Assembly (NCBI GenBank): GCA_028818695.1
Contig: JAPPNK010000012.1
Location: forward strand, 1 to 64,000
Origin: Candidatus Poribacteria bacterium
GTDB taxonomy: Bacteria; Poribacteria; WGA-4E; GCA-2687025
DNA length: 64,000 nt
Reading direction: 5' to 3'
Shown: piece after piece, positions 1 through 64,000 of the stretch
How the letters are laid out: every line of letters starts with the position of its first letter
How positions within the stretch are numbered: the stretch's first letter is position 1
Program-made: the position numbers and the translations under genes
The notes under the pieces: model-generated
Told to the model about the DNA's origin: nothing
What the model saw: the letters and a program-made list of their open reading frames with translations, nothing else
Databases searched by the model: none

Positions 1-168
1 TCCGACCTCATGCGTAAAGTTGGGACATTTGAACGAATGATCGCTCTATTGATGGGAAAAGGCGCCGCCAACCAGGCCGTCATTCCCGCGCAAGCGGGAA
101 TCCAGAGGCGCCGCAGAAACCGTCCGCGTTCGCCAGGCGGAATGTCCCAACTAAAGCGCTAGGGTCAG
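1..168 (+). repeat. Inverted-repeat element, family 1, copy A
   Basis: About 168 bp with imperfect terminal inverted repeats. The left end (gacctcatgcgtaaagttgg, running on into gaca) mirrors the right end (tgtcccaactaaagcgctag, running on into ggtcag); the shared inner part is AGTTGGGACA. The centre holds a palindrome, gtcattcccgc...gcgggaatccagag. The same left end, centre and right end recur in the same order at 57325-57495 in opposite orientation. It has no room for a transposase, so it looks like a non-autonomous MITE-like element. It may continue left of the window by a few bases. Confidence 0.75.
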
Positions 169-228
169 TCTATTCTGAACGTCGGCTTTTAAGTTGGGAG
201 AACGCTGGATGCCGCTTCTGCCTGCGGC

Positions 229-1671
229 TTAATAATACGCCGCCTGAATCGCCTCAATCCGCTTCCATGCGCCGTCCAGCGCCTCCGCATTGCCGACGTA
301 TCGAAAATAAAAGTTCAAGACGCGGCTCACATACCGCTCCGTTTCGGGCCGCAGCGGTATGTCGGAGGCGACGCGCCCCGGCCCGGCGTTGTATGCGGCG
401 ATCGCCAGGGCGTAGTTCCAATCTTTCCGTTGAAGCAGATGCGCAAAATACCGAATCCCGGCGTCCGCGTTCACCATCGGATCGAAACGCGGATCGCGCT
501 GGCGGTCCAATAAGACAGATTCAGGCAGCTGAATCCCCATATCGCGCGCCGCCCCAGGCATCAGCTGAAACAATCCAACCGCCCCTGACTTGGAGATCGC
601 GTTTGGATCAAAGCTGGACTCGGCATGGATAATCCCAAGCAGAAGCTCCGGCTCAATCCCGTACTTCCGCGAATGGCTTTCAATCAACGCGCGCAGCGAA
701 TGACGCGCCTCCTTCGGTATGTCTAGCTTCGGGTCCACCGCTGAAGGGATGAGCCGCTTCGGCGGTTCGGCTCCCTCCGGCACAACGATGATCATAGGTC
801 TGGGCGGAGGCGGAGGCGGAACGGCTGGCGGAATCGTTCCTTCCAGCGGAATGGAGATCGACAGCGAATGGTCTCCTTGCCCCGGCGTTTGACTTTCGAA
901 GTCGTAGGCGTAATGGACGGCGGCGCCCTGCGGCATATTTGCGGAGACGCCCGCCGAGAGGCGCGAGTCGCCGCGCCAGCCCGCCCGCGCCGAAAACATC
1001 CGCCAATCCGTTTCCATCCCAAAAGCGACCGTTCCGCGCGACATCTCAAAGAGAACACGCAGATCGTCCGCCGGACGAATGAGCGCCCCGTAGCGCCAGT
1101 TCCACGACTCCCCGCGGCGAATGTCCGCGCCTATCCGCGCCCATCCGTCAGGATCCATCCAGATCGTCTGGGCGCCGAACTGCACATAAGGCGACGGCGC
1201 CAAGAGCGCGCCGAGGCTGAAACCTGTATAATACGCGCCGTCGCTCAAACGCCACCGGTCGACGGTCATCCCGCCCTGCGCGTTTCCTAAGGAATAGGCG
1301 TAACCCAGTGAGGCGCGGTACTTTCCAATCCGCAGCGGAGCCAGAGGCACAGCCTGTCCCTCAACCTCGTCCAAATTCACAACCCCAAAGCTGACGGCTC
1401 CCCCGTCCGAGACGGGAAGCGCCGCCGCAAGAGAGCCTTGCGTCGCGTCTAAAAGAAAACCGGCTTTTTCGGCGTCCGCGATGAGCGCAGGATTGCCGAA
1501 CAGACTCGCTGGGTCGCCGCGCAGCGTCGTCGTGATAGAGCCGGCGCCGCGCGATCTAGCCCCTACAGCCGTATATTCTGAATCGTCGGCGGCCGCTAAC
1601 GTAAAACCGATCCAAGCGGCGGCGACGAAGCACCCAACCAACATCGTATAGCAAATCACGCGGCGGAACAC
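229..1671 (-). CDS. Outer-membrane barrel-like protein fused to lytic transglycosylase (SLT) domain
   Basis: 480 residues. A GTG start is used, preceded by GGAGAG; an in-frame stop lies just upstream, so no longer form is possible. Residues 1-27 form a signal peptide. Residues about 34-270 resemble PorV/UPF0164-type barrels: 'GARSRGAGS...DPASLFGNPAL' near the N terminus, then alternating beta-strand patterns. A proline-rich linker (PPPPPP, about 280-300) leads to a goose-lysozyme-like SLT domain at about 325-465. Its catalytic Glu sits in 'HAESSF', followed by 'GAVGLFQLMP' and 'AIAAYNAGPG'. Family knowledge: SLT domains cleave the MurNAc-GlcNAc bond of murein. It is last in a minus-strand run after a pentapeptide gene and a 34-codon ORF. 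The SLT assignment is firm; the barrel assignment is by pattern only. Confidence 0.85.
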   Translation of the reverse strand: MFRRVICYTMLVGCFVAAAWIGFTLAAADDSEYTAVGARSRGAGSITTTLRGDPASLFGNPALIADAEKAGFLLDATQGSLAAALPVSDGGAVSFGVVNLDEVEGQAVPLAPLRIGKYRASLGYAYSLGNAQGGMTVDRWRLSDGAYYTGFSLGALLAPSPYVQFGAQTIWMDPDGWARIGADIRRGESWNWRYGALIRPADDLRVLFEMSRGTVAFGMETDWRMFSARAGWRGDSRLSAGVSANMPQGAAVHYAYDFESQTPGQGDHSLSISIPLEGTIPPAVPPPPPPRPMIIVVPEGAEPPKRLIPSAVDPKLDIPKEARHSLRALIESHSRKYGIEPELLLGIIHAESSFDPNAISKSGAVGLFQLMPGAARDMGIQLPESVLLDRQRDPRFDPMVNADAGIRYFAHLLQRKDWNYALAIAAYNAGPGRVASDIPLRPETERYVSRVLNFYFRYVGNAEALDGAWKRIEAIQAAYY

Positions 1672-1725
1672 AATCTCTCCATCGCGTTGCTTTTCAAATA
1701 AAGCGGCATTGGCGTTCGACCTCCT

Positions 1726-1830
1726 TTATAATCGCGCCGTCTCATCCATTCTAAGACGCGCGTCTTTTAAAGACGCCAAAACGCCCCTGGCAGTTTCTAC
1801 TTTTTTATCTGTGGAATCGAATTTGCGCAT
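1726..1830 (-). CDS. Small ORF, 34 residues, unknown
   Basis: An ATG preceded by GGAG at good spacing starts 3 nt after the stop of the pentapeptide gene. The predicted peptide (MRKFDSTDKKVETARG..., ending ...RMDETARL) is charged and likely helical, with no membrane segment. Its TAA stop directly abuts a strong Shine-Dalgarno sequence (AGGAGG) that precedes a 17-codon reading frame overlapping the start of the barrel/SLT gene. It may be a small gene or a coupling/leader ORF. No family is recognised. Confidence 0.4.
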   Translation of the reverse strand: MRKFDSTDKKVETARGVLASLKDARLRMDETARL

Positions 1831-1833
1831 GGC

Positions 1834-2205
1834 TTACTCCAACTTCCATTCGGAACGGACGACTGCCGCCTTTGCCGACTGGGCGTCTATGCCGCTTGGC
1901 AGCTGGGTGAACTCGTCGCAGAAAGCGCCCTCCGTCAAGGCGCCTTCCATTGCCGCGCTCTCCAGATTCGCCTCTTGAAGATTCGCATGCCGCAGATCCG
2001 CGTTCGACAGGTCCGCCCCGTTCAAACGCGCTCCAAACAGATTGGCTCCAGAAAGATTTGCCCCGGCGAAATTCGCCCCCCGCAGATCCGCATGGCGCAT
2101 GTCCGCAAAACGCAGATCAACGCCGTCCGCCGCCGCATTTTGCATGCGCGCAAAACGCAGAACTGCCCAAGGCTGCAGTTTCGGTTGAGATGAAGACTTT
2201 TTCAT
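1834..2205 (-). CDS. Pentapeptide-repeat protein
   Basis: 123 residues. From about residue 28 to 95 it has a run of A(D/N)Lxx pentapeptides (VDLRFADMRHADLRGANFAG, then NLSGANLFGARLNGADLSNADLRHANLQEANL), which fold as a right-handed quadrilateral beta helix. There is no signal peptide, so it is probably cytosolic. The C-terminal 28 residues (TEGAFCDEFTQLP...) are not repetitive. It starts 9 nt after the prfB stop and is probably cotranscribed with lnt-prfB. Some pentapeptide proteins protect DNA gyrase, but nothing here shows that role; the specific function is unknown. Confidence 0.8.
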   Translation of the reverse strand: MKKSSSQPKLQPWAVLRFARMQNAAADGVDLRFADMRHADLRGANFAGANLSGANLFGARLNGADLSNADLRHANLQEANLESAAMEGALTEGAFCDEFTQLPSGIDAQSAKAAVVRSEWKLE

Positions 2206-2214
2206 AGAAAGAGC

Positions 2215-3319
2215 CTAAACTCCGGCAGCCGACTGCTTTAAATACGACTCGATGAACATGTCCAAGCCGCCGTCCATCACGGCGTTCAGATTGCCCGTCT
2301 CCGCGTTCGTGCGGTGATCCTTCACCATGCGGTAGGGATGAAACACATAGGAGCGTATCTGATTGCCGAACGCGATCTCGCTTTTTTCGCCATGCTGCTT
2401 CGCCAGCTCGGCGTCCTGTTCCGCCTGATAATGCGCAAACAGGCGCGATTTGAGAACGCGCAGCGCCGTCGCCCTGTTCTTATGCTGCGAACGTTCATTC
2501 CTGCATACAACAAAAATGCCGGTCGGAAGATGCGTCATCCGCACCGCCGAGTCGGTCATGTTTGCGTGCTGGCCGCCCGGGCCGCCGGATCGGAACGTGT
2601 CGATGCGCAGCTCGTTCTCGGCGATTTCAACCTCAATGGAGTCGTCCAGGTCGGGCGTAACATAAACCGCCGCAAAGGAGGTGTGCCGGCGCCCGCTGGA
2701 ATCGAACGGGGAGATGCGCACCAGACGATGGATGCCCGATTCGGAGCGCAGATAGCCGTAGGCGGAGGGACCTTTCACGGAGATCGTCGCGCCCTTGATG
2801 CCCGCTTGGTCGCCCGGCTGGCTGTCCAGCGCCTCCGCCTCGTAGCCGCGCGCGTCGCACCAGCGCAGATACATTCGAAACAGCATAGACGCCCAGTCCT
2901 GCGACTCGGTGCCGCCGGCGCCTGGGTTGATTGTGAGGATGGCGTCCCTGTCGTCGTGGTCGCCTTGGAGCATCATGGCGAGCTCCTGCTTCTCAACCTT
3001 CTGCGTCAAGGCTGGCAGCTGCGCCGTCAGTTCCGCCTCGATTTCGGCGTCGCTCTCCTCTTCCGCCATGAGCGCAAAATCGAGCGCGTCCGCAACCTCG
3101 CCGTTCAGCGACGTCCATGCCTCAACCGGCTTGCGCAGCTGCGCCAGACGCCTCTGCGACTTTTGAGCCGCTTCGCGGTCTGTCCAAAAATCGGCGCGTT
3201 CCGACCGCTCCTCTATCTCTGCAATCTCACTCTCTGCCGCGTCCATGTTAAAGACCGTCTCGCAACTCTAGAACTCGCTCCTTCAAGGCTTTCAATTTTG
3301 CGGCGACTTCGCTTGCCAT
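2215..3319 (-). CDS. prfB: Peptide chain release factor 2, programmed +1 frameshift
   Basis: RF2 recognises UGA/UAA and triggers peptide release. The gene lies in two frames. ATG at 3319 (AGGAG 9 nt upstream) opens 23 codons ending ...ELRDGL and then TAA at 3250-3248; the remaining 343 codons are in the +1 frame from AAC at 3249. Skipping one base at CTT-T-AAC joins them into a 367-residue protein (E. coli RF2 is 365), and the join aligns with the E. coli join LRGYL-D. The RF2 discriminator SPF ('RISPFDSSGRRHTSF') and the catalytic 'GGPGGQ' are present. The start overlaps the 3' end of lnt by 28 nt. The upstream Shine-Dalgarno-like stimulator is weak (GAGACGG). Confidence 0.93.
3247..3253 (-). 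promoter_or_regulatory. prfB: prfB recoding site CUU-UAA-C
   Basis: On the minus strand the sequence reads CTT TAA C. Peptidyl-tRNA-Leu can slip from CUU to UUU, after which AAC is read in the +1 frame. In most bacteria the slot holds UGA, giving RF2-specific feedback; here it is UAA, which both RF1 and RF2 read. Confidence 0.85.
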
Positions 3320-4896
3320 TTTTCGCGCTCCTCTCTGCGTCCGCGTATAATCATAACCGCAATGAGAGCCAACGAAGCGAATATTGACAAAAAAGAGACC
3401 CAATTTCCCCATCGCACATACAATGTTTGGTCGGTACGAGTCGATACTTCTGCCGCGATGACGCCGTTTCGGTCCGACGCCTCCACCCGATCGCCGACAA
3501 TCCGCCCATACGGATCGATAAAGCATGTAACGCCGCGATTCGCCGCCCGCACAAGCCACCGCCGAGTCTCAATTGCCCGAAAAACGGAGCAGACATTGTG
3601 CTGAGGAATCGCCGGCGTTCCGTCGTACCAGCCGTCGTTCGTCAGAACAATCAGAAGGTCGGCGCCGTTGCGGACAAATTCGCGGCTGATTTCTGAAAAC
3701 ACCGACTCGAAACAGATCGGAACGCCCGCTTTCGTTCCGGCGATCTCCAGCAGATTTGCCTGTTCCCCGAAGGCGTAATCGCCGATTCCGATCACCTTCT
3801 CCACGATAAAGCCGGGCAGAAGGCTGCGCAGCGGGATATACTCTCCGAACGGAACAAGATGCTGCTTGTTGTAAAACTGACGCGGTCCTTCCTCATGGTC
3901 GACCGCGACAGCGGAGTTAAAATAGGAGAGCGTGTCGGGATCGCGGCGCGGCGCGCCGTAGAGCAGATCGACGCCGTGCGTCTTTGGAAACTGCTCAAAC
4001 CGCTCCCGCTGCGCGTCATCCAGAGCAGGCAGCAGAACGGATGTCTCCGGCAGAACGACCGCGTCCGGCTTCAACTGCGCCGCCTTCTCCATCCGCTCCA
4101 TATAATGTTCAAAGTTTTCCTTTAGAGCGTTTCTCCGCCAGCGTTCATCCTGGGGGATATTCCCTGGGACGACAGCGAAGCGTACGGCGTTGTCTGTCGG
4201 CTGTTTTTGGTTGAGCGCCGCCGCGCCGTATAGAAACGCGAACGCGCACAACGCCAGCGCCGGCGACGACCATGCCAGCCCGCGCGTCCATTTGGGACGC
4301 TCCATGACGATAAGCGCAACCGCCGCGTTCACATACATTAAAACAAAACTGATGAGCGGCTCCCCGCCGAGTGACGCCAACTGCGCAACCGGCAAGCAAT
4401 TCCATTGCGACGCGCCCAGAGTCGCCCACGGAAAGCCTGTCAACATCCAGCTGCGCAGCCACTCGCATAATGCCCAGAAGCAGGCGGCGGCGGGCGGATA
4501 TAAGTAACGGCTTCGCGGCGCCGCCTTTACAAGAAGGACGCCGAACAACCCGACATACAGCCCAAGATACGCCGCCAGCAGGGCAGCCCCAAACGCGCCG
4601 ACGATCCACCCGAAGCGCGGCCCGACAGCCGAATACATCCCCACCTTGTAAAGCCAGCCGACGACGCCTAAAAACGCAACGAAACCGCCCAGCCATCCAT
4701 ACCAGAATCCGCGCCGCCAAGTTTCCGCCCGGCGCAGCGCCAACAGCAGCGGAACCGCCGCAAACCAGCCCGCCCAGCAAAGGCTCCAGTTCGAATGAAT
4801 CGCCGTAAACCAGTTCGGATGAATCGCCGTATAAAGCAGCGCAAAGCCCGCCAACAGCGCATACGGACGCCAGCGCTTCGGTATCTTGTCTGTCAA
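3292..4896 (-). CDS. lnt: Apolipoprotein N-acyltransferase
   Basis: 534 residues. It transfers an acyl chain from phospholipid to the N-terminal Cys of apolipoproteins at the inner membrane. The N-terminal ~220 residues form several hydrophobic segments, and the C-terminal nitrilase-like domain carries the Glu-Lys-Cys triad: Glu in 'VLPETSVLL', Lys in 'YNKQHLVPFGEYIP', Cys in 'GVPICFESVFSE'. A final membrane segment (FLSIFASLALIAVMII) ends the protein. The start is TTG, since no nearby ATG is in frame. Residues about 23-37 contain a recent 24-bp tandem duplication (TAIHPNW/TAIHSNW). Several lipoproteins in the window are plausible substrates. Confidence 0.93.
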   Translation of the reverse strand: MTDKIPKRWRPYALLAGFALLYTAIHPNWFTAIHSNWSLCWAGWFAAVPLLLALRRAETWRRGFWYGWLGGFVAFLGVVGWLYKVGMYSAVGPRFGWIVGAFGAALLAAYLGLYVGLFGVLLVKAAPRSRYLYPPAAACFWALCEWLRSWMLTGFPWATLGASQWNCLPVAQLASLGGEPLISFVLMYVNAAVALIVMERPKWTRGLAWSSPALALCAFAFLYGAAALNQKQPTDNAVRFAVVPGNIPQDERWRRNALKENFEHYMERMEKAAQLKPDAVVLPETSVLLPALDDAQRERFEQFPKTHGVDLLYGAPRRDPDTLSYFNSAVAVDHEEGPRQFYNKQHLVPFGEYIPLRSLLPGFIVEKVIGIGDYAFGEQANLLEIAGTKAGVPICFESVFSEISREFVRNGADLLIVLTNDGWYDGTPAIPQHNVCSVFRAIETRRWLVRAANRGVTCFIDPYGRIVGDRVEASDRNGVIAAEVSTRTDQTLYVRWGNWVSFLSIFASLALIAVMIIRGRREEREKWQAKSPQN

Positions 4897-4943
4897 ACCG
4901 CCCGCCTTCCTATCTCCGCATGTCTATGTTAGCGCCAAGTCGC

Positions 4944-5840
4944 TCAACGGGCGCAGTATAGGTTGATGTGCCGCCCCTCCTCGGCGCACGCCGACAACGC
5001 CTCCTCAGGCGAGACGGGGCGCAAACGCTCCCGCGCCTTCCGCGCATGCGACACATGAAACAGCGAGAAGCCATGCCCCGTCAGCTCCTGCAGGAAACGC
5101 ATCGGGTCTTCGCCGCAGGCGGTCAGCCTTTCGGGGTCCAGCTCCACGATCATTTCCATCTGTGGATTCGCCTCTAGGAGCCGCTTCATTCCTCGCAGAG
5201 CCGCAGCTTCAAAGCCCTGTATGTCCATTTTGACAAAGTCGACGCGGGGAGGGGAATCTCCAAAATAGCCGTCTAAAGCGACCATCTCCGCCTCCGCCGT
5301 CTGATGTTCGCCGTGCGCCTTTTTTTGGCGCGCAATTGGCTCTGCGACGCCCGTTTCCTCCTCGACAGACAGCAGAGCCGTTCCGCTCCGGTCGCCGACC
5401 GCCTTTCCTTCGATGACAACATGCGCCGCCTTGTTGAGCGCGCAGTTTTTTCGCAGCGTTTCAAGGTTTTTCGGCATCGGCTCAAAGGCGTACACGCGCC
5501 CCGACGGACCGACCGCGCGCGCCATCGCCAACGCAAAGCAGCCGATGTTCGCGCCGATGTCGACGGCGGTCATGCCGGGCTTGAGCCGTTTTTGCGCCGC
5601 GTCGATTTCAGGATCGTTATACTCCGCGCCGAGAAAGAGCGGGGCATGGGCGGGGTCGTCCGCGTCTGCGTAAAGCGGCATCCCGCGGTATTTTGTAAGG
5701 ACGACGCCGCGCGGCTTCAGAATCGCAAACGCGCGCTGAAACAACGGACCGACCGCCGGCGCGCTGCCGAACCCCCGCCCGTAACGCCCGCCCGCAAGAC
5801 GCTTCATCCACCGAAACAGAAAGAAGAGAAACCGCCGCAT
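4944..5840 (-). CDS. FkbM-family SAM-dependent methyltransferase
   Basis: About 298 residues from ATG 5840; a TTG at 5852, 5 nt after GGAG, is an alternative start. The SAM motif I is 'VDIGANIGCFALAMA', followed by 'VYAFEPMPKNLETLRKN' (acidic ribose-binding Glu), and the C-terminal FkbM signature is 'VDFVKMDIQGFEAAALRGM'. The family usually O-methylates sugars, lipids or polyketides. It lies between the M50-like gene and lnt with almost no spacer. The substrate cannot be told from sequence; a cell-surface glycan is a guess based on family habits. Confidence 0.85.
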   Translation of the reverse strand: MRRFLFFLFRWMKRLAGGRYGRGFGSAPAVGPLFQRAFAILKPRGVVLTKYRGMPLYADADDPAHAPLFLGAEYNDPEIDAAQKRLKPGMTAVDIGANIGCFALAMARAVGPSGRVYAFEPMPKNLETLRKNCALNKAAHVVIEGKAVGDRSGTALLSVEEETGVAEPIARQKKAHGEHQTAEAEMVALDGYFGDSPPRVDFVKMDIQGFEAAALRGMKRLLEANPQMEMIVELDPERLTACGEDPMRFLQELTGHGFSLFHVSHARKARERLRPVSPEEALSACAEEGRHINLYCAR

Positions 5841-5852
5841 GGGCGCTCTCAA

Positions 5853-6683
5853 CTAAGCTCCGTACATGTCGTATAAATCCTGCGGCTCATGCTGCGCTTC
5901 CGCCGGCTCATCCGTTTTGACAGAGGCCGCCCACACCGTCAGAGCCGTCGCAACAATGCTGATGAGTATCCACACAACCCCCCAAAAAAGCGTCTGGTTC
6001 GTTGTAGACAAAAAGGGCGGGAAGCCCGTATGTTCAGCCAGCATATGAGCGTCCGATTCCAGTTTGGGGCGGAACAGCACATCGGAGGCGATGTCGTACG
6101 TCGCATAAAGGCAGCTTCCCAAGCCGATGATGCGCATCGTCCATACCACGGCGCCTTCAATCAAAAAGAGAGAGCCGAGTATGAAAAAGAGCGCCGCGCC
6201 CAGCCCGATCGCCAAACCGGCGCCGTTGCGCATATAAAAAATGGTGATCAGCCCCGCGCCGACGCCCATCGCCATCGCCAGCGGGCGGCTGTGTTTCGTC
6301 CGGCACGAGATCATCATGATCAGAATGCCCCAGGCGAGGCTGCCGAGGTAGCCCGCTGTCAGCGTCCAGAAGCGCGAGCCGCCTATGCTTATAACATGTC
6401 CGCCCTCTTCGAATCGCACCGCCATGTCTTTGACCTCCCCGCCCGTCGCGACGGTCATGATCGCATGGCTCGCTTCATGCAGGAACACGACAAAGACCCG
6501 CAGCGGCTTCATTGGGAGGCTGTGCCAGAAACAGCCCATCACAATTGCGGCAGCCGCAAAAACCAGAACGCGCCGAATATCGAGACGGCGGCCGGACCTG
6601 CTCGGTTTCTTGCCGCCGAGGCTCCCGCCAGGGACCTCCCCAGGGCCGCCCATGTCCATATCAAAATTCGGATCGTAATTCAT
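5853..6683 (-). CDS. M50-like integral-membrane metalloprotease homologue
   Basis: 276 residues, starting with ATG after GAGGAG. 'FLHEASHAIM' (about residue 69) is an HExxH-type motif inside a membrane segment: H-E-A-S-H. It is followed by six or so hydrophobic segments, matching the peptidase M50B-like family. A second motif of the NPDG/LDG type is not obvious, so activity is uncertain. The N-terminal 30 residues are Gly-rich and soluble (GGPGEVPGGSLGGKK). It is flanked by mutY and the FkbM gene on the same strand. Fold family is fairly sure; substrate unknown. Confidence 0.75.
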   Translation of the reverse strand: MNYDPNFDMDMGGPGEVPGGSLGGKKPSRSGRRLDIRRVLVFAAAAIVMGCFWHSLPMKPLRVFVVFLHEASHAIMTVATGGEVKDMAVRFEEGGHVISIGGSRFWTLTAGYLGSLAWGILIMMISCRTKHSRPLAMAMGVGAGLITIFYMRNGAGLAIGLGAALFFILGSLFLIEGAVVWTMRIIGLGSCLYATYDIASDVLFRPKLESDAHMLAEHTGFPPFLSTTNQTLFWGVVWILISIVATALTVWAASVKTDEPAEAQHEPQDLYDMYGA

Positions 6684-6713
6684 GCGGAGGCTCCTCGCCG
6701 ATGAGTGAACGCA

Positions 6714-7829
6714 TCATGAGAATAACAGATTTTGACTAGGGTTGTCAAACGCTTTCCCGATTAAACGCCGCTGCGGAGACGAAAGCGCATACTCCGACCA
6801 GGACTCGCTGTCCGTCCATACAGCCGACTTGCATTCCAACGGCTCCAGATCGCCTCCAAGCCACTCGGCATGAACGCCATGCAGATGGATGCGGTAACGC
6901 GTCACGCTGTGGCGCAGCGATCCAAACGACCCGACAGCCCGCGAGCGAACGCCGCACACCTGCAAGCCCGCCCGCTCCGCCGCGTCTTCCACCGTCTCGC
7001 CCTCGCCCCGCTCAACGCGCGGCAGCTCCCAAAGACCCGCCCACATTTTACCGCCGGGTCCCCCGTCAGGGCGCTGCGTCAGCAAAAAACGCCGCCCCCG
7101 CATAATCATCGCCGACACATGCGTTAAGGCGGTCGTCTTCGAGCGCGGCGGAGTCTCTGGGAACCTGTCCGTCTCGCCATGCTCAAACGCTCCGCAATGC
7201 GCCGAAACTGGGCAACCGCCGCAATTCGGCTTCCGAGGGGAACACACAAGCGATCCGAGCTCCATGAGAGCCGCGTTAAAATCCTTCGGGTTTTCGTCAG
7301 GCACAAGCGCCTCGGCGATCTCCCACAGGCGCTTATTCGCCGCCCCCGTTTTCGGGTTGCCCTTGACGCGAAAGACCCGCGTCAAGACGCGCATGACGTT
7401 CCCGTCCACCACGGGCGCCGCGACCTGATACGCCGAACTCGCCACCGCGCCCGCCGTATAACGCCCGACGCCCGGCAGCGACATCAGCTCCTCCGCCGTG
7501 TCCGGAACCTGCCCGTCAAACCTGTCCATCATGATTTTCGCCGCGTCATGCAGACGGCGCGCCCGCGAGTAATACCCTAGCCCCTGCCATTGCTGGTACA
7601 CCTCGTCCAGCGGCGACTCCGCCAGAGTCTGTATGTCCGGAAAACGTTTTAAAAAACGCTCATAGTAAGGGACCGCCGTCGCCGACTGCGTCTGCTGAAG
7701 CATGATCTCCGCCGCGAAGATGTGGAACGGATCGGTCGCGCGGCGCCATGGCAGGTCGCGCTTCTCCCGCTGAAACCACGCCAGCAGCTTTTGCTGAAAC
7801 GAAGCCGCAACGCCGCTGTCAACGCTCAT
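6714..7829 (-). CDS. mutY: A/G-specific adenine glycosylase
   Basis: 371 residues. It removes A mispaired with 8-oxoG. The N-terminal HhH-GPD domain has the catalytic-helix start 'ILQQTQ'-like 'EIMLQQTQSATAVPYY' (catalytic Glu), the helix-hairpin-helix 'LMSLPGVGRYTAGAVASSAY' and the catalytic Asp in 'PVVDGNVMRVLTRV'. Four iron-sulfur cysteines lie in 'CSPRKPNCGGCPVSAHCG'. A C-terminal NUDIX-like domain (about 230-365) is the 8-oxoG reader. The start overlaps the PhyH stop by 4 nt (ATGA). Confidence 0.95.
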   Translation of the reverse strand: MSVDSGVAASFQQKLLAWFQREKRDLPWRRATDPFHIFAAEIMLQQTQSATAVPYYERFLKRFPDIQTLAESPLDEVYQQWQGLGYYSRARRLHDAAKIMMDRFDGQVPDTAEELMSLPGVGRYTAGAVASSAYQVAAPVVDGNVMRVLTRVFRVKGNPKTGAANKRLWEIAEALVPDENPKDFNAALMELGSLVCSPRKPNCGGCPVSAHCGAFEHGETDRFPETPPRSKTTALTHVSAMIMRGRRFLLTQRPDGGPGGKMWAGLWELPRVERGEGETVEDAAERAGLQVCGVRSRAVGSFGSLRHSVTRYRIHLHGVHAEWLGGDLEPLECKSAVWTDSESWSEYALSSPQRRLIGKAFDNPSQNLLFS

Positions 7830-8683
7830 TCGGGCGGACGAAGAGGCGCGTTCGGCTGAACAATGCTGCGCCGCTCCGGCGTCATTTGCGCCAACACATC
7901 CGCCGGGATCGTGTAGCCGAACCGCTCCCGCACATACCGCGGCGAATAACGGATGACGACGCTGCGGCGGTGTCCGTCATTAAGCCGCTCCGCCGACCCG
8001 TGCGTGATCGCGTCCGTAAAGAAGAGCGCGTCGCCCGCTTTTAGATACATCTCCTTGACGCCAAAGGCGGTACCCGCCGGCTTTCCCGTGACGCCGTCAT
8101 AGACGATGCCCTTGCCGTTATGCTCAAGGCGCGGATGAATCTCGGCGCACTTGTGGCTGCTCGGCACCAGAACGGGCGCGCCGTCCCCAGGGCCGATGTC
8201 GTTCAGCGCAATCAGGACGTTGATCTGCCCAACGAGCCATTCGCCCGTGTTCACTTGGCGGAAGGTGAGATAGGAGAGCGGCACATGCCCGCCGCAGTGG
8301 ATATGGATAAAGCCGCCCTTGCCGCGCACGTTTAAAAAGTTTTCGTGAATGGAGAGGCCGTTGACAGGGTTCACATACCGCCGCGCCGGCTCCGTCCACA
8401 CGGGATGGTCAATGAGCTTCTCAAAGGCGGGGCCGGCGGCGACGATATTTTGAAAGTTGACGCCGTTTTCAATGTTGTAGGTGTGCGTCTGCGTATGCCC
8501 AATCCACCGCCCGCGGCGATGCGCCGGGTCGCCGTCCCACGGCGTTTCAATATACTCCCAATGGTCGTCAACCCATTGATTGATCTCGGCAAGATGCGCC
8601 TCATCAACGGCGTTTTCTAAGATGAGATACCCCTGCAGGTCGAACAGGTAGTCTTGCGTTTTTGCGTCCATGCCGCTGTTCAT
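7826..8683 (-). CDS. Phytanoyl-CoA dioxygenase (PhyH) family protein
   Basis: About 285 residues from ATG 8683; ATGs at 8722 and 8671 are alternatives, and the open frame runs to 8809. It is an Fe(II)/2-oxoglutarate oxygenase-like double-stranded beta helix. It has 'FDLQGYLILENAVDEAHLAE' at the N terminus, a putative first iron ligand in 'GFIHIHCGGH', 'GDGAPVLVPSSHK', the distal His in 'DAITHGSAERLNDGHRRS', and the 2-oxoglutarate-binding Arg pattern 'RRSVVIRYSPRYV'. The classical HxD acidic ligand is replaced by HCGG, common in this subgroup but leaving activity uncertain. It is translationally coupled to mutY. Such genes are greatly expanded in Poribacteria; substrate unknown. Confidence 0.85.
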   Translation of the reverse strand: MNSGMDAKTQDYLFDLQGYLILENAVDEAHLAEINQWVDDHWEYIETPWDGDPAHRRGRWIGHTQTHTYNIENGVNFQNIVAAGPAFEKLIDHPVWTEPARRYVNPVNGLSIHENFLNVRGKGGFIHIHCGGHVPLSYLTFRQVNTGEWLVGQINVLIALNDIGPGDGAPVLVPSSHKCAEIHPRLEHNGKGIVYDGVTGKPAGTAFGVKEMYLKAGDALFFTDAITHGSAERLNDGHRRSVVIRYSPRYVRERFGYTIPADVLAQMTPERRSIVQPNAPLRPPE

Positions 8684-8780
8684 GGCTTCGCCCGTTTCGG
8701 TTGAAGATGTTTGTTTTCGCATTGTACAGCTGCGGGAGTCGAGACGCAAGCGGCTCCATTCCCGTTCGCCGCCGCTCCGT

Positions 8781-9761
8781 TCAGAGCAGGCGCGCCGCGT
8801 CTTTCGCAAAGTAGGTGACGATCATATCGGCGCCCGCCCTCGCGATGCTTGTCAGCGACTCCAGCGCCGCCGCCTGTTCATCCAGCCAGCCCAGACGCGC
8901 CGCCGCCTTGATCATCGCATATTCGCCGCTCACCTGATACGCCGCAATCGGCGTCTCAAACCGCCCGCGCGCCGCCCGTATCACATCCAGATACGGCATC
9001 GCCGGCTTCACCATCGCAATGTCCGCGCCCTCCTGTATGTCCAGCTCTATCTCGCGCAGCGCCTCTCGAACGTTCGGCGGATCCATCTGATAGGAGCGCC
9101 GGTCGCCGAACTGCGGCGCCGAGTCAGCCGCCTCGCGGAACGGTCCGTAAAACGCGGAGGCGTATTTCGCCGCATAGGACATGATCGGAAGATGGGCGTA
9201 TTCCGCCGCGTCCAGAGCCGAGCGGATCGCGCCGACACGCCCGTCCATCATATCGGAAGGGGCGACCATATCGGCGCCCGCCTGCGCATGCGACAGAGCG
9301 GTTTCGGCGAGAAGCGCGGCGGTCGGGTCGTTCTCCACAAAGCCATGCTCATTCAACATGCCGCAATGCCCATGATCCGTATAGGCGCACAGGCAGACGT
9401 CCGCGATCAACAGCAGCGAGGGGCATGCCCTTTTTAACGCGCGGAGCGCTTCTTGGACGGCGCCGTGCGGGTCGCGCGATTCGGAGCCAACAGCGTCTTT
9501 GCGCGCGGGAACGCCGAACAGCAGCGCCGCCGGTATGCCGAGCGAGACCAGCTCGGACGCCTCCTCAACGAGAAGGTCGGGGCTGAGCTGCGCGCAGCCG
9601 GGCATCGACTCGATGGGTCGGCGGACGCCCTCGCCATGAACGGCAAAAAGCGGGTAGATGAACCGATCGGGCGACAGGCGCGTTTCGCGGATCATGCGCC
9701 GATGAGCGTCCGAAGCGCGCATACGGCGCATGCGGAGAGGCAGGTTCAATGCGCTTTTCAT
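8781..9761 (-). CDS. hemB: Delta-aminolevulinic acid dehydratase (porphobilinogen synthase)
   Basis: 326 residues. It condenses two 5-aminolevulinates into porphobilinogen for haem, sirohaem and cobalamin. The zinc-type cysteine cluster is '[14 protein letters not shown]'. The two Schiff-base lysines lie in '[15 protein letters not shown]' and '[10 protein letters not shown]'. The length is normal. No other haem gene is nearby. The start is ATG 9761; ATG 9731 is possible. A promoter 8 nt upstream of the start implies a very short or absent leader. Confidence 0.95.
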
Positions 9762-9768
9762 ACAGCGT

Positions 9769-9798
9769 ATTATGCCAGCGTTTGGGAAGGCGCGTCAA
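9769..9798 (-). promoter_or_regulatory. Predicted hemB promoter
   Basis: On the minus strand TTGACG (9798-9793), an 18-bp spacer and CATAAT (9774-9769). The ATG of hemB at 9761 would lie at or within a base or two of the expected transcription start. Confidence 0.55.
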
Positions 9799-9833
9799 GT
9801 GGGCGGAGCCGCCAAGCCCAACGAAATCGAGAA

Positions 9834-11306
9834 TTACTCCTCTTTGCGCTCAATCAAGCCCAAGTTCATTACAACGACCTTCAATTTAGGCTCTCCTACC
9901 GGCGCGCCAGGCCCTTTGAAATTCACGACTTTTTTTATCATCTTTACTTTATCGAAATAGAATGGCGCTCGAAGAGCTTCCAGCCGCTTTTGAACTGTTT
10001 CCAGCTCATTCAGTAACGGTTCCATGTCGTCTTCTGTAACTCCTCCGCTGAGACGCTCTAGGATGCTCATTTCTTTCTTCTCGGCTTCCGCTATCATCCG
10101 GAGACCTTCTTCTGTCTTTTTCCCCATTGTGCGATATTTCACAACGATTTGCATATTAGCATATAGCTTCGCTGTCTCGCCGTTTGGCAGCTCCACAGGA
10201 TCCCATAGTACCGACTCCGGCAAAACTCCAGCCCGCACCAGCATATCTTGCGGATAAAGACGATTGTCGTAAAATCCAACTTCGTCCAAAATCCGTTTCA
10301 TGGCAGCGTCCAGTTCTGCGTATTGCGGATTCTCTGCGATCTTCCGATCCACAAAGTCCCAAATGATCAGCTGCAGCTCCTCCGCTGGAGTTGTCTTGAT
10401 CAGTATCTCCCATTCTTCACGCATCAGTTCAGCTACCACATCCAGAACGTACTCCGTGTCATCCAGCCTCGCAGAGTCCCAAAGTTGTTCGGCGTTTTTC
10501 GTTCCCACATTTTCTGTTGTCTCAACCGCAGCGCGGTCGTTCTCGGCTTTCTTGCGCGCTTCCGCCTGGGGAGCGCGGGGCGTTTGATATTCAGGTTTCA
10601 GCGGGGCGTGATCCACCCTAGGTGATTGAACAGCGTTGGGCGCGCTTCCGCTGCCTGCGCTCTTGTCTGCGCTGTTGAGCCAGAGATGCGCGCCGGTCAG
10701 AGCGCTGAGCGCAAACGCAGCTCCGACAACGATTTTTGTTGTGTTGGACACGAATAAAACTCCTCCCCAAGCCGCGCGTTTGAAGCCTCCAAAGACGAGG
10801 ATGAGCGCGGCAGAAATCGATTTGAGTATCTTGCGAAGACGTTTTTTGGCGCGGTGGATTCGCAGCGCGACGGCTGAATAGGACAGACCATGCTGGGCTT
10901 GGAGCTCGGCATACGACGCCTCGTCCATATACCGGGCGCGCAGCAGCTCTCGATCCGCAGGACTCAACGACTCCATCGCTCGGCGGAGGCGCCGATTCCG
11001 CTCCGCCTCTTCTACGGCGTCATGCGGCGTTCTCCAGTCGATGAGCTCGGGCGGCTCCTCCATCGGTTCTTCTCGCTTTTTTCGATTCCATTCCCGCGCG
11101 AGGTTGCGCGCAATGGCGGCAATCCATCGGTCGAACTTCTCTGTGTCGCGCAGCTGACGCCGTTTGGAGTAGGCGCGCAGCAGCGTTTCTTGGACGAAAT
11201 CGTCCAGATCGGCGCGGTTGCGCAGCTTCCGCTGTCCGATGCGCCGGATATTCTCCATCTGGCTCAGCGCGGCTTTGTCGAAGTTGAACAGGTCGGATGC
11301 GCCCAT
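9834..11306 (-). CDS. ECF-type RNA polymerase sigma factor with membrane-anchored C-terminal extension
   Basis: 490 residues. Region 2 is at about 10-80 ('DLDDFVQETLLRAY', 'KFDRWIAAIARNLARE') and region 4 at about 105-165 ('SLSPADRELLRARYMDEASY', 'LSYSAVALRIHRAKKRLRKI'). Beyond residue 165 come one or two hydrophobic segments (SISAALILVFGGF, then TTKIVVGAAFALSALTGAHL) and about 290 more residues, charged and helical, with no recognised domain. Family knowledge: several ECF groups have such C-terminal extensions that replace or supplement an anti-sigma factor; no separate anti-sigma gene is seen beside it. GAGAGGAC precedes the ATG. Confidence 0.88.
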   Translation of the reverse strand: MGASDLFNFDKAALSQMENIRRIGQRKLRNRADLDDFVQETLLRAYSKRRQLRDTEKFDRWIAAIARNLAREWNRKKREEPMEEPPELIDWRTPHDAVEEAERNRRLRRAMESLSPADRELLRARYMDEASYAELQAQHGLSYSAVALRIHRAKKRLRKILKSISAALILVFGGFKRAAWGGVLFVSNTTKIVVGAAFALSALTGAHLWLNSADKSAGSGSAPNAVQSPRVDHAPLKPEYQTPRAPQAEARKKAENDRAAVETTENVGTKNAEQLWDSARLDDTEYVLDVVAELMREEWEILIKTTPAEELQLIIWDFVDRKIAENPQYAELDAAMKRILDEVGFYDNRLYPQDMLVRAGVLPESVLWDPVELPNGETAKLYANMQIVVKYRTMGKKTEEGLRMIAEAEKKEMSILERLSGGVTEDDMEPLLNELETVQKRLEALRAPFYFDKVKMIKKVVNFKGPGAPVGEPKLKVVVMNLGLIERKEE

Positions 11307-11721
11307 ATCGTCCTCTCTACTCTAATTGATGAACGGGGGCATTTTATTTTACAGCTATTTGCGTTTTTGGGGACGTTATAGGGCGGGCGGGGAGTCTCTA
11401 TAGGCGATGGCATTGGTTTTAGAGCGCCGTTTTGGAATGCGGAGGCTGTCTAGGAGAACTCTGGATTCCCGCTTTCGCGGGAATGACGCTGCCCCCGATT
11501 TGAACAGGATTTTCATACATCATCGTCTGTAGAGGCTATCGGGCGGACGAGGGGCGGCGCCTATCCGCCAATGTTGTCCATATGCGTCCTGTTCATGCGG
11601 CAGATTTGTTGGACAAATAAAGATTCCCGCCTGCGCAGGAACAACGAAGAGCAGTCGCCGCGCAACCCACCAATTCGCAAAAAAACGCGCCCCCGTCCAA
11701 AAGTACGGATACTATAAAGAC
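11307..11721. other. Intergenic region holding a repeat element
   Basis: 415 bp between the divergent sigma-factor gene and the DedA-like gene. It holds the family 2 element at 11396-11535 and a loose half copy of the same palindrome core near 11624-11640 (gattcccgcctgcgcagg). No small gene with a ribosome-binding site was found. Confidence 0.6.
11396..11535 (-). repeat. Inverted-repeat element, family 2, copy 1
   Basis: About 140 bp, repeated in opposite orientation at 52766-52931. The ends read CTCTATAGGCGATG and, inverted, CCTCTACAGACGATGATG. Inside are shared blocks aaaatcctgttcaaatcggg, the palindrome gtcattcccgc/gcgggaatccagag, and agacagcctccgcattccaa. No coding capacity. It is MITE-like, with ends different from family 1 but the same central palindrome. 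Confidence 0.75.
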
Positions 11722-12429
11722 ATGCTGCGTCGACTTTCACATTTCGCGTTCAGCTTCGCCGGCCTCAACGCCGCGGGCTTGACCGCCTTCACCGTTCTCG
11801 TCTGGCGGTTTGCCCATGAGGGGTTTAAGCTGATACAGCTTACCTATATCACCATCCTTGCGAACGTGTATATCTGCGTCGTGCCGCATGAGCCGCTGCT
11901 GCTTTACTACGGCAAGATGTGCGGTTACTGGAGCGCCTCTGTCGTTTCCGCCTACGGCGCCTTCGCCGCCGGCGTCATTGATTACGAAACGCTGCGCCCC
12001 TTTTTTAGACATGACCGCGTGCGAAAACTGTACGCCGACCGGTCCTCCTATAAAATCGGCGTGCGCTGGTTCTACAAAATGCCGTTCATGGTCATGTTTC
12101 TCGCCGCCTTGACGCCCGCGCCGTTGTTTCCGTTCAAGTTCATGGCGTTCTCGTCCGGCTACGGCAAATACCGGTATCTCGCCGCCATCACGCTAGGGCG
12201 CTTCCCGCGCTATCTGCTTTATACATGGGTCGCCTACAAATGGAAGATTCCAAACTGGGCGATTGCCGCGCTGGTTCTGTTGACAGCGGCGGTTGCCGGG
12301 TGGGGACTCCTTCGAGCAAAGTGGAAAAGCGGCAGCTCAGACCAAACACAGGAGGAACCAAGCGAAAAGACGCCCGACGAAAACGCGCCGCTTCAATCGC
12401 GCCAGAAGCAGGACTCCGCCGGCGCCTGA
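11722..12429 (+). CDS. DedA/VTT-like integral membrane protein
   Basis: 235 residues with four to five hydrophobic segments (about 5-25, 38-60, 70-90, 120-140, 180-200). The central 'KMPFMVMFLAALTPAPLFPFKF' and 'GYGKYRYLAAITLGRFPRY' resemble the VTT/SNARE-associated domain, where a Pro-containing re-entrant loop and an Arg (GRFPRY) are typical. Proteins of this class translocate lipids across the inner membrane. The C-terminal 35 residues are hydrophilic (SDQTQEEPSEKTPDENA). Its 3' end overlaps the convergent gene by 37 bp. Confidence 0.7.
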   Translation: MLRRLSHFAFSFAGLNAAGLTAFTVLVWRFAHEGFKLIQLTYITILANVYICVVPHEPLLLYYGKMCGYWSASVVSAYGAFAAGVIDYETLRPFFRHDRVRKLYADRSSYKIGVRWFYKMPFMVMFLAALTPAPLFPFKFMAFSSGYGKYRYLAAITLGRFPRYLLYTWVAYKWKIPNWAIAALVLLTAAVAGWGLLRAKWKSGSSDQTQEEPSEKTPDENAPLQSRQKQDSAGA

Positions 12430-13577
12430 TACGCCACCTCCAGCTCAGGCGTCTCCAGTTTCGCCTGCCCCCGATACAGCGACTCCACCCCAAAATACAC
12501 CTGCCCTGTCGTCAACAGCGTCCGCTCCACTGGATAGGTCGGCCGCCCCGTGAGAAACATCTTTTCAAGGTTGTCGCACAGCGGACTGAAGAAGCTGGCT
12601 AGGGTGGTGTGTCTGGGCGGCATCGGCAGATACATTTGCGTCGACTGAATCGAGCCGTCTCCCATGCGCGCCGCAAAGTTGAAGTCCAGGAGAAAGCCGT
12701 TCAGCAGGATCATCGTCGTTTTCAACCCGTCCCGATGCTCCATCAGATAAGCGGTCGGATCTGGGCAGACATCCTGAATGCGGTCGTTTTGGAAGTCGAT
12801 GTCGGAGCTGTCGCCTCGGCGGGGCTGGCGGGTGAAGCTGCGGGCGACAGCCGCCGTCAGCAGCTCCTGGTCAAACGCGCCGTCCTCCATCGCTTTCCAG
12901 ACCGCTTCGCCGCGCAGCGCGTGGAGCGATTTGACGCCGACCTCGCCGTCTCCGCGCCGCTCCGCCATGCATTGCGCCGTTTCCAGCCCGTGAAAGTCGT
13001 AGCTGTCGACGCCGCCGTAGCAGGCGCACAACGCTTCGCGCATTTCGACGCCGAGCGGGAATTCAAGCGCGGGCAGCCGCCAGGTCACCGGCAGCGACGA
13101 CCCCGCCATGAACGCGAAGCCGAGCTCGCGCGAGATGTCGACCATCTCAACCGCCTGATTCCAGTCGTAGGAAAGGTGCTTGTCGTTGAAAACGGGAACC
13201 GCCCTGCCGCTGTCTCGAAACACCTCGACCATCTCCATAAAAAACTCGTAGCGCGGGTAGAGATGCTGTCCTTTTTCGTTGCGTTCGTACTGCCCGTGTT
13301 CCCCGATGATGAGGACGCCGTCGACGGCGAGCGTTTCGCCGCCCAGCGTGAGAGCCTCCGCAATCGTCGGATAAATGGGGACGCCGAACCGCTCGGAGCG
13401 GTCTTGGCTAAGGTCGCGCTTGTCCGTCTGGTCAACATACATAGACGCAATCTGAACGTTGGGGATGTGATGGCGCCCCTGCCATCCGTAGCCTTCTAGG
13501 AATCGGTCGACGATATGCTGCGCGTGGGAGTACTTATGGTAGATCGTGTTGAGAGCGGCAATCTTTTTTGCGGGCAT
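12393..13577 (-). CDS. Conserved protein of unknown function
   Basis: 394 residues from ATG 13577 (AAGGAG upstream). No catalytic family is recognised with certainty. Visible blocks: 'IASMYVDQTDKRDLS', 'YPTIAEALTLGG', 'VDGVLIIGEHGQYERNEKGQ', 'PVFNDKHLSYDWNQ', 'MAGSSLPVTWRLP', 'CYGGVDSYDFHGLE'. The 'TIAEALTLGG...VDGVLII' stretch recalls the second half of a Gfo/Idh Rossmann domain, but no GxGxxG is present. The Cys/His/Glu-rich blocks suggest a metal or sugar site (inference). No signal peptide. I recall similar unnamed proteins in planctomycete and poribacterial genomes. Confidence 0.7.
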   Translation of the reverse strand: MPAKKIAALNTIYHKYSHAQHIVDRFLEGYGWQGRHHIPNVQIASMYVDQTDKRDLSQDRSERFGVPIYPTIAEALTLGGETLAVDGVLIIGEHGQYERNEKGQHLYPRYEFFMEMVEVFRDSGRAVPVFNDKHLSYDWNQAVEMVDISRELGFAFMAGSSLPVTWRLPALEFPLGVEMREALCACYGGVDSYDFHGLETAQCMAERRGDGEVGVKSLHALRGEAVWKAMEDGAFDQELLTAAVARSFTRQPRRGDSSDIDFQNDRIQDVCPDPTAYLMEHRDGLKTTMILLNGFLLDFNFAARMGDGSIQSTQMYLPMPPRHTTLASFFSPLCDNLEKMFLTGRPTYPVERTLLTTGQVYFGVESLYRGQAKLETPELEVAYQAPAESCFWRD

Positions 13578-13634
13578 GGATCGTCTCCTTTTCTCCATTT
13601 TAGCATGGACGGCGGGGCGGTTCAAGCCTGCCGT

Positions 13635-13661
13635 CTGACCTCATGCCTAAAGTTGGAACAT
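13635..13661 (+). repeat. Solo left end of family 1 element
   Basis: The bases tgacctcatgcctaaagttg, followed by gaaca, match the left terminus of copies A and B with one mismatch in the final block. The rest of the element is absent. It sits 11 bp before the -35 box of the next gene. Confidence 0.6.
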
Positions 13662-13672
13662 CATGACGAAGC

Positions 13673-13701
13673 TTTACATTTTAAGGCGCAGGAGCTATAC
13701 T
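13673..13701 (+). promoter_or_regulatory. Predicted sigma-70 promoter
   Basis: TTTACA (13673-13678), a 17-bp spacer, TATACT (13696-13701), followed by the remnant gene at 13733. A solo left end of the family 1 element lies immediately upstream. Confidence 0.55.
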
Positions 13702-13732
13702 ATGGGCATGAGCATGAATGAAAGAAGCGCCG

Positions 13733-14104
13733 ATGAATCCTGAATCGTTAGCGGCTCGTCTCATTGAGGAGCTGAAGTCAGACCCTGTGGCTTTGGCAGC
13801 TCTCAGAGGCATTCTGATACCGCAGGAGCTTCTGGGCTTGCCGGCAGAGATTGCCGACATGAAGCAGCTTCTTGCGCAGACCGTTGAAACGCAGACGAAG
13901 ATGGCTGAGGTACTGGCAGAAATGAAAGATGCGCAGAATCAGCTCATCGCCAACCAAGCCAAAATCATGCAGCGGCAGGATGAGTTCGCTGAAACGCTAA
14001 AACAGGCTGTCAATATACTGGGTCGGGTTCAAGGCGAAAATCTAGAATTCAAATGTGGGTTCCGACATCCCCGACCAGACACGCCGATACGCCGAAGAAT
14101 CTGA
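13733..14104 (+). pseudogene. Coiled-coil protein remnant with internal deletion
   Basis: About 123 residues from ATG 13733 (a longer start lies at 13718). The N terminus ('LLGLPAEIADMKQLLAQT', then 'LAEMKDAQNQLIANQAKI') is a typical heptad-rich helical front of the DUF3782/PD-(D/E)XK-associated proteins. Homologues normally continue with a nuclease-like domain. Here the frame switches after 'RVQGENLEFK' into low-complexity CGFRHPRPDTP and stops. In the +1 frame from 14052 an open stretch 'GSDIPDQTRRYAEESDVEVI' to TAA at 14126 looks like the genuine C terminus of such a protein. Together this suggests a deletion that fused the two ends out of frame. Confidence 0.55.
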
Positions 14105-14122
14105 CGTAGAGGTCATTCTTCT

Positions 14123-14350
14123 CTAATCGTCGTACGCCGCGCGTTCCCGATCCTCTGCCGCCGCGTTCAGAGCCGTCACGGTGACATGAAAAAAATCTGC
14201 CTCCAGCTCTATCGAAATCGTCAAGGCGCGCAAATCCGCCTCAAAAAGGGCGTCCTCCACCAAACGCCCCACCGCGCGAGCGCGCAAACCTTCATGCCGC
14301 GCTCCAGGCGCAAAACGCGGGTCTAGCCGCTCTGCCTCATTCTTCATCAT
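14123..14350 (-). CDS. Small protein, 75 residues, unknown
   Basis: It starts at ATG ATG 14350, overlapping the 3' end of the TPR gene by 14 nt, which suggests translational coupling. The sequence (ERLDPRFAPGARHEGLRARA, then 'ALTISIELEADFFHVTVTAL') has one beta-rich stretch in the middle and a charged tail (AAAEDRERAAYDD). No family recognised. Its position as the last gene of the SLBB-kinase-TPR run is the main support. Confidence 0.45.
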   Translation of the reverse strand: MMKNEAERLDPRFAPGARHEGLRARAVGRLVEDALFEADLRALTISIELEADFFHVTVTALNAAAEDRERAAYDD

Positions 14351-15149
14351 CGTCCATCTCCTCAAACAGCTCCGAACCGCGCAAAATATCCTCCCGCGAC
14401 AACACATCCAACGGGCCGGACGCCTGATTCGCCAGCTCGTCAAACGCGGGATTTCCTCTCAACGGGGCTAGATTCTCATCTTCCGCCGCCGTCCGCCCCC
14501 AGCCCGTGTTCAGCTCCGCCGCCGAGAGCGCATACTCCAGCCCCTTCTCCAGATCGCCTGTCTTGACAGCGATCACCGCGAGGCAGTAGATCGGCGCCGG
14601 CCAGTCGGGGCGCGCTTCTGCCGCCGCTTCAAAATACGGACGCGCCGCCTCATACCGCCCGTCCGCAAAGTACAGCTGCGCCAGGTCAAAATGCGCCTCC
14701 ACATAATCGGGGCGCAGCTCAATCGCGCGAAGCCAGGACGCCGCCGCTTCGTCCGCGCGGTTCGGCGGCCCGTCCATATACGCGCAGCCCAAGTTGTAAT
14801 GGGTGAAAGCGTCCTCAGGGTTTATCTCGAGAGCGGCGCGGTAGGCGCGCTCCATTTCCTCCGTTTCGCCCGCCTCGCGCGCTTTGAACGCCTGCCGCAG
14901 ATGCGTCCGGCGCAGTCTTTCCCGCGCCTCCTCGTCCGTATCGTCCATTTTCAAAAGCCGTTCATAGATCTCCTGCGCCGCCTCATACCGCTCCATAAAA
15001 GAATGTATCTGTCCGAGCAGATGCAGCGCATCTAGATCGTCAGGCTTCCGCTCCAGTTGCCGCTTCACAATCGCTTCCGCCGTCTCGATGTCGTCCGCTT
15101 CGAGCGCCTTGCCCGCTCTTGAAAGCCATCGCGTTCTCAGCAGTTTCAT
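14337..15149 (-). CDS. Tetratricopeptide-repeat protein
   Basis: 270 residues, no signal peptide. At least five TPR units can be seen: 'ALHLLGQIHSFMERYEAAQE', 'AFKAREAGETEEMERAYRAA', 'THYNLGCAYMDGPPNRADEA', 'AHFDLAQLYFADGRYEAARP', 'PIYCLAVIAVKTGDLEKGLE'. TPRs form helical scaffolds for protein binding. The C terminus is acidic (MDDDEE). The start overlaps the upstream kinase stop by 4 nt (ATGA), so the two are coupled. Partner unknown. Confidence 0.85.
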   Translation of the reverse strand: MKLLRTRWLSRAGKALEADDIETAEAIVKRQLERKPDDLDALHLLGQIHSFMERYEAAQEIYERLLKMDDTDEEARERLRRTHLRQAFKAREAGETEEMERAYRAALEINPEDAFTHYNLGCAYMDGPPNRADEAAASWLRAIELRPDYVEAHFDLAQLYFADGRYEAARPYFEAAAEARPDWPAPIYCLAVIAVKTGDLEKGLEYALSAAELNTGWGRTAAEDENLAPLRGNPAFDELANQASGPLDVLSREDILRGSELFEEMDDDEE

Positions 15150-16615
15150 GCTTCGTCCTCCAGCGCTTCCATGAGACGCCTGCGCCGCGCGTACAGCCGC
15201 TCATACGCCTCGACCGACTCGCTCTTCGGCTCAAACTGCTTTGTCGGCGTTTCCAGGAGTTTCCATGCTTCTTCGGCTGAATCGACCGCGCCGATGCCGA
15301 CCAGCGCCAGCGCCGCCGCGCCTAGAGCCGTCACCTCCGCCGCGCCCGACAGCTCCACCGGCATGTCCAACACATCCGCCAAGATCTGTCCGAACAGCTC
15401 ATTTTTGGCAAAACCGCCCCCGACCAGCAGCGACGCCGGCTCCGCGCCCATCGCCTCTTTGGAGTCGCGCGTCTGGCAGGCGATGCCTTCCAGAACCGCT
15501 CTGACGGCGTTTCCCGGCTCCATTCCGTCCGCCCAGCCCAGAACGGCGCTGGGAACCTGCGGATTGGGACCTGTCCCGGCGACAAAGGTCGGGTTGATGA
15601 GAACGCCGCCGCTCCCTGGCTCCGCCTCCGCCGCGAGCGCGGACGCCTCCGCCGCGGACGCCCCCGGCAGCCACATCCGCCGCACAAGGTCGAACGCCAG
15701 CCCCCCAATCATATGCCCTTGTATGTTGAAACCGCCCAAGACGCCTTCGTTTTGAGGGTTGCGCTGCCACAGGATATTGCGCCGCCGCTGCGCAGACGAC
15801 GCTGCCGCCTCGTCCCTAGAGCCGACCAGAATGCTCCATGTGCCGGTCGAATACAGCAGGCTCTCCCGCAGGTCGCGGCATGCGCCGGCGACCGCTACCG
15901 CCGTGTCATGCCCGCCCGCGCACACAGGCGTTCCAGCCGGCAATCCAGAAATCTTTGAGACTTCCTGACGAACTTCGCCCGCAATGTCGCCCGGACAGAC
16001 GACGCGCTTCGGGAATTTATTTGGAACATCGAACGCCTCAAACAGCTCCTCCGCCCAGGCGTTCCGTTCAAGGTCGTACAGCATGCTGGTCGTCGCCATC
16101 GTCTGCTCGGCGGCGCGCTCGCCTGTCAAGCGCTCGACAAACAGCTGCGGCATCATCAAGAAAGCGTCCGCCTTGTCCAAAATTTCTGGACGCCGGTCGC
16201 GTAGCCAGCGCAAGCTAAACGCCGTGTTGAAATAAAACGGCGGCGCGCCTGTCTGTTCATAAACCGCGTCCAGATCCAGACGCCCTTCCGCCCACTCCAG
16301 CTGCTCCTGCGTTCGCTGACACTTCCAGGATATAACTGGATAGACCAGCTCCCCCTGGGCGTCCACCGCCCCCCAGCAGACGCCGAAGGTTGTGATGTTC
16401 ACCGCGCGCGGCTCCGCTTCATGCTCGCTCAACAGCTCGCGCGTCAGCTCGCAAAAATGAACCCAAAAACGCTCCACAGGCCATACAAGCCCGTCTTCGG
16501 TATTCGCTGCGTCGGTCGGTCGAGACTTCGACCCTAAGACGCGCCCGTCCAACGCGACCAGCAGAACCGAAGCGTTCGTCGCTCCGCAGTCCCATACCAC
16601 GATGCCTTCCTGCAT
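15146..16615 (-). CDS. FGGY-family carbohydrate kinase, L-fuculokinase-like
   Basis: 489 residues. It has the actin-like ATPase fold in two halves. 'VVWDCGATNASVLLVALDG' is phosphate-1, and 'TTFGVCWGAVDAQGELVYPVISWKCQRT' contains two blocks almost identical to FucK (TTFGV...LxYPxISWKCxRT). 'AGGHDTAVAVAGA' carries the catalytic Asp, with 'LLYSTGTWSIL' and 'LLVGGGFAKN' completing the ATP site. Its closest family by eye is L-fuculose kinase, though rhamnulose or another deoxy-ketose is possible. No isomerase or aldolase partner is adjacent. GGAG precedes the ATG. Confidence 0.85.
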   Translation of the reverse strand: MQEGIVVWDCGATNASVLLVALDGRVLGSKSRPTDAANTEDGLVWPVERFWVHFCELTRELLSEHEAEPRAVNITTFGVCWGAVDAQGELVYPVISWKCQRTQEQLEWAEGRLDLDAVYEQTGAPPFYFNTAFSLRWLRDRRPEILDKADAFLMMPQLFVERLTGERAAEQTMATTSMLYDLERNAWAEELFEAFDVPNKFPKRVVCPGDIAGEVRQEVSKISGLPAGTPVCAGGHDTAVAVAGACRDLRESLLYSTGTWSILVGSRDEAAASSAQRRRNILWQRNPQNEGVLGGFNIQGHMIGGLAFDLVRRMWLPGASAAEASALAAEAEPGSGGVLINPTFVAGTGPNPQVPSAVLGWADGMEPGNAVRAVLEGIACQTRDSKEAMGAEPASLLVGGGFAKNELFGQILADVLDMPVELSGAAEVTALGAAALALVGIGAVDSAEEAWKLLETPTKQFEPKSESVEAYERLYARRRRLMEALEDEA

Positions 16616-16660
16616 GCGCTCCGCCTTTCCATGCTTGAACGCCGTTTTAACCCGCTCCGT

Positions 16661-19600
16661 TCACCGCAGCGCGATGATGATGACCGCCGCCGCGGCCGCC
16701 GTTGTGATCGCAAAGCGCAGCAGGTTTGCCGCGTCCGCAAATCCGCTAGACACCTTCTCCGACACAACGCGCGTCGGAACGATGATCGTATCCCCAGGCG
16801 ACAGGTTTTTGAGCTGATCCGACCGCGTGAAACTGCCGTTCACATGCGCCACATAAACCCGCTCCATGTCGGCGTCCGCGGCGGCTCCCCCCGCGACTTC
16901 GATGTAGTCGTTCACGCTCAACCCCTTTACGTATACGGTTGCGATATTCGCCGGCACCGCCCCCGTGACGGCGATGATGTTGCGCAGCTTCGGCACATGA
17001 ATCACATCGTTCGGCTCCAGCAGCAGATCGAGCTCCCCGCCCGGACGATTCAACGCTTCCGGCAGGTTAATGACAATACGCCCCAGCGGAAACAACTGCT
17101 CAATTTGACGCGCAGGAGTCACCAAACTAACCGACGGCGCCCAATCCGACGCCCCGGCGTCTTCAAGTATCGGAGCCGCCCCCTCGCCCAGAACCCCCGC
17201 CGACGCCGCCGCGATTTCGGTTAACGAATCGATGCCCTGCGGCTGAATCCCCGCCTCATACTGCGCCTTCGCCGCCTGCCGCAAATACTCCTGCTGCGAC
17301 AACAGCCTCTGAACCTCCCACACCGTCTCGATCGATTCGCGCTGCGCCTCGTCCAAGAGATGCTCCGGACGGCGGCTCATAGACGCCCCCTCCAGATACG
17401 CCGACTCGGTCGCTCCCCCCGCGCGTTTGATGATGTCGCTCAACCGGTCGTCCCCCTCCAGAACATACGAACCGGGAAACGCCACCTCGCCCGTCACCTT
17501 CACAGAACGCGGAACCTCCTGAAACGTGCCGCTCTTGCGCACCGCCGCCACATCCCCCGGCTCCAACACGAGATTATGAGCGGGATCGCCCGCCATCGCC
17601 GCTTCAAGATCGACCCGCACAACAGGCGAGCCTTTCTCCTGGCGCGCATGGGCGATCTCAACCGTCTTGCCGTAACCGGGCGTCAAACCGCCCGCGAGCA
17701 TGATCAGATCTCGAAGCGTCATCCCCTCATAATACGGATAGGTATCTGGACGCTGAACCGCGCCGTAGAGCTGCGTCGTTTTTTCAGGGGTGAAGACTGC
17801 CTCGCGCATTGTCCAGACGCGCACCGCGTCGCCGGGGCGCAGCTCCAGGTCAGCCTCGGCGTCGCCCGCGAGAGCTTTTGTCAGATCGATTGGAACCGCG
17901 ATGCGACTCTCATAATCGTCCAAATACCGGTAAAGATCGGCGCGCTTGAGATAGGCGTTCGGCATCACCCCGCCCGCCTGAAACAGCAGCATGGAGACGC
18001 GCATGCCGTCCTGAATCGGATAGCTTCCCCCGCGCTGGACGGCTCCAATCGCCTGCGCCTCAGAGGGCGGCCGCCATTTCGTCTCTCCATAGCCGTAAAC
18101 GATGATCTCATCCTCCGGCATGAGCGTCAGGTCCGCTTCCCCGCCGCCCGACAGCGCGCCTTCAAGGTCAATGACAAGCGCCGATTCGACGCGCGCATGG
18201 CTCGGCGCCTTCCGCAGAAGCAGGGCGGTTGGCTCGCGCTCCGCTTTGGCGCCGCCTGCGCGCATCAGGGCGTCGCTGACGCGCATATTTTGGGTGAAGG
18301 GAACCCAGCCCGGCGACTGAACCGCGCCTGTAACTTTCACCGACTGCGGAGGTTCCCAGACCGCCTCGTCATAACGCAGAATCAGCAGCGCGTCGCCGTC
18401 CCGCAGGATCGGGTCGTTTTTGTCCAGCTGAAGCAGGTTCACCGGCTCGCTCAACGCCAGCCGATTCTGAATGTCGGAGCGCAGAAGCAGGGCGCGCTCC
18501 CGATAAGCGTCCGGCGCCGGACCGCCTGCGATCCGCAGCAGGTCCGAGACGCGCATGCCGTCCGCGCGCGTGTAATTCCCTGGACGCTTCACCGCGCCCT
18601 GCGCCGCGATTTTTCGCGCAGGCGCATCCGCCGCGTCCGACTCCGCATAGATTGTCAGCCTGTCGAACGGATCAAGCGGAATGTCCGCGTCCGCGTCGCC
18701 CGACAAAGCGCTCTCAGGGTTGACAGGAATGAGCGTCAAGGTGAGGCCGTCCGCGTTTCGACGGAACAGATCGGCGCGCGTCCGGTAAGCTCCCTCCCGC
18801 AAACCGCGCGCCGCCTTGATCAGATCCGAGATGCGCATGCCCTCCTTCAGCTCATACTGCCCCGGGCGTTTTAGATAGCCGGACGCCTGAACCGTGTTGA
18901 CAGGCTCCGACAGCAACGGGTGTATCATAATATGGTCGCCGTCCTGAAGCGGCGGAAGGTCGGACATACCGCCCGTCACATCCAGGTTGCGGAGTATGCG
19001 CTCCGCTCCGCCCCGCGCCGAGTCGACCTGAACGCTTTTCGCAAAACCGCTTGGGCGAATGCCGCCCGCCATTTCAAACAGCTGCGCATAATGCTCCCCC
19101 TCCTTCAGCTCGTAGATGCCAGGCCGCCCCACCTCGCCCTGTATGGACGCCTGCCGTCCGACCGGCGCAAAATAGATCAAGTCGCCGTCGCGCAGCGGCT
19201 GCTCCTGATCCGCCTTGCCATGCAGCAGAAAGTCGTACATATCGATCTCAATGGTCTGCGCGCCGCGCTTCAAGAATATCCTGCGCATGGAGCCGAGTTC
19301 GTTCGGGCCGCCGCAGATTCGAAGCAGGTTAAAAAGAGAAGCCGCCGAGCTCAACGCATACGACCCCGGCAAATACGCATGCCCCGCCACCGCCGCCTGC
19401 ACCGTTTCAAGCGACTCGAAGGTGACGAACAGCTTCGTGTCTGAGTAGGTTTCGCGCGCCGTCAGCTCGCGCAGCATCTGCTCCACTTCGCCCAGCGTCT
19501 TGCCGACCACGACGAGCCGTCCGTGCGGCGGCGCGTTCACTTCGCCCTCCGGCGACACCACAAGGCGCATCCGCTGCGGCTCCAGATTGCCCGCCGCCGA

Positions 19601-20992
19601 CCACCAGACCGCGCGGAGAACATCCCCAGGCGAGACGATGCGCCGCTGCGGGATATTCAAGAGCGCGTTCGAATCGAGCTGGTCAAGCGGACCGATATAG
19701 CCCGTCACGGCGTTTCGGAGCAGCGTTTCAGGGACAAGCGCCGGCTGCGGAGTCGGCTGAGTCGGCGGAACAGCGCCTGTTTCTGAAGGCGGCGTCCCCG
19801 CCGGCGCGTCAGGGATGGGAGCTGTTCCCTGTGCCGCTTCCAGCTCCAGCAGCTTGATTCGACGCGCCGTTTGGCGAATGCGTTCGCGCCCCGCTTCAAA
19901 AAACTCGTCCCCAAACCGCCGCAGCGTCAGGCGCGATTCGTTCATCATCTCCATGCGCGCCTCCCGCCGGGCGCGCTCGCGCATCTCTTGGTCGAAATTC
20001 GTCGGCCGTTCAGCGCGCATCGTCGGAACGATGAGAATGTCGCCCGGCTCCAGCGTTTCAGGGTTGCGCTCAAGCGTTCCGTCGCGCCGGGCGGCGTAAG
20101 CTCGTTCTACCTCCCCGTTTTCTGTCGTTCCCCCTGCGAGACGGATGTAATCTTCCGCCGTCAGCTCTGGATGAAAACCGAACGCCCCCGGCCGCCGTAC
20201 GGCGCCGGTTACAAGTATTCGCTGCGGCGCGCCGCTCTTCTCCGCCGGTTCGGCGAAGGGACGGAGCTTCGGTCCCTTCCCCTGTCCCTCCTCAAGCGGC
20301 TTGAACTGCGCTAGTATCGCGTCCCCCGGCAAAATCTGCGAGACCCTCTCGGCTCGAAGCAGCTGTCCGCTCGGACGAAGAATCCACAGCCCGGCGACGT
20401 CCGCCTCGGCTGAAAGACCGCCCGCCGCGTTCAGATAGTCGCGCAGCGTCCACCTCGGCTGATGATTAACCCGTATCGGGCTGTTCACCGCCCCGGTGAT
20501 TCTCACCCGCCGCTCGTCCATCGACTGCGGCAGCGCAAGGCGCGGTCCCGCTGACGGCTCCTCTTCAGGCAGCGGCGACAGCTCCGATTCCAACGTTGAC
20601 AGCTCTAAGATGCGTTCCCCGCCTGAAAGCGGCATTCCAGGCGTCAGCGGCAGGATGGTTCCCTCCAGCGTCGCTATGCGCACATTTTCAGGGACAATTT
20701 CAGACGGATCCGCGCCGGCGAAAAAAAGGTAATCCAGCGGCGTCAATTGTTCCTCAAAACGGAACCGCCTGCCCCGCTCCGCGCCCTTGATCCAGACAAA
20801 CACATACGGGCGGAGCGCTTCAAGAGACTCGGCGGACGCCTCCGCAATTTGCGGGCTTGCCAGCGCTTCGAGCGGCGTCTGGTCTTCAACGCTGCTCTCC
20901 TCAACTTCGTTGTCCTCAACGCCGTTCTCCTCCGCCGCGCACAACGCCGCCGCCAATATAACACACACAGACGATATGAACCGACGCCTCAA
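16661..20992 (-). CDS. Giant polysaccharide-export-type protein with about 12 SLBB modules
   Basis: 1443 residues, TTG start after GGGGGAG. Signal peptide at 1-20 (ICVILAAALCAAEE-like). A Poly_export/Wza-type segment lies at about 450-530 ('IVSPGDVLRAVWWSA', 'MRLVVSPEGEVNAPPHGRL'). SLBB modules of about 100 residues each recur before and after it: VTGAV..PG....(~20)..AGG at about 163, 260, 533, 616, 702, 800, 900, 1000, 1110, 1200 and 1385, plus a divergent one at 63. The C terminus ends in a membrane segment (LLRFAITTAAAAAVIIIALR). Wza itself has two or three SLBBs. Role inferred: periplasmic/outer-membrane channel or ruler for glycan export. No polymerase, flippase or tyrosine kinase gene is adjacent. 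Confidence 0.88.
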   Translation of the reverse strand: MRRRFISSVCVILAAALCAAEENGVEDNEVEESSVEDQTPLEALASPQIAEASAESLEALRPYVFVWIKGAERGRRFRFEEQLTPLDYLFFAGADPSEIVPENVRIATLEGTILPLTPGMPLSGGERILELSTLESELSPLPEEEPSAGPRLALPQSMDERRVRITGAVNSPIRVNHQPRWTLRDYLNAAGGLSAEADVAGLWILRPSGQLLRAERVSQILPGDAILAQFKPLEEGQGKGPKLRPFAEPAEKSGAPQRILVTGAVRRPGAFGFHPELTAEDYIRLAGGTTENGEVERAYAARRDGTLERNPETLEPGDILIVPTMRAERPTNFDQEMRERARREARMEMMNESRLTLRRFGDEFFEAGRERIRQTARRIKLLELEAAQGTAPIPDAPAGTPPSETGAVPPTQPTPQPALVPETLLRNAVTGYIGPLDQLDSNALLNIPQRRIVSPGDVLRAVWWSAAGNLEPQRMRLVVSPEGEVNAPPHGRLVVVGKTLGEVEQMLRELTARETYSDTKLFVTFESLETVQAAVAGHAYLPGSYALSSAASLFNLLRICGGPNELGSMRRIFLKRGAQTIEIDMYDFLLHGKADQEQPLRDGDLIYFAPVGRQASIQGEVGRPGIYELKEGEHYAQLFEMAGGIRPSGFAKSVQVDSARGGAERILRNLDVTGGMSDLPPLQDGDHIMIHPLLSEPVNTVQASGYLKRPGQYELKEGMRISDLIKAARGLREGAYRTRADLFRRNADGLTLTLIPVNPESALSGDADADIPLDPFDRLTIYAESDAADAPARKIAAQGAVKRPGNYTRADGMRVSDLLRIAGGPAPDAYRERALLLRSDIQNRLALSEPVNLLQLDKNDPILRDGDALLILRYDEAVWEPPQSVKVTGAVQSPGWVPFTQNMRVSDALMRAGGAKAEREPTALLLRKAPSHARVESALVIDLEGALSGGGEADLTLMPEDEIIVYGYGETKWRPPSEAQAIGAVQRGGSYPIQDGMRVSMLLFQAGGVMPNAYLKRADLYRYLDDYESRIAVPIDLTKALAGDAEADLELRPGDAVRVWTMREAVFTPEKTTQLYGAVQRPDTYPYYEGMTLRDLIMLAGGLTPGYGKTVEIAHARQEKGSPVVRVDLEAAMAGDPAHNLVLEPGDVAAVRKSGTFQEVPRSVKVTGEVAFPGSYVLEGDDRLSDIIKRAGGATESAYLEGASMSRRPEHLLDEAQRESIETVWEVQRLLSQQEYLRQAAKAQYEAGIQPQGIDSLTEIAAASAGVLGEGAAPILEDAGASDWAPSVSLVTPARQIEQLFPLGRIVINLPEALNRPGGELDLLLEPNDVIHVPKLRNIIAVTGAVPANIATVYVKGLSVNDYIEVAGGAAADADMERVYVAHVNGSFTRSDQLKNLSPGDTIIVPTRVVSEKVSSGFADAANLLRFAITTAAAAAVIIIALR

Positions 20993-21026
20993 TAGCCACG
21001 CTCCCCCAAATCACAATATCGGAGCT

Positions 21027-21055
21027 ATCATAAGCGCAACGCGGGCAGTACGCAA
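21027..21055 (-). promoter_or_regulatory. Predicted promoter of the SLBB gene
   Basis: On the minus strand TTGCGT (21055-21050), a 17-bp spacer and TATGAT (21032-21027), about 35 bp before the TTG start and before the GGGGGAG ribosome-binding site. Confidence 0.5.
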
Positions 21056-21220
21056 CCCGCCATTCCGACCGGCGGCGCCGATGCCCGTCCTCCCGTTATT
21101 CCCTCGCAGCGTCTCCCGTGAAACGGGGAATGATCAGTTGCGAAATTGACCGCCTTGCGATAAGCTTTGACAAGCCGATAAAGACAGCGCGCAGCGGTTG
21201 AATAACATGACGGAGAAGCG

Positions 21221-21538
21221 ATGCCGCTTGAGCAACTAACCCATGAGGAAAAGAAGATCGTGTTCGCCTGCTTGTGCGCGATTGCGAAAGGACCCTTTAT
21301 TCACACGGGGGAGATGAGGTATCGGGGCGGAGGGGAGCGGCAGGAGCTTTACAAACTGATTGAAAAATGGCCCGATATTGACGACTCAGACGGCCGCGTT
21401 TGGAGAATGCTCAATGGCTCCATGAACGTAATGTCCCATGGTGTTCTCGTTGTTTCTCCTGAAGAGTGCGAGGCATGGTGCGGCGTTGATAGGGACGCCG
21501 TAAAGAAGGTGTTTGAAAAATGGAAAGGCGAAGATTAA
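21221..21538 (+). CDS. Hypothetical protein, 105 residues
   Basis: No family recognised. ATG is preceded by GGAGAAGCG. It is a small soluble alpha/beta-like protein with 'LTHEEKKIVFACLCAIAKGP' at the N terminus and a C-terminal Trp/Cys-bearing helix (ECEAWCGVDRDAVKKVFEKW). It lies 42 bp upstream of another orphan on the same strand, with which it may be cotranscribed. Confidence 0.6.
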   Translation: MPLEQLTHEEKKIVFACLCAIAKGPFIHTGEMRYRGGGERQELYKLIEKWPDIDDSDGRVWRMLNGSMNVMSHGVLVVSPEECEAWCGVDRDAVKKVFEKWKGED

Positions 21539-21580
21539 TTTGTTTAGGATCACACGATCGCTTGCCGCTGGGTCTGACGC

Positions 21581-22606
21581 ATGGGGCGCCGCGCCTTGAA
21601 AGCGCAAGACAGGCGTATCGATTTCGATATCGACCCGCCGTATGAGGCGGTCCTTCAAGCGCACCGCTTTGAGTGGATTCTGCGATTTGAAAGGTTGAGT
21701 CAGGAACGAAGAGCGCCGGCTAGACATGTTTACGGCTCTATGTCCGCTGCGGCGTTGAACGCCGAAAGGCGCGCCAAGAGCATTAAGCGGCCGTACTATG
21801 AACACTTTGAAGCTTCGGCGCGTTTGGCTTTGCCGCCGGCGGAGCGATTTGAAAAGGCTGAAGGACGCCGGCTCCTAGATACAATCCCGCTTACAATTCG
21901 GCTAGGCAGTTCATGGGGAGGGCTGCTTGAGTTGTCCAATTTTTTAGACAACCATGCCGCCCAACTGGTGGATGAGCCGTGGCGTTCCGACTCCTTCATA
22001 GGCGGCGATATCCTTAAGGGAATCGTGGGCTTCAAGGCGCGCGCGTCTCATAGTCTAGGCGTGGTCTCTCCGCCGAGGGGCTGCTTCGAATTGCAAATCG
22101 TCTTTTTTCTCGCTCCTTTCTTCGATCCGCTCGGCGTGAGCGTCGAAGGTCGAGTCGACATCGCGGAATGCGCGGCGTTCACTCAACATCTGCGCGCGTT
22201 CCATAAAGCCTGCTGCGCGCAGATGTTTAAGCGTCAGTATCCTGGGAAGCGTCCGGCCGACATTGATCAGAAGATGGAAGAGAACCTAAGGAAAGCGACG
22301 CAGCGATCGATACAGAATCCCGGGCCGCCGGGGCATCCGCGTCTGAAGCGCATGACGCGAGAAGAGATTCTCGAAGAATACGGCGATAAAGTGTATTGGT
22401 TCCCTGGGCAGGTTTGGCATGACGCCCGCTTTGACCCTTCAACCAAAGACTTCTTAAAATGGTGGGATTCTGTCGTTGGTTCGGAGAAGGGAGAGGATGG
22501 TGAGATCGCGTCGCCTCCGCCCTATGTTGACGACGATCAGCTTGTCGGCAAAGGGGTTCTTCCTGCGCTGAAGCTTGTTCCTCAACAGCCGATGCCGTCC
22601 GATTGA
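21581..22606 (+). CDS. Hypothetical protein, 341 residues
   Basis: No family recognised. Charged, Arg-rich N terminus ('RRIDFDIDPPYEAVLQAHRF'), no signal peptide and no clear membrane span apart from a hydrophobic patch 'LQIVFFLAPFFDPLG' (about 170-185). A basic, Pro-containing middle ('QNPGPPGHPRLKRMTREEIL') is followed by a Trp-rich segment ('VYWFPGQVWHD', 'FLKWWDSVV'). It is bounded by a 105-residue orphan and the ABC ATPase. Confidence 0.6.
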   Translation: MGRRALKAQDRRIDFDIDPPYEAVLQAHRFEWILRFERLSQERRAPARHVYGSMSAAALNAERRAKSIKRPYYEHFEASARLALPPAERFEKAEGRRLLDTIPLTIRLGSSWGGLLELSNFLDNHAAQLVDEPWRSDSFIGGDILKGIVGFKARASHSLGVVSPPRGCFELQIVFFLAPFFDPLGVSVEGRVDIAECAAFTQHLRAFHKACCAQMFKRQYPGKRPADIDQKMEENLRKATQRSIQNPGPPGHPRLKRMTREEILEEYGDKVYWFPGQVWHDARFDPSTKDFLKWWDSVVGSEKGEDGEIASPPPYVDDDQLVGKGVLPALKLVPQQPMPSD

Positions 22607-22657
22607 AACGGCAGCCGTTCAGTTGCGCGCGCGGCCGTTTTTGCGCACTCTATTTGC

Positions 22658-23671
22658 ATGCCGTTGCTGAAAGTAGACCGTCTCAAGACGCATTTTTTTG
22701 TCGGCTCCCCGTTTCGCCGACAAAAAACCGTCATACGCGCCGTCGACGGCGTCTCGTTTGAGCTGGAACGGGGCGAGACGCTTGCCCTGGTCGGCGAAAG
22801 CGGATGCGGAAAAACGACAGCGGCGCGCTCCGTTCTGCGCCTTGAAGAACCGACCGCCGGCTCCGCCGTTTTTGACCTAGACGGAGAGCTTGTCTCCATC
22901 TTCGACCTCGACAAAGAGAGTCTGCGCAGATGGAGACGGAAGGCGCAGATGGCGTTCCAAGACCCGTTCGGGTCGCTCAACCCGCGCATGAATGTCGCCG
23001 ACATTGTGACCGAAGGGCTGCGCATTCACCGCCTCTGCCGACCGAGCGCCAAATGGGAACGGGCGGCGGAGCTTCTTGAATCGGTCGGCATGGACGCCCG
23101 CCACGCCGCGCTCTACCCGCATGAGTTCAGCGGCGGGCAGCGGCAGCGCATCGGCATCGCGCGCGCGCTCGCGCTGGAACCGGATCTGATAGCGGCGGAT
23201 GAACCTGTCTCGGCGCTGGATGTCTCGGCGCAGGCGCAGGTCGTCAACCTCATGCAAGATCTGCAGGAGCGGATGGGATTGAGCTATCTGTTCATCTCGC
23301 ATGATCTGAGCGTTGTGCGCCACATCGCGGACAGGGTCGCCGTTATGTACCTCGGCAAGATCGTTGAGACCGGACCGAAGGCGGAGCTGTATGAGAACCC
23401 TGTTCATCCATACACAAAAGCGCTGTTGAGCGCGGTTCCGTCGCTGGATCCTTCGGCGGGGCGGTCTGTTCTGCGGCTTTCTGGGGACGCGCCCAGCCCC
23501 GCCAATCCGCCGTCCGGGTGCGCCTTTCATCCGCGCTGTCCGATGGCGGAAGCGTCATGCGCGAACGCGCCGCAGACGCTCGTCAACATCGGCGGCGGGC
23601 GCGCCGTCGCCTGCCACCTTGTCACAGGAAGCGAAGAGCGCAGCCATTCCCCTAGAAAAGAAACGAAATAG
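22658..23671 (+). CDS. Oligopeptide/dipeptide ABC transporter ATP-binding protein (OppF/DppF-like)
   Basis: 337 residues. Walker A 'GESGCGKTTAARS' (about 48), Q-loop 'MAFQDPFGSLNPRM', ABC signature 'EFSGGQRQRIGIARAL', Walker B 'LIAADEPVSALD', H-loop 'FISHDL'. The C-terminal oligopeptide-transporter extension is present with 'GCAFHPRCPMAEASC', characteristic of OppD/OppF. It normally works with a second ATPase, two permeases and a binding protein; none of these is in the window, so it is separated from its partners or serves another complex. Confidence 0.92.
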   Translation: MPLLKVDRLKTHFFVGSPFRRQKTVIRAVDGVSFELERGETLALVGESGCGKTTAARSVLRLEEPTAGSAVFDLDGELVSIFDLDKESLRRWRRKAQMAFQDPFGSLNPRMNVADIVTEGLRIHRLCRPSAKWERAAELLESVGMDARHAALYPHEFSGGQRQRIGIARALALEPDLIAADEPVSALDVSAQAQVVNLMQDLQERMGLSYLFISHDLSVVRHIADRVAVMYLGKIVETGPKAELYENPVHPYTKALLSAVPSLDPSAGRSVLRLSGDAPSPANPPSGCAFHPRCPMAEASCANAPQTLVNIGGGRAVACHLVTGSEERSHSPRKETK

Positions 23672-23685
23672 AAAGGGTCTAGACG

Positions 23686-24753
23686 ATGCAGAATAGGTTG
23701 ATCGCGGTTGCCGCGGCGTTGTTAACAGCGGGGCTGATGGCGGGGTGCGACTCCCACACCCCTGAACAGGCATTGAAGGCGGCAGAGCAGGCGCTGGTAG
23801 CGGCGGCGCCTGCGGAATGGCTGGCGCATGAAGCGGCTGCCCAGACGTATGAGAAGGCGCAGGAGACGTTGGAGGCGGCATGGAAGGCGGAAGATGCGGC
23901 GGAGGAGATACAATCGGCGGCTGCGGCTCCGGCGAAATGGAACGCGTTGAAGGCGGCAGAGCAGGCGCTGATAGCGGCGGCGCCTGCAGAATGGAGCGCA
24001 TTTGAAAAGATGCAAAGCGTAGAGACGAGGGCCGCGGCAAGGATGGGAAAGACAATGCAATGGGAGCAGTCATGGTGGACGGTTGAGGAGTTGAAGGCGG
24101 CGGCGCCTGCAGAATGGAACGCATTTGAAAAGGCGCAGGAGGCGGCGTTCCATGCGCGCATGGAGACAGAGAAGGCATGGAAGGAGCGGATTCCGGAATG
24201 GCGCGCATATGATGAGGCGTATATGGCTTGGCAGGAGGTATTGAAGGCGGAGGGGAGGGCATTGAGAACGATGGTGGTGGAATGGAGCGTATATGATGAG
24301 GTGGCGAAGGCGGAGGAGAAGGCGCGGGAGTCGATGTTGCGGGCGGCGCGGAAGGCGGCGGAGGGGCGCGGGGGACCGTTGAAAACGGCGGCGCCTGCAG
24401 AATGGAACGCGTATGAGAAGGCGCGGAAAGCGAGGGAGAAAGCGGCGCAAGAGGCGCAGAAAGCGGAAAGGAAATATCCGGAAGAGTTGAGGGCGGAACG
24501 GGAGATGTGGAATAAGGCGCGGAAGGAGGCGGAGAAGGCGATGGAAGCGGCGCAGGAGCCATGGGAGAAAGCGCAGAAAACGGCGGCGCCTGCAGAATGG
24601 AACGCGTTGCAGGAGGCGCGAAAGGCGTTGGAAAAGACGATGCAGGAGGCGTATGAGGCAAAGCGGGCGTATGAAGCGGCGCAAGAGGCGTTGCAGAAGG
24701 CGGCGCCGACAGAATGGAAAGCGTACGAGGCGGCGCAAGCGAGGCACAACTAA
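23686..24753 (+). CDS. Putative lipoprotein with repeated AEW(N/S)A(F/Y)E helical motif
   Basis: 355 residues. Lipobox 'LMAGC' with Cys21 follows a 20-residue signal, so it is a likely Lnt substrate. The mature part is almost entirely Ala, Glu, Lys, Trp and Arg and predicted helical/coiled coil. The motif [A/P]xEWxAxE occurs about nine times, with Trp near residues 45, 85, 103, 144, 172, 200, 240, 305 and 344. Spacings are mostly 28 or 39-41 residues. No known domain is recognised. It begins 14 nt after the ABC ATPase stop. A structural or envelope-spacer role (like Lpp or TolA helices) is only a guess. Confidence 0.75.
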   Translation: MQNRLIAVAAALLTAGLMAGCDSHTPEQALKAAEQALVAAAPAEWLAHEAAAQTYEKAQETLEAAWKAEDAAEEIQSAAAAPAKWNALKAAEQALIAAAPAEWSAFEKMQSVETRAAARMGKTMQWEQSWWTVEELKAAAPAEWNAFEKAQEAAFHARMETEKAWKERIPEWRAYDEAYMAWQEVLKAEGRALRTMVVEWSVYDEVAKAEEKARESMLRAARKAAEGRGGPLKTAAPAEWNAYEKARKAREKAAQEAQKAERKYPEELRAEREMWNKARKEAEKAMEAAQEPWEKAQKTAAPAEWNALQEARKALEKTMQEAYEAKRAYEAAQEALQKAAPTEWKAYEAAQARHN

Positions 24754-24843
24754 GGCGGGCGCAGGAAGGACGGCGCTGGCCGGCGGGGTAACGCGCTTCT
24801 ACAAGGTTTTCATTTTTAACCCTAAAGCGTCCGCCCCGCCCAT

Positions 24844-24932
24844 CGTCATTCCATGAAAACGGAAATCTTAGGGTCTGTTTGGAGGAGGACGCTTCCCATG
24901 ACACAATGTCCCAACTTAAGGCGGAAGGTCAG
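24844..24932 (+). repeat. Degenerate right half of family 1 element
   Basis: It contains a decayed central palindrome (cgtcattccatgaaaacgga) and a right end tgtcccaacttaaggcggaa followed by ggtcag, matching copies A and B. The left end is not found. The outer end lies 10 bp before the -35 box of the PBP promoter. Confidence 0.55.
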
Positions 24933-24942
24933 ATACGAGCGG

Positions 24943-24971
24943 TTGACATGACGGGGGCGGCGCGGTACACT
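24943..24971 (+). promoter_or_regulatory. Predicted promoter of the PBP gene
   Basis: TTGACA (24943-24948), a 17-bp spacer and TACACT (24966-24971), 33 bp before the ATG. Confidence 0.65.
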
Positions 24972-25004
24972 CTCAAAGCGTAACAAGTTGGGAGCGCCCG
25001 GTTG

Positions 25005-27272
25005 ATGCGCCGTTTTTTCCGAGCGGTTTTTCGCATTTTTCAGATCGCGTTTATTCTTGGCGTCGCCGCGCTCATGGTCGGCACCATCGCTCTCTGTACC
25101 TACATCTACCAGATTGTGGAAACCTTGCCGGACGGTCAAACCGATCTGCGCGAGCTGGAATACGGCGAAATCAAAATATGGAAACAGCATACGGAAATCT
25201 ACTCGGACATCGCCGAAATACGCGAAGGAGCCGCCCTGAGCCGCATCCGCCGCCGACTAGCCCGCCTTGAGTATGAACCCGCCTCGTTAGAAACGCTAGA
25301 AAGCGTCGGACCAGGCATGTATATGGACGAGGTCGCCGAAAACGGCAGCGGAACCCTTGCGGTTTTCACGCGCCCGTTTGAATTCCCCCGCCTTCGCGCC
25401 GTTTCAGGCTTGCATACGCTCCATTTTGAAAAGGGCGCCCTGCGCTCCATACAAGGCAACGACGGCGGACGGCGCAGCGTTCTCTACCTTGAACCGGAGC
25501 TGCTGGCGGAGCTTTACAACACGGACGACGGAGCCACCCGCCGATTGATACCGCTCAACGAGGCTCCCGACCAGCTCAAAGAGGCGATCTTAGCCGTCGA
25601 AGACCATGAATTTGAAAAACACCCTGGCATCCATGTCCGCCGCTTGATCGTGACCTTGGGGACCAACATGATACGGGGCGAACGGCACGGAGCCAGCACC
25701 ATCACGCAGCAGCTGGCGCGCAATATCCTGCTCAACCGAGGCAAGACGATACCGCGAAAAGTGCGCGAATGGGCGTTGGCGACTCTCATCGAACGCCGTT
25801 TTTCAAAAGATCAGATCCTTGAGCGGTACATGAACTTCGTCGATTTCGGCAGGCGGTACAATCGCGAAATGCGCGGCGTTCGGGAGGCGGCGCGCCTGCT
25901 TTTTGACAAGGAGGTCTCCGAACTGACGCTTGCCGAGTGCGCCCTGCTCGCGGGACTCCCAAACAGACCGACAGCGTTCTCGCCTGTCACCAACCCTGAA
26001 GCCTCAACGCGCCGGCGCAACTTTATCCTTGGACAGATGCTCCGCCGAGAATATATCGATCAGGCGGAATATGAAGAGGCGGTCAAAACAGAACTGACGC
26101 TCTCCGACCGCAAGCGGAAAGCGCCGAGCAATTCAGCGCCCTACTTTGCCGCGCATATCGAAGAGAGCCTGAAGCGGATCTACTCCAAAGAGGACCTGTA
26201 TATGCGCGGAATGCGCGTCTATACGACGCTTGATCCGCTGCTGCAAGAGGACGCCGACCGCGTCCTGCTGGCGGGCTTGAAGGAGCTTGACCAGTTTCTG
26301 GGATACCCCGACTTCAACGCAGAGATGCAAAAGCAAAAAGCGGGAGAAAGCCCCGCCCGCCCCTTGACCGACTATGTGCGCGGATGCATCGTCGCGCTGG
26401 ATGTAGAAACAGGGCGGATCGTCGCAATGGCAGGCGGACGCGACTGGAGCGTCCTCCCCTTCAACCATGTCACGCAGGGGCTTCGGCAGCCGGGGTCGGC
26501 GTTCAAACCGATCGTATACGCCGCCGCATGGGAGAACGGCATGCGCCCCTCCGACACAATCATTGACGAGCCGTGGTCGTTCAACGGCTGGACGCCTGAA
26601 AATTATACGCGCAACGAGTATCTGGGCGAGGTGGACCTCAAAACCGCGCTGATTCGGTCGCTGAACATACCGACGGCGCGTCTCCTGAATGAGCGGCTGG
26701 ACGTCGAGACGGTCGTTCAGACGGCGCGGAATCTCGGCATCGCGTCGCCCATCGGTCCGCATCCGTCCATCGCGCTTGGCACGGCAGAGGCGACTCCGCT
26801 GGAGATGACCGCCGCGTACGCCGCGTTTGCGAACGGCGGCTATCGCGTCGCGCCGATGGAGATTCTATATGTGACGCCGCTGCGCGATGTGAACCGCGTC
26901 ATCGATGAGTATGTCCCGAAGCGGAAGCGCGCCCTCTCGCCCGAATCGGCGGAAATGTCGCTGGAGACGCTTCGAGGCGTCCTTGATATATCGGGCGGCA
27001 CCGCCCGGCGGGCGCGTTCTCTGGGTTTCTATGAGCCGGCGGGCGGCAAGACAGGCACCACCTCCGGTTACGCCGACGCATGGTTCATCGGCTTCACGCC
27101 GCGCTACGCCGCCGGCGTCTGGATCGGTTTTGACGACCGCTCCAACAAGGTTCGCCGTTCAGGTTCTGAAGGAGCGCTGCCCATATGGGTCGAGTTTATG
27201 AAATCGGTCGTGGAAGAGCCGCAGGGATCGTTTCCCGCGTCTTCCTCCTCCTCGCCGCCCTCGGCGCCCTGA
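25005..27272 (+). CDS. Bifunctional peptidoglycan synthase, class A PBP (PBP1b-like)
   Basis: 755 residues from ATG 25005 (GGAG 10 nt upstream). It polymerises and crosslinks murein at the outer face of the inner membrane. A membrane anchor lies at about 12-38. A region at about 50-145 resembles UB2H, the LpoB-binding domain of PBP1b. The GT51 domain (about 165-345) has the catalytic Glu in 'AVEDHEF' and 'GASTITQQLARN'. The transpeptidase domain (about 400-735) has the SxxK 'PGSAFKP' near residue 500, the SxN 'SLN' and the 'GGKTGTTSGYADAW' box. The strong promoter upstream directs this gene and the small gene overlapping its 3' end. Confidence 0.95.
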   Translation: MRRFFRAVFRIFQIAFILGVAALMVGTIALCTYIYQIVETLPDGQTDLRELEYGEIKIWKQHTEIYSDIAEIREGAALSRIRRRLARLEYEPASLETLESVGPGMYMDEVAENGSGTLAVFTRPFEFPRLRAVSGLHTLHFEKGALRSIQGNDGGRRSVLYLEPELLAELYNTDDGATRRLIPLNEAPDQLKEAILAVEDHEFEKHPGIHVRRLIVTLGTNMIRGERHGASTITQQLARNILLNRGKTIPRKVREWALATLIERRFSKDQILERYMNFVDFGRRYNREMRGVREAARLLFDKEVSELTLAECALLAGLPNRPTAFSPVTNPEASTRRRNFILGQMLRREYIDQAEYEEAVKTELTLSDRKRKAPSNSAPYFAAHIEESLKRIYSKEDLYMRGMRVYTTLDPLLQEDADRVLLAGLKELDQFLGYPDFNAEMQKQKAGESPARPLTDYVRGCIVALDVETGRIVAMAGGRDWSVLPFNHVTQGLRQPGSAFKPIVYAAAWENGMRPSDTIIDEPWSFNGWTPENYTRNEYLGEVDLKTALIRSLNIPTARLLNERLDVETVVQTARNLGIASPIGPHPSIALGTAEATPLEMTAAYAAFANGGYRVAPMEILYVTPLRDVNRVIDEYVPKRKRALSPESAEMSLETLRGVLDISGGTARRARSLGFYEPAGGKTGTTSGYADAWFIGFTPRYAAGVWIGFDDRSNKVRRSGSEGALPIWVEFMKSVVEEPQGSFPASSSSSPPSAP

Positions 27273-27466
27273 CGCTGCTCCTCGCGTTGGAGCTGCATGC
27301 GCATGATACCTTGATTCCGCATCATGAGGAGGATTTCAAGCAGCTGACCGATCGGCGGGCGTTGGCGACGGCGCTGACGGTTCTCTTTGTGCTGGGATTG
27401 ACCGCCGCCGCTGTGTTCATCTACAAAAACGCGGACGCGGAAACGGACGAGGCGGACGATCCATAA
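27185..27466 (+). CDS. Small two-span membrane protein overlapping the PBP gene
   Basis: 93 residues. It begins 88 nt before the PBP stop in a different frame and continues 194 nt beyond it. There are two hydrophobic segments (about 18-37 VFLLLAALGALTLLLALEL and 60-81 ALTVLFVLGLTAAAVFIY) and an acidic C terminus (ETDEADD). No family recognised. The later membrane segment lies outside the PBP gene, which argues that the frame is real; the exact start is uncertain. Confidence 0.5.
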   Translation: MGRVYEIGRGRAAGIVSRVFLLLAALGALTLLLALELHAHDTLIPHHEEDFKQLTDRRALATALTVLFVLGLTAAAVFIYKNADAETDEADDP

Positions 27467-27487
27467 GCGCGCGTATATAAAGGAGAG

Positions 27488-27561
27488 CGCGCCCGACAGG
27501 ACTCGAACCTGTGACCTGAAGTTTAGGAAACTCCTGCTCTATCCAACTGAGCTACGGGCGC
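27488..27561 (-). tRNA. tRNA-Arg (anticodon CCT)
   Basis: A 74-nt cloverleaf: acceptor GCGCCCG/CGGGCGC, D arm AGCTCAGTTGGATAGAGC, anticodon arm GGAGT-TTCCTAA-ACTTC giving CCU, T arm with GGTTCGAGTCC. CCA is not encoded. It reads AGG codons. Confidence 0.95.
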
Positions 27562-27572
27562 ATCTGGGGTAT

Positions 27573-27601
27573 AGTGTAGCCGGCATGCGCTTTCATGTCA
27601 A
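27573..27601 (-). promoter_or_regulatory. Predicted tRNA-Arg promoter
   Basis: On the minus strand TTGACA (27601-27596), a 17-bp spacer and TACACT (27578-27573), 11 bp before the mature tRNA 5' end. Confidence 0.65.
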
Positions 27602-27647
27602 AGGCGCGCTTCATCGGGAAGCGTTAGCGATGGAGTTTATTTTCTTG

Positions 27648-27677
27648 TTGACGCAATTAGCGGAAGATGCGTAAGAT
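27648..27677 (+). promoter_or_regulatory. Predicted promoter of the Cache lipoprotein gene
   Basis: TTGACG (27648-27653), an 18-bp spacer and TAAGAT (27672-27677). Confidence 0.5.
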
Positions 27678-27759
27678 AGACGCTGCGCTGCCATTTGTAT
27701 AGCATGGCGGCGCAGCGTAACCGCCTCGAAATGAAGCGGGGCTGAACAAGGAGCGAGAA

Positions 27760-28287
27760 ATGCGAAAGGTCCATCACAACATACGCCCCATGATCGCCCT
27801 GATTGTTCTACTGCTTGGCATCGGAGCTGCGCAAGGCTGCGGCGCCGGCGCCCCCACCCAGGAGGAGCTGAAGACGCAGGCGGCTGCCGCTCTAGATTCT
27901 CTGGTTGCCGAATTGGCGGCGGAGCGGCCGATCGACGTTGCCGCATATACGGAGCGCTTGCAGGCATACCTGGAAGCCCACCCGGCGTTCTACGGCAGCG
28001 CCGCCGCGCTGCTGGACGAGACTGGCGCCGTTGTTGCAAGCCCCTACGTCTACCGCGCCGACGACGGCTACCAGACTCGCGATCTTGCCCATCCTAAATA
28101 CAACATTCAGGAGCAAAAGTGGATCACGATGCCGTTGGCAGCGGACGCGGGCATCTGGACGCCCCCCTATTTTGATGCGGGCGGCGGCGATATCTGGATG
28201 ATTACGCGCTCGGTCCCAGTGCGCGACGCTGAAGGCGTCTTCGCCGTCATCACCACTGATCTGCCTGTGGACGCTCCCGGCCGGTGA
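27760..28287 (+). CDS. Lipoprotein with a single Cache (PDC-like) sensor domain
   Basis: 175 residues. The signal peptide ends in a lipobox-like 'GAAQGC' (Cys at about 27). The rest, about 40-170, matches the Cache fold: a long helix ('LDSLVAELAAERPIDVAAYT'), then 'FYGSAAALLDETGAVVASPYVY' and 'GIWTPPYFDAGGGDIWMITRS', ending 'VFAVITTDL'. Cache domains bind small molecules outside the cell, usually as part of chemoreceptors or kinases. Here there is no signalling domain, so it may act as a ligand-binding accessory. No transporter is next to it. Confidence 0.75.
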   Translation: MRKVHHNIRPMIALIVLLLGIGAAQGCGAGAPTQEELKTQAAAALDSLVAELAAERPIDVAAYTERLQAYLEAHPAFYGSAAALLDETGAVVASPYVYRADDGYQTRDLAHPKYNIQEQKWITMPLAADAGIWTPPYFDAGGGDIWMITRSVPVRDAEGVFAVITTDLPVDAPGR

Positions 28288-28479
28288 CGCTTCCTATGTA
28301 CATGTCCATCGCGGACGGCATGTCCGCGCTGAGGCGGCGATACCGGATGAAAGGAAGGCGGTAAGAAATGTCGGCGCGGACGGAATCATGTTGGCTGCTT
28401 TGAAGAATGACACAGGATCTGTCTCGGACGCAACCGATGTCGAGGCAGTAATAGACGCTTCGCTTTTTGGAGGAATAAA

Positions 28480-29670
28480 ATGAGCAAGTTAAACATCGCG
28501 CTGATCGGAGCGGGGCGGCGTGGGGCCGGGGCGCATCTGCCCGTCATACCCGCATTGTCGGACACATACCGCCTCGTTGCCGTCTGCGACATTGACGAGG
28601 AGACGGCGAACAAATACGCCCGGCAATACGGCGTCAACGCCTACACCGATGTGCGCCGAATGGCCGCCGAAGAGGAGCTGGATGTGGCAGATGTGACCGT
28701 CCCAGGGCCGGCGCATCATGCGGTGTGCGTTTATCTGGCGCGGCAGGGGGTGAATATCCTGTGTGAAACGCCCATTGCGGTCACCCTAGCGCAGGCAGAC
28801 ATGATGATTGAGGCGGCGCGCGAAAGCGGAGTCGTCCTGGAGATCGCCGAAAATTACTACCGCGCGCCGATGGAGCGGTTCAAAACGGAACTGATCAAGC
28901 GCGGCGTCATCGGAAAAGTGTCGCGCATCTACCGCATCTTTCGAGAGGGCGGATACCACGGGATGAGCATGCTGCGTCTGCGGGCGGGCGGTAACCCTGT
29001 CTCCGTCCTGGGCATAGCCCATGAAACGCCGGTGATCCCGCATATCGACCGAATGAAACGCCGCCACACATCGGAGCGGTGGTCGCTCAGCTATATCGAT
29101 TTTGACAGCGGCGCGGCGGCGGTGATGATGTACTCCAACGTCATCCATGGACGGACGCTGGGGCGCAAGGTGAACTCAACCGGTCAGGTGCATGGCGAAA
29201 GCGGAGCGATTGTGGAAAACGATGTCTATGCGGTTCCGGCGGCGGAGCTGGAAGCGGGCGCAATTGCGCGCGCCTATGCGCCGCGCCGAGTGACGAAGCG
29301 CATCGACGGGGTGGACGCGCTGCAGCGCATTGAGCTGGAGCTGCCGGACGAAACGGTCGTCTGGGAGAACCCGCTCGCGCACCTGCCGATCTTGGAGGGG
29401 CGGGTCAATGTGGCGGATGAGCTGCTGTCGGCGGCGGCAGCGGTACGGTCGGGCGAGCCGCCGGAATACGGCGCAGAGGCGGGCCGCCTTGACCAGGAGA
29501 TGAACATAGCTGTCAGCGAGTCGGCGCGCCGAGGCCGCGAGTCGATCTTCTTCCCCCTTACCGAAGAGACCGCCGGGGAACGCTCAACCCATGCGAGCTA
29601 TCAGGCGAATTACGGCGTCGAGTGGAACGACGTTGACGGCCTTTTGGATGTGTATTTCCCTCGCCGTTGA
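28480..29670 (+). CDS. Gfo/Idh/MocA-family oxidoreductase lacking the EKP lysine
   Basis: 396 residues; GGAGG precedes the ATG. N-terminal Rossmann fold 'ALIGAGRRGAGAHLPVIPAL', then 'LVAVCDIDEETANKYARQYG'. The family's conserved E-K-P segment reads 'LCETPIAVTLAQ', with Thr in place of the lysine that normally contacts substrate and cofactor. The C-terminal alpha/beta domain starts near residue 130 ('IAENYYRAPMERFKTELI'). The family mostly oxidises or reduces sugars with NAD(P). The loss of Lys suggests altered or absent catalysis. The preceding 190 bp hold no clear gene. Confidence 0.85.
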   Translation: MSKLNIALIGAGRRGAGAHLPVIPALSDTYRLVAVCDIDEETANKYARQYGVNAYTDVRRMAAEEELDVADVTVPGPAHHAVCVYLARQGVNILCETPIAVTLAQADMMIEAARESGVVLEIAENYYRAPMERFKTELIKRGVIGKVSRIYRIFREGGYHGMSMLRLRAGGNPVSVLGIAHETPVIPHIDRMKRRHTSERWSLSYIDFDSGAAAVMMYSNVIHGRTLGRKVNSTGQVHGESGAIVENDVYAVPAAELEAGAIARAYAPRRVTKRIDGVDALQRIELELPDETVVWENPLAHLPILEGRVNVADELLSAAAAVRSGEPPEYGAEAGRLDQEMNIAVSESARRGRESIFFPLTEETAGERSTHASYQANYGVEWNDVDGLLDVYFPRR

Positions 29671-29704
29671 GGAGCGCGTTCTCCGCGCCGGTTGTCCCTT
29701 AAGT

Positions 29705-29733
29705 TTGACCTTCGGGCGTCGCTCTGACATACT
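29705..29733 (+). promoter_or_regulatory. Predicted promoter of the gap-pgk-tpiA-secG run
   Basis: TTGACC (29705-29710), a 17-bp spacer and CATACT (29728-29733), about 87 bp before the gap start. Confidence 0.55.
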
Positions 29734-29819
29734 TATTAGCTGGCAGATTGTGTTGAAAGCGTCCGGCGTATCGGTCGGCCAACAATGATCTGTATCGTCT
29801 TTTTTTGAAGGAGTTTCGA

Positions 29820-30833
29820 ATGCCTGTGCGTGTCGGCATCAACGGGTTTGGACGCATCGGCCGAAATTCGTTTCGGTCTATGCTTAACAAACATGCGGAC
29901 AATATAGAGATAGCAGCGGTGAACGATCTGACGCCGTCCAGCGTCAGCGCGCATCTGCTGCGTTACGACTCAAACTACGGCGGCTTCCAAGGAACGGTGG
30001 AAGAGGCGGAGAACGCGATCGTCGTCAACGGAAAAACGGTACGATACTTCGCCGAACCGGACCCTGCGAAGATACCTTGGGAAGACGCCGGCGTCGAAAT
30101 CGTCGTCGAATCGACCGGTTTTTTCACAGACGCCGAAAAAGCCGCTGGACATCTCGGCGGAAGCGTCAAGAAAACGATCATCAGCGCTCCCGCGTCCAAC
30201 GAAGATCTGACCGTCGTCATCGGCGTCAACGAGGACGCTTACGACCCCGCCCGGCACCATGTCGTCTCCAACGCTTCCTGTACAACGAACTGCCTTGCCC
30301 CCGTCGGCAAGGTTCTGCTCGATTCGTTCGGCGTTGAAAAAGGGTTTATGACGACCGTCCACGCCTATACAGGCGACCAAAAGCTGCAGGACATCGGCCA
30401 TAAAGACCTGCGCCGCGCGCGCGCCGCCGCCGCAAACATCATCCCGACAACGACCGGCGCGGCAAAAGCGATCAGCCTTGTCATTCCAGATCTGGAAGGC
30501 AAGATGCATGGGCTTGCGATGCGCGTTCCCACCGCCACCGTTTCCATCGTCGACCTTGTCGTCGAAACAAGCAGGGACACGACAGAAGACGAGGTGAACG
30601 ACGCCTTAAAGGCGGCCGCCGAAGGGCGCATGTCGGGCGTATTGGATGTATGCGATGAGAAGCTGGTCTCGGCCGACTTCATAGGCAGCGAGTTCTCCTC
30701 AATTGTGGACGCCCTCTCGACGCTCGTGCTGCAGGGCAACCTTGTCAAGGTTCTTTCCTGGTACGACAACGAATGGGGCTATTCAACGCGCATCGGCGAT
30801 CTCGTCCATTACATCGCGCAGAAAGGTCTGTAA
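29820..30833 (+). CDS. gap: Glyceraldehyde-3-phosphate dehydrogenase
   Basis: 337 residues from ATG 29820, preceded by GAAGGAG. It converts glyceraldehyde-3-phosphate, NAD and phosphate into 1,3-bisphosphoglycerate. NAD-binding 'GINGFGRIGRNSFRSM', the catalytic Cys in 'VSNASCTTNCLAP', 'TVHAYTGDQKLQD' and the C-terminal 'SWYDNEWGYSTRI' are all intact. First gene of an apparent operon: pgk begins 5 nt after its stop. Confidence 0.97.
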   Translation: MPVRVGINGFGRIGRNSFRSMLNKHADNIEIAAVNDLTPSSVSAHLLRYDSNYGGFQGTVEEAENAIVVNGKTVRYFAEPDPAKIPWEDAGVEIVVESTGFFTDAEKAAGHLGGSVKKTIISAPASNEDLTVVIGVNEDAYDPARHHVVSNASCTTNCLAPVGKVLLDSFGVEKGFMTTVHAYTGDQKLQDIGHKDLRRARAAAANIIPTTTGAAKAISLVIPDLEGKMHGLAMRVPTATVSIVDLVVETSRDTTEDEVNDALKAAAEGRMSGVLDVCDEKLVSADFIGSEFSSIVDALSTLVLQGNLVKVLSWYDNEWGYSTRIGDLVHYIAQKGL

Positions 30834-30838
30834 CGGCC

Positions 30839-32029
30839 GTGCCGCGCAAATGGAATGTTCATGATCTGGACGCGGCCGGCAAGACTGTGTTGACGCGCGT
30901 CGATTTCAATGCGCCGTTGAGCGGCGGGAAGGTTGCCGACGACACGCGCATCCGCGCCTCTCTCCCGACGATCCGCGCGCTTCAAAAACAGGGGGCGAAG
31001 ATTGTTCTCGCGTCGCATCTCGGCCGTCCAAAGGGGGAGAGGAATCTGGAGTATACGCTGGCGCCGGTCGCGGAGCGTTTGAGCGCTCTTCTGGGGGAAA
31101 CGGCGCGCTTTGTTCCCGACTGCGTCGGCGCAAGCGTCTCCGAGGCGGTTGAGCGCCTTGAGCCGGGCGGCGTTCTCCTGCTTGAAAACCTGCGTTTTTA
31201 TCCGGGCGAAGAGGCGAACGATCCCGAATTTGCGCGTCAGCTAGCCTCATGCGCCGATCTGTACGTCAACGACGCCTTCGGAGCCGCGCACCGCGCGCAT
31301 GCGTCCACGGTCGGCGCCGCGCAGATGCTGCCCCCTGCAGCGGCCGGCTTGCTCATGGAGCGGGAGCTGACCTATCTTAGCAAGGCGTTTGACAATCCGC
31401 CCCGTCCATTTTATGCCGTTCTCGGCGGGGCGAAAGTGTCTGACAAGATCGGAGTTCTGCGCGCGCTCATGGACGCCGCGGACGCGATCCTGATCGGGGG
31501 CGCCATGGCGTACACCTTCCTTGTTGCGCTTGGAAGGCAGGTCGGCAATTCGCTTGTTGAACCGGACAAGATCGAGACGGCGCGCGATCTGATTGTTCAG
31601 TCGATGATGAAACGCGCGCCGCTGTACCTACCGATTGACCATATCATTGCGAAGGAGCTGTCGCCGGACGCCGAGGCGGCCGCCGCTTGGCGCGACACGA
31701 TCCCCGAAGACTGCGAGGCGCTGGACATCGGACCCGCGACCCTTGAGATGTACGCGCTCATCCTGCGCCGGGCGAAGATGATTGTCTGGAACGGACCGCT
31801 CGGCGTGTACGAGGTGGACGCCTTTGCGGGCGGAACGCTCGGAATGGCGCGCGCGCTAGGCGAAATGGACGCCGAAACGATCATCGGCGGGGGGGACTGC
31901 GCAGCGGCTGTTGAAAAAGCGGGAGCCGCCGACCGCATGACGCATGTCAGCACAGGCGGGGGCGCCGCGCTTGAATTTCTGGAAGGCCGCGAGCTGCCGG
32001 GCGTTGCGGCGTTGACCGATAAAATGTAG
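30839..32029 (+). CDS. pgk: Phosphoglycerate kinase
   Basis: 396 residues from GTG 30839 (an ATG-started frame reaches back into gap but its extra residues are unlike the family). It makes ATP from 1,3-bisphosphoglycerate. 'VLTRVDFNAPL', 'LASHLGRPKG', 'LLLENLRFYPGEE', 'YVNDAFGAAHRAHAST', 'AVLGGAKVSDKI' and the nucleotide end 'IGGGDCAAAV...VSTGGGAALEFLEG' are all present. It is followed by tpiA after 16 nt. Confidence 0.96.
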   Translation: MPRKWNVHDLDAAGKTVLTRVDFNAPLSGGKVADDTRIRASLPTIRALQKQGAKIVLASHLGRPKGERNLEYTLAPVAERLSALLGETARFVPDCVGASVSEAVERLEPGGVLLLENLRFYPGEEANDPEFARQLASCADLYVNDAFGAAHRAHASTVGAAQMLPPAAAGLLMERELTYLSKAFDNPPRPFYAVLGGAKVSDKIGVLRALMDAADAILIGGAMAYTFLVALGRQVGNSLVEPDKIETARDLIVQSMMKRAPLYLPIDHIIAKELSPDAEAAAAWRDTIPEDCEALDIGPATLEMYALILRRAKMIVWNGPLGVYEVDAFAGGTLGMARALGEMDAETIIGGGDCAAAVEKAGAADRMTHVSTGGGAALEFLEGRELPGVAALTDKM

Positions 32030-32045
32030 AATAGAAAAGAGAACG

Positions 32046-32822
32046 ATGCGAAGACCGATCATAGCCGGCAACTGGAAGATGAACATGACGCCCTCCGAGT
32101 CGGCTGCGTTTATAGAGGCGTTGTCGCCGTTGATCGCGGAAGCGGGAGACGCGGAGATTGTCGTCGCGCCGCCGTTTCCTGCGCTGTACGCGGTGGCGCT
32201 GTTGACAAAGGGCGGTGCGGTCAGCCGGCCGATACGGCTCGCCGCGCAGAACCTGCACTGGGAAGAGAAGGGAGCCTACACCGGCGAGGTCTCCGCCGAG
32301 ATGCTTGCCGACATCGGCTGCGATTATGCGATTGTGGCGCACTCGGAGCGGCGGCAGTATTTCGGCGAAACCAACGAAACGGCCGCGCTCAAAATCAAGG
32401 CGGCGCTGAGATGCGGAATCGTCCCGATTTACTGCGTCGGCGAAACGCTTGAGCAGCGCGAAACGGGGCAGGTGGAGGCGGTCTTGAAGGCGCAGTTGCG
32501 CGGCGGACTTGACGGCATGACAGCGGAGCAGGCTCGATCCGCAACGATCGCGTATGAACCTGTCTGGGCGATCGGGACGGGAAAGACGGCGTCGCAGGAG
32601 CAGGCGCAGGAGGCGCACGCTCTGATACGCGCGGAGCTCGCGGAGATGTTTGACGAAAAAACTGCGCAGACCGTACGGATACAGTACGGCGGCAGCATGA
32701 AGCCGGAGAACGCCGGCGGACTGCTGGCGCAGCCGGATATTGACGGCGGGTTGATTGGCGGCGCCAGCTTAGACGCCGAATCGTTCGCCCGTATTGTGAT
32801 GGCAGCAAACCGTTTGGGATAA
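32046..32822 (+). CDS. tpiA: Triosephosphate isomerase
   Basis: 258 residues. It interconverts DHAP and glyceraldehyde-3-phosphate. 'AGNWKMN' holds the catalytic Lys, 'IVAHSERRQYFGE' the catalytic His, 'AYEPVWAIGTGKTAS' the catalytic Glu and flexible loop 6, and 'IQYGGSMKPENA' with 'GGLIGGASL' binds phosphate. Third of the glycolytic genes; secG starts 3 nt after its stop. Confidence 0.97.
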   Translation: MRRPIIAGNWKMNMTPSESAAFIEALSPLIAEAGDAEIVVAPPFPALYAVALLTKGGAVSRPIRLAAQNLHWEEKGAYTGEVSAEMLADIGCDYAIVAHSERRQYFGETNETAALKIKAALRCGIVPIYCVGETLEQRETGQVEAVLKAQLRGGLDGMTAEQARSATIAYEPVWAIGTGKTASQEQAQEAHALIRAELAEMFDEKTAQTVRIQYGGSMKPENAGGLLAQPDIDGGLIGGASLDAESFARIVMAANRLG

Positions 32823-32825
32823 CGA

Positions 32826-33263
32826 ATGCCGATTTTAGAAGGAACCTTGACCGTTTTATTTGTGATCGTTTGCGTGATGATGATCCTTGCGATCCTGATT
32901 CAGCCGGGGAAAGGCGAAGGACTCGGAGCCATCGCCGGCATGTCGACTCAGACCTTTGGAGGGGCGGGACCGACCTCGTTTCTGTCGAAGTTGACGGCGG
33001 GCATCGCTGTCGCCTATATGGTGCTGGTGATTGCTCTCGGCAGGGTGACCGGCGGAGGCGCCGACATCACGCCTGCGACTCAAGAGCCGGAGATTCAAGC
33101 CATAGAAACCGAGGACAGCGAAACAGAAGCGGCAGAAGACGCTGAACAAAACGGGGAAACGGGAGCGTCCGAAAACGCCGAAACGGACGATTCGGGCGAA
33201 ACTGAAAACGCCGAAACGGACGGCGCCGAAGACGATTCAGGCGGCGCGGACGCAGATGAGTAA
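32826..33263 (+). CDS. secG: Preprotein translocase subunit SecG
   Basis: 145 residues. SecG stabilises SecYE during SecA-driven export. Two membrane spans (about 4-22 and 53-73) flank the family loop 'PGKGEGLGAIAGMSTQTFGG'. The C-terminal 60 residues are an acidic repeat-rich tail (ENAETDDSGETENAETDG), longer than the E. coli tail. The tpiA-secG order is common in bacteria. The stop overlaps the next start by 8 nt. Confidence 0.92.
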   Translation: MPILEGTLTVLFVIVCVMMILAILIQPGKGEGLGAIAGMSTQTFGGAGPTSFLSKLTAGIAVAYMVLVIALGRVTGGGADITPATQEPEIQAIETEDSETEAAEDAEQNGETGASENAETDDSGETENAETDGAEDDSGGADADE

Positions 33264-33696
33264 CGCTTCGAAGGCGGCGCATGAATGGACGGCGCTGCCG
33301 GCGGCCGACCGTAAAGCGGTTTCAGCAGCGGTGGCGGCGGGCGCGGTAGGGATTTCATGCGCGGTCGGCGCGCTCTACGGAGCGTTTTTTGGCTTTTTGT
33401 CGGCGGCGCTCCTCTTTGGCGGGACCGCGTCGCACTGGGTTCCGCGGCGCTATTCGGCGTTTCAAGACCGGCTGGAGGTGCGGTATCTGTTTTGGCCGCG
33501 GCCCGCCTCTTACGGCTGGAGTCAGTTTCGCGGTTGTCTGCGGGCGGGGGAATCGTTTTTGTTGAGCCGTCAACCGACGGACGCGGCATTGGCGCGCCTT
33601 CGAGGCCTCCGCGTCGTCCTTCCAAAAGACAGCGACTCCGAGGCGGAATGGATGCGCAGACGCATTGAAAGCTCCGACAAAGCCCAACATGAATGA
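33256..33696 (+). CDS. Membrane-associated hypothetical protein
   Basis: 146 residues. A hydrophobic hairpin, about residues 22-58 (AVAAGAVGISCAVGALYGAF and FGFLSAALLFGG), is followed by a soluble part with 'RLEVRYLFWPRPASYGWSQF' and 'LRVVLPKDSDSEAEWMRRRI'. No family recognised. It overlaps secG by 8 nt and the next gene by 8 nt, so it belongs to the same transcription unit. Confidence 0.7.
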   Translation: MSNASKAAHEWTALPAADRKAVSAAVAAGAVGISCAVGALYGAFFGFLSAALLFGGTASHWVPRRYSAFQDRLEVRYLFWPRPASYGWSQFRGCLRAGESFLLSRQPTDAALARLRGLRVVLPKDSDSEAEWMRRRIESSDKAQHE

Positions 33697-34051
33697 CCCA
33701 AAGCCGATCTACGCAGACGAAATACCGACCGAACGGCGCGAACGGCTGTTGAACGGAGCCGCGCGCGGGATTGTGAACCGCCGACTTGCAGGCGCGGCGC
33801 TTGTCGTTCTGGAAACATGCAAGCCGCTCAACTTTGTCGGCTCTCAGTTCATGCTGGCGCTGCATCCGATCGTCTCCATTTTTTTTAAATACAAAGCGGA
33901 CGACTACCTCAACATGGCGCTGATACTGGAATCGGACGCGCATTTTGAGGAGCTGATCGGCCGCATCGAAACGCTGGAACAACGGCGCCGAAACGGAAAG
34001 CCTCAAGAAAAAGCGCAAGAGAAGAACGGAGAGGACTCGCATGGCGGATAA
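33689..34051 (+). CDS. Hypothetical protein upstream of glmL
   Basis: 120 residues from ATG 33689. The core reads 'LLNGAARGIVNRRLAGAALV', 'CKPLNFVGSQFMLALHPIVS', 'FFKYKADDYLNMALILESDA' and is hydrophobic enough to be membrane-associated. The C terminus is hydrophilic. No family recognised. It overlaps the glmL homologue by 11 nt, suggesting coupled synthesis. Confidence 0.65.
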   Translation: MNDPKPIYADEIPTERRERLLNGAARGIVNRRLAGAALVVLETCKPLNFVGSQFMLALHPIVSIFFKYKADDYLNMALILESDAHFEELIGRIETLEQRRRNGKPQEKAQEKNGEDSHGG

Positions 34052-35816
34052 CAGGCTCCGCTCCGTTTTGGCGACCGACTGCGGCAGCACAACGACGAAG
34101 GCAATTCTCATCGAGTATGTTGAGGAGCGGGAGGGCGGGTCTTATCGGCTCATCGCGCGCGGCGAGTCGCCCACAACGGTGGAGGCGCCTGTCGAGGATG
34201 TGACGGTCGGCGCGCTGAACGCCGTCACCGAAACGCAGGAGATCGCGGGGCGAACCTTGACGCGCGGTGGGCGCATATTGAAATCGAGCGTCGACGGCGA
34301 AGGCGCCGACATCTACATCTCAACAAGCAGCGCGGGGGGCGGCTTACAGATGATGGTCGCCGGCGTCGTCCGCGCAATGACCGCTGAAAGCGCCGAACGG
34401 GCGGCTCTCGGCGCCGGGGCGATCGTCATGGACGCCGTCGCCTCAAACGACCGCCGACTCCCCCATGAAAAAATCGAACAGATTCGCCGTTTGCGACCCG
34501 ACATGATCCTGCTCTCCGGCGGCGTCGACGGAGGGACGACCTCCCATGTCGCGGAGCTGGCAGAGCTAATTGCGGCGGCAAACCCGACAGCGCGCCTCGG
34601 CGCAGGGTACGATCTGCCCATCATCTACGCCGGGAACATCGACGCGAGAGAGCTGGTGATAGAGCGGCTTGGACAGCGCATGTCCCTAGAGATTGTGGAT
34701 AATCTGCGCCCCGTCCTTGAAAAAGAGAATCTGCTGCCCGCCCGTAAAATGATACAGTCCAAATTCCTAGAGCATGTCATGGCGCACGCGCCCGGTTACA
34801 AAACCTTGATGGAATGGACAGACGCGGACATCATGCCGACGCCGGGCGCGGTCGGTTATATGATGCAGACCATCGCGGAGGGGCGGGGCGTCAACATCAT
34901 AGGCGTCGACATCGGCGGCGCGACAACCGATGTGTTCTCCGTCTTCGACGGCGTCTTCAACCGAACCGTCAGCGCAAACCTCGGCATGAGCTACAGCGTC
35001 TCCAACGTTCTGGCTGAAGCGGGCATCGACAACGCCCTGCGCTGGATACCTTTTAAGGTGGACAAGCGCGCGCTCCATAACAGCGTCAAAAACAAAATGG
35101 TGCGCCCGACCACAATCCCGCAGACCATCGAAGACCTTGTCATAGAGCAGGCGATCGCCCGCGAAGCGCTGCGCCTCGCGTTTGAACAGCATAAGCTGCT
35201 GGCGACAGGGCTGCACGGCGTTCAGCAGCAGCGCACCATCAGCGAGGCGTTCACGCAGACGGCGACCGGCGAAACGCTGGTCGATATGGAAGCGCTGGAC
35301 CTGATTGTGGGGAGCGGGGGCGTTTTGTCGCATGCGCCGAGACGGATACAGTCGGCGGCGATGATGATCGATGCGTTTCAGCCGGTCGGAATGACGCAAC
35401 TCGCCGTCGATTCGATCTTCATGATGCCGCAGCTGGGCGTACTTGCGCAGGTGGACGCGGAGGCGGCGATGGATGTGTTTGAGCGCGACTGCCTCATTCC
35501 GCTCGGAACGGTCATCGCGCCGAACGGGGAGGCGGACGCGCGCTCGTCGCTCCATATCAGCGGAACCTTCCCAGACGGCGCAGCCCTTGATGAGACGATT
35601 CAGGCGGGCGGAATACGCCGATGGGAGTTGAAAGAGGGCGAACGAATGAAGGTGAAATGCGTCCCGAAAGGATCGTTCACCTTTGGAGAAGGGCGCGAAC
35701 GGGGCGCCGAGTACGAAGCGCAGGGCGGAACGGCGGGGCTGATCGTGGACGCGCGCGGACGGCCGATGACCGACGTCGGCGAACGCCTTGACCTCTATCC
35801 AAAACGGAAGCGGTAA
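34041..35816 (+). CDS. Glutamate mutase accessory ATPase GlmL/MutL-like
   Basis: 591 residues of the MutL/GlmL family (actin-like ATPase accessory of B12-dependent carbon-skeleton and amino mutases; not the DNA-repair MutL). 'VLATDCGSTTTKAILIEY' is phosphate-1, 'YISTSSAGGGLQMMVAGVVR' the family block, 'ILLSGGVDGGTTSHVAELAE' and 'IIGVDIGGATTDVFSVFDG' phosphate-2, 'LIVGSGGVLSHAP' adenosine. No mutase or B12-binding subunit is in the window, so its client is unknown. The flanking small proteins may be part of the same machine (inference). Confidence 0.9.
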   Translation: MADNRLRSVLATDCGSTTTKAILIEYVEEREGGSYRLIARGESPTTVEAPVEDVTVGALNAVTETQEIAGRTLTRGGRILKSSVDGEGADIYISTSSAGGGLQMMVAGVVRAMTAESAERAALGAGAIVMDAVASNDRRLPHEKIEQIRRLRPDMILLSGGVDGGTTSHVAELAELIAAANPTARLGAGYDLPIIYAGNIDARELVIERLGQRMSLEIVDNLRPVLEKENLLPARKMIQSKFLEHVMAHAPGYKTLMEWTDADIMPTPGAVGYMMQTIAEGRGVNIIGVDIGGATTDVFSVFDGVFNRTVSANLGMSYSVSNVLAEAGIDNALRWIPFKVDKRALHNSVKNKMVRPTTIPQTIEDLVIEQAIAREALRLAFEQHKLLATGLHGVQQQRTISEAFTQTATGETLVDMEALDLIVGSGGVLSHAPRRIQSAAMMIDAFQPVGMTQLAVDSIFMMPQLGVLAQVDAEAAMDVFERDCLIPLGTVIAPNGEADARSSLHISGTFPDGAALDETIQAGGIRRWELKEGERMKVKCVPKGSFTFGEGRERGAEYEAQGGTAGLIVDARGRPMTDVGERLDLYPKRKR

Positions 35817-35820
35817 ACCG

Positions 35821-36933
35821 ATGGCGCAAGCATACACGCCAGGTCTGACGGTCGCGCGGCGGGCGGTTGTGCGGAAGATGCGCAAGCTGCCGCTGCCGGG
35901 CGAGACTCTTGTGAAGGTCGGCGACGCTGTCGAGGCGGACTCGGTTGTCGCGCGGACAAAACTTCCCGGGGACGCTCATCCGTTGAACCTGTCGCGCGCG
36001 TTGAGCGTTCCCGAATCGGATGTGGAGCGGCATCTGCTTGTGAAGACGGGAGAGCCGTTTCAAAAAGGCGCGCTCATCGCCGAAACGAAGGGCTTTTTTG
36101 GTCTGTTTAAATCGCGCTATGTCGCCCCTGTGGACGGATCGCTTGAAACCGTCTCGACCGTGACGGGGCAGGCGATCCTGCGCGAACCGCCCAAGCCGCT
36201 GGAGGCGCGCGCCTATGTGAAGGGCGTTGTCGTCGAGACGCTGGAAGACGAAGGCGCCGTCGTTGAAATGGAGGGCGCGTTCATTCAGGGCATTCTGGGC
36301 GTCGGCGGAGAAACGCATGGCGAGCTGGTACTGGCAGTTGAGCGCGGCGCGGAACTGACCGCAGAGGAGGTCCTGCCGGCGCATCAAGGAAAAGTTCTCA
36401 TCGTCGGCGGAAGCGTCCGCGCGGACGCTCTGCAAAAGGCGGCTGAAGTCGGGGCGGCGGGGATCGCGGCGGGATGTATCGACGCGGCGGAACTGCGCGA
36501 TTGCCTTGGGTATGAGCTGGGAGTCGCCGTCACCGGGGCGGAAGAAATCGGGCTGACGGCGATCGTCACGGAAGGGTTTGGACGCATCGACATGGCGGAA
36601 AAAACCTTTGAGCTGTTGAAGTCGCTGGAAGGGCGGCATGCCTCCATGAACGGCGCGACGCAGATACGCGCCGGCGTGACCCGTCCGGAGATCCTGGTCC
36701 CGATGGAGGGGGAGGGCGAGGCGTATTCAGCGTCCGCGCTGACGCTTGAGACGGGGGCGGCGGCGCGCGTCATTCGGGAGCCGCGCTTCGGCGAGACGGG
36801 CGAAATTGCCGAGCTGCCCGTTGAGCTGCAGGAGATCGAGACGGGCGCGCGGGTGCGCGTCGCGGTCGTGCGCCTGCAGAACGGCGACGAGATCGCGCTC
36901 CCAAGAGCGAACATTGAACTGATTGGCGGCTAG
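35821..36933 (+). CDS. Conserved protein with barrel-sandwich domain, GlmL partner
   Basis: 370 residues from ATG 35821, 4 nt after the glmL stop. Residues about 25-140 contain two biotinyl/lipoyl-like hammerheads ('LPGETLVKVGDAVEADSVVA' and 'YVAPVDGSLETVSTVTGQAI'), as in RnfC N-terminal regions. No MKM biotin or lipoyl lysine is visible. The middle ('GKVLIVGGSVRADALQKAAE', then 'GVAVTGAEEIGLTAIVTEGF') looks like an alpha/beta domain, and the C-terminal 80 residues end in a KOW-like strand ('ARVRVAVVRLQNGDEIALP'). Name unknown; the tight coupling suggests it works with GlmL. Confidence 0.75.
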   Translation: MAQAYTPGLTVARRAVVRKMRKLPLPGETLVKVGDAVEADSVVARTKLPGDAHPLNLSRALSVPESDVERHLLVKTGEPFQKGALIAETKGFFGLFKSRYVAPVDGSLETVSTVTGQAILREPPKPLEARAYVKGVVVETLEDEGAVVEMEGAFIQGILGVGGETHGELVLAVERGAELTAEEVLPAHQGKVLIVGGSVRADALQKAAEVGAAGIAAGCIDAAELRDCLGYELGVAVTGAEEIGLTAIVTEGFGRIDMAEKTFELLKSLEGRHASMNGATQIRAGVTRPEILVPMEGEGEAYSASALTLETGAAARVIREPRFGETGEIAELPVELQEIETGARVRVAVVRLQNGDEIALPRANIELIGG

Positions 36934-36997
36934 CGCCGAAAGGACGCAAAGAGAAGGCATGCCCCCGCCTGCGCGAGGGCAGCAACCTTCCCGATTG

Positions 36998-38116
36998 TCA
37001 TTCGCCTTTGTCTTGCGAAGTTTGATTATTCGGGCTGCCGCCCGCTTCTTTCAATGTTCCCCACTGCGCTTTTTTTTTACCCGCAGGATCGACGGAGAGG
37101 AAACGGCTCTTGCCCGCCAAAACCCATGTCGCACTGATCGCTTCTATGCCTTGCTTGATGAGACGAATCTCCTTCGTCTCAATGTGCATCCGGTACAGTC
37201 CGCCAAGACGCCCGCCATCCGCTTGACGAGAGTAGTGACTATAAACGATCCATTTGCTGTCCGGCGACCAACATTTCGCAAAATCTCCAGTGTCGTTGAA
37301 GGTGAGCCGCTGGACGTTGGAGCCGTCAGGGCGCATCACATACATCTCCGCATAATCGGGGGTTCCGCTGACGGGAGCCTCCGGCAGATAAGAATGAAAC
37401 GCGATCCATTTGCCGTCCGGCGACCAAACCGCCGGCCATGAGGAGAGCGGCAGATTTGTCAACTTGACGCGGTTTTTTCCGTCCGCCGCGTCGATCGTGT
37501 AGATGTCGCGGTACAAATCCTCCGTCTTAGCATCGAACGCGATCTTTTTGCCGTCCGGCGACCAATTGGGACTCCAATTGGAAGCGGACGGCTTATGCGT
37601 CAAGCGGACCAACATGCCGGTGTCGACGCGCAGTTTGTAGATGTCGGAGTTGTGTCCGGTGCGCGCCGTGCCTGCCATCGCAAGCCATCTGCCGTCCGGC
37701 GACCAGTTGAGATGGATAAAAACCAAATCGCGCGGAAGCGGGTCATAGAGGCTTTTTTCTTTCCCCGTTTCTAAATCAAGGATGTACGGCGCGTAGATCT
37801 GTTTAATGGAATCGATCGCGACAGCCGCCGCCCGTTTCCCGTCCAGCGACCATTTCGGCGCTCCAGACAACCCGACCTCTCTCGTTCCGCGCATCCAGAC
37901 CCGGTCGTTTTCTCCGTCCAGATCCACCAGACGAATCTCTTCTATGTACGGGTCGTCGACAGCTCTTGCATGGTATGAGATGGTCGGCTTGTCCAGCGCC
38001 GTCACATCCTCAAGCGCTCTCGCCAACGGAGGGTCTCCGACCGCCGGCGAAGCGCTGAACCACAGCAATGCGGACGCCGCTGCTCCCAGACCAAGAATGC
38101 GAGCGAGAAACCGCAT
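36998..38116 (-). CDS. TolB-like beta-propeller (PD40) protein
   Basis: 372 residues from ATG 38116 (GAGAGGATCC). Signal peptide at about 1-26. Five or more PD40 blades with the 'WSPDGKWIAF'-type signature at about 120-320 form a propeller. The C terminus contains an A9 run (Gly-Lys-Lys-Lys) at 37070-37078, prone to slippage. Propellers of this sort often bind other proteins or glycans. It starts 14 nt after the upstream Ig-like gene and is probably cotranscribed. Confidence 0.82.
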   Translation of the reverse strand: MRFLARILGLGAAASALLWFSASPAVGDPPLARALEDVTALDKPTISYHARAVDDPYIEEIRLVDLDGENDRVWMRGTREVGLSGAPKWSLDGKRAAAVAIDSIKQIYAPYILDLETGKEKSLYDPLPRDLVFIHLNWSPDGRWLAMAGTARTGHNSDIYKLRVDTGMLVRLTHKPSASNWSPNWSPDGKKIAFDAKTEDLYRDIYTIDAADGKNRVKLTNLPLSSWPAVWSPDGKWIAFHSYLPEAPVSGTPDYAEMYVMRPDGSNVQRLTFNDTGDFAKCWSPDSKWIVYSHYSRQADGGRLGGLYRMHIETKEIRLIKQGIEAISATWVLAGKSRFLSVDPAGKKKAQWGTLKEAGGSPNNQTSQDKGE

Positions 38117-38130
38117 GGATCCTCTCCTTG

Positions 38131-39600
38131 TCATTTGAGAGCGTCAGGGAGGTTGGGGTTTTCGCTTTCATCTTCCTTGCCTGTCGGAATCGGGAGTGGG
38201 TCTGCCGCCTCTGGATTGTAGAACGCTTTTTCGCTTTCCACCTCTGCAGGCGCATTGCCGGCGCCATAGTTTGTGTAGGCTTCAACGTAGTATTCCCGGT
38301 CTCGAGTCAATGTCGCCGGTGTGTCCATCGGCAATGTAACGCTCTCCCAGAATGCCGGCGTTGTGAAAAACGACTCATCGTCCGGCCAGTTCGCTTCATG
38401 TTGATTTCCATCCTCAAACCATCTGGCTTTGCGCCGCAAGTGAAAATCACGCGCATTCCCGTCGTAGTAGTATTCGATGGTGTGACCGCTCGTGAAAATG
38501 TACCGATCGTCAAGAACGTTGTAAAAACTGTCAACCCGCGAGATCATGCGACGCCACTGAAAACCGTGGTTGTCGTAAAGTTTCACCGTGGCTGTCTCCG
38601 GACGGCTTTTGACAACTGTTCCGGAGGGAGTGACGTACGTCGCAACCGCTGTGACGGTACGGGGGCTGCCATCCTGGTCCCCGCCGATAGCGAACGTGTG
38701 ATCTATTTCGCTCCACATGTCCGATGTTTCGTTGCTGGGATCAACTTCGTTGTTTTCGGCGCCTTCAATGACGTATTCAACCCAGTCGAAGGGAACGGTT
38801 GTCGCGAGGCTAATATCAATGGATTCGTCTTCCACACACTTTTCTGGAACATATAGCATGGCGTAGATCGGCTTCCAGACAGAGACCGCAATTGTTGCGG
38901 ATTCGCCTGCGACCTCATCCCCGTCCGCGTTGACGCCGTAAGGAGTCGCCGTGAACGTGACGGTACTGCCATGCGAGACGCTTGAGAAGTCGTATGTGAT
39001 CTGGCTTGTTAAGCCGGGGCCGTTGTCCGTCGGCAGTGAGCTGCCGTCGACCGACCATTCGACTTTCCAGAACCCGACATCTGTTTGGACAAAGACATCG
39101 GCGGTTGAGCCGTCAACGAGATCATGATCGCTGGTTTGCGAGACAATACTGACGGTTTCCGACTTCTTCCAAACGTTGATGGTTGCCTGGGCGGTGTCGG
39201 AGTTGTCTTCGGCGTCAAAGGCGACGGCTTCCACAACAACTGCGGCTCCGGTCGTTGAGCCTAAGTCGTCGTATGCGAAGTCGAAATCGCTTGAAACGCC
39301 TGGGTCATCGTCTGTCCATGTATGTTCTGGATCATCGTCTCCGTCCGCCTCAACCGTCCAAACAACCCTGTCAACCAGGCTTTCCCCGTTTAGGTTGGTG
39401 AGCAAGGACGCCGTTGTGGTGTGCGAATCGCCTTCAAATATGTCGGTTGCCGAGACCGTGATCTGAGTGATTAAAGACGTTGTGGGTATAGCCGTGTTGC
39501 CGGGCGCGCCGACGAAGAAAGCGGCCGTTGCCGCCGCGAGGAAAGCCAGAGCCGCTTTATGCAGCCGATTTACGCGAGGGGGGGGGTACATTGCCCACAT
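38131..39600 (-). CDS. Secreted Ig-like-domain protein with poly-C tract at its 5' end
   Basis: 489 residues from ATG 39600; ATG 39591 also has AGGA at usable spacing. Signal sequence 'ALAFLAAATAAFFVGAPG' at about 16-35. The mature protein has several 85-95 residue beta-sandwich-like units rich in Ser/Thr/Val/Asp ('ITVSATDIFEGDSHTTTASL', 'VSIVSQTSDHDLVDGSTADV'), each with a 'WTVE', 'VEWSVDG' or 'VEYVIEG' strand. Its codon use is less GC-rich than the neighbours. A run of nine C lies within codons 5-8. The protein is probably exported; a surface or matrix role is inferred. Confidence 0.8.
   Translation of the reverse strand: MWAMYPPPRVNRLHKAALAFLAAATAAFFVGAPGNTAIPTTSLITQITVSATDIFEGDSHTTTASLLTNLNGESLVDRVVWTVEADGDDDPEHTWTDDDPGVSSDFDFAYDDLGSTTGAAVVVEAVAFDAEDNSDTAQATINVWKKSETVSIVSQTSDHDLVDGSTADVFVQTDVGFWKVEWSVDGSSLPTDNGPGLTSQITYDFSSVSHGSTVTFTATPYGVNADGDEVAGESATIAVSVWKPIYAMLYVPEKCVEDESIDISLATTVPFDWVEYVIEGAENNEVDPSNETSDMWSEIDHTFAIGGDQDGSPRTVTAVATYVTPSGTVVKSRPETATVKLYDNHGFQWRRMISRVDSFYNVLDDRYIFTSGHTIEYYYDGNARDFHLRRKARWFEDGNQHEANWPDDESFFTTPAFWESVTLPMDTPATLTRDREYYVEAYTNYGAGNAPAEVESEKAFYNPEAADPLPIPTGKEDESENPNLPDALK
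39578..39586 (-). repeat. Homopolymeric C9 tract in the start region of the Ig-like gene
   Basis: Nine consecutive C on the minus strand. An upstream ATG at 39655 (AAAGGA before it) reads MKRLKKLMSVLLG... into the tract and stops 9 codons later; with eight C it would run into the Ig-like frame. Confidence 0.8.
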
Positions 39601-39717
39601 CCTGACGGTCGGTTCGTCCGAGAAGAACGGACATGAGTTTTTTCAGGCGTTTCATTTCTTGATCGGGTCCTTTCGTGTTTCAATATTCGTTGCAGACGGC
39701 TCATGCCGCCTGCATCC

Positions 39718-39747
39718 ACTCTAGCATAAGTCGTTCTCCGGTGTCAA
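39718..39747 (-). promoter_or_regulatory. Promoter repeat 3 (proximal)
   Basis: TTGACA, an 18-bp spacer and TAGAGT, with an extended -10 (ATGC before it). Confidence 0.6.
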
Positions 39748-39792
39748 CGTCTTTCGCCGCTGATCCAAAGACCGCCTCCATGCCGTATCGTA

Positions 39793-39821
39793 ACTCTAGC
39801 ATGGCTTTCGCCGGCGCGCAA
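39793..39821 (-). promoter_or_regulatory. Promoter repeat 2
   Basis: TTGCGC, a 17-bp spacer and TAGAGT, again preceded by ATGC. Confidence 0.5.
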
Positions 39822-39860
39822 CAATTATTTCTTCGCTCACGATTCTCCATGCTTGCCCAG

Positions 39861-39890
39861 ATTGTAGCATAGGTCTTTCTCCCGATACAA
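39861..39890 (-). promoter_or_regulatory. Promoter repeat 1 (distal)
   Basis: TTGTAT, an 18-bp spacer and TACAAT, preceded by ATGC. The surrounding 70 bp (39865-39936) is a degenerate copy of 39722-39790. Confidence 0.6.
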
Positions 39891-39949
39891 CATCTTTTTT
39901 GCCGATTCGCTAAAAAACTTCTCCCAATCCGTATCGCCGGCGCCGCCCG

Positions 39950-40546
39950 TCATCCGTTGGCGTCCAAATACGCTTCCGCCTCGTCCGCCTTCTCGGCGGA
40001 AATCTCGCCGGCGCGGACATATTCTTTGATCAGCTGGCGCAGCGTGATGAGCGCGTGGAGAGTCCGCCCGCGCTGTCGAAGCGCCTCCGCTCCGCCCTGC
40101 TCCCTGTCTAAAATGACAACGGCATGCTCAACGCGAACGCCTGCCGCGTCCAGCCCGTCCAAAAACGCAAACTTGCTTGTTCCTTGCGTGATGAGGTCGT
40201 CTATCAGAACGCACCGCGCGCCCTTTTCCAAAAAACCTTCGACCTGCGAACGGGAGCCGTACTCTTTCGGCGCCTTGCGGACATACGCCATGGGGAGGCG
40301 CAGCTTGTGCGCGGCGACGGCGGCAAGCGGTATGCCCGCCGTCTCCGCCCCGACAACCGCATCGACCGAAAGAGACGCTGCGATGTCGGCGAGCGCGTCT
40401 GTCGCCGCGTCCATCGCAGACGGGAAGGAAGGCAGCCTGCGCAAGTCCACATAGACGGGGCTGACGGCTCCAGAACGGAGGGTGAATTCGCCAAATTGAA
40501 GGACGCGCGCCTCTCGGAGAGCTTGCGCCGTTTGTTGTATCGACAT
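39950..40546 (-). CDS. pyrE: Orotate phosphoribosyltransferase
   Basis: 198 residues from ATG 40546. It joins orotate to PRPP to form OMP in pyrimidine synthesis. The PRPP loop is 'CVLIDDLITQGTSK', the N-terminal hood 'LQFGEFTLRSGAVSPVYVDL', and 'AYVRKAPKEYGSRSQVEG' the flexible loop with the catalytic Lys. No other pyr gene is nearby. Confidence 0.93.
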   Translation of the reverse strand: MSIQQTAQALREARVLQFGEFTLRSGAVSPVYVDLRRLPSFPSAMDAATDALADIAASLSVDAVVGAETAGIPLAAVAAHKLRLPMAYVRKAPKEYGSRSQVEGFLEKGARCVLIDDLITQGTSKFAFLDGLDAAGVRVEHAVVILDREQGGAEALRQRGRTLHALITLRQLIKEYVRAGEISAEKADEAEAYLDANG

Positions 40547-40568
40547 GCTTTGTTCCCTGTTTTGGCGG

Positions 40569-40597
40569 ATTATAGAACGCTTGCGGCGATTGTTCAA
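40569..40597 (-). promoter_or_regulatory. Predicted pyrE promoter
   Basis: On the minus strand TTGAAC (40597-40592), a 17-bp spacer and TATAAT (40574-40569), 23 bp before the ATG. Confidence 0.65.
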
Positions 40598-40682
40598 GCC
40601 TCCGGCAACGAGCGCATGGCGCCGCGCGCCCTTTCAGCGCTATAATAAGATGAACGCCAATTGAACGGTAAGGGGAGTCCAG

Positions 40683-41684
40683 ATGATCAGCGTTGCTGTG
40701 ATCGGAATGGGCGGCATCGGCAACCGCCACGCTCAATGTTATCAAGAGAACCCGCTTGCGCAGTTGAGCGCCGTGTGCGACCAGAACGAAAGCCGCGCCG
40801 ACGCCGCTTCAGAGCGGTACGGCGTACCCGCCTACTACAGCATACAAGAGCTGTTCGACAAGGCGGAGGTCGCCGCGGTCAGCGTCACAACCGCCGGGCG
40901 CGAAAACGGCGGCGACCATTACGCCCCCGTCATGCAGGCTCTGGAGGCGGGGAAGGACGCGCTCTGCGAAAAACCGATCAGCAACGACATCGCGCTCGCA
41001 AGAGAGATGGTCGCCAGCGCAAGAGAAAAAAACCTGCGCTTCGGCATCAACCTGAATCACCGCTTCGTTCCGTTTGCGTGGAAGGCGAAGGAGTGGGTTC
41101 AGGAGGGCGGCGGCGGACCTGTCGGACATCCGCTTTTCATCAACATGGCGCTGCGCATTGAGAATCCGAACGAGTCCTCCCCCTTCTTCCATTTTCGGGC
41201 GTTGCATCCGCATTCTTTAGATGTGATGCGCTTCTTTGCGGGCGAGGCGGCCGCCGTCCACGCCTTCGCCAACCGCGCCCCCGGCCGCATCAACTGGAGC
41301 AACCTCTCCATGAACATCCAGTACGAGAGCGGCGCCGTCGGACATTTGAGCGGCAGCTACGACGCCGGCGGGCTAATTGAGCGCGTTGAAATGGGCGGAA
41401 CGAACGGACGGTTCATCATCGAAGGCGTCTTTGAGGAGCTGCATTACCGCCCAAGGCGGGGCGGCGAGGCGCAGATGTGGACAAATCCTGCGCCCGGCGA
41501 GGAAGGGCATGTGAGCGGATTCAACGCCACTTTCACCAACCGAATCGGGCACTGGCTGCAGCAGCTGACGGACGGCGTCCCTCCCGACGAGATCGAAGCC
41601 TCCGGCGAGGACGGACTGCGCGTCCAAGAGATCATCGAAGCGGGCATCCGCTCCTTCCAAAAGAGAGAGGTTGTCGAACTTTAA
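40683..41684 (+). CDS. Gfo/Idh/MocA-family oxidoreductase
   Basis: 333 residues. Rossmann motif 'AVIGMGGIGNRHAQCYQ' and an intact 'LCEKPISND' segment with the conserved Lys. The C-terminal domain includes 'INLNHRFVPFAWKAKEW' and a probable catalytic His in 'FRALHPHSLDVMRFF', the HxxxxD pattern of this family. NAD(P)-dependent oxidoreductase of an unknown sugar or inositol. A TATAAT box at 40641-40646 lies 37 bp upstream without a clear -35. It is followed after 23 nt by the large TPR gene. Confidence 0.88.
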   Translation: MISVAVIGMGGIGNRHAQCYQENPLAQLSAVCDQNESRADAASERYGVPAYYSIQELFDKAEVAAVSVTTAGRENGGDHYAPVMQALEAGKDALCEKPISNDIALAREMVASAREKNLRFGINLNHRFVPFAWKAKEWVQEGGGGPVGHPLFINMALRIENPNESSPFFHFRALHPHSLDVMRFFAGEAAAVHAFANRAPGRINWSNLSMNIQYESGAVGHLSGSYDAGGLIERVEMGGTNGRFIIEGVFEELHYRPRRGGEAQMWTNPAPGEEGHVSGFNATFTNRIGHWLQQLTDGVPPDEIEASGEDGLRVQEIIEAGIRSFQKREVVEL

Positions 41685-41707
41685 TCACGCAACGCGGAAA
41701 ACGAATC

Positions 41708-44700
41708 ATGAAACGCTCGGCGCTTTTACTTTTACTGCTCATCGGCGCGGTCAGCGCGTTCGCCGATGAAGAGACCGACTACGCGCTCGCCTACCTCTTA
41801 TACGAAGCCGGCGACTACGAGACCTCAAAAGACGAATTTCACCGTTTCGTGCGCAACTACGCCGACAGCGACAACGCCGACGACGCGCTTTATCTCGCCG
41901 GCGAAGCGGCGCGCAAACTCGGCAAATACGACGAGGCGATACAGGCATACCGAACGCTCCAGAACGACTATCCCCAGAGCGGCTTGCGCATTCAAGCGCT
42001 TCTCGGACACGCCTACGCATGGCGCGAAAGCGGACGGCTCGAAGAAAGCGTCCTTGCCTTTGAAAAGGTTGCGCAGCAAGCCTCGGACGAATCGGTGAAG
42101 TCGCTCGCCGTCTATATGCTCGGCGACGCGCAGTATAAGATTGGCAACTACGAACGCGCTTTGGAAGCGTACAACCGCATTTTGGCTGAATTTCCGAGAG
42201 CGAACGAGGCTGGTCCCGCCGTGTACGGCAAAGGCTGGACGCTCTTCTTTTTAAAACGGTACCAAGAGGCGCATGACGCCATGTTGAGCTTTGCGCAGAC
42301 CTATCCGAACGCGCCGGAGGCTCCCGAAGCGTTGTACCGCGCCGCCGAAGCGCTGTTTGTCGACCCTGAAAAGCGGACCGACACGCAGCAGAACGAAGCG
42401 GCCAAAAGCCTATACGAACAGTTCATACGCCGGCATCAGGAGAACGCCGACGTTCGCAGGCTCACAGCGGACGCGTCGCTGCGCGTCGGGCAGTGCCTCT
42501 TTCGGTTGAACCAGCCGGTCGAAGCGCGGCGGCAGCTTGAGCTGGTGATACAGCGTTACCCTGAAATCGACGCCGCTGAAGACGCTCAGCTCTGGATCGG
42601 CAATGTCCTGTTTCATCAAGGTTCCGACGATCCGAAGCAGTATGAGCGCGCCGTCATTGAGTATCAGCGGCTTCTGAACGCCTACCCTGACAGCGATCTC
42701 GCGGACGAGGCGCAGTACAGCATCGGGCGGTGCCTTCTGGCTCTGGATCGGTTTCGGGAGGCGGCGGAGAGCTTCGAGCGCGTCGCGGACAATGTGGAGA
42801 GCCAGTTTCGCAACGCCGCCGCGTTTCAGCTCGCCGAGTGCAGGCGCAACCTGGACGAACACAACATCGCGCTAGTCTGGTACCGGCGCGTGGAGCCGGG
42901 AACAGAGTATGAGGACGACGCGCTCTTTGGAAAGGGCAGCTCCCATTTTGCGCTGCGCGAATACGACGACGCGATACAGGCGTACGAGACGGTTTCAAAG
43001 ATGCAGAAGTCGCCGTGGCGCAAGACGGCGATCTTCAACCTTGGGCGGTCGCTCTTTAGCGCGGGGCGGTTTAAAGACGCGGACGCGGCGTTTGATCGTT
43101 TTTTGAACGATCCTGCCAAGAACGATCCGATCGCGCAGAACGATCAGGCGCTTTACTGGCAGACGCGGTCAAGGTATGAGATGAAACAGTACGCGCAGAC
43201 AGCCGCCTCGGCGAACCGCCTTCTCAGCAGCTATCCGAAAAGCTCCTACGCCTCGGAGGCGCGTTTTTTCTGGGGAGAGGCGCTCTACTGGCAGCAGAAT
43301 TACTCGGCGGCGCGCGAGCAGTACCGCCGGCTGATTCAAAGCGACCCAAAAAGCGCCCACGCCGCGCAGGCAGAGTATAACATCGGATGGACGCATTTTT
43401 CAGAGGCGCAGAATGAACAGGACGGAGAGAAACAGCAGGCGGGGTATCAGGAAGCGGTGAACGCTTGGCGGCGGTTCATTGATAAAACGGAGAACAACCC
43501 CGCGCTGACCGCCAAAGCCGCCTTCGACATCGGGGTCGCGCAGCTGAATATGAAGATGCATGACGAAGCAATAGAGAGTTTCTTGAGCGTTTCAGCCGAC
43601 TATCCGAACAGCGACTGGGCGGACGACGCGCAATACCGCGCCGCGTGGACGCGCTACATCCGCGAGGATTACGAAACGGCGTTGAACAGCTTCACCGACT
43701 TTTTGAAACGGCATGCCGGCAGCGTTCTCAAGCCGGAAGCGATCTTTTTCAGGGGCAACTGCTACTTTAAACTGAAGCGGTACCAGGAAGCGATTGCGGA
43801 TTACATCACCGCGGCCGAGCAGTATCCGAACGCCGAATTCTCCTCCCAAAACGCGAACACGCAGCATATACGCGAAGAGGCTCTGTATCAGATTGGGGAG
43901 AGCCGCTACAACTTAGGGGAGCATTCGCAGGCGATCGAGTCGTATCGGCGGCTTCAAGAGCTTTATCCGAAGAGCGAGCTGGCGGACGACGCGCAATTTG
44001 CCGTCGCGGAGGCGCAGCGGCTGATGGGCGAGGCGGAGCTGTCCTTGACGTCGTACCGGGAATTGGTGGAGAAGTACCCGAAAAGTCCGCTTGCGCCGGG
44101 CGCGCTTCATGCGATCGGAGTACAGCGTTACGATCGCCAGCAGTATCAGGAGGCGATTGCGGAGTTTCAGAAGGTGATTTCGCTGTACGGGACGTCTGCG
44201 GCGGCTCCGCGCGCCCAGTATGACATCGGGCAATGCTATTTTGAGCTGAAGTCGTTCCCGCAGGCGACCGCAGCGTTTGACAAGGCGGCTGCGATGCCGA
44301 ACGCGACGGACGCGATCAAGGCGAGTTCGCTTTACTTTAGCGCATGGGCGCTTCAAGACGCGCAAAATCCGTCGCGCGACCTAGATGAGGCGGCGCGGCG
44401 TCTGCAGAACCTCATTAAGATGTATCCGAGGTCGCCCGAAGCGCCGCGCGCCTATCTGCTCATGGCGGACGCCTACAGTCAGCAGCTGAAGCCGGAGGAG
44501 ATGATTCAGGCGTATCGACAGCTGATCGCCGAGTATCCGAAGACGGAAGAGGCGCAGGCTGCGCAGATCGATCTTGGAAGTCAGCTGCTGGAGCTGACGC
44601 GGAACCAAGAGGCGCTGGATGCGGTCGCCTCCATCACCGAGAACCAGAGCGACTACAAGCCGACGTTGGTGATTGCGGCGCAGCTGATTGCGGGGGATGC

Positions 44701-44980
44701 GCTTGTCGGCTTGCGCAATTATGAGGACGCGGCGCGCTCCTTTTTGATTGTCGCGGTTGTGTATCCAAACCTAGATCCGTATTCGACGCTGCGCGCTCTT
44801 GTGAAAGCGGGGGACGCTTACGAGCGGTTGAGCAAACTTGACCTTGCCGTGCGCTGGTATGAGAAAGCGGTTCAGGATTATCAGCGGAGCTCTCAAAAAA
44901 CCCCCGAATGGGATCCGTTTCTGAATCATGCGCAGAGGAGGCTTGAGGCGCTGCGTCAGCAACAGGGGCAGGAAGAATGA
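41708..44980 (+). CDS. Exported giant TPR protein, 1090 residues
   Basis: Signal peptide 'MKRSALLLLLLIGAVSAFA'. The rest is about 28-30 tandem TPR units of the YbgF/BamD kind, each starting like 'ALYLAGEAARKLGKYDEAIQ' and closing with '...YP.S..A..A' (LQNDYPQSGLRIQ, LLNAYPDSDLADEAQYSIG). It probably acts as a periplasmic helical solenoid and protein scaffold. It overlaps the downstream outer-membrane gene by 4 nt (ATGA), so the two are translationally coupled and probably form one envelope complex (inference). No lipobox. The exact function is unknown. Confidence 0.88.
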   Translation: MKRSALLLLLLIGAVSAFADEETDYALAYLLYEAGDYETSKDEFHRFVRNYADSDNADDALYLAGEAARKLGKYDEAIQAYRTLQNDYPQSGLRIQALLGHAYAWRESGRLEESVLAFEKVAQQASDESVKSLAVYMLGDAQYKIGNYERALEAYNRILAEFPRANEAGPAVYGKGWTLFFLKRYQEAHDAMLSFAQTYPNAPEAPEALYRAAEALFVDPEKRTDTQQNEAAKSLYEQFIRRHQENADVRRLTADASLRVGQCLFRLNQPVEARRQLELVIQRYPEIDAAEDAQLWIGNVLFHQGSDDPKQYERAVIEYQRLLNAYPDSDLADEAQYSIGRCLLALDRFREAAESFERVADNVESQFRNAAAFQLAECRRNLDEHNIALVWYRRVEPGTEYEDDALFGKGSSHFALREYDDAIQAYETVSKMQKSPWRKTAIFNLGRSLFSAGRFKDADAAFDRFLNDPAKNDPIAQNDQALYWQTRSRYEMKQYAQTAASANRLLSSYPKSSYASEARFFWGEALYWQQNYSAAREQYRRLIQSDPKSAHAAQAEYNIGWTHFSEAQNEQDGEKQQAGYQEAVNAWRRFIDKTENNPALTAKAAFDIGVAQLNMKMHDEAIESFLSVSADYPNSDWADDAQYRAAWTRYIREDYETALNSFTDFLKRHAGSVLKPEAIFFRGNCYFKLKRYQEAIADYITAAEQYPNAEFSSQNANTQHIREEALYQIGESRYNLGEHSQAIESYRRLQELYPKSELADDAQFAVAEAQRLMGEAELSLTSYRELVEKYPKSPLAPGALHAIGVQRYDRQQYQEAIAEFQKVISLYGTSAAAPRAQYDIGQCYFELKSFPQATAAFDKAAAMPNATDAIKASSLYFSAWALQDAQNPSRDLDEAARRLQNLIKMYPRSPEAPRAYLLMADAYSQQLKPEEMIQAYRQLIAEYPKTEEAQAAQIDLGSQLLELTRNQEALDAVASITENQSDYKPTLVIAAQLIAGDALVGLRNYEDAARSFLIVAVVYPNLDPYSTLRALVKAGDAYERLSKLDLAVRWYEKAVQDYQRSSQKTPEWDPFLNHAQRRLEALRQQQGQEE

Positions 44981-46629
44981 AACGAATAGCGACGGCCGCT
45001 CTGGCGATATGCGTCGCGGCGTTAACTGCGCAGGCTCAAGAGCTGGAGGGCGTTCCTGGAGAGATTGTGGGGCGCATTATTGATGTGACGACGCTGCGCG
45101 CCCAGCGTTCGCGGTTTGAAGCCAGCGGGCTGCCGACGCCGATCTTATACCGCGTCACGATGCCGGTTGAGCGGGCGTGGCGGTTTCCTTACACTCGGCC
45201 GCAGCAGCGCCGTTTTTTCGTCCAAGAGCGCGCGCCGATGAAACGCAGCGCAATTGCCGAGATTGCCGCGCAGGCGCCAGGGCGCGCGCGGTATAACCTG
45301 TTTCTCTCCGGCGGAGGGGAGAACGCGCGGGCGTCGGCGCGGCTTATCGGAGAAGCGCAGAATGGAACCTTCACGCAAGGAAGAGGCGGAAGCAACCATG
45401 CCGACGCAACCGCCGGCGCCGCCTGGAACTCGGACAAGAGCGCCCTGCGGCTGAACGCGCGCTGGAGTACGCGCTCGTCAAACTGGATCCAAACGCTCGA
45501 AGAGACAATTCCAAAAGAGAAGACGCTGCTCTCCGCCGAGATCGCCCTAGACCGAAAACCGCCCGCAAGCGGAGGAACGCGCCAACAATGGACGGTTCAA
45601 GGAGGTCGATACAGCCTTCCGCATGAAAAATCGACAGGAGCCGTAGCGGAGGGGCGCGCCCAGGGAGTTGTGGAGCTGCAGTCGATGGGCAAGAATCCGC
45701 GCCGTTTGCAATTCAGCGGAGCCGTTCGTTCTGCCGAGGATCCGTTGACGGCGGGGACGCATCATTCCGCTCTCGGACTCGTCTCGTTTGAGGACAGGCA
45801 TGCGGCGACCGCCGTTGGGACATTCAGCTGGAGCGTCGGCGCGACCGCTTTTCGTCAACCGGATAGGACAACCGATACAGGGGAGAGTTCGCGCGTGTTG
45901 CCGGCGTTCAAAGCCGCCTGGACAACAGGACTGGACGAGGGCTGGGGTACGCGCTTTGAGGCGCAAAACCGCGCGCGGCTGACGCCTATAGATCAGTATG
46001 TCGAGACAAACCATACGATTGTGAACGGATATTTGAAGCCCGAAGTCGAACTGAGCGGCGGCGGCTCCATTTGGGTTCGATACAGCGGCGTGGAGGCGAA
46101 GGCGGGAGCGAAATGGCGGAGCATGGAGAATCTGTCCGTCTGGGACGAGACCCGCATTGACGAGGCGCCGGCATGGCAGCCTGTGAATGTGAAGGCGCAG
46201 CTGGTTGAAGCGCGGGCAAGCCTGCGCATCGACATGAACCCGCGCTTTCGGCTGCAGTCGGAACTGACGTGGGAGCGCGTTCAGTCGGTCGAGAATCTGA
46301 ACCTGGATATGCTGCCGTACCGTCCGCAGCTGCGCGCGCAGGCGGAAGCGTATGCCGCGCTGAACGAAACCGTTCAGTTGAAAGCGGGAGTAGAATGGAT
46401 CGGCGAACGGCATAATATAAAGGGCATGTTGAGCGAGAGTTCGGTTTCAACGGCGCTGGAGCCGTATGCGCGTTTGCGGGCGCAGGCGTCGTTCGCGCTG
46501 TCCGAGGCGGTGTCGATACGGTTGAACGCCGAGACGAGCTTAGGGGAGTACCGCGAATTGTCGTCCGAGGCTGCGCTGTATGAGATGACGCAGCATTCCG
46601 CCGGCATTGGCTTCGCCGGTCGGTTTTAA
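44977..46629 (+). CDS. Predicted outer-membrane beta-barrel protein
   Basis: 550 residues. Signal peptide 'MKRIATAALAICVAALTAQA'. Amphipathic alternating strands fill about 100-550 ('ALRLNARWSTRSSNWIQTL', 'TAVGTFSWSVGATAFRQP', 'RFRLQSELTWERVQSVENL'), and the protein ends in an aromatic residue with 'SAGIGFAGRF', the usual signal for barrel insertion. There is no TonB plug or TonB box. Residues 20-95 may be a periplasmic domain. Coupled to the giant TPR gene by ATGA overlap. Confidence 0.75.
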   Translation: MKRIATAALAICVAALTAQAQELEGVPGEIVGRIIDVTTLRAQRSRFEASGLPTPILYRVTMPVERAWRFPYTRPQQRRFFVQERAPMKRSAIAEIAAQAPGRARYNLFLSGGGENARASARLIGEAQNGTFTQGRGGSNHADATAGAAWNSDKSALRLNARWSTRSSNWIQTLEETIPKEKTLLSAEIALDRKPPASGGTRQQWTVQGGRYSLPHEKSTGAVAEGRAQGVVELQSMGKNPRRLQFSGAVRSAEDPLTAGTHHSALGLVSFEDRHAATAVGTFSWSVGATAFRQPDRTTDTGESSRVLPAFKAAWTTGLDEGWGTRFEAQNRARLTPIDQYVETNHTIVNGYLKPEVELSGGGSIWVRYSGVEAKAGAKWRSMENLSVWDETRIDEAPAWQPVNVKAQLVEARASLRIDMNPRFRLQSELTWERVQSVENLNLDMLPYRPQLRAQAEAYAALNETVQLKAGVEWIGERHNIKGMLSESSVSTALEPYARLRAQASFALSEAVSIRLNAETSLGEYRELSSEAALYEMTQHSAGIGFAGRF

Positions 46630-46647
46630 AGAACAGAAGAGAGGAAT

Positions 46648-47358
46648 ATGGAAAACATTTTTGAAGGCAAAACTGCCGTTGTTACGGGGGGCAGCTCCGG
46701 CATCGGCGAAGGGTTGGCGCGTCGGCTCGCAGAAGAAGGCGCCAATGTCGTCCTCGCCGCCCGAGACCGCGCAAAGCTCAAAAAGACCGCCGAGAAGCTG
46801 CGCGGCATACGACCCGAAGGTCAATACTTAACCGTACGCTCCAATGTGCGGTCCGAAGCGCAGGTCGAAAGCCTGAAAGCGAAAACGCTCGCCGCCTTCG
46901 ATACGGTCGACATCCTCATCAACAGCGCGGGGATCGGCGCATGGCATGAGATTGTCGACATGCCGACGCGCGAATGGAACGCGGTCATCGAGACGAACCT
47001 GACAGGCGTCTTTTTGGCGACGCGCGCTTTTCTGCCGGTCATGATCCAGCAAGGGTCGGGGCATATCTTGAACATCTCCTCCGTCGCCGGCAAGCTCGGC
47101 TTCAAAAGCGGCTCCGCCTACTGCGCTTCGAAATGGGGGCTGCTTGGGTTCACGCGCGCGCTGGCTGAAGAGGCGAGACCGCATGGCGTTCGGGTGGACG
47201 CGCTCTGTCCTGGGACGGTTGAGACGCCGTTCGAGAACAGCCCCGCGGCGTCCGATATACGGCTTGAGGTGGGGGACATCGTCCGCGCGGCGGTTTATCT
47301 GATGACGCTTCCGAAGCATGTTCGGGTGGACGACATCGTCATGTATCCGCAGAGTTAA
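46648..47358 (+). CDS. Short-chain dehydrogenase/reductase (SDR)
   Basis: 236 residues of a classical SDR. 'VVTGGSSGIGEGLARRLAEE' (TGxxxGIG), 'INSAGIGAWHE' (NxAG), catalytic Ser in 'LNISSVAGKLG', and 'YCASKWGLLGFTRAL' (YxxxK). The NAD(P) preference could include NADP given 'LAARDRAKL'. It starts 18 nt after the barrel gene. Its stop overlaps the convergent methylase stop by 4 bp. The substrate is unknown. Confidence 0.92.
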   Translation: MENIFEGKTAVVTGGSSGIGEGLARRLAEEGANVVLAARDRAKLKKTAEKLRGIRPEGQYLTVRSNVRSEAQVESLKAKTLAAFDTVDILINSAGIGAWHEIVDMPTREWNAVIETNLTGVFLATRAFLPVMIQQGSGHILNISSVAGKLGFKSGSAYCASKWGLLGFTRALAEEARPHGVRVDALCPGTVETPFENSPAASDIRLEVGDIVRAAVYLMTLPKHVRVDDIVMYPQS

Positions 47359-48320
47359 ACGGGTATCTTATGTCCGTCCCGCGTGTCAAGCCGCCCTTTC
47401 AACATGCTCTCAAGGACGGCGCGGACGACAGGAACGGCGACCGAGTTGCCCGCCAGACGCCGGGCTGCGCTGACGCTGTCCGGCAGAATATAGGAATCGG
47501 GGAAGCCCTGCAGCCGAAACATCTCGCGCGGGGTGAGGCGACGTATTCCGTCCACCAGCAGATAGTTGTAGCTCGCTCCCGCCCGCAGCGCGCATGAAAA
47601 CGGATGGCTTGACACATTTCCGCCCTTGTTCTCATGCCATATGGCGGGTCGGATCTCTGCCGCGTGCGCCTCTTGACGCGCTTGGCGTATGCGTTCCGAG
47701 GCGTTGTGGCGCGGGTCGGGATTCTCTTCAAGAATCTCCGCAAGAGGTTTCATCGGAACGCCGCCCGCCGGCCACGGGAACTGCGCAAACCCGACATCCA
47801 GCCCGACAATGAAAACCCGCTCCCGCTTCTGCGGCAAACCGAAATCGAGCGCGTTCAGGATGCGCCAATCGACCGCGTAGCCCAACGCCTCCAGCGTCGC
47901 TACGACGCACCGTATCGTCTTTCCGCCTTGAATGGTCGTGAACTGGCGCACATTTTCAATGAGAACGGCGCGGGGCCGCTTCGCCGCGATGACGCGCGCC
48001 GTCTCCAAAAACAGGTTGCCGCGCGAATCCTTGAAGCCGCCCCGCTTGCCGATGATGCTGAACGGCTGACACGGCAAACCCGCAAACAGAATGTCATGGT
48101 CGGGTATCTCGTCGGGGCGTATGTCGATGATGTCGCCTTCGGGGCGCATGCCGAAGTTCGCCTCGTATGCGTCCTGCGCGTCCTCGTCAATGTCGCATGC
48201 GAAGACGCATTTTAAGCCAAGGTCCGCGGCGGCGACATGGAATCCGCCGATGCCGCAGAACAGGTCGGCGAAGGTTTGTATGGGAGGAAGGTTCCCGCCG
48301 CGGATCGTGTCGCCGTTCAT
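47355..48320 (-). CDS. DNA (cytosine-5) methyltransferase
   Basis: 321 residues. Motif I 'FADLFCGIGGFHVAAADLG', motif IV 'GLPCQPFSIIGKRGGF' with the catalytic Cys, motif VI 'AVLIENVRQF', motif VIII 'LPQKRERVFIVG', motif X 'GNSVAVPVVRAVLESML'. The target-recognition region between VIII and IX is about 80 residues. No restriction endonuclease, Vsr nuclease or specificity gene is adjacent, so it is an orphan methylase. Recognition site unknown. Confidence 0.93.
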   Translation of the reverse strand: MNGDTIRGGNLPPIQTFADLFCGIGGFHVAAADLGLKCVFACDIDEDAQDAYEANFGMRPEGDIIDIRPDEIPDHDILFAGLPCQPFSIIGKRGGFKDSRGNLFLETARVIAAKRPRAVLIENVRQFTTIQGGKTIRCVVATLEALGYAVDWRILNALDFGLPQKRERVFIVGLDVGFAQFPWPAGGVPMKPLAEILEENPDPRHNASERIRQARQEAHAAEIRPAIWHENKGGNVSSHPFSCALRAGASYNYLLVDGIRRLTPREMFRLQGFPDSYILPDSVSAARRLAGNSVAVPVVRAVLESMLKGRLDTRDGHKIPV

Positions 48321-48392
48321 ACGCGCCTTTCCGTTTGGAATGATCGCGACGATCCTGTTGTTAAGAGCATATAGGATGTTTGAGCGGCGCCG

Positions 48393-49373
48393 TCAAGCGT
48401 TGCCTTCCTCGTCTTCCTCGTCCAAATTGGGCAGGTTGCTCCATCCGCACGCAAGGCAGACGCTTGTTGAACCTGTGATGTGGAACAGGTCGTCGCCGCA
48501 GCTGGGGCATTGCGTTTCCGCTTCTTGATCTGCCGTTTCTACAGCCTCTTCCAGTTCTGCGGCTAGTCGCTCTTCCGGCTTTTTCTCAACGGCTGTCTCC
48601 GGCTCTTCTTCTTCGATATAGATTTCTTCCGTCTTTTCCTTTTCTGAAGAGAGCGCGGAGCTCCAGCTAAACTGCGGGATGTCCGCCGGGATGGACAGCC
48701 CCTCCGCAAGCGACGGCGGAGGCAGCGCCGCCTGCGCCGAGGGAGGCTCTACTAAAGACGGCTGTATGACTTGATCCGCGTCCGTTTCAGGGCGCTTTAT
48801 TCGAAGACGCTTCAAATAACGCAGAGCCTGGTTGGCGTCCGCCTGCGCTATGTTCTGCCCCGTGTCCATGCGCGTTATCCCGCTCAAATAAATCTGCAGA
48901 CGCGATCCGACCGTCTCGTACCGGGCAAAGACGCGCGCGTTGTCCGTTTTGACGCAGTAGCATAGGTCGGGCGGAATGGCTCGGTCAAAGACAAGATGTA
49001 CCCGATGCCTCTCCGCGTCGGTCATTTCAGGTTTTACGCCGAACTCTTCCTCCAGCCGCCCCTGCAGTCTGGTTGAAAAAAGAAAGCCGCGGTCCGCCCC
49101 GCGCAGATTGAGAGAGATCCACTCCATTCCGGGGTCCAGCGCGATGCGGCTCACATAGCCGATGTAATGGTTCCACGCCGAGCTGCGCGTGACGCGCCGG
49201 ATGCGCTCCTGCTCCATCGGCGGGCAATCTCGGAGCAGCTGCTCGTCATGAACGAGCTTGTCGACAGGCACAATCTGTTCCCATGAAACGGCGCCTCTGG
49301 GCGAACGCATCTCCATGCGCGCCGTCTTCTCCGAGACGATCTCAAGACGATAAAAAAGATGATCCATTTGCAT
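48393..49373 (-). CDS. Zinc-ribbon protein of unknown function
   Basis: About 326 residues from ATG 49373 (GGTGG upstream); ATG 49418 is an alternative without a ribosome-binding site. Residues 1-180 form a beta-rich domain, unrecognised ('RRVTRSSAWNHYIGYVSRIA', 'SRLQIYLSGITRMDTGQNIA'). A low-complexity acidic linker (EKEKTEEIYIEEEEPETAVE) follows. The C terminus has a zinc ribbon: 'CPSCGDDL...CLACGWSN'. No signal peptide, so probably cytosolic. Function not inferable. Confidence 0.75.
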   Translation of the reverse strand: MQMDHLFYRLEIVSEKTARMEMRSPRGAVSWEQIVPVDKLVHDEQLLRDCPPMEQERIRRVTRSSAWNHYIGYVSRIALDPGMEWISLNLRGADRGFLFSTRLQGRLEEEFGVKPEMTDAERHRVHLVFDRAIPPDLCYCVKTDNARVFARYETVGSRLQIYLSGITRMDTGQNIAQADANQALRYLKRLRIKRPETDADQVIQPSLVEPPSAQAALPPPSLAEGLSIPADIPQFSWSSALSSEKEKTEEIYIEEEEPETAVEKKPEERLAAELEEAVETADQEAETQCPSCGDDLFHITGSTSVCLACGWSNLPNLDEEDEEGNA

Positions 49374-49519
49374 AAAAAAGCCCACCGCAATCTCATCACG
49401 TTCCGCGCACAGCGTCATGCGCTTGCGTTTATGATACGAACGTAACGCCGCCTCCGTTCCGATAGATCGCCGCTCCCGTTCGGCTTCCCATGGTGAAACT
49501 GCATACGCGCGTCAAACGC

Positions 49520-51352
49520 TTACACTTTCGACCGCTTCCGAAACCGCTTGTAAATCAACTGCGCAACAGGACGCGTCATGCTCGGAACGGCGAGAAGATC
49601 GTCCAGCGACGCCTCCTGTATCGCACTCACATCGCCAAACCGCTCCAACAGCGCCTGCTTGCGCCGTTTTCCGACCTGCGGTATATCGTCCAAAATCGAA
49701 TGCGTCAACTGACGGCTGCGGAGCCGGCGCAGATATGAAACCGCAAACCTGTGCGCCTCATCCCTCAGATGCTGAATCAGATGAAGCGCCGGCTGGTCTT
49801 TTCGAAGCCTCATCGGCTCCGAATCGCCGGACAGATAGATATGCTCAAAACGCTTGGCGAGACCCAGACGCGGCTGCTGCGGATAATCGACCTCGATCAG
49901 AGCCTCCTCTGCCGCTTTCAGCTGTCCCATCCCTCCGTCAATCAGGATGAGATTCGGCATCGCGGACCCCTCCTGAACCGCCCTAGAGAAACGGCGGTAG
50001 ATCAACTGCTTCATTGCGGCGTAATCGTCCTGCCCCTCCGCGTCCCGTATCCGGTAGCGGCGGTATTCGGAGCGGGCGGGCTTTCCGTCCTCAAACACAA
50101 CCATGGAGCCGACGACGATCTCGCCTCCCGCGTTGGAGATGTCAAACCCTTCGATGCGGCGCGGAAGCCTGTCTAGGTTCAACGTCTCCATGAGCTGCTT
50201 CAGCCCAGGACGCTCGTCCGAGCTGCCGACAACATGCGCCGCCCGCTGCGCCAGAGCCGTCTCGGCGTTCTTCGCCGCCAGCAGCGTCATGTCGCGCCGC
50301 CGCCCACGTATCGGGGCGTAGAGACGCGCCTTTGCGCCGCGCTTCTGTTCAAGCCACGCCTGCGTCATGTCGGACATTTCGATCTCGGTCTGAAGGGCGA
50401 CCGCAGGCGGTATGTAGGACGCCTCGGCGTAATACTGCGGCACAAACGCGGAGAGGACGCGCTCCGGCGTTTCGCCTTCAACGTCGATCAAGAAAAACTG
50501 CTCCCGTTCAATCAGCTTGCCGCCGCGCACCATGAGAACCTGCGCGCATGCCATCGTTTCCAAAACGGCGCATCCGATCGCGTCATACGATTCGCCCGAC
50601 GAGGATTCGACCTGCTGCCGTTCCGACAGCTGCTCAATTTCGCGTATTCGGTCGCGCAGGCGCGCCGCTTTTTCAAAATTCAGCTCCTTGGACGCCTCCG
50701 CCATCTCGACGCGCAGCTCCTCAATGAACGACGCGGTTTTGCCGCTCAAGAACATCAACGCGCCGCGCACGATCTCCGCGTACGCCTCTGGCGAGATATG
50801 GTCGGCGCACGGGCCGGGGCATTTGCCGATATGGTAGTCGAGGCAGACGCGGTGGCGGTTGCCGCTCTCTTTTAGGTCAAGCGCGCAGGTGCGCACTGGG
50901 AAAAGCGTCGTGAGCCGCTTCAAGGAGCCGCGCACGGCGCGCGACTGCGCAAACGGGCCAAAGTAGCGGTTGCCATCCTGTTTCGCCTCGCGCGTGACCG
51001 AAAGAGCCGGAAACGGCTCCTTTGTGGAGACGCGCACATACGGATACCGTTTATCGTCCTTCAGCTTGATGTTGTATCTTGGCAGAAGCTGCTTGATCAG
51101 GTTATTTTCTAGAATAAGCGCGTCAACGGCGCTGTTGGCGCTGATCGTTTCTATCGATTCAACGCGCGGAATGAGCGCCGCAATGGTGGATGATCTTGGA
51201 CCGGACGCTTGTTGAAAATAGGAGCGTACGCGCGCTTTGAGCGACGCCGCCTTGCCGATATACAGCGTCTCTCCGCCCCTGCCTTTCATGATGTAGACGC
51301 CCGGCGTTGTAGGAAGGGCGTCTAAGGTGTCGCGTAAACGCTCTGCCTGCAT
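49520..51352 (-). CDS. uvrC: Excinuclease ABC subunit C
   Basis: 610 residues from ATG 51352; the longer open frame would run through the tRNA-Gln gene and is rejected. UvrC makes both incisions in nucleotide excision repair. GIY-YIG domain 'TPGVYIMKGRGGETLYIGKA', UVR domain at about 205-240 ('EASKELNFEKAARLRDRIRE'), C-terminal RNase H-like nuclease 'GFDISNAGGEIVVGSMVVFE', 'LILIDGGMGQLKAAEEAL', and a final helix-hairpin-helix pair ('DIPQVGKRRKQALLERFGDV'). It lies 33 nt after tRNA-Gln on the same strand. Confidence 0.96.
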   Translation of the reverse strand: MQAERLRDTLDALPTTPGVYIMKGRGGETLYIGKAASLKARVRSYFQQASGPRSSTIAALIPRVESIETISANSAVDALILENNLIKQLLPRYNIKLKDDKRYPYVRVSTKEPFPALSVTREAKQDGNRYFGPFAQSRAVRGSLKRLTTLFPVRTCALDLKESGNRHRVCLDYHIGKCPGPCADHISPEAYAEIVRGALMFLSGKTASFIEELRVEMAEASKELNFEKAARLRDRIREIEQLSERQQVESSSGESYDAIGCAVLETMACAQVLMVRGGKLIEREQFFLIDVEGETPERVLSAFVPQYYAEASYIPPAVALQTEIEMSDMTQAWLEQKRGAKARLYAPIRGRRRDMTLLAAKNAETALAQRAAHVVGSSDERPGLKQLMETLNLDRLPRRIEGFDISNAGGEIVVGSMVVFEDGKPARSEYRRYRIRDAEGQDDYAAMKQLIYRRFSRAVQEGSAMPNLILIDGGMGQLKAAEEALIEVDYPQQPRLGLAKRFEHIYLSGDSEPMRLRKDQPALHLIQHLRDEAHRFAVSYLRRLRSRQLTHSILDDIPQVGKRRKQALLERFGDVSAIQEASLDDLLAVPSMTRPVAQLIYKRFRKRSKV

Positions 51353-51385
51353 AGAAGGGACTCCAACGCCGCGCAGAAGGGATGG

Positions 51386-51456
51386 TTGCCGGGGAAGGAT
51401 TCGAACCCTCGTAACTTGGTCCAGAGCCAAGCGTCCTGCCGCTAGACGACCCGGCA
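51386..51456 (-). tRNA. tRNA-Gln (anticodon CTG)
   Basis: A 71-nt cloverleaf: acceptor TGCCGGG/CCCGGCA, anticodon arm CTTGG-CTCTGGA-CCAAG, T arm GAGGG-TTCGAAT-CCTTC. CCA not encoded. The T stem has one G-T pair. Confidence 0.93.
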
Positions 51457-51471
51457 ACTTTTATACATCAT

Positions 51472-51500
51472 ATCATGCCAGGTCTCTGCCGGCAACTCAA
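51472..51500 (-). promoter_or_regulatory. Predicted tRNA-Gln promoter
   Basis: On the minus strand TTGAGT (51500-51495), a 17-bp spacer and CATGAT (51477-51472). Confidence 0.5.
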
Positions 51501-51647
51501 TCCCGCCGGTCTCACGCGCGCTGAATGAGTCCCGACTCTCTCATGATTCATACGCCGCGCCGTGGAGCCTCCCATTCCATCAAAACGCTCTCCCGCGCCT
51601 TTTTATGAAGGGCGCGCGCGGAATCGCTTCAAAAAACGCATTTCGGG

Positions 51648-51676
51648 TTGACATCAACCCCTCTCCCTGTTAAGAT
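51648..51676 (+). promoter_or_regulatory. Strong promoter of the tRNA-Leu/tRNA-fMet unit
   Basis: TTGACA (51648-51653), a 17-bp spacer and TAAGAT (51671-51676), 27 bp before tRNA-Leu. Confidence 0.75.
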
Positions 51677-51703
51677 AATCATGCGGGCGCAATGGAGCAA
51701 TTC

Positions 51704-51790
51704 GGGCGAGTGGTGGAACAGGTAGACACGCCGGACTTAAAATCCGTCGCCCGCGAGGGCGTGAGGGTTCGAGTCCCTCCTCGCCCACCA
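51704..51790 (+). tRNA. tRNA-Leu (anticodon TAA)
   Basis: 87 nt with CCA encoded. Acceptor GGGCGAG/CTCGCCC, anticodon loop CTTAAAA, long variable arm (GTCGCCCGCGAGGGCGT), T arm GGGTTCGAGTCCC. Class II architecture as expected for Leu. Confidence 0.96.
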
Positions 51791-51800
51791 GATAACTTGA

Positions 51801-51877
51801 CGCGGGGTGGAGCAGTCTGGCAGCTCGGTGGGCTCATAACCCACAGGTCGCAGGTTCAAATCCTGCCCCCGCTACCA
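51801..51877 (+). tRNA. Initiator tRNA-fMet (anticodon CAT)
   Basis: 77 nt with CCA encoded. It shows the initiator features: an unpaired first position (C1 opposite T72) and three consecutive G-C pairs flanking the anticodon loop (GGG-CTCATAA-CCC). It is preceded by tRNA-Leu and followed by a strong terminator. Confidence 0.96.
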
Positions 51878-51881
51878 TTTT

Positions 51882-51927
51882 AAAATCCAGCGGGAACAAA
51901 CAACCCCGCTGGATTTTTTATTTTTTA
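51882..51927 (+). terminator. Rho-independent terminator after tRNA-fMet
   Basis: Stem AAAATCCAGCGGG / CCCGCTGGATTTT with a 10-nt loop, then a T-rich tail (TTTTTTATTTTTT). Confidence 0.9.
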
Positions 51928-51961
51928 TACTGACCTGCGCCCGCAACGAACGGAGAGCCGC

Positions 51962-52552
51962 ATGGACAGCAAAACGCGCCATACGTTGAACGCCATTGAC
52001 GATGCGAACCGAAACGACCCGCGCGTTTGGACATACGGCGCGGAGGGCGAACCTGAACCGTATGAGCTGGTTTATTCTAAAAAGCTGTACGCTTGGGTGG
52101 AGGCGCTCTGCCCCGACCCGTCCGAAGAGCTGATTCTCGCGGCGCGGGGGCTGCATATTGAGCGTTGGAAAATTCCGCGCAGCGACTACCCGATGACGCG
52201 CAAAAGTTATCATGACTGGCGCGACGCTCTGCGAAAGCTGCATGCCGACAGAGCGGGGGAGATCATGCGCGAAACGGGCTATGAGGCGGGGACCGTTCAT
52301 CGAACGCAGGAGCTGATTCTCAGATCAACCTATCCGGACGATCCGGAAAGCCGAATCATTGAGGATGCCGTTTCGCTGCTTTTTTTGGAGACGCAGTTTA
52401 CGGAATTGGCGGAAAAAACGGAGCGCAAAAAGATGACGCGCATACTGCGCCGCGTTTGGCCCAAGATGACCGTCAAGGCGCAGGAGGCTGCGCTCCAATT
52501 GAACTACACCGATTTTGAAAAAAGCTTGTTGGAGGAAGCTCTCGGATCTTAG
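51962..52552 (+). CDS. DUF4202-family protein
   Basis: 196 residues. 'AARGLHIERWKIPRSDYPMT', 'YHDWRDALRKLHADRAGEI', 'LFLETQFTELAEKTERKKMT' and 'ILRRVWPKMTVKAQEAAL' match the DUF4202 family, all-helical with conserved His, Trp, Arg and Glu (H-x-x-R-W). The function of the family is unknown. It starts 35 bp past the tRNA terminator and its stop lies 4 bp from the convergent small gene. Confidence 0.85.
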   Translation: MDSKTRHTLNAIDDANRNDPRVWTYGAEGEPEPYELVYSKKLYAWVEALCPDPSEELILAARGLHIERWKIPRSDYPMTRKSYHDWRDALRKLHADRAGEIMRETGYEAGTVHRTQELILRSTYPDDPESRIIEDAVSLLFLETQFTELAEKTERKKMTRILRRVWPKMTVKAQEAALQLNYTDFEKSLLEEALGS

Positions 52553-52556
52553 AGAG

Positions 52557-52688
52557 CTATTCCGCCGGCGCTTCGCTCGTCTGTTGACGGCGTTTGGCGG
52601 ATTCCAATTTCTTTCGCTTGGCGCGCCGTTTTTGCTGCTGCCGTATCAGCGTTTGGCGCCGTTTCTTTCCGCTCTTGCTTCTTGGCAT
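52557..52688 (-). CDS. Small highly basic protein, 43 residues
   Basis: ATG 52688 preceded by GGAG. The peptide is about 40% Lys/Arg (MPRSKSGKKRRQTLIRQQQK...). It resembles small ribosome-associated or nucleic-acid-binding proteins, but no family is recognised. A longer open frame starts at 52745 without better support. Confidence 0.6.
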   Translation of the reverse strand: MPRSKSGKKRRQTLIRQQQKRRAKRKKLESAKRRQQTSEAPAE

Positions 52689-52765
52689 GTTGACTCCTTT
52701 TGGGCGCGTTTGGTTAATCATGCCTTGTCGCCGGCTCGATGTCAAGCGGCTTGCTTGAAGGTTAG

Positions 52766-52931
52766 CCTCTACAGGCGATGATACGCGAAAATCCTGTTCA
52801 AATCGGGCGCCTCGTCATTCCCTTGAAGCATGTCCCCGTGAAAACGGGGACGGGGAGCGGGAATCCAGAGATCTCCCAGACAGCCTCCGCATTCCAAAAC
52901 GGCTCTAAAACCAACATCATCGTCTATAGAG
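52766..52931 (+). repeat. Inverted-repeat element, family 2, copy 2
   Basis: 166 bp matching 11396-11535 in the opposite orientation. Ends CCTCTACAGGCGATGAT and, inverted, TCTCTATAGACGATGATG. It differs in the palindrome, where extra cccttgaagcatgtccccgt-like bases make a longer hairpin. It lies upstream of the small basic gene (minus) and beyond the 3' end of the Nudix-like gene. Confidence 0.75.
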
Positions 52932-52951
52932 ACCGCCTTTGCGGTAAGACG

Positions 52952-53416
52952 TCATTCCATCCGCTTCGCGGCGAGGGCGCAGCAGAGCGATCCTTGCGCC
53001 TCCCCTTTTTTGAAAACGTCCAGCGCCTCGGATTTGGTCGCCCATCGGCAGGCGCTGTATTGCGTCATTCCCGCGTCCGGCTGCGGGACCTTCGGTTTCT
53101 CTCCAGTCGTCAGCCTGGCAGAAAAGAGCCGCATATGGAGCGCGTAGTCAGAGCGTTCTTGCCGTCCACCGCCCGCAAGTTCAACAACCTCGAGCTGAAC
53201 GCCCAGCTTGACGCGCGCGCATCGGCGCGCCGCCTGGCGCCAGCTCTCCTCCGCTTCAAGCGAGCAAGCGGGCAAGCCCCACACCCCTGGCAGCTCCGCA
53301 TCCTCCAACGGACGCTTCACCAGCAGGACGCGCTCCAACTTCTCGATCAAAAGCGCGGCGCTCCTCTTAAGTACGTTATCGTGAACGGGAATGCGGCTGC
53401 GTCCGCGTTCGGTCAT
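52952..53416 (-). CDS. Nudix-fold protein with degenerate Nudix box
   Basis: 154 residues. The fold start 'AALLIEKLERVLLVKRPLED', 'GVWGLPACSLEAEESWRQAA' and 'VVELAGGGRQERSDYALHMRLFSA' fit Nudix hydrolases, but the box GX5EX7REUXEEXGU reads with RRCARVKLG in place of REUxEExG, losing three metal-binding Glu. It may therefore bind rather than cleave a nucleotide. Start overlaps the thiI stop by 4 nt (ATGA), placing it last in the iscS-thiI unit. Confidence 0.75.
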   Translation of the reverse strand: MTERGRSRIPVHDNVLKRSAALLIEKLERVLLVKRPLEDAELPGVWGLPACSLEAEESWRQAARRCARVKLGVQLEVVELAGGGRQERSDYALHMRLFSARLTTGEKPKVPQPDAGMTQYSACRWATKSEALDVFKKGEAQGSLCCALAAKRME

Positions 53417-54642
53417 GCGTTTTTTAAATCGGGCGCGTCCGCCTCTTCGACGCTGTCTGGACGGACGCGGTAAAGCTGCGCGCCGTTGACGCAGGCGTCT
53501 GTCAGCGCTTCAACCGGCAGAGCCGCTTCCGCCTGTTCAAGCGCCCTCGCCGTCGCCTTCGTTTTCGGCTGCTTCGGCGCGAACGCCGTACAGCAATCCT
53601 CATACGGCAGAATGGAAATCTCATATGTTCCGATGCGGCGGGCGAGCGCGATCGTGTCTACCTTGTCGTAGGCGATGAGCGGACGCAGACGCAGCATATC
53701 GACCGCGGCGTCCATTGCGGCAAGGTTCTCCACGGTCTGGCTGGCGACCTGTCCCAGATTGTCGCCCGTGACGAGCGCCCGATACCGCCGCGCCTTCATC
53801 AGCCGCAGCGCCGCCCTGTCCATCATCCGCCGAAACACAAGCGTCCAGAGGCTCTGATCAACCTTCTGCGCGACGGCGGTCTGCGTCTCGGCGAACGGGA
53901 GAACATATGCGTTCACGGGCAGCGTCTTCCAGCGGGACAGAACGCGCGCAAGGTTGAGGCATTTTTCCTTCGCCTTTTCGCCGGTGAACGGAAAGCTGTG
54001 AAAGTGAACCGCATCGACGCTCAGCCCCCGGCGCATCGCCATCCACGCGGCGGCGGGGCTGTCGATTCCGCCCGACAGCAGCGCCAAAGCCTTTCCCGAC
54101 GCGCCGACCGGCATGCCGCCCGGTCCCGCCCGCTCGTCCAGGCTGGAGTACGCATACGCGCTTCCATGCCGAAACTCTACATGCGCCCACAGGTCGGGAG
54201 CTGTCAGATCGACCCGCCATGACGGGAATCGGTTCAGGAGCAAGGCTCCGAGACGCCGTTCCGCTTCGTTGGATGAGACGGGAAAGGAGCGGTCGGCGCG
54301 CTTGACTCGGACGCCGAACGAGGCGTTTTCGAGCCTTGTCGACTCTGCGATGCGCAGGCACGCCTCCCCTGCCGCGTCCAGGTTAGGCTCCGTTCGATAC
54401 GCCGGCGCGAAAGAATGCGCTCCGAACACCCGCCCGAGCGCGTCCAAAACGCCGTCCATTTCCTCCGCGCTCACATGCAGATAGACTCGCCCCGGCTCGT
54501 CCCGCGCCCGGTCGGGGGGCAGTTCGGCGGCTCGCAGCAGGTTCTGGATGAGCCGCTGTCGAAAGCGGTTGCGGTTCTTGCCTTTCAGCCCGATCTCCGG
54601 CGCGTCCTTGACAAGTATGAGCCGATTCATTGGGCTGCTCAT
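53413..54642 (-). CDS. thiI: tRNA 4-thiouridine synthase ThiI (no rhodanese domain)
   Basis: 409 residues. An N-terminal ferredoxin-like/THUMP part (about 10-165) binds tRNA ('VKDAPEIGLKGKNRNRFRQR'). The PP-loop ATPase has 'LLSGGIDSPAAAWMAMRRG' and 'FHSFPFTGEKAKEKCLNLAR'. 'ALVTGDNLGQVASQT' and 'RPLIAYDKVD' are also ThiI-like, with the 'DCCTAFAPKQPKT' Cys pair at the C terminus. The rhodanese domain of E. coli ThiI is missing; in such bacteria a dedicated cysteine desulfurase supplies sulfur, which fits the gene upstream. It overlaps iscS by 4 nt. Confidence 0.95.
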   Translation of the reverse strand: MSSPMNRLILVKDAPEIGLKGKNRNRFRQRLIQNLLRAAELPPDRARDEPGRVYLHVSAEEMDGVLDALGRVFGAHSFAPAYRTEPNLDAAGEACLRIAESTRLENASFGVRVKRADRSFPVSSNEAERRLGALLLNRFPSWRVDLTAPDLWAHVEFRHGSAYAYSSLDERAGPGGMPVGASGKALALLSGGIDSPAAAWMAMRRGLSVDAVHFHSFPFTGEKAKEKCLNLARVLSRWKTLPVNAYVLPFAETQTAVAQKVDQSLWTLVFRRMMDRAALRLMKARRYRALVTGDNLGQVASQTVENLAAMDAAVDMLRLRPLIAYDKVDTIALARRIGTYEISILPYEDCCTAFAPKQPKTKATARALEQAEAALPVEALTDACVNGAQLYRVRPDSVEEADAPDLKNA

Positions 54643-55787
54643 TGGGCGAGCTTGTAGAGTTGGCGCAGTTTTGGAACCGTCTCGCGCAGGGCGGCCGCGG
54701 CGCCGTCGATGCAGTTTTCGGTTGTGCAGCGCGAGAAGGAGAAGCGCAGGCTGGAGCGGCGCGCCGCTTCCGGTATCGGCAGCGCCGCCAGGACGGAGCT
54801 GACGCTCCGCTTTGCTGAGGAGCAGGCGGAGCCGGTTGAAACATACACTCCGCGCTCCTCCAAGGCGTGCGACAATGTCTCGGCGGGGACGCCAATAAAG
54901 GCGGCGTTGACGGTCGTTTCCAGGGCGTCGTTGGGGGAGTTGACGCGCACATTGCCGATGGGGGCGATCGCTTCAAGAAACCTTTGGCGCAGTTTGCGCA
55001 GACGTTCGCGCCATGCCGGCATGTCCTGATACGCGGCTTCTACGGCGGCGGCAAAACCGGCGGCGGCGGGCGCGTTCTCTGTGCCGGGGCGAAGGCCGCG
55101 CTCCTGCCCCCCGCCGAACAGCAGCGGCTTGATGGGCGCCCCCCTGACAACCAGCGCGCCGATTCCCCTCGGCCCATGCAGTTTGTGCGCGCTTGCGGCG
55201 TAAAGATCAACGGAGCGGGCATGGACGGGCATTTTGCCGAAAGCTTGAGCGCCGTCGGAGAAGAAGACGACGCGCGGGTTTTTTTGTTTCACAATCTGCG
55301 CAAACTCGGCGATCGGATGAATCGTTCCCAGCTCGCCGTTGACATGTCCAAACGCCGCTAGAATCGTGTCGTTTCGGACGGCGGCTGCGAGGCGGTCTGG
55401 GCATATGCGCCCGAAAGCGTCCGTCTCAAGCATGTCGATCAAACGCCCTTCGCTCTGGAGATGCTTGCAGACCGCCAGCGTCGACTCATGTTCAACGGCG
55501 GAGGTTAAGATGCGGTTGCCCTGACGGCGCAGCGCTTTGGCAGCTCCGAGGAGCGCCATGTTGACGCTTTCGGTCGCGCCGGAGGTGAAGACGACCTCGC
55601 GCGGATCCGCGCCGAGATAACGGGCGAGGCAGGCGCGCGCGTCTTCCAAAATGCGGGACGCCTTGACGCCCATGCGGTGCAGGCTGGACGGGTTGCCGTA
55701 TGCTTCTTGCGCCGTCTGCGTCATCGCCGCCAGCGCTTCTGGGGCTAGCGGGGCGGCGGCGTTGTTGTCAAGATAGATCGGTCGCAT
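54639..55787 (-). CDS. Cysteine desulfurase (NifS/IscS family), partner of ThiI
   Basis: 382 residues. PLP Lys in 'AASAHKLHGPRGIGALVV', active Cys loop 'VSTGSACSSAKRSVSSVL', N-terminal 'YLDNNAAAPLAPEAL'. It transfers sulfur from Cys to ThiI. Overlap and order with thiI (as NifZ-ThiI in Bacillus) point to tRNA thiolation rather than iron-sulfur assembly. Confidence 0.93.
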   Translation of the reverse strand: MRPIYLDNNAAAPLAPEALAAMTQTAQEAYGNPSSLHRMGVKASRILEDARACLARYLGADPREVVFTSGATESVNMALLGAAKALRRQGNRILTSAVEHESTLAVCKHLQSEGRLIDMLETDAFGRICPDRLAAAVRNDTILAAFGHVNGELGTIHPIAEFAQIVKQKNPRVVFFSDGAQAFGKMPVHARSVDLYAASAHKLHGPRGIGALVVRGAPIKPLLFGGGQERGLRPGTENAPAAAGFAAAVEAAYQDMPAWRERLRKLRQRFLEAIAPIGNVRVNSPNDALETTVNAAFIGVPAETLSHALEERGVYVSTGSACSSAKRSVSSVLAALPIPEAARRSSLRFSFSRCTTENCIDGAAAALRETVPKLRQLYKLAQ

Positions 55788-55836
55788 CAGGCGTCGTCGG
55801 CTCTATTCTATTTTAAACAAACCAAAGCCTCTTCCG

Positions 55837-57258
55837 CTAAGCGGACGCTTGGAAGGCGCGCTGGCGGTATAAGCGCTCAAACAGGTTCCCTTCATGCGGC
55901 TGATCCCACGCGACGCGGTTCGTCGGTATCGACCCGAAACTGAGCCGCTCAATATGCGGAGCCGACATGAGTTCGCGCATCCATTCGGCGTCCTCGGTCA
56001 CAACGGCGGCTGAGAGCGTCGGACCGATGCGCGTCAACATCTCCGCCTGCGGAACCTGAACGACGCTGACAAACGGCAGCAGCAGCTCCATCTTCGCCAG
56101 CGGATGATCAAAACTCTCGCAATAGACGACCGTCGGCTGAACATAGCCGCAGTTCCCAATTTGAACGAACCGCCGCCCTTTTCGAAACTGTGCCGTCAAG
56201 TCGACAGCCCCGCCCGTTTTCAGGCCCGCGTCGATCATGTCGGAGACGGCTTGGGCGGCTCGCGGATTTGCAAAGGCTGCGATTCGCGCGTCAGGGTCGT
56301 CCAGCGGTTTCGCTTCTATCTGCGCGAGCCGTTTCGCCAGCGCTTCCGCCATTTCGCGCGCGCGCGAGGGCGTCCAGACGCCTGAAGCGTTGACGCAGGA
56401 GCGGCCGCCGTTGTCGGCGACAGAATACTCCAGCATATCCAGATGGGCGCGCCAACCGTCTGCCGCGTCCTCTCCAAAAAGAACCTTGCTCCATCCAGGT
56501 CCGTGAATTTGAACGCGCGGGTCGTTTCTCCATGGGCGAACCGTGTCGGCGCCTCCAAACAGCATGGAGCTTCCCGTTCGGACAAGGATCTCGTTGGCGC
56601 CGTTGTGGCTAGACGGGTAGAACGAGAACGCTTCGGCGGGGCAGCCCGCTTTCATGAGCGCCTGTGCGATGCGGTAGGGCGTCCATGGGTCGCCGCTGCC
56701 GGGCTTCAACACAACGGGGACGCGCAGCGCGACCGCCGGCAGCCACAGCGAATGGACGCCGGGGGAGTTGCTCGGCAGGACGGCTCCGAGCGCGTCGGTC
56801 TGCGGGGCGTAGCTGAGCCGCCGCCCGTCCTGAACGCCCCATCCGTTTTCGATGATGCGCAGGTTTAGTCCGCGCGTCAGCCCGCCGAGTATCGTTTCCA
56901 TCTTGTCGAGATTGTGCCGTATCTTCTCCATGTTGAGTCGGCAGAGCGTTTGGGGCAAGCCTGTGGAGGCGGAGGTTTGGCGGACATAGTCGTCCGGCGT
57001 TTGCGTTTCGTTTCCGATAGGCAGCGCGTCCTCCATGAAGACGCGGGCGGCGCGCTTGCAGATGTCCAGCATTTCAGCGATGGGGATGCGTTCCATGGCG
57101 CGTTTGCGGTCGGGCGCTTTTAACATGTCGCGCGCGATGAGTCCAGGGTTCGCTTGGCTCGCTTCGGCGTAGATCTCGCCCGTCTCGACATGGCGGATTT
57201 GGGCGGCGTCTAGGCTTTTGTAAGGCTTGCCGGCTCGCAGGATCGGAATATGCGTCAT
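55837..57258 (-). CDS. Aldehyde dehydrogenase superfamily protein
   Basis: 473 residues. 'PAVALRVPVVLKPGSGDPWT' (NAD site) and 'DNGGRSCVNASGVWTPSRAR' (catalytic Cys about 290) fit the fold. 'MLFGGADTVRPWRNDPRVQI' resembles acyl-CoA reductase/LuxC-like members more than ordinary ALDHs. No substrate clue from neighbours. Convergent with nothing; a family 1 element lies upstream. Confidence 0.82.
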   Translation of the reverse strand: MTHIPILRAGKPYKSLDAAQIRHVETGEIYAEASQANPGLIARDMLKAPDRKRAMERIPIAEMLDICKRAARVFMEDALPIGNETQTPDDYVRQTSASTGLPQTLCRLNMEKIRHNLDKMETILGGLTRGLNLRIIENGWGVQDGRRLSYAPQTDALGAVLPSNSPGVHSLWLPAVALRVPVVLKPGSGDPWTPYRIAQALMKAGCPAEAFSFYPSSHNGANEILVRTGSSMLFGGADTVRPWRNDPRVQIHGPGWSKVLFGEDAADGWRAHLDMLEYSVADNGGRSCVNASGVWTPSRAREMAEALAKRLAQIEAKPLDDPDARIAAFANPRAAQAVSDMIDAGLKTGGAVDLTAQFRKGRRFVQIGNCGYVQPTVVYCESFDHPLAKMELLLPFVSVVQVPQAEMLTRIGPTLSAAVVTEDAEWMRELMSAPHIERLSFGSIPTNRVAWDQPHEGNLFERLYRQRAFQASA

Positions 57259-57324
57259 CGTTCTCTCGCATGGGGTCTCACAACATGCATTGTAGCGCGC
57301 CGCCGCTCGAAACGCAATTCAGAA

Positions 57325-57495
57325 CCTGACCTTAGAGGCTCTAGTTGGGACATGTCGGCATGCGCGCGGACGTCGTCTGCTGGTCTCTGGATTCCCTCTT
57401 CGTTCCCCGTGAATGACGGTCAGGTTGACGAGCTCCTTTTCTTATAAATGTGGGCTTTGTTCGTTCAACTGTCCCAACTTTAGGCATGAGGTCGG
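57325..57495 (-). repeat. Inverted-repeat element, family 1, copy B
   Basis: 171 bp, the reverse complement of the copy at 1-168. Ends CCTGACCTTAGAGGCTC and, inverted, CCGACCTCATGCCTAAAGTT; both run into AGTTGGGACA. The centre has gtcattcac... ...gagggaatccagag, a less perfect palindrome than copy A. Confidence 0.8.
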
Positions 57496-57505
57496 CGCGC
57501 CGCTA

Positions 57506-57535
57506 TTGACATAAACATATCGAATGGCATATCAT
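57506..57535 (+). promoter_or_regulatory. Predicted promoter of the winged-helix-like gene
   Basis: TTGACA (57506-57511), an 18-bp spacer and TATCAT (57530-57535), 48 bp before the ATG; it begins 10 bp beyond the outer end of the family 1 element. Confidence 0.65.
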
Positions 57536-57582
57536 TCTCTTTGTGTCGTTGCAATCATGTTTTTTAAAAAGAAAGGAACCGC

Positions 57583-58263
57583 ATGGCTGAAGAAATGGTG
57601 GAAGGCGCGCGCCGCGTGCCGATTGCAGATGTGAAAACGATACTTGGAAGAGGCAGCGATCTCACTATACGCGCCCGAGCCAGAGACGGCGAAATCGGAG
57701 CCGTACAGATTCCGCTTCATCCCGGCACCGCATCCTCGCGCTTTCGTTATATGTTTGACGTCCACGAGGTGCTGAAAGAACTTGTCCAAATCGTTGAAAA
57801 CTCTCCTGCCCGCTTAACTGTGCGGCGCGGCGGACCCAACCTGTACCAGAGCATTCATCAACTGTTTGAAGAAGCGAGCGCGCCGATGTCCATCGGCGAG
57901 ATACGGAACGCGCTGGATGAACAACTTGGGCTGAAGATCAGCGCCGAAACCGTTGTCGCGGCGCTGGACGCGTTCAGCGAGTTTGCGGGAGAGGGAAACG
58001 AGCGTTACCTGGAAGGGCGCGTCTTTGAGCCTGAACCGGAACCAGAGCCGGAGCCAGAACCTGAGCAGGAAGAGGAACAAGAGCCGGCGCAGGACCTGGC
58101 AGAAATAGAGGAAGAAGCGCTGATAGAACCGCTCCCGCCCGCCGCCGAGACGCCGGAACAGACCTCGTCCGCGTCCAACATTCAAAGCCTTGAAATGCGC
58201 ATCGTGGCGCTCGAAGCGAAGGTGGAACTGCTCACCAGCATCCTTGTCGCAAAGATCAGATAG
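57583..58263 (+). CDS. Winged-helix-like protein with Glu-Pro linker
   Basis: 226 residues, AAAGGA before ATG. Residues 1-75 are an unrecognised beta-rich domain. Residues about 87-145 ('LYQSIHQLFEEASAPMSIGE', 'ISAETVVAALDAFSEFAGEG') resemble a HARE-type winged helix, as in RNA polymerase delta. It is followed by an (EP)n linker (EPEPEPEPEPEPEQEEEQEP) and a C-terminal helix with heptads ('LEMRIVALEAKVELLTSIL'), probably an oligomerisation coil. A regulator is plausible but unproven. Confidence 0.6.
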   Translation: MAEEMVEGARRVPIADVKTILGRGSDLTIRARARDGEIGAVQIPLHPGTASSRFRYMFDVHEVLKELVQIVENSPARLTVRRGGPNLYQSIHQLFEEASAPMSIGEIRNALDEQLGLKISAETVVAALDAFSEFAGEGNERYLEGRVFEPEPEPEPEPEPEQEEEQEPAQDLAEIEEEALIEPLPPAAETPEQTSSASNIQSLEMRIVALEAKVELLTSILVAKIR

Positions 58264-58596
58264 ATCGGGCAAACCTCATAAAAGGGAGCTTTTGTCTGAA
58301 CCAGAATTGCAGGGGTTGAATAGCCGGCGGTTGTGTCCATTCAATCTCTTTGATCTGGTTCAGGCGAATGCTTCGCCTGCGTTCAGTTGTCAGAGAAAGG
58401 GCGGCGCGCGAATGAGGGCTGGACCGGCAGGCGTTTTTAACATATAAAACCGCCGTCCCAAGCTCTCCAACTAAGGAGCCTGAGTTGGCGCATGTTGATA
58501 GGTTAAGGCGTCCGTCTTTCAGGTTGCGGCAGCGGGGAAGAAAGTTGACGGCGGCGCGTTTTCTGCCTATGATGTGTTTTCAAGAGAGGGGCGCGC
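58264..58596. other. Intergenic region with hairpins
   Basis: 333 bp. It holds a 9-bp inverted pair (ctgaaccag 58296-58304 and ctggttcag 58355-58363) overlapping a perfect 8-bp hairpin, caggcgaa-tgc-ttcgcctg (58361-58379). There is a weak ccaact...agttgg hairpin near 58470-58490, reminiscent of family 1 ends. No T tract follows, so termination is uncertain. Confidence 0.45.
58545..58573 (+). promoter_or_regulatory. Predicted promoter of the HEAT lipoprotein gene
   Basis: TTGACG (58545-58550), a 17-bp spacer and TATGAT (58568-58573), 23 bp before the ATG. Confidence 0.6.
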
Positions 58597-61500
58597 ATGC
58601 GCAGCATCCACACAATATTTTGGCGCGCGGCCGCTGTGTGCGTTATCGCCGCGGCGGCCGCCTGCGGGTCCAACGACGAAGCGGCTCTTTACAAAGTTCG
58701 CCGCGCCGTGGAACGAAACGCCGAACCTGAAAAAATCGCCGACCTGTTGAACGGCGTCGGAGCCTTCTCGCCCGAATTCAGCCAAGCCGTACATACGTCG
58801 CTCTTCATGTCCAGCGACTGGGAACAGGCGTACCCGAGCGTCCTGAAACAGCTGCGGGAGGCGAACGCCGAAACGCGCGCCATCGAAACGCGCGCGAAGG
58901 CGGAGGAGATCGACAACCGAGAGGCGCAAACGCTTCGGCTGCTCAACTCCGCCCGCGATATGGCTGCGGAGCGCCTCGCCGCTTTTCTTGCAACGCGCCC
59001 GGACGAAGAGCTGCGCAAGCATGCCGACTGGACGGCTGAGACGGCGCTTCTTGCCGGCAAGGCGCTTCATCCGCAGGCGCTGAACGACTCGCGCCAACTT
59101 TTACAGACTCTCGGCGAAAGCGCGCGTCCGTTTCTGTTGAAGGCGCTCGAAAGCGGCGACCCGACCGCGCGGGCGCAAGCTGTCTATTTTCTGGGAAGGC
59201 TTCAAAACGCGGAGGATGTCGAACCGCTGCGGCGGCGCATCGGTCTTGAAACGGCGGCAGAGCCGCTGTATGAGCTGCCCGGCGCGCTTTACAGAATCAA
59301 CGCGCCCGAAGCGGCGCGCGCTCTCATGGAGACGCTGCGTCTCAATGCGGACGGTTCGTATGCGGTTGGATCGGCGCGGGCGCGCGCGCAGGCGGCCGAC
59401 CTGCTCGCGTTGGAACTTTTGCGCCGGCCCGCGCTCGTGGGCGAGGCGGTACCGACGCTCATTCAACGCCTCGGCGACGACAACGCCTATGTGATTGAAC
59501 GCGCCTCGGCGGCGCTCATATCGCTGCGCGACGCCTCGATTCCGCCCCTGCTGGAGCTGCTGGAAGGCGGATGGGAGACCGCCCGGCTCTCCGCGGTCGC
59601 TGTTTTTGACCCTGACCGGGAGGCGTCCAGACGGCGCGCCCTGTTCGCGCAAGCGGCGGATGTTCTCGTCAACCTGCGCGAAGCGACCGTCATGAGCGAA
59701 ATTCAGCGCAAGCGCGCGCTCGCGATCTTCGCGGACGCCTTCGCCAACGACGACCTGCGTTCCGCGGCGTCTTCGGCGCTTCAAGCGTTCGGAAACCCCT
59801 CTCTTCCGCTTCTGATGGAATATCTGGACGACGCGGACATACGCATTCGCGCCGCGGCGGTGAAGCTGCTTGGAAATATGAACGACCTAAACGCGGCGCC
59901 CGCCCTATTAAAACGTGTGGAAAACGAACGGGAGGCGGAAGCGCAAGCGGCTGTGATCGCCGCGCTGGAAACGATGCGTCCGCGGGAGGCGGTTGAGCGC
60001 GTCGACAAGGTGTTGCTGTCGGCGCGGGACCCGCGCGTGCGCCTCGCCGCGGTGAGCGCCCTGAGCGCCTTTAAAGAAAGCGGCTCGACCGAGTGGTTGC
60101 TGGCGGCTGTCGACCGCGAAACGGCTGTGTCGAGAGGTTACCGCGAGAGCGCGCGCGCCGCCGCCGTGGGGGCGTTGAGCCGCATCAAACCGTCGGGAGC
60201 TCCGCGCGCGCTGCTGACCGTCCTTTTAGACGAAAAAGAGCCGGACACTCTGCGGAAAGCGGCCGCGCTCGCTCTCGGCGAATTAGGGGCGGACGCCGAA
60301 GAGGCCGCCCCCGCCATGCGCGAAATTCTGCGCATCGGGCGTGAAGACCAGAAAGATTTCCTGCGCAGAATCAAGCAACTTTACGGAAACGAAAACCGCC
60401 TCAACGACGAATGGAAGCGCATGGGATGGACGGCTGGATACCGCAGTTTCCGAGAAGTGAAGGCGATACCGAGCCTGGCGCGCACCGAGATTGTCCACGC
60501 ATACCGCAAGATTAAAGGAGCCGAGGCGGAAGAAGCGCTTGTTGAGACGCTTCAAAACGACCAGAGCGCCGCTGTGCGGAAAGCGGCAGCGCTCGCGCTC
60601 AGGGAAATTGCCAAGGGCAAGGAGGCGCTCATGGACGCCATGCTGAACGACGATGTCGGCTCGGTGCGCGCCGCCTGCGCGTCGGCGATGGAAAAACACC
60701 GCGGCGAAGACGCTGTCCGCGCGCTTCTCAAAGCGATACGCGAGGATGATTATGAGACGACGCGCGTCAACGCCGCCCATTCCCTGCGCGAGATCAAGTT
60801 GGACTCCACGGTCAGGGGTTTGACCGATGTGTTGACGGATCGGGATTTGGACATGTCCTCGCCTTTGGCGGCGAGGGCGCGCGCGTCGTTGATTTTGGCG
60901 GGCGCGCAGCGCGTTCTTGACAACGGGGCGGATTCAGCCGCGCCGCTGCTTCCCGCGCTGCGCCATCCGAACGCGCAGACGAGAGCGGCCGCTATCGACA
61001 TTCTCGCGCGCATCAAGGCGCCGCAGACCTATGATGAAGCGCTGCGCATCGCCAAAGAGGATGAGAGCGCGAGCGCTCGCGAGCGCGCCGTGGAGGCTCT
61101 TGGACGCATCCGCCTTGTGAAAGCGGCGGAGCCGCTTCAGCGAATCCTCGGCGACGAGAAGGAACGGCCGCGCATACGGGCGGCGGCTGCGTGGAGTCTC
61201 GGCGCGTCGTATGCGCGCGGGTCGGCTCCGGCGCTCATTGAAGCGCTGGAAGCGGCGCATCCGGACATACGCGCGGCGGCCGCCTCAGCTCTTGGACAGA
61301 TTCGCGACGAGAAAGCGTCCGAGGCGTTGTCGCGCGTCGCGCTGCGACGGTCGGAGGATGAAGCGACGCGCATCGCAGCCATTGACGCGCTCGGCCTCAT
61401 CGGCGGAGAAATGGCTGTCGACGCGCTGTATGAGCTTCTGCCGAGGGAGGTTGGGCTGACTCGGCTTGCGGTTCTCAGGGCGGTTGGAAATGCGCGGGCT

Positions 61501-62331
61501 GAAGAGGCGGCGGGGGCGCTGGCGCGGACGCTGGAATCGCGCGCTGAGCCGTCGGACGCGCGCATCGCGGCGGCGGTTTCGCTTGGGCAGATAGGAGGAG
61601 ATCGGGCAAGCCGCGCGCTGGCGGACAGGCTTTTAGACCCGATGGAGCGCGCGCTTGGACAGATTGAAGCGGTTGACCATTATATTTTTTGGGAAGCGGC
61701 GGCGCGCGCGGCTCAAAACCTGCCGATGCCGCGGCGTCTGTTGTCCGCCCTTCAAACGATGACGGAGGATGAATGGGCGCCTGTCGCCGCGCGCCGGCAT
61801 GCGCCTCGGCCGATGGGGCGCATACCAGGGACGGACGCGGCCGCCGCGCTTCTGGACATCATCGAAAACAACGAAGACAAGCATATCCGCGCGCATGCGA
61901 TCGCGTCGCTCGGATATGCGGGCGGAACGCGCGCCGGCGACACGCTCATCGATCTGTTGACAAACGCGGGGAGCGTCGAAGAGCGGAGGAACGTCCCGCT
62001 TGCGCTGGGCGAGATGAGGCATGCGAGGGCGGCGGAACCGTTGAAAGAGGCGTTTGAAAACGACGCGGACGCCGCCGTTCAACGAAACGCCCTGAAAGCG
62101 CTCATCCAGCTGGGAGAGTACGCGTTCGCTTCGGAGAAGATCGCGGACGAACAGGTTCCGCTCGCGGCGCGCCTTTTGGCTCTTCAAGCGATCGCGGACG
62201 AGGGGGCGAGGGCGCAGGCGGCGCTGCCGGCGGTTCTGCCGCTGCTGGACGCCGAGGACGGGCTTCTCGCCTTTCGCGCTTGGGAAGCGTCCGCCGCCAT
62301 CGAGAACGGGGACGGAGGAGGCGCTCCATGA
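58597..62331 (+). CDS. Giant HEAT-repeat lipoprotein, 1244 residues
   Basis: Signal with lipobox 'AAAACG' (Cys at about 24), a likely Lnt substrate. The mature chain is about 25-30 HEAT/PBS-lyase-type repeats of about 31 residues: 'DADIRIRAAAVKLLGNMNDL', 'DPRVRLAAVSALSAFKESGS', 'HPDIRAAAASALGQIRDEKA', 'DEATRIAAIDALGLIGGEMA'. The solenoid is a protein-binding scaffold anchored to the outer or inner membrane. Its stop overlaps the eda start (ATGA), yet no functional link is known. Confidence 0.88.
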   Translation: MRSIHTIFWRAAAVCVIAAAAACGSNDEAALYKVRRAVERNAEPEKIADLLNGVGAFSPEFSQAVHTSLFMSSDWEQAYPSVLKQLREANAETRAIETRAKAEEIDNREAQTLRLLNSARDMAAERLAAFLATRPDEELRKHADWTAETALLAGKALHPQALNDSRQLLQTLGESARPFLLKALESGDPTARAQAVYFLGRLQNAEDVEPLRRRIGLETAAEPLYELPGALYRINAPEAARALMETLRLNADGSYAVGSARARAQAADLLALELLRRPALVGEAVPTLIQRLGDDNAYVIERASAALISLRDASIPPLLELLEGGWETARLSAVAVFDPDREASRRRALFAQAADVLVNLREATVMSEIQRKRALAIFADAFANDDLRSAASSALQAFGNPSLPLLMEYLDDADIRIRAAAVKLLGNMNDLNAAPALLKRVENEREAEAQAAVIAALETMRPREAVERVDKVLLSARDPRVRLAAVSALSAFKESGSTEWLLAAVDRETAVSRGYRESARAAAVGALSRIKPSGAPRALLTVLLDEKEPDTLRKAAALALGELGADAEEAAPAMREILRIGREDQKDFLRRIKQLYGNENRLNDEWKRMGWTAGYRSFREVKAIPSLARTEIVHAYRKIKGAEAEEALVETLQNDQSAAVRKAAALALREIAKGKEALMDAMLNDDVGSVRAACASAMEKHRGEDAVRALLKAIREDDYETTRVNAAHSLREIKLDSTVRGLTDVLTDRDLDMSSPLAARARASLILAGAQRVLDNGADSAAPLLPALRHPNAQTRAAAIDILARIKAPQTYDEALRIAKEDESASARERAVEALGRIRLVKAAEPLQRILGDEKERPRIRAAAAWSLGASYARGSAPALIEALEAAHPDIRAAAASALGQIRDEKASEALSRVALRRSEDEATRIAAIDALGLIGGEMAVDALYELLPREVGLTRLAVLRAVGNARAEEAAGALARTLESRAEPSDARIAAAVSLGQIGGDRASRALADRLLDPMERALGQIEAVDHYIFWEAAARAAQNLPMPRRLLSALQTMTEDEWAPVAARRHAPRPMGRIPGTDAAAALLDIIENNEDKHIRAHAIASLGYAGGTRAGDTLIDLLTNAGSVEERRNVPLALGEMRHARAAEPLKEAFENDADAAVQRNALKALIQLGEYAFASEKIADEQVPLAARLLALQAIADEGARAQAALPAVLPLLDAEDGLLAFRAWEASAAIENGDGGGAP

Positions 62332-62978
62332 ACCTGCATGATCTGTGCGCGCGGATACGGGAGCAGGGCGTTGTCGCCATTCTGCGCGCCGACAGCTCCG
62401 ATCGGCTTGTATCGACAGCTCTTGCGCTTGCGGAGGGAGGCGTTGATATTGTGGAGATCACGATGACGACGCCGAACGCGCTGGCGGCGATTGAGGCGGC
62501 GCGCAAGGCGGCGTCGGGCGGGATGGTTGTCGGCGTTGGATCGGTTCTGGACGGGGAGACGGCGCGGGCGGCTCTTTTAGCGGGGGCTGAATTTGTGGTG
62601 TCGCCGGTTGTGAAGGCGGAAGTCATGCAGGTGTGCCGACGGTATCAGGTTCCGTCGATGGCGGGCGCCTTCACGCCGACAGAGGCGTTGACGGCGCATG
62701 AAGCGGGAGCGGATTTTGTGAAGATATTTCCTGCGAACCTGCTTGGTCCTGGTTTTTTAAAAGACATCTTGGCGCCGATGCCGCACTTGTCGCCCGTTCC
62801 GACGGGAGGCATTGACGCATCGAACGCGGGGGCGTATCTGGAGGCGGGGGCGGCAGCCGTCGGCGTTGGCAGCGCCCTGGCGAAGAAAGACTGGATCGCC
62901 GAGGGCCGCTTCGGTCTGTTGACGAACGCGGCGCGGGAGCTGGCGTCGGCTGTCGAAGCGGCGCGCCGCAAACGGTAG
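62328..62978 (+). CDS. eda: KDPG/KHG aldolase (2-keto-3-deoxy-6-phosphogluconate aldolase)
   Basis: 216 residues from ATG 62328 (GGAGGAG). It cleaves KDPG to pyruvate and glyceraldehyde-3-phosphate. Glu in 'IVEITMTTPNAL', 'VGVGSVLDGETARAALLAGA', the Schiff-base Lys in 'FVKIFPANLLGPGFLKD', and the phosphate site 'VPTGGIDASNAGAYLEAGA', 'VGVGSAL'. No edd or other uronate genes are beside it. Its product enters gap-pgk. Confidence 0.93.
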   Translation: MNLHDLCARIREQGVVAILRADSSDRLVSTALALAEGGVDIVEITMTTPNALAAIEAARKAASGGMVVGVGSVLDGETARAALLAGAEFVVSPVVKAEVMQVCRRYQVPSMAGAFTPTEALTAHEAGADFVKIFPANLLGPGFLKDILAPMPHLSPVPTGGIDASNAGAYLEAGAAAVGVGSALAKKDWIAEGRFGLLTNAARELASAVEAARRKR

Positions 62979-63030
62979 AATATCGGATCGATACCGCCGT
63001 CATGAACGGCGAGCTGGCGCCCCGCCCCTC

Positions 63031-64000
63031 TTATTTCAAAAGAAGCATGCGCCGCTGCGCCGTAAACGACTCGGTTTGGATGCGCGCAAAGTAGATCCCG
63101 CTTGCGACTCGTTCGCCCAGCGCGTTGCGTCCGTCCCAGTAGGCGGCTTTCTGTCGACTGCGGTAGGCTCCCGGCGGCAGCGTTCCAAGGTTCAATTCGC
63201 GCGCAAGCTCGCCCGCCTCGTTGTAGATAGAGATGCGGACGCGGGAGGTTTCCGCCAGGTCGAAGGGTATCCATGTTTCAGGATTGAACGGGTTTGGGTA
63301 ATTCGGCAAGAGGGCAGGCGCCGAGGGGACGCTTCCGCCTTCTGCCGCTTCTTCTGGGCGGCGTATGTCCGCCCATTGGATCGGCGTCTGCTCGCCTCGC
63401 CGCGCGTTCCAGAGCAACAGGGAGCCGTCATGGGAGCCGCTGACAAGATAACGGCCGTCCGGCGAATAGGCAAGGGCGCCGACCCATCTCGTATGCCCTT
63501 TCAACACCGCTTTCAACTCCCTGTTGTCTGTTCCCCATAGCCGAACCAGCCCGTCGCTGCCGCCGCTGGCGAGCGTTCGACCGTCCGGCGAATACGCAAG
63601 AGCATCAACACCGTGGATATCCGCCTGAATCTTTCGGATCATTTTGTAGGTCTGCGCGTTCCAGAAGGTGACAGTTCCGTCTCTATGTCCGACAGCGAAG
63701 GCTCCGCCGTCCGGCGAATAAGCGAAGCAATCGGGAGTGGAATGGTGAGTGACGGTCGCTCGGAGCCGCCCTGTTTCAACATTGAAAAACTGCGAGCCTT
63801 TCAGCGCAATCGTCCGCCCGTCGGGCGAGTAGTCCATGAACGACTGTGAATACCATCCTTTCCCTATAACAATCTCTTGGGTCGCTTCGCCTGTGTCGGC
63901 GTTTCGCAGCTCAATGACCGAAATGTGGTCTCTATTTCTGTATTCATATCGAATGCTTGCGATCGTTTCTCCGTCCGGCGAATAGACGGCAGGGTTGGTG
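63031..64000 (-). CDS. WD40-repeat protein with C-terminal FlgD-like sorting tail (5' end beyond window)
   Basis: At least 322 residues; the frame is open to the window edge. WD40/'YSPDG' blades occupy the visible N part ('ALAYSPDGRTLASGGSDGLV', 'ALAYSPDGRYLVSGSHDGSL'). About residues 175-268 after the last blade form a FlgD-Ig-like tail: 'LLPNYPNPFNPETWIPFDLA', 'GELARELNLGTLPPGAYRS', 'GIYFARIQTESFTAQRRMLL'. This tail is widespread in Poribacteria and probably a surface-sorting signal, as for T9SS-like tails (inference). Confidence 0.88.
   Translation of the reverse strand, partial: TNPAVYSPDGETIASIRYEYRNRDHISVIELRNADTGEATQEIVIGKGWYSQSFMDYSPDGRTIALKGSQFFNVETGRLRATVTHHSTPDCFAYSPDGGAFAVGHRDGTVTFWNAQTYKMIRKIQADIHGVDALAYSPDGRTLASGGSDGLVRLWGTDNRELKAVLKGHTRWVGALAYSPDGRYLVSGSHDGSLLLWNARRGEQTPIQWADIRRPEEAAEGGSVPSAPALLPNYPNPFNPETWIPFDLAETSRVRISIYNEAGELARELNLGTLPPGAYRSRQKAAYWDGRNALGERVASGIYFARIQTESFTAQRRMLLLK

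Follow-up and report, generated by a model that had tools for sequence, protein, structure and literature searches.

The textbook example of autoregulation through frameshifting is the prfB gene; the way in which its frameshift sites are lost is debated. An internal Shine-Dalgarno (SD)-like element, usual but not invariant at these sites, acts as a stimulator. In the programmed +1 ribosomal frameshift of the CUU UGA C type, a short ORF1 leads to a CUUU slip site and an early stop followed by C, beyond which the rest of RF2 is encoded in the +1 frame. In P. fluorescens, RF2 was barely detectable once the internal SD had been disrupted, and disruption combined with a change of the slip codon yielded no transformants (PMC13245932). 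According to the article text of Prince et al. 2025, 8,164 of 12,753 prfB genes carry the early stop, which in these motif-bearing genomes is TGA in 98.6% and TAA in 1.4%, with no TAG, the TAA cases being dispersed over phyla. The same text argues that TAA sites stay under RF2 control and that in most taxa UAA may be read mainly by RF2 (PMC12421855). UAA shift sites are a rare but catalogued variant, and the kind is not new. Another described arrangement is the termination-reinitiation gene pair: reinitiation at +1 to +2 nt is known in archaea and E. coli, the examples being a native pair at +1 from H. volcanii and +2 constructs that in E. coli retained 30 to 95% of the native level (PMC10666635).

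Anatomy of the split prfB gene

The locus described here lies in a 64,000-nt stretch of DNA (the window; positions 1 to 64,000 of contig JAPPNK010000012.1, from a Candidatus Poribacteria bacterium). Its features are as follows, with the basis of each in parentheses.

3328 to 3335, minus strand: Shine-Dalgarno GAGAGGAG of prfB ORF1 (sequence; predicted pairing to the anti-SD of this genome)
3248 to 3319, minus strand: prfB ORF1, 23 sense codons plus the UAA stop (sequence; start position in the class; amino-acid conservation)
3257 to 3261, minus strand: remnant GAGAC of the internal SD-like element, which reads GAGGU in relatives G004 and G005 (pairing energy)
3247 to 3253, minus strand: shift site CUU-UAA-C (sequence; comparison with relatives)
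3244 to 3246, minus strand: in-frame AUG one base past UAA, a possible reinitiation start (sequence)
2215 to 3249, minus strand: prfB ORF2, the RF2 body in the +1 frame (frame; TIGR00020 score)

The gene is thus carried on the minus strand in two frames, ORF1 and then the RF2 body in the +1 frame, and a split prfB with a UAA site is confirmed as real. ORF1 (product, MASEVAAKLKALKERVLELRDGL) runs for 23 codons from the ATG at 3319, the order from 5' to 3' being ATG(3319-3317)...TTG CGA GAC GGT CTT(3253-3251) TAA(3250-3248) C(3247) ATG(3246-3244) GAC. Beginning with the +1 codon AAC (3249-3247), the body stays open down to the stop at 2215; ATG 3246 is its sole in-frame start close to the junction, because a TAG closes the frame upstream. 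A +1 shift on CUU-U would give 23 + 1 + 343 = 367 residues, and coordinates and frames agree with the initial annotation, which had proposed a split at CUU-UAA-C and a product of this length.

The RF2 body scored 490.9 bits against the TIGR00020 prfB model (cut-off, 370) and carries the SPF and GGQ motifs. In common with the CUU UGA C type, the locus has a gene interrupted by an early stop and continued by the body in the +1 frame, a CUUU slip site, a C directly following the stop, and a stop that RF2 can read (UGA, rarely UAA, and never UAG in the article text of PMC12421855). It differs from that type in that UAA replaces UGA and the SD-like element is nearly lost. In most of the class members listed, the start likewise lies 23 codons ahead of the stop. 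The site is more than chance, since the stop position, the CUUU, the following C, and the start 23 codons upstream all fit the class motif. As predicted from the sequence, the tryptic peptide spanning the ORF1-ORF2 junction would be DGLNMDAAESEIAEIEER, and a body begun at the AUG would have MDAAESEIAEIEER as its N-terminal peptide.

UAA at the shift site is private to the lineage

A total of 99 prfB shift sites were read (that of the window, 50 from its class, and 48 from other groups, whose genomes were located by a protein scan). The stop was UGA in 98 and UAA in the window only. The 50 class-member orthologues showed the same architecture with UGA, and CUU UGA C was present in every relative with a readable site, including three genomes of the same family (CUG CGA GGU CAU CUU UGA C in G004 and G005; CUG CGA GAG CAU CUU UGA C in G002). 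Conservation of UAA across the lineage, a check proposed in the initial annotation, is ruled out by these readable relatives. When a fixed-spacing pattern was run over 84 genomes of the phylum, CTTTAAC was found in the window alone and UAA at the shift site of no other genome, while CTTTGAC was found in 61 of the 84, at least one of which may be a chance match (e.g., G062). In the phyla to which G085 and G084 belong (398 genomes each), the UAA pattern gave 12 matches, none beside an RF2 gene; with a pattern uncalibrated for these phyla, the survey yields no UAA frequency. Two occurrences of TTT TAA (L077 and L085) were judged to be false matches and excluded from the counts.

On these sequence comparisons, which reach down to family level, UAA is private to this lineage. 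The rarity of UAA sites, stated in the initial annotation, is borne out by the single case in 99 sites and by the 1.4% of 8,164 given in the article text (PMC12421855). The locus shares with the CTTTAA minority of Prince et al. 2025 both the slip site with UAA and a scattered occurrence, unfixed in clades; for that set, the article text holds no description of SD strength or of an AUG behind the stop (PMC12421855). That UAA is catalogued, that it is unconserved in the lineage, and that an in-frame AUG directly follows it were all absent from the initial annotation.

Shine-Dalgarno elements

The weak upstream SD (GAGACGG) noted earlier was evident from pairing energies. The 11 bases that precede the slip codon paired with the anti-SD core at −3.0 kcal/mol in the window, compared to a median of −10.2 kcal/mol over the 99 sites. 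The GAGAC remnant, 3 nt before the slip codon, was thus the weakest of the 99, tied with G002. Of random 11-mers from the window, 27% paired as well, which counts against frameshifting, as a weak internal SD lowers the expected shift rate. A weak SD alone does not exclude membership in the family, since G002 is equally weak and keeps UGA. No stimulatory RNA structure was found just downstream of the shift site (z 0.28).

For its part, the SD of ORF1 (GAGAGGAG, 3335-3328) showed a predicted −12.7 kcal/mol with the genome's own anti-SD, ranking third in strength among 51 ORF1 starts of the class. That this strong start offsets weak shifting is only a suggestion, because G004 and G005 have comparable SD energies and TTG starts. 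The anti-SD core is normal in the genome's own 16S, which ends GGCTGGACTACCTCCTTTCT.

Beside that core, the 3' end of this 16S (L133) reads GGACTACCTCC in place of the GGATCACCTCC usual in bacteria.

ORF1 is conserved as a protein

Conservation was analyzed in codons 10 to 20, which lie outside the overlap with the upstream lnt gene. Compared with G005, 7 of 11 residues were kept despite 15 base changes, 6 codons being synonymous (neutral mean 3.3, P about 0.002); the corresponding P values were 0.015 for G004 and 0.016 for G002. Over codons 1 to 20, a stretch partly shared with lnt, 11 of 20 residues were kept compared with G005 (P 0.00015). Codons 12, 18, and 19 were identical in G002, G004, and G005 and synonymously different in the window. 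Under this test, a simple substitution model that spans the whole divergence from the relatives and not just the time since UAA arose, ORF1 showed conservation as a protein.

A possible start 25 to 28 codons upstream of the AUG-equivalent position was present in 31 of 31 frameshift-free RF2 genes inspected (predicted starts). This suggests that the N-terminal segment is generally needed and that an RF2 lacking it is disfavoured.

Proposed mechanism

We consider it likely that programmed +1 frameshifting still works at this prfB locus, where the UGA of the shift site has turned into UAA. The ribosome would translate the 23-codon ORF1 and pause at UAA with tRNA-Leu on CUU; a fraction of ribosomes would slip from CUU to UUU and continue to the 367-residue RF2, and, with termination competing with slipping, the RF2 level would still feed back. 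Here RF1 would also terminate at UAA, and the helper SD is almost gone. We infer that slipping occurs, as well as its rate and the share taken by RF1.

Since RF1 can terminate at UAA and the helper SD is nearly gone, both the basal rate of shifting and the gain specific to RF2 are probably below the usual, and the feedback would probably be weaker, less RF2-specific, and shared with RF1. The proposal that feedback runs through both factors follows from the ability of both to read UAA. RF2 feedback may largely persist, with RF2 maybe the main UAA reader (article text of PMC12421855).

The retained CUUU, the following C, the stop position, and the length of ORF1 favour frameshifting, which is the better explanation because ORF1 is conserved as a protein and all of the inspected frameshift-free RF2 genes can encode the same N-terminal segment. 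Against it, UAA combined with an absent SD may yield too little RF2 without help, given that SD disruption in P. fluorescens nearly abolishes RF2 (PMC13245932), and the AUG right behind UAA provides an alternative route.

The lineage has lost UGA and the internal SD, the two features most favouring RF2-specific feedback, and has kept the split gene. It is a natural test case for the minimal requirements of a shift site and for a possible takeover by reinitiation. Taken alone, it is one more UAA site, and the adjacent AUG is its standout feature.

Alternative explanations

Alternatively, the frameshift may have decayed, with much of the RF2 made by reinitiation at the AUG after UAA, as 343 residues without the N-terminal segment. 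The UAACAUG geometry, in which the start codon lies one base from the stop, is that of termination-reinitiation pairs (PMC10666635), except that the second frame here is the rest of one conserved protein and not a separate gene. Among the 99 sites, ATG at the codon after the shift site was found in the window only. Class members mostly have Leu, Val, or Ile at this codon, for which Met is a mild substitution, so the AUG may be chance; the SD in front of it is also poor, 35% of random 17-mers being as good. The decayed SD and UAA each lower the expected shifting, and initiation at ORF1 is strong. Stop usage was TGA 49%, TAA 30%, and TAG 21% in a crude longest-ORF set (265 ORFs of >200 amino acids, from 464 kb of the genome with 59.6% GC). 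The frameshift motif tends to be lost where TGA usage is high (article text of PMC12421855), a link that is not significant once ancestry is corrected for (P 0.0576; PMC13245932). With ORF1 conserved as a protein and none of the sampled frameshift-free RF2 genes lacking the N-terminal segment, we regard this explanation as unlikely. If it were true, RF2 supply would rise with termination at UAA, which would abolish or even reverse the negative feedback. A switch caught in mid-conversion from frameshifting to reinitiation, in which RF2 supply rises with release-factor activity and the textbook feedback is reversed, is quite improbable.

An error in the consensus or assembly, the true base giving UGA and a near-ordinary site, could be suspected in a genome of 35 contigs and about 91% completeness whose UAA was seen in no other species among the sites read. 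It is very improbable, as the adjoining SD, the spacer codon, and the next codon also differ from those of the relatives with the frames intact, so that one wrong base is insufficient, and UAA stands at the same place in about 1.4% of motif genomes (article text of PMC12421855).

The genome's single RF2 match above the cut-off is this prfB body, and no second RF2 gene was found in this genome (∼91% complete). RF1 is present (C26:4608-5618) and has the RF1-type motif PET instead of SPF. Decay or inactivity of prfB, to which lineage-private changes at a site nearly invariant elsewhere might point, is very improbable for a full-length body of 490.9 bits with intact motifs, the sole RF2 gene found, where about half of the sampled stops are UGA and require RF2.

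In 4 of 58 relatives (G001, G003, G007, and G023; two of them >90% complete), all prfB matches were below the cut-off, and RF2 may be missing from these assemblies.

Gene neighbourhood

The lnt gene (apolipoprotein N-acyltransferase) occupies 3292-4896 on the minus strand, and ORF1 of prfB starts within its last 28 nt; lnt is also upstream of prfB at most class loci with enough sequence. Directly downstream of prfB lies a gene for a small pentapeptide-repeat protein (1834-2205, minus strand). The protein encoded at 229-1671 (minus strand) showed a weak PorV/PorQ-like match in its N-terminal part and a lytic transglycosylase match in its C-terminal part.
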